Assembly: GCA_013696965.1 (NCBI GenBank)
Contig: JACCXN010000088.1
Coordinates: forward strand, 1-7,457
DNA from: Bacteroidota bacterium
Lineage (GTDB): Bacteria; Bacteroidota; Bacteroidia; JACCXN01
Direction: 5' to 3'
DNA length: 7,457 nt
Position 1 is the stretch's first letter; every line of letters starts with the position of its first letter. Below the pieces are notes generated by a model. It did no database searches. It saw nothing but the letters and a program-made list of their open reading frames with translations, and had not been told where the DNA came from. Below, piece by piece: positions 1-7,457 of this stretch. Both the position numbers and the translations under genes were made by a program.

Positions 1-130
1 ACACTGCATACCCTCAAGTGGGGTGCTTGGTGCATTTTGAGAAGTCATTTCTTTCTATTACCTTTCGCTGCTCGGTGGACAGAAACGCTGCAAACCAGCC
101 CCACATGCGGGTATGCAGGAAACGTTAGCA
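1..130 (+). other. attC recombination site, 5' end cut by window edge
   Basis: This is the right-hand part of an integron attC site. The arm at 4-23 pairs with the arm at 99-118 at 18 of 20 positions, forming a long imperfect stem around a loop of about 75 nt. The stem is followed by a core box GTTAGCA at 124-130, where integrase would cut between G124 and T125. The outer R'' box should lie just upstream of the window. GTTAGCA departs from the GTTRRRY consensus in its last bases, but it is the exact complement of the R'' box TGCTAAC at 1352-1358, which belongs to the same cassette. The loop differs from those of the two later attC sites, so the upstream cassette has a different attC lineage. 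Confidence 0.8.
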
Positions 131-1477
131 GTAATTGTATGAAGACGACCGCAATAACAATATTGACACTTTTGACTTTAGTTTCTTGTAATGGACAAGA
201 GAAGCAAAATGACCGTGACACAAACACTAAATTGCATTACGAATTAATTGGTGAAACTTCAATCAGTTTTGGTGGTCATAATTCAATTTTGGACTTCAAA
301 ACAACAGCGGACAATAATTATCTTCTTTATTTGAGAACTAATCAAGAAGATAATATTCATAAAAATGATTTTTATTTTTTGAAAATTAGTCCCAAAGGCG
401 ACTCAATAAATAGTTTGCCAATTTCCTTTGAAAATTTTCTAACAGACTACATTGAGCTTGATGAGTTTTATTATGTGGTAACTACTGACCTTAAAACAAT
501 GGGTGGCTATACAAAAGACTTTCTAAGTAAGTATGACAAGAATTGGAAACAGATTTGGTCTAAGAAAATTGACAAACCCAAATATCCAGACGGTTCGACA
601 GTATTAACCCTAACAAGAAATAGCGATATACTTTTGATAGCTAATGAATTTATTCCTAAAAAAACAAAAATCGGAATTTCATTTAGACGATATAATCTTG
701 ACGGAAAGTTGATTTCAGAAAATCTATTGCTGACAAAGGGACATAGCAATCCAATTTCAATTATTCAATCGGCTGACAATAATTATTATCTAACAGCAGA
801 GCAATACGACCAAGATGCAAACATTAATTCTTTGTGGTTAATGAAGTTGACGCAGGAAGGCGACACAATTTGGACAAAAAAATATCCTCATTTTTATTCA
901 CGTCAAACAATATTGACAATCAGCGGAGACTTGCTTTTTTATGGGAGCAATTATTCCCAAACAGAAGAACAGAAGAAACATTATCACTATCTGAAGATTA
1001 TTTATCTTGACAAAGAAGGAAATCTAAAATGGCAAAAAGATATTAAACAGAACTACTATGAAAAGCCGGGAAGTATAATAGAAACCAAAAGTGGTAGTTA
1101 TTTATTTTCAAGCACTATCACACCAATTAAGGACAAAGGCGACAGAGCATATGTATTTGAACTTGATAAAAATGGTGACTTAACTTTTGAGAGAAAATTT
1201 GAGTATTCTGTGGGTATCAATAGTGTGCCATTTTTAATAAGGTCAGACGGACAAATAACTATGATTGGACAAAAGTGGATTGGTAAATTTGGCGACCCAT
1301 TTCACGACATTATTCAAGTAACAAGACTAACGGAATGACAAGAACAACTACTGCTAACAGCACCTACAATAAATTGGCGGTTCAGTGGTTAAATGAAGCT
1401 TTGTGCTTCGTATCAAGTTTTGTGGTGGCAGACAGTTTTGTGCTTCGAAATCGCCAACTTCTTGTAGCTGCAAACCG
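125..1477 (+). mobile_element. Integron gene cassette 1 (lipoprotein cassette)
   Basis: The cassette is delimited by the predicted cleavage points G|TT in two successive attC sites. It contains one plus-strand gene starting 14 nt after the left boundary and ending 13 nt before its own attC. Its starting bases TTAGCA and its R'' box TGCTAAC would form a perfectly paired attC in the excised circle. The tight packing and single orientation are typical of integron cassettes. No cassette promoter is evident, so expression probably depends on read-through from upstream. Confidence 0.8.
139..1338 (+). CDS. Predicted lipoprotein with beta-propeller-like repeats, function unknown
   Basis: This is a 399-aa protein starting at ATG 139. 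An earlier in-frame ATG at 37 is rejected because it would make the protein run through the attC site. From ATG 139 the N-terminus is a classic lipoprotein signal: K2, a hydrophobic stretch, then a lipobox ending LVSC with the lipidated Cys at residue 17, followed by a polar linker. It should be anchored in a membrane, facing the periplasm or outside. The body has recurring blocks of the form hydrophobic-strand/DNNYL or SGSYLF followed by LDKxGDxxWxK, which suggests repeated four-stranded blades. No catalytic motif is recognised. It is the only gene of cassette 1. There is no Shine-Dalgarno sequence, and the leader after the cassette boundary is only 14 nt. The lipoprotein call is firm, the propeller fold moderate, and the function unknown. 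Confidence 0.8.
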   Translation: MKTTAITILTLLTLVSCNGQEKQNDRDTNTKLHYELIGETSISFGGHNSILDFKTTADNNYLLYLRTNQEDNIHKNDFYFLKISPKGDSINSLPISFENFLTDYIELDEFYYVVTTDLKTMGGYTKDFLSKYDKNWKQIWSKKIDKPKYPDGSTVLTLTRNSDILLIANEFIPKKTKIGISFRRYNLDGKLISENLLLTKGHSNPISIIQSADNNYYLTAEQYDQDANINSLWLMKLTQEGDTIWTKKYPHFYSRQTILTISGDLLFYGSNYSQTEEQKKHYHYLKIIYLDKEGNLKWQKDIKQNYYEKPGSIIETKSGSYLFSSTITPIKDKGDRAYVFELDKNGDLTFERKFEYSVGINSVPFLIRSDGQITMIGQKWIGKFGDPFHDIIQVTRLTE

Positions 1478-1483
1478 TTAGGC
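1352..1483 (+). other. attC recombination site of cassette 1
   Basis: This 132-nt site begins with R'' TGCTAAC (1352-1358) and ends with R' GTTAGGC (1477-1483), a perfect GTTRRRY match. The inner arms around 1359-1378 and 1452-1471 pair at about 17 of 20 positions, and a small hairpin GAAGC-TTTGT-GCTTC lies in the loop. The length is like that of large chromosomal-integron attC sites such as the Vibrio cholerae repeats. Over 125 aligned positions it differs from the site at 1920-2044 at only 6, so the two share a recent origin. Confidence 0.9.
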
Positions 1484-2045
1484 ACAAGGCAAAAAAGACA
1501 AAAACTTAAACTATGACAGCAACTTTGACAACATTGACAATCTCAGTAGGAATAGTGTTCTTTATCGTTGGACTATTACTAAGGTTAATTCCACCCCGCA
1601 AAATAAATTCTTTTTACGGTTACAGGACAACTTCCTCAATGAGAAATATGGACACATGGACAACTGCAAATAAATATTCTGCAACAATTATGATAATTGT
1701 AGGTCTTATGTTAACCATAATAGGACTGGGGACAACTTTCATTCCCGACACTGGTGCAACCGGGACAGGTGTGGCTATAGGATTAATAATTTTTTCAATT
1801 ATAATAATGGTCGGGGCGACCGAAAAACATTTAAAAAAACTATTTGACAAAAACGGAAATAGACAACAAGAATCTTAACAAAAAATGCATCCGACAGGCA
1901 AGACAAATAAATGCCCAGTGCCTAACAGCAGCTACAAGAAATTGGCGGTTCAGTGGTTAAATGAAGCTTTGTGCTTCGTATCAAGTTTTGTGGTGGCAGA
2001 CAGTTTAGTGCTTCGAAATCGCCAACTTCTTGTAGCTGCAAAACG
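1478..2045 (+). mobile_element. Integron gene cassette 2 (SdpI-family cassette)
   Basis: This 568-nt cassette is bounded by G|TT cleavage points at 1477/1478 and 2045/2046. It starts TTAGGC and carries R'' GCCTAAC at 1920-1926, which is exactly complementary to GTTAGGC; this is the expected internal match for one cassette. It contains one small plus-strand gene, a leader of 35 nt, and its own attC. The size is typical of integron cassettes. Confidence 0.85.
1513..1878 (+). CDS. SdpI-family small membrane protein
   Basis: This is a 121-aa protein with three hydrophobic segments, at about residues 7-26, 55-75 and 86-101. Between the first and second lies the conserved stretch PPRKINSFYGYRT followed by SMRN and a DTW..ANKYSA pattern (about residues 27-57). 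This is the signature of the SdpI C-terminal domain family, named after the Bacillus immunity protein to the SdpC toxin. The C-terminus is polar and charged, probably cytoplasmic. Many stand-alone SdpI-like proteins of this size have no proven role; immunity to a membrane-active toxin is the family precedent, not something shown here. It is the only gene of cassette 2 and has no visible Shine-Dalgarno sequence. The family call is firm, the function tentative. Confidence 0.85.
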   Translation: MTATLTTLTISVGIVFFIVGLLLRLIPPRKINSFYGYRTTSSMRNMDTWTTANKYSATIMIIVGLMLTIIGLGTTFIPDTGATGTGVAIGLIIFSIIIMVGATEKHLKKLFDKNGNRQQES

Positions 2046-2051
2046 TTATAG
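1920..2051 (+). other. attC recombination site of cassette 2
   Basis: This 132-nt site runs from R'' GCCTAAC (1920-1926) to a core box GTTATAG (2045-2051). The arms at about 1928-1947 and 2021-2040 pair at 19 of 20 positions, a better stem than in the site at 1352. The loop keeps the GAAGC/GCTTC hairpin. The last six bases of the core box belong to the next cassette, whose own R'' box should therefore read CTATAAC. No such complete attC is found downstream in the window. Confidence 0.9.
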
Positions 2052-2167
2052 GCAAGCGTATTAGACGACAAAACAACCATTAAACTGACAGACAATTATC
2101 GAAATATTGGGACAACATATAAACTTAACAGGGGACTTTTTTCCGACACGACAAACCAACGCTTCTT

Positions 2168-2210
2168 GTTTTATTTTTTTGCCGACCCGCACTTTTTTAA
2201 AAACAATTTT
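2168..2210 (+). repeat. Left arm of a 5-kb-spaced inverted repeat
   Basis: Two blocks, GTTTTATTTTTTTG (2168-2181) and TTTTTTAAAAACAATTTT (2193-2210), separated by 11 nt, recur exactly as reverse complements at 7231-7244 and 7201-7218, where the gap is 12 nt. Together they give 32 identical positions over about 43. The arms bracket the four-gene operon and could be element ends. The AT-rich homopolymer content lowers confidence that they are functional. Confidence 0.5.
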
Positions 2211-2222
2211 ATCCAGCCGCAT

Positions 2223-2289
2223 AAGTGGCACATTTGGTTTTGCCCCGACACAAAAAGCCGACCCTTCGGCAAAACCAAAAGAGCCACTT
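2223..2289 (+). repeat. Long imperfect hairpin upstream of the operon
   Basis: The arm at 2223-2244 pairs with 2268-2289 at 20 of 22 positions, with a 23-nt loop. A competing short hairpin, GCCGA-CCCT-TCGGC, sits at 2257-2270. The structure is followed closely by GCCGACCC at 2293-2300. It lies between the integron and the operon promoter. It could terminate transcription coming from the cassettes or be part of an element end; it lacks integron core boxes. Confidence 0.65.
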
Positions 2290-2308
2290 TTTGCCGACCC
2301 ACTTTTGA

Positions 2309-2375
2309 AATTCTGCATTTTTATATAGAAATTCTAAATAATAGTATATCTTTGCTAAACAAATACGTTAATTCT
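2309..2375 (+). promoter_or_regulatory. Repeated AATTCT motif around the operon promoter (possible operator)
   Basis: AATTCT occurs at 2309-2314, 2330-2335 and 2370-2375, with start spacings of 21 and 40 bp. The last two copies are part of an 11-nt repeat, AATTCTAAATA at 2330 and AATTCTAAGTA at 2370, with one mismatch. They flank the -7 box, and the third copy abuts the start codon of the XRE gene. This position suits autoregulation by that protein. AT-richness makes chance recurrence possible. Confidence 0.35.
2347..2354 (+). promoter_or_regulatory. Bacteroidota-type -7 promoter box
   Basis: TATCTTTG fits the TAnnTTTG -7 consensus known from Bacteroidota. It lies 25 bp before the XRE start codon, which would give a short leader of about 20 nt. 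No clear TTG-type -33 element is seen at the expected spacing, so a regulator may be needed or the promoter may be weak. It is the best candidate promoter for the operon. Confidence 0.5.
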
Positions 2376-2379
2376 AAGT

Positions 2380-2601
2380 ATGACAGTATTAGGAGAAATA
2401 TTATCTAAAAAGTCAATTAAAAAGGCTGATGTCTCTCGTAAGACAGGCATCAGCACTTCAAGACTTAGTCAATTGAGCAACAATGAAACAACAAATTTAA
2501 AAGTTGAAGAACTTTATCTTATTGCATTAGCTATTGACGTTCCTCCAGTTGAGATTCTTTCTAAAGTTTGTAATCATTTAAAATTAAAGAAAGTAAAATG
2601 A
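2380..2601 (+). CDS. XRE-family helix-turn-helix regulator (controller-like)
   Basis: This 73-aa protein consists of little more than one lambda-repressor/Cro-type HTH domain. The HTH lies at about residues 13-36, with KADVSRKTGIS as the first helix and turn and TSRLSQLSNNE as the recognition helix, followed by the usual LKVEELYLIALAIDVPPVEIL helices (40-60). The C-terminal tail is Lys-rich. The size and position, directly before a DNA methyltransferase gene with a 4-nt ATGA overlap, match controller (C) proteins of restriction-modification systems, which time methylase and effector expression. A -7 box lies just upstream and AATTCT repeats flank the promoter, so autoregulation is plausible. 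The DNA-binding role is firm; the controller role is inferred from context. Confidence 0.85.
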   Translation: MTVLGEILSKKSIKKADVSRKTGISTSRLSQLSNNETTNLKVEELYLIALAIDVPPVEILSKVCNHLKLKKVK

Positions 2602-3836
2602 GCAAACTTAATTTCATAGACTTATTTGCTGGTGCATCGGGAATGTCCGAAGGTTTTATAAAAGCCGACCTAAACCCAATTGCTCACATAGAAATGAATG
2701 AGGAGGCTTGCTTCTCAATAAAAACAAGGGCTGCATATCACTATCTTGCCGAAAATAAGAAGATAAAAATTTACAACGACTATCTACAAGGTAAAATCAC
2801 AAGGACTGATTTATACAAACAAGTTCCTTCAGAAATTTTAGATTCAGTTTTGAATGTTGAAATCACTGATGATTCAATCAAATCTCTTTTTTCTGAAATA
2901 AAAAAACACCAAAAAGGAAAGCAAGTTGACTTGATAATTGGTGGTCCGCCTTGTCAGGCTTATTCTTTATTAGGTAGACACCAAAAAGAAATTGAAAACG
3001 ACCCGAGAAATAAACTCTACATTCAATACGGGAGATTCCTAAAAGAATTTCAACCTAAAGCATTTGTTTTTGAAAATGTGCCGGGTTTGCTAAGTGCAAA
3101 CAAAGGCGAACATTTCAAAAATTTAAAAATTTATTTCAAGAAGCTAGGTTACGAAGTTTATCATAAAACACTTGACGCTTCTGATTATGGAGTTTTGCAA
3201 GCAAGAAAAAGAGTAATTATAGTCGGTTGGCTTAAAGAAAATGATTTCGGTTTTCCTGAAATTGAAACTCTTCCGAAAAAATATAAAGTGCAAGATGCAC
3301 TTAATGATTTACCGAAATTACAACCAGGAGAAGGCGAAAGAGTAATGAAATATGAAAGCAAAAAAAATAAATACTTGCAAAAATTTGAGTTGAGAAATGG
3401 AGTTGACTTTGTGACGCAACACATTTCAAGACCTCATAACCAAAGAGATTTAGCGATTTATGAATTTGCAATTGAGAAATGGAATGAAGGAAATGTGAGA
3501 GTGAAGTATACCGACTTACCTAAAGACTTGCGGACACATAAAAACATGACTTCTTTTTTAGACCGCTTTAAAGTAGTAAATGGTGAAGGCGTATCACATA
3601 CTATTGTTGCGCACATAGCCAAAGACGGGCACTATTACATTCATCCCGACATTGAGCAATGCCGTTCAATATCTGTGAGAGAAGCAGCAAGGCTGCAATC
3701 ATTTCCTGACGATTTTTACTTTGAAGGGTCAAGGTCAGCAGCATTTAAACAAATTGGCAACGCAGTGCCACCACTTATGGCTTATGCTATTGCTCAAAAA
3801 ATGAAAGAATTATTATGTCTGAAAACACAAAAATAA
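2598..3836 (+). CDS. DNA (cytosine-5-)-methyltransferase
   Basis: This 412-aa enzyme transfers a methyl group from S-adenosylmethionine to C5 of cytosine in a specific DNA site. All main motifs are intact: motif I FIDLFAGASGMSEGF (6-20), motif IV GGPPCQAYS with catalytic Cys119, motif VI ENV (160-162), motif VIII QARKR (201-205), motif IX SVREAARLQSFPDDF (359-373) and motif X GNAVPP (387-392). The target-recognition region should be about 215-350 and ends with SHTIVAHIAKDGHYYIHPD; the target site cannot be read from sequence. Compared with short enzymes such as M.HhaI (Cys81), about 40 extra residues lie between motifs I and IV (about 48-105). It overlaps the XRE gene by 4 nt and the next gene by 22 nt, pointing to coupled translation. 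No cognate endonuclease is recognised nearby. Confidence 0.95.
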   Translation: MSKLNFIDLFAGASGMSEGFIKADLNPIAHIEMNEEACFSIKTRAAYHYLAENKKIKIYNDYLQGKITRTDLYKQVPSEILDSVLNVEITDDSIKSLFSEIKKHQKGKQVDLIIGGPPCQAYSLLGRHQKEIENDPRNKLYIQYGRFLKEFQPKAFVFENVPGLLSANKGEHFKNLKIYFKKLGYEVYHKTLDASDYGVLQARKRVIIVGWLKENDFGFPEIETLPKKYKVQDALNDLPKLQPGEGERVMKYESKKNKYLQKFELRNGVDFVTQHISRPHNQRDLAIYEFAIEKWNEGNVRVKYTDLPKDLRTHKNMTSFLDRFKVVNGEGVSHTIVAHIAKDGHYYIHPDIEQCRSISVREAARLQSFPDDFYFEGSRSAAFKQIGNAVPPLMAYAIAQKMKELLCLKTQK

Positions 3837-6031
3837 AAGACGGGTTTTATAAAATCCGACCTGCTGGAAGGCATATAATTACAATTGGTAGAGACCTTAT
3901 AAAGGATAAATATGCAGCAATTGTAGAGTTAGTAAAAAACGCCTATGATGCAGATTCACCTAATTGCACCATTTCACTTCTTCCATTTGAAAAAGGAAAT
4001 ACAAAAGGTATTAGAGTAATCGTAAAAGATGAAGGGCATGGTATGACCTTTGAAACTGTTACTGATAAGTGGATGGTTCCTTCCACTGATGACAAATTGA
4101 AAAGAGAGATTAGTCCAAAAGGACGAATGATGCAAGGTAAAAAAGGAATAGGAAGATATTCAGCATCTATTATTGGTGACGACTTAGTGTTGCAAACGAT
4201 TGATGAAACAGGCGACTTAACAACATTGTATTTGATTTGGGAACATTTTCAAAATGCTCAATACTTATCTGATGTTGATGTGTTAATTGAAAATTTTACA
4301 ACTAAGCAAAAGAGTGGAACAGAAATAATTATTGTAGGTGATGAAAGCCATTTGAATGATTGGAACATTAAACAAATTCAAAATCTAAAATTCGAGTTAA
4401 AAAAATTAATTCCACCAATTGACAAAAAAGAACACAAAATTGAAAGTGATACTGATAATTTTAAAATCAGCTTAAAGCTTGGAAATTTCCCTTATGAGGG
4501 CTATTCAAACCTCACAGAAGATATTGAGCCGTATCCGCTATTTGATTTGTTTGATTACAGAGTAACAGGCACAGTATCAAAAGAAGGAATTGCCAAATTA
4601 AAATTTGAAAATAAACGAGTTAAAAACTCACCTATTGAAATAATCAAAGAGTTTAAAGTTCTTCTAAATCAAGACAAGAATAAAAATGCAGAAGCATATT
4701 GCGGAGAAGTAAAAATAGATTTTAGGGTTTTTGACAGAGATCCGAGTTCAATTGATGGACTTATTGAAAGAGGATTGAAAGACCCAATAACTGGTGAGTA
4801 TGTTGGGAGACGAGAAGCAAGAATTATTTTAGATACTTTCAATGGTATTGGAGTTTATAGAAATGGATTTAGGCTTAGGCCGCTTGGAGATGCTGGTTAC
4901 GATTGGCTTTCGCTTGACAACGAGAGGGTTCAAAACCCTTCCTTGAAAATTGGTTGCGACCAAGTAATTGGATTCATTCACATCGAATCTGAAGAGAAAT
5001 CTAAACTTGAAGAAAAGGCGGCACGAGACGGAATAAAAGAAACTGCTGAATATTTTGGACTAAAAGAAATTGTTAAACAGGTTTTAAAGGAACTTGAAAA
5101 CAGACGATTCATTTACAGACAAAGTGTTGGACTTGGACGAAGCAACAGGGACTTGAGTGAGAAAATAAATGGATTATATAATTTCAAAGACCTAAAAGAG
5201 AAAATCAATAAAGAGTTAGACAATCTTGGAATTGAGGAAAAGAAGAAGGAGAAAATCAACAAGATAATTTCTGAAAAAGAGGAAAAGAACAACAAAATTG
5301 CGGATGAATTAAAACAGGCAATTGCTTTATATCAAGGTCAGGCAACAGTCGGAAAAATTATCAATATCGTTTTACACGAAGGGCGAAAACCTCTAGGGTA
5401 TTTTAAAAATCAAATACCATTAATTAATGAATGGAAGGAAGAATTGGTAACACATTACGACCAAAATACTCTTGACAAAATTCTAAACCGACTTTCGGTA
5501 ATTGATGAGCAGACTAATATTTTCATAAAACTATTCGGCAAACTTGACCCATTATCTTCCAAAAAGAGAGACAAGAAAAAAGACTTTGTTTTAAGGAAAA
5601 TTATTGAAAATGTTAAAGATGTTTTCCTTTCAGAACTAAGCAATCAATCAATAGAGTATAACATTGACTGCGATGAAAAATTGACCTGCTTCGGTTGGCA
5701 AGAAGATTTCTACATTGTGCTAACCAACCTTGTTGACAATAGTATCTATTGGTTACAAAGTATTGAGGACAGGGCAAAACAAATCAGCATTAAGGCTTAT
5801 GAAGAAGACGACCTTTTGATTATAGAATATAAAGACAACGGGCCTGGAATTGAAAAACATCTTATTGAAAGTGAGGTAATATTTGAACCTGAATTCAGTA
5901 ACAAAACAGGCGGTGGCTCTGGTTTAGGACTTGCAATTGCAGGTGAAGCAATTGGAAGAAATGAAGGAGAATTAAAAGCTATTTATTCTGAAAGTGGTGC
6001 ATTTTTTAAAATAGAAGTTCCTATACAATAA
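3815..6031 (+). CDS. Dual GHKL protein: Hsp90/MORC-like ATPase fused to a histidine-kinase core
   Basis: This 738-aa soluble protein has two separate GHKL nucleotide-binding modules. The N-terminal one shows an N box AIVELVKNAYDAD (35-47), DEGHGM (72-77) and a glycine lid QGKKGIGRYSA (107-117), as in Hsp90, MutL and prokaryotic MORC-like ATPases. A middle region at about 340-410, with RNGFRLRPLGDAGYDWLSLD and KAARDGIKET, resembles the transducer part of those ATPases. A Lys/Glu-rich probable coiled coil spans about 443-505. The C-terminal part is a histidine-kinase core: an H box HEGRKPL with candidate phospho-His521, N box LTNLVDNSIYWL (636-647), G1 DNGPGI (674-679) and G2 GGGSGLGLA (699-707). 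There are no membrane segments, so it should sense a cytosolic signal. It overlaps the methyltransferase gene by 22 nt and precedes a receiver-domain gene by 6 nt. GHKL ATPases near restriction-modification genes are known; the fusion to a kinase core suggests signalling to the receiver protein. Confidence 0.85.
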   Translation: MSENTKIKDGFYKIRPAGRHIITIGRDLIKDKYAAIVELVKNAYDADSPNCTISLLPFEKGNTKGIRVIVKDEGHGMTFETVTDKWMVPSTDDKLKREISPKGRMMQGKKGIGRYSASIIGDDLVLQTIDETGDLTTLYLIWEHFQNAQYLSDVDVLIENFTTKQKSGTEIIIVGDESHLNDWNIKQIQNLKFELKKLIPPIDKKEHKIESDTDNFKISLKLGNFPYEGYSNLTEDIEPYPLFDLFDYRVTGTVSKEGIAKLKFENKRVKNSPIEIIKEFKVLLNQDKNKNAEAYCGEVKIDFRVFDRDPSSIDGLIERGLKDPITGEYVGRREARIILDTFNGIGVYRNGFRLRPLGDAGYDWLSLDNERVQNPSLKIGCDQVIGFIHIESEEKSKLEEKAARDGIKETAEYFGLKEIVKQVLKELENRRFIYRQSVGLGRSNRDLSEKINGLYNFKDLKEKINKELDNLGIEEKKKEKINKIISEKEEKNNKIADELKQAIALYQGQATVGKIINIVLHEGRKPLGYFKNQIPLINEWKEELVTHYDQNTLDKILNRLSVIDEQTNIFIKLFGKLDPLSSKKRDKKKDFVLRKIIENVKDVFLSELSNQSIEYNIDCDEKLTCFGWQEDFYIVLTNLVDNSIYWLQSIEDRAKQISIKAYEEDDLLIIEYKDNGPGIEKHLIESEVIFEPEFSNKTGGGSGLGLAIAGEAIGRNEGELKAIYSESGAFFKIEVPIQ

Positions 6032-6037
6032 AATACA

Positions 6038-7111
6038 ATGAGCAAAGTAAACATCCTAATTATTGAAGACGAAGCACCACAAATTCAGGTTTACGAAGAT
6101 GTGATTTCTCAATACAACAAAAAAAACGAATTGCAAATTGTTTATACAATTTGCAAAAGCTATGCAGAGGGCGAACAAGCCTTGAATACTCCATACTATG
6201 ATGCTGCAATCATTGATTTAAAACTTTCAAATACAGAAGAATTAGAAGGAAAGAAATTAGTTGAATCTGTTTATCAAAAAATCAGAATTCCAATAATAAT
6301 TTATTCAGGTAGCATTGCACAAGTTGACGACATAAAAGAAAATGCTCTCTTGAAGAAGAAATTAAGAACGGAACAACTTTCAGATATTTTACTTGAAATA
6401 ATAAAGATTTACAATACCGGCATTACAAGATTTCTAAGACCATTTGGCACTATAGACAATAACCTCACTAAAATATTTTGGAATCATCTTTCAAATGATT
6501 TAGATGTTTGGATTAAACATAACAACCCAAATAACTTACTTCGCTACATCCTTTCTCATTTTCAAGAGCATTTAGACATAAATCTTCAAGGAGACTTTGA
6601 GGAATACCATCCGTTTGAGGTTTACATAAAGCCTCCGATAAAGAAAAATTTACATACTGGAGATTTAATAAAGTTTAATGAAGAGTATTATGTTATCCTT
6701 ACTCCTGCTTGTGACATTGTCATTCAAGGTTACAAAGACCTTGATGGTGGTGTAAAAGAACCAATAAGAAATTCAGACAACATCATAATTGTAAAAGCAA
6801 ATGATTTCAACTACAAAATTTCCTGCTTAAATAAAAAGAACGAAGTAGATAAAAATAAGATTGAAAGTTTTGTGAAAAATAAAAATGCACGCTACCATTA
6901 TTTACCACCTTTTGAATCAAATAATGGTTTAACAATTGACTTTCAGGATATAACCTCTATTCCATTTTCTAACGACCTTGAAAGAGTAGCAACAATTTCT
7001 TCTCCCTTCATTAAAGACATAATTTCAAGATTTTCAAATTATTTCTCAAGACAAGGACAGCCTACATTTAATCAAGACGCTATAATTGAAGAACTATTTA
7101 ATAAAAAATAA
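6038..7111 (+). CDS. Response-regulator receiver protein with an unrecognised C-terminal domain
   Basis: This is a 357-aa protein. Residues 1 to about 125 form a CheY-like receiver: acidic residues E10, D11 and E12 after the first strand, a phospho-acceptor Asp60 in AAIIDLKLS, and Ser90 in IIIYSGS. The last part is degenerate and no clear KP motif is seen, though LLKKK (104-108) may supply the Lys. The remaining 230 residues have no recognised DNA-binding domain. They include a helical stretch (about 140-185), GDLIKFNEEYYVILTPACDI (208-227), a central strand-rich part, and an end pattern ERVATISSPFIKDIISRFSNY followed by RQG (about 315-340). I see no convincing nuclease signature. The start ATG lies 6 nt after the kinase stop codon and in the same frame. 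It is probably the phosphorylation partner of the upstream kinase; the output function is unknown. Confidence 0.75.
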   Translation: MSKVNILIIEDEAPQIQVYEDVISQYNKKNELQIVYTICKSYAEGEQALNTPYYDAAIIDLKLSNTEELEGKKLVESVYQKIRIPIIIYSGSIAQVDDIKENALLKKKLRTEQLSDILLEIIKIYNTGITRFLRPFGTIDNNLTKIFWNHLSNDLDVWIKHNNPNNLLRYILSHFQEHLDINLQGDFEEYHPFEVYIKPPIKKNLHTGDLIKFNEEYYVILTPACDIVIQGYKDLDGGVKEPIRNSDNIIIVKANDFNYKISCLNKKNEVDKNKIESFVKNKNARYHYLPPFESNNGLTIDFQDITSIPFSNDLERVATISSPFIKDIISRFSNYFSRQGQPTFNQDAIIEELFNKK

Positions 7112-7120
7112 TCAACGCAT

Positions 7121-7186
7121 TTTGCAAGCACAATTAAAAACCGCACAAGCCAACACACGACCAAAGTTTTTAATAGAACTTGCAAA
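7121..7186 (+). repeat. Long imperfect hairpin downstream of the operon
   Basis: The arm at 7121-7141 pairs with 7166-7186 at about 18 of 21 positions around a 24-nt loop. It starts 10 nt after the stop codon of the receiver gene and is immediately followed by GCCGACCC, as the upstream hairpin nearly is. It may end the operon transcript, but the large loop and missing U tract make it an atypical intrinsic terminator. Confidence 0.55.
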
Positions 7187-7200
7187 GCCGACCCAAAAGA

Positions 7201-7244
7201 AAAATTGTTTTTAAAAAATTTCCACCGCTTCAAAAAAATAAAAC
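7201..7244 (-). repeat. Right arm of the 5-kb-spaced inverted repeat
   Basis: AAAATTGTTTTTAAAAAA (7201-7218) and CAAAAAAATAAAAC (7231-7244) are exact reverse complements of the blocks at 2193-2210 and 2168-2181, in mirrored order with a 12-nt instead of 11-nt gap. Neither arm is flanked by an evident target-site duplication at these exact limits, and no transposase lies between them. Confidence 0.5.
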
Positions 7245-7333
7245 GCCCGACACACAAGCCAGACAAAAAAGCACTCTATAAATGACACAAACGGACGACA
7301 TAAAAATGGTTGTAACCCACGACAGACAAAGAA

Positions 7334-7375
7334 GTCGAGTAGGTAAAGGGGAATCTCACCCCTAAACCTCTCACA
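7334..7375 (-). ncRNA. Group II intron domain VI with bulged branch-point A
   Basis: On the minus strand GAG and AGGU pair with ACCU and CUC, leaving one unpaired A (complement of T7340), with GGGG/CCCC forming the upper stem. The bulged A is seven bases from the intron end, where the lariat branch point is expected. The 3' splice site is predicted between 7334 and 7333. Confidence 0.85.
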
Positions 7376-7409
7376 GAACCGTGCTTGATACTCTCGCATC
7401 ACACGGCTC
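7376..7409 (-). ncRNA. Group II intron domain V (catalytic hairpin)
   Basis: This 34-nt hairpin has the standard domain V plan: an 8-bp lower stem starting GAGCCGUG and closing CACGGUUC, a bulge (U opposite AAG), a 5-bp upper stem GAUGC/GUAUC and a GAGA tetraloop of the GNRA type. The AGC catalytic triad is present at its second to fourth bases. This is the active-site hairpin of the ribozyme. Confidence 0.93.
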
Positions 7410-7423
7410 TTCTTAACAAGACG

Positions 7424-7457
7424 CTACGGACGAAAACCTTCATACTGCCAATGTTCA
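7424..7457 (-). CDS. Possible C-terminus of the intron-encoded protein (partial)
   Basis: A minus-strand frame enters from beyond the window and reads EHWQYEGFRP before a TAG at 7426-7424, 14 nt before domain V. Intron reverse transcriptase genes lie in domain IV and often stop shortly before domain V, so the position fits. Ten residues are too few to identify a protein, and another minus frame is also open here. Confidence 0.3.
   Translation of the reverse strand, partial: EHWQYEGFRP

Follow-up and report, generated by a model that had tools for sequence, protein, structure and literature searches.

The four co-directional genes at positions 2380-7111 of the window, by which we mean the whole analysed stretch of 7,457 nucleotides (contig C88 of a 3.86-Mb Bacteroidota genome in 106 contigs), form a real, conserved and functionally coherent module, and on balance we regard it as probably a mobile restriction-modification-type defence module, the effector of which would be gated by a cytosolic phosphorelay. 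The open reading frames, all on the forward strand, bear out the layout given in the preliminary description of this DNA: the gene of an HTH protein overlaps that of a C5 DNA methyltransferase by 4 nt, the methyltransferase gene overlaps the kinase gene by 22 nt, and a 6-nt gap separates the kinase gene from the receiver gene. The residues named there were also right, namely C119 in the PPCQ motif of the methyltransferase, H521 of the kinase and D60 of the receiver protein, and all catalytic residues are intact.

Products of the four genes

The first gene (2380-2601, + strand) encodes an XRE/Cro-type HTH protein (HTH_26, 1e-10) that is probably a controller, and the second (2598-3836, +) a C5 cytosine DNA methyltransferase (DNA_methylase, 1e-65) with intact PPCQ and ENV motifs, whose best PADLOC match is DrmMII (2e-172). 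A sister locus (L051) in a second genome belonging to the same class has copies of both genes: its HTH protein shares the whole amino acid sequence of the window protein (100% identity; dN 0, dS 0.40), and its methyltransferase is 94% identical (dN 0.031, dS 1.07), with a dN/dS of about 0.03; the methyltransferase is under strong purifying selection.

The third gene (3815-6031, +) encodes a kinase of 738 residues, which had been described as a dual-GHKL protein. Pfam does recognize two GHKL domains in it (HATPase_c_3, 4.6e-18; HATPase_c, 3e-17), and between them stands an H-box in which the histidine is followed by an acidic residue (H521-E522). In an AlphaFold2 model built on the window sequence together with relatives from viral contigs, 14 sequences in all (pLDDT 80), residues 15-435 align with the ATPase cassette of MORC3 (Z 21.8, 301 residues, rmsd 3.9) and with Hsp90 (Z about 20), and residues 586-738 align with the catalytic domain of ThkA (Z 22.2, 146 residues, 1.6 Å); a Foldseek search with the model also returned SMCHD1 and MORC2, with long alignments fitting the N-terminal half. 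The predicted phospho-acceptor His521 (in LHEGR; codon at 5375-5377, +) lies, in the model, on a long helix of the kind seen in DHp domains, and it is invariant in alignments of 15 and 14 homologues, in which the motifs of both ATPases are likewise invariant or nearly so. Taken together, the alignments with MORC3, Hsp90 and ThkA, the DHp-like helix around His521 and the invariant motifs indicate that the protein, as modelled, combines a MORC/Hsp90-like clamp with a complete histidine kinase, in the order GHKL ATPase module, DHp and catalytic ATP-binding domain. The count of two GHKL domains thus stands, but the description is too narrow for an ATPase clamp joined to a true histidine kinase.

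The fourth gene (6038-7111, +) encodes a response regulator of 357 residues. Its single sequence gives a weak Pfam hit to Response_reg (0.004, below the cut-off), and a profile of its family matches receiver domains in the PDB at 2e-8. In a model with a mean pLDDT of 70 over the whole protein, residues 2-134 align with PDB receivers (Z 16, 2.0 Å over 124 residues). The aspartate equivalent to the predicted phospho-acceptor Asp60 (codon at 6215-6217, +) is invariant in 79 proteins encoded downstream of related kinases. The residues expected of a two-component pair are all present, that is, the phospho-accepting histidine and the N and G boxes in the kinase, and the acidic pair and the aspartate in the receiver.

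The receiver is followed by a C-terminal output domain (residues about 190-345; 6605-7072, +), which is predicted, with only moderate confidence, to be mainly beta with a C-terminal helix. Alignments and stand-alone relatives show its conserved features to be TP-x-C-D and a terminal S-R-x-G (C225-D226, R338 and G340 in the window protein), although Cys225 is absent from some relatives. The same motifs also end a second group of receivers, that of L051 included, which BLAST comparisons leave separate from the first group, and the domain occurs alone in proteins of 184-186 residues. Stand-alone proteins of this type were seen at L036:9557-10114(-) in a Bacteroidota genome and at L071:7914-8465(+) at the end of a viral contig. 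The output domain matched no family in Pfam or PHROGs, DNA-binding families included, and its profile found nothing credible among PDB sequences; neither a nuclease motif nor a known fold was found for it, the fold-search list for the whole model being filled by receiver-domain matches. A PemK/MazF-like barrel, considered from the motif spacing, was not supported, as hhalign probabilities against PF02452 members stayed at 0.16-0.23 %, no better than those of column-permuted controls, and in the run against 25 PemK proteins the probability was 0.16 %, with a score that 36 of 100 permuted controls reached and a reversed control surpassed; a match of the same kind to the C-terminal region of BbrUII had a probability of only 0.04-0.06 %.

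Conservation of the neighbourhood, the effector position and pair exchange

The comparison covered 85 kinase loci, drawn from plasmids, from genomes of Bacteroidota and from viral contigs and picked by the similarity of their kinases and not by the presence of a methyltransferase. A methyltransferase gene lies at most three genes upstream or four genes downstream in 77 of them (38 C5-methyltransferases by profile and 39 amino-methyltransferases by motif, the latter class being approximate), and the other eight have none nearby. The 50 genes immediately upstream of the kinases have overlapping Pfam assignments to DNA_methylase (15), Eco57I (14), N6_Mtase (14) and N6_N4_Mtase (8), and in 79 of 84 cases the kinase gene is directly followed, at a distance of a few bases or with an overlap, by a gene whose product has the invariant aspartate at the receiver position. 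The neighbourhood of methyltransferase, kinase and receiver recurs in Bacteroidota, Campylobacterota, Fusobacteriota and viral contigs, and as judged from these sequences the recurrence is more than chance.

The order of the genes varies around the kinase-receiver pair. It is Vsr, C5-methyltransferase, kinase and receiver on a Hymenobacter plasmid, and both methyltransferase-kinase-receiver-Vsr and Vsr-methyltransferase-kinase-receiver are found in Bacteroidota genomes. On the Campylobacter conjugative plasmids shown by the search, the receiver gene adjoins a C5-methyltransferase gene, convergently in the one that was fully read; a Fusobacterium plasmid was also among the matches, and the pair in Enterobacter mori has no adjacent methyltransferase. 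Queries built from alignments identified kinase relatives encoded by 65 viral contigs, and such queries were needed to find them, since a first scan of the viral contigs returned no relatives; a scan of genome contigs with a single kinase sequence gave one distant relative only, and a collection of phage genomes two partial matches only. The preliminary description had proposed a search for conservation of the gene order in unrelated genomes, and had named kinase and receiver homologues normally occurring without the methyltransferase as the finding that would speak against it. The arrangement recurs across phyla, at some loci beside DISARM or Mza genes, and the linkage in 77 of 85 loci supports the earlier view that the methyltransferase, the GHKL-ATPase/histidine kinase and the receiver effector are one functional unit.

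Among individual loci, we noted the kinase-receiver pair on 41 Campylobacter plasmids (L008 among these), a module directly beside the DISARM genes DrmA and DrmB (L031), and a Hymenobacter module directly followed by the MzaB, MzaC and MzaD genes (L006).

The gene that follows the receiver differs with the type of receiver. At 17 loci the receiver protein consists of the receiver only (209-248 aa), and a nuclease-type gene comes next, which Pfam assigns to HNH in 11 cases and to the metallo-beta-lactamase (MBL) fold in five, a sixth MBL gene being annotated as such and split by an insertion sequence. Receivers that carry the TPxCD domain, including that of the window, have no separate nuclease gene, and some have Vsr; the Vsr gene seen beside several homologues is absent from the window. 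Because receiver-only homologues precede HNH or MBL genes and TPxCD receivers lack such a partner, we infer that the output domain occupies the nuclease position of the related loci. The nuclease partners in the sister loci favour defence, though not decisively, over epigenetic signalling, both of which had been offered earlier. In a group of 13 viral-contig loci (the L105 group), receivers of 339-410 aa are followed by a protein of about 230-316 aa that is neither HNH nor MBL, which is possibly another effector type.

The DNA of L051 is 87% identical to positions 2167-3819 of the window and 93% identical to positions 7118-7256, whereas its kinase has only 26% identity to the window kinase and the two receiver proteins cannot be aligned by BLAST. 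The exchanged block, as delimited by flank identity, spans 3820-7117 (+); its left breakpoint coincides with the start codon of the kinase, and its right breakpoint falls shortly after the receiver stop codon. On this comparison, the kinase-receiver pair is exchanged as a unit behind one methylase. Both contigs are short and a chimeric join is conceivable, but it is disfavoured because the breakpoints fall at gene borders and the flanking identity resumes. Over 18 loci with a C5-methyltransferase, the kinase and receiver distances co-diverge with r 0.94, whereas those of kinase and methyltransferase have a Pearson correlation of 0.44 and a Spearman correlation of 0.01.

Relation to described systems

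The module had been thought undescribed, which turned out not to be the case. The 2021 paper of Bellieny-Rabelo et al. (PMC8011034) predicts cytosolic kinases with the architecture HATPase_c_3, DHp and HATPase_c paired with receiver proteins (HEF_HK/Response_reg_2), often with a C5-methyltransferase upstream, and suggests regulation of restriction-modification (R-M) systems and NTP sensing; DefensePredictor 2026 (PMC13092281) lists HATPase and REC among the domains of predicted, unvalidated defence systems. In the accessible portions of the literature, we found no experimental test of the pairing predicted in 2021. The window kinase has the same architecture and adjoins a receiver gene, with a C5-methyltransferase near the pair, as commonly found upstream in the HEF_HK/Response_reg_2 systems, where Vsr is also near. 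However, membership in these families by profile was ruled out: PF19191 (HEF_HK) had no match at E<=1 to the window kinase, and none in its own genome or among eight homologous kinases, and PF19192 (Response_reg_2) had no match at E<=1 to the window receiver, and none at the locus or on three homologue-bearing plasmids. Since its proteins fail both published Pfam models, the module is a distinct variant of a kind already predicted. The H-box reads HEG in the window kinase and HEF in HEF_HK; the kinase has 738 aa, whereas strong HEF_HK matches lie in open frames of about 966-1006 aa, and the receiver protein has 357 aa compared with 600 aa for the founding Response_reg_2 protein. Beyond the HEF_HK picture, the relatives of the window module document alternative effectors and amino-methyltransferase partners. 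The prior literature, as far as its text was accessible, contained neither the pattern at the effector position, nor the output domain common to both receiver groups, nor the clean cartridge exchange; a keyword search of the accessible text of the BREX-related 2026, NTP-dependent conflict-system and jumbo-phage surveys did not find the arrangement either.

The N-terminal module of the kinase links it to several other GHKL proteins. It is akin to the N-terminal GHKL ATPase of the BbrUII/HgiDII restriction enzymes (BLAST 1.5e-9), but the kinase scores only 44.2 bits against their model NF050001, over the N-terminus alone, compared with a cut-off of 550, so it does not belong to that family. These enzymes end, in one chain, in a D...ELK, PD-(D/E)xK-like motif, whereas the window has a histidine kinase and a separate receiver. 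Iyer et al. 2008 (PMC2292703) placed paraMORCs in R-M neighbourhoods, and the window kinase has the GHKL domain and following transducer-like module of MORC and paraMORC proteins; a helicase or RE-fold nuclease gene, as expected beside these, is not found in the window. In the paraMORC3 or Shedu GHKL type, too, a GHKL ATPase is proposed to gate an effector; its representative VcSduA (PMC12137116) has a GHKL N-terminus, and its phage defence needs both ATPase and nuclease residues. However, VcSduA restricts phage directly as a single protein that includes a DUF4263 nuclease, and no kinase, receiver or methyltransferase is described for it.

The likeness to DISARM lies in the DrmMII match of the methyltransferase and in the one homologous locus beside DrmA and DrmB; the window has no DrmA, DrmB or DrmC gene and is not a DISARM system. 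That to Mza is one of neighbourhood only, as MzaB/C/D follow a Hymenobacter homologue and none occurs in the window. None of the PADLOC matches seen bears the name of Detocs, a defence system of sensor, receiver and effector genes. The DHp/catalytic-domain and receiver folds and the key residues are those of canonical two-component systems such as HK853/RR468 and PorX, from which the module differs in its MORC/Hsp90-like ATPase sensor, presumably soluble, and in an operon that includes a DNA methyltransferase.

Candidate mechanism, alternatives and flanking DNA

In the defence module that we favour, the HTH protein would probably tune expression, and the C5-methyltransferase would, judging by its motifs, mark self DNA. 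The N-terminal MORC/Hsp90-like clamp would act as the sensor, most likely of unmarked DNA or of a complex on invading DNA, and its ATP-driven closure and dimerization, as in MORC and Hsp90, could align the C-terminal histidine kinase. The kinase would then autophosphorylate His521, from which the phosphate would move to the receiver's Asp60, the residues for both steps being present, and phosphorylation may release or assemble the TPxCD...SRxG domain, which would probably attack DNA or otherwise arrest the infected cell. Several observations count against this reading, namely that the output domain showed neither a nuclease motif nor a known fold, that some relatives lack Cys225, that eight of the 85 loci and the Enterobacter mori pair have no neighbouring methyltransferase gene, and that the window has no Vsr gene; a purely transcriptional role for the receiver protein is less likely but conceivable. 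The module looks like the same sensor type as in BbrUII/HgiDII and VcSduA, here wired to its effector by a phosphorelay. More tentatively, and with more doubt than conviction, we suggest that the MORC-like clamp reads DNA methylation and that the His-Asp relay activates a new effector class, TPxCD...SRxG, carried in interchangeable kinase-effector cartridges. The MORC clamp family is tied to the silencing of methylated DNA in eukaryotes. If true, restriction would have a signal-transduction step inserted between recognition and cleavage, and this would account for the action of a MORC-like ATPase that has no nuclease itself. The family of the window module is large, with members on plasmids, in genomes and also in viral contigs; its effectors (HNH, MBL and TPxCD) swap, as do the kinase-receiver cartridges behind a fixed methylase, so each proposed step could be tested by exchanging parts.

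The least improbable alternative, though still an unlikely one, is a conventional signalling pair in which the kinase, as a soluble protein, responds to a cue from inside the cell, such as a nucleotide level, and the receiver protein regulates the expression or activity of the adjacent methyltransferase or of a host R-M system, the view offered in PMC8011034 with its R-M regulation and NTP sensing. Receiver proteins usually act on transcription and the operon is led by an HTH gene, as this would have it; however, the output domain matches no DNA-binding family, the homologous receivers are receiver-only and lie beside nuclease genes, and the kinase-receiver pair exchanges freely behind one unchanged methyltransferase. 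That same separability of the pair from the methyltransferase, together with the Enterobacter pair without an adjacent methyltransferase and the stand-alone output-domain proteins, agrees with abortive infection, in which the ATPase-kinase would sense a phage protein or phage-induced change, the output domain would be a toxin, and the methyltransferase would be an independent self-protection or anti-restriction gene retained within one mobile module. We consider this improbable and rank it next, since a methyltransferase, of the C5 or the amino type alike, is near the pair in 77 of 85 loci and the effectors of the sister loci are DNA-cutting types. A coincidental or decaying cassette without joint function is very hard to credit even in repeat-bounded, cassette-like mobile DNA near a group II intron end, given the intact catalytic residues, the methyltransferase dN/dS of about 0.03, the overlap of the reading frames and the recurrence of this neighbourhood in different phyla.

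The four-gene module is flanked by an imperfect inverted repeat, the upstream arm of which (2168-2210) is 79.5% identical over 44 columns to the reversed downstream arm (7201-7244), with a core of 18/18 nt; the core is also present, inverted, at both ends of L051. The repeat could be the ends of a mobile element or hairpins. Upstream of it, the window contains two palindromic elements of 127 nt (1354-1480 and 1922-2048) that are 97% identical and have GCCTAAC.../...GTTAGGC-like ends, and a partial third copy at about 4-118. These elements resemble integron attC sites, and further copies occur in the same genome on contigs C4 (two), C34 and C14; on C14 a gene resembling an integron integrase, whose score of 104 bits falls short of the model cut-off, lies about 1.3 kb from the element copy. 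The repeats bound two units of one gene each, one (139-1338) encoding a lipoprotein-like protein with no family match and the other (1513-1878) a membrane protein of the SdpI/YfhL family (1.7e-15). Near the right border of the module, at the contig end, lies a group II intron catalytic domain V/VI (7334-7411, -; Rfam RF00029, 62.9 bits).
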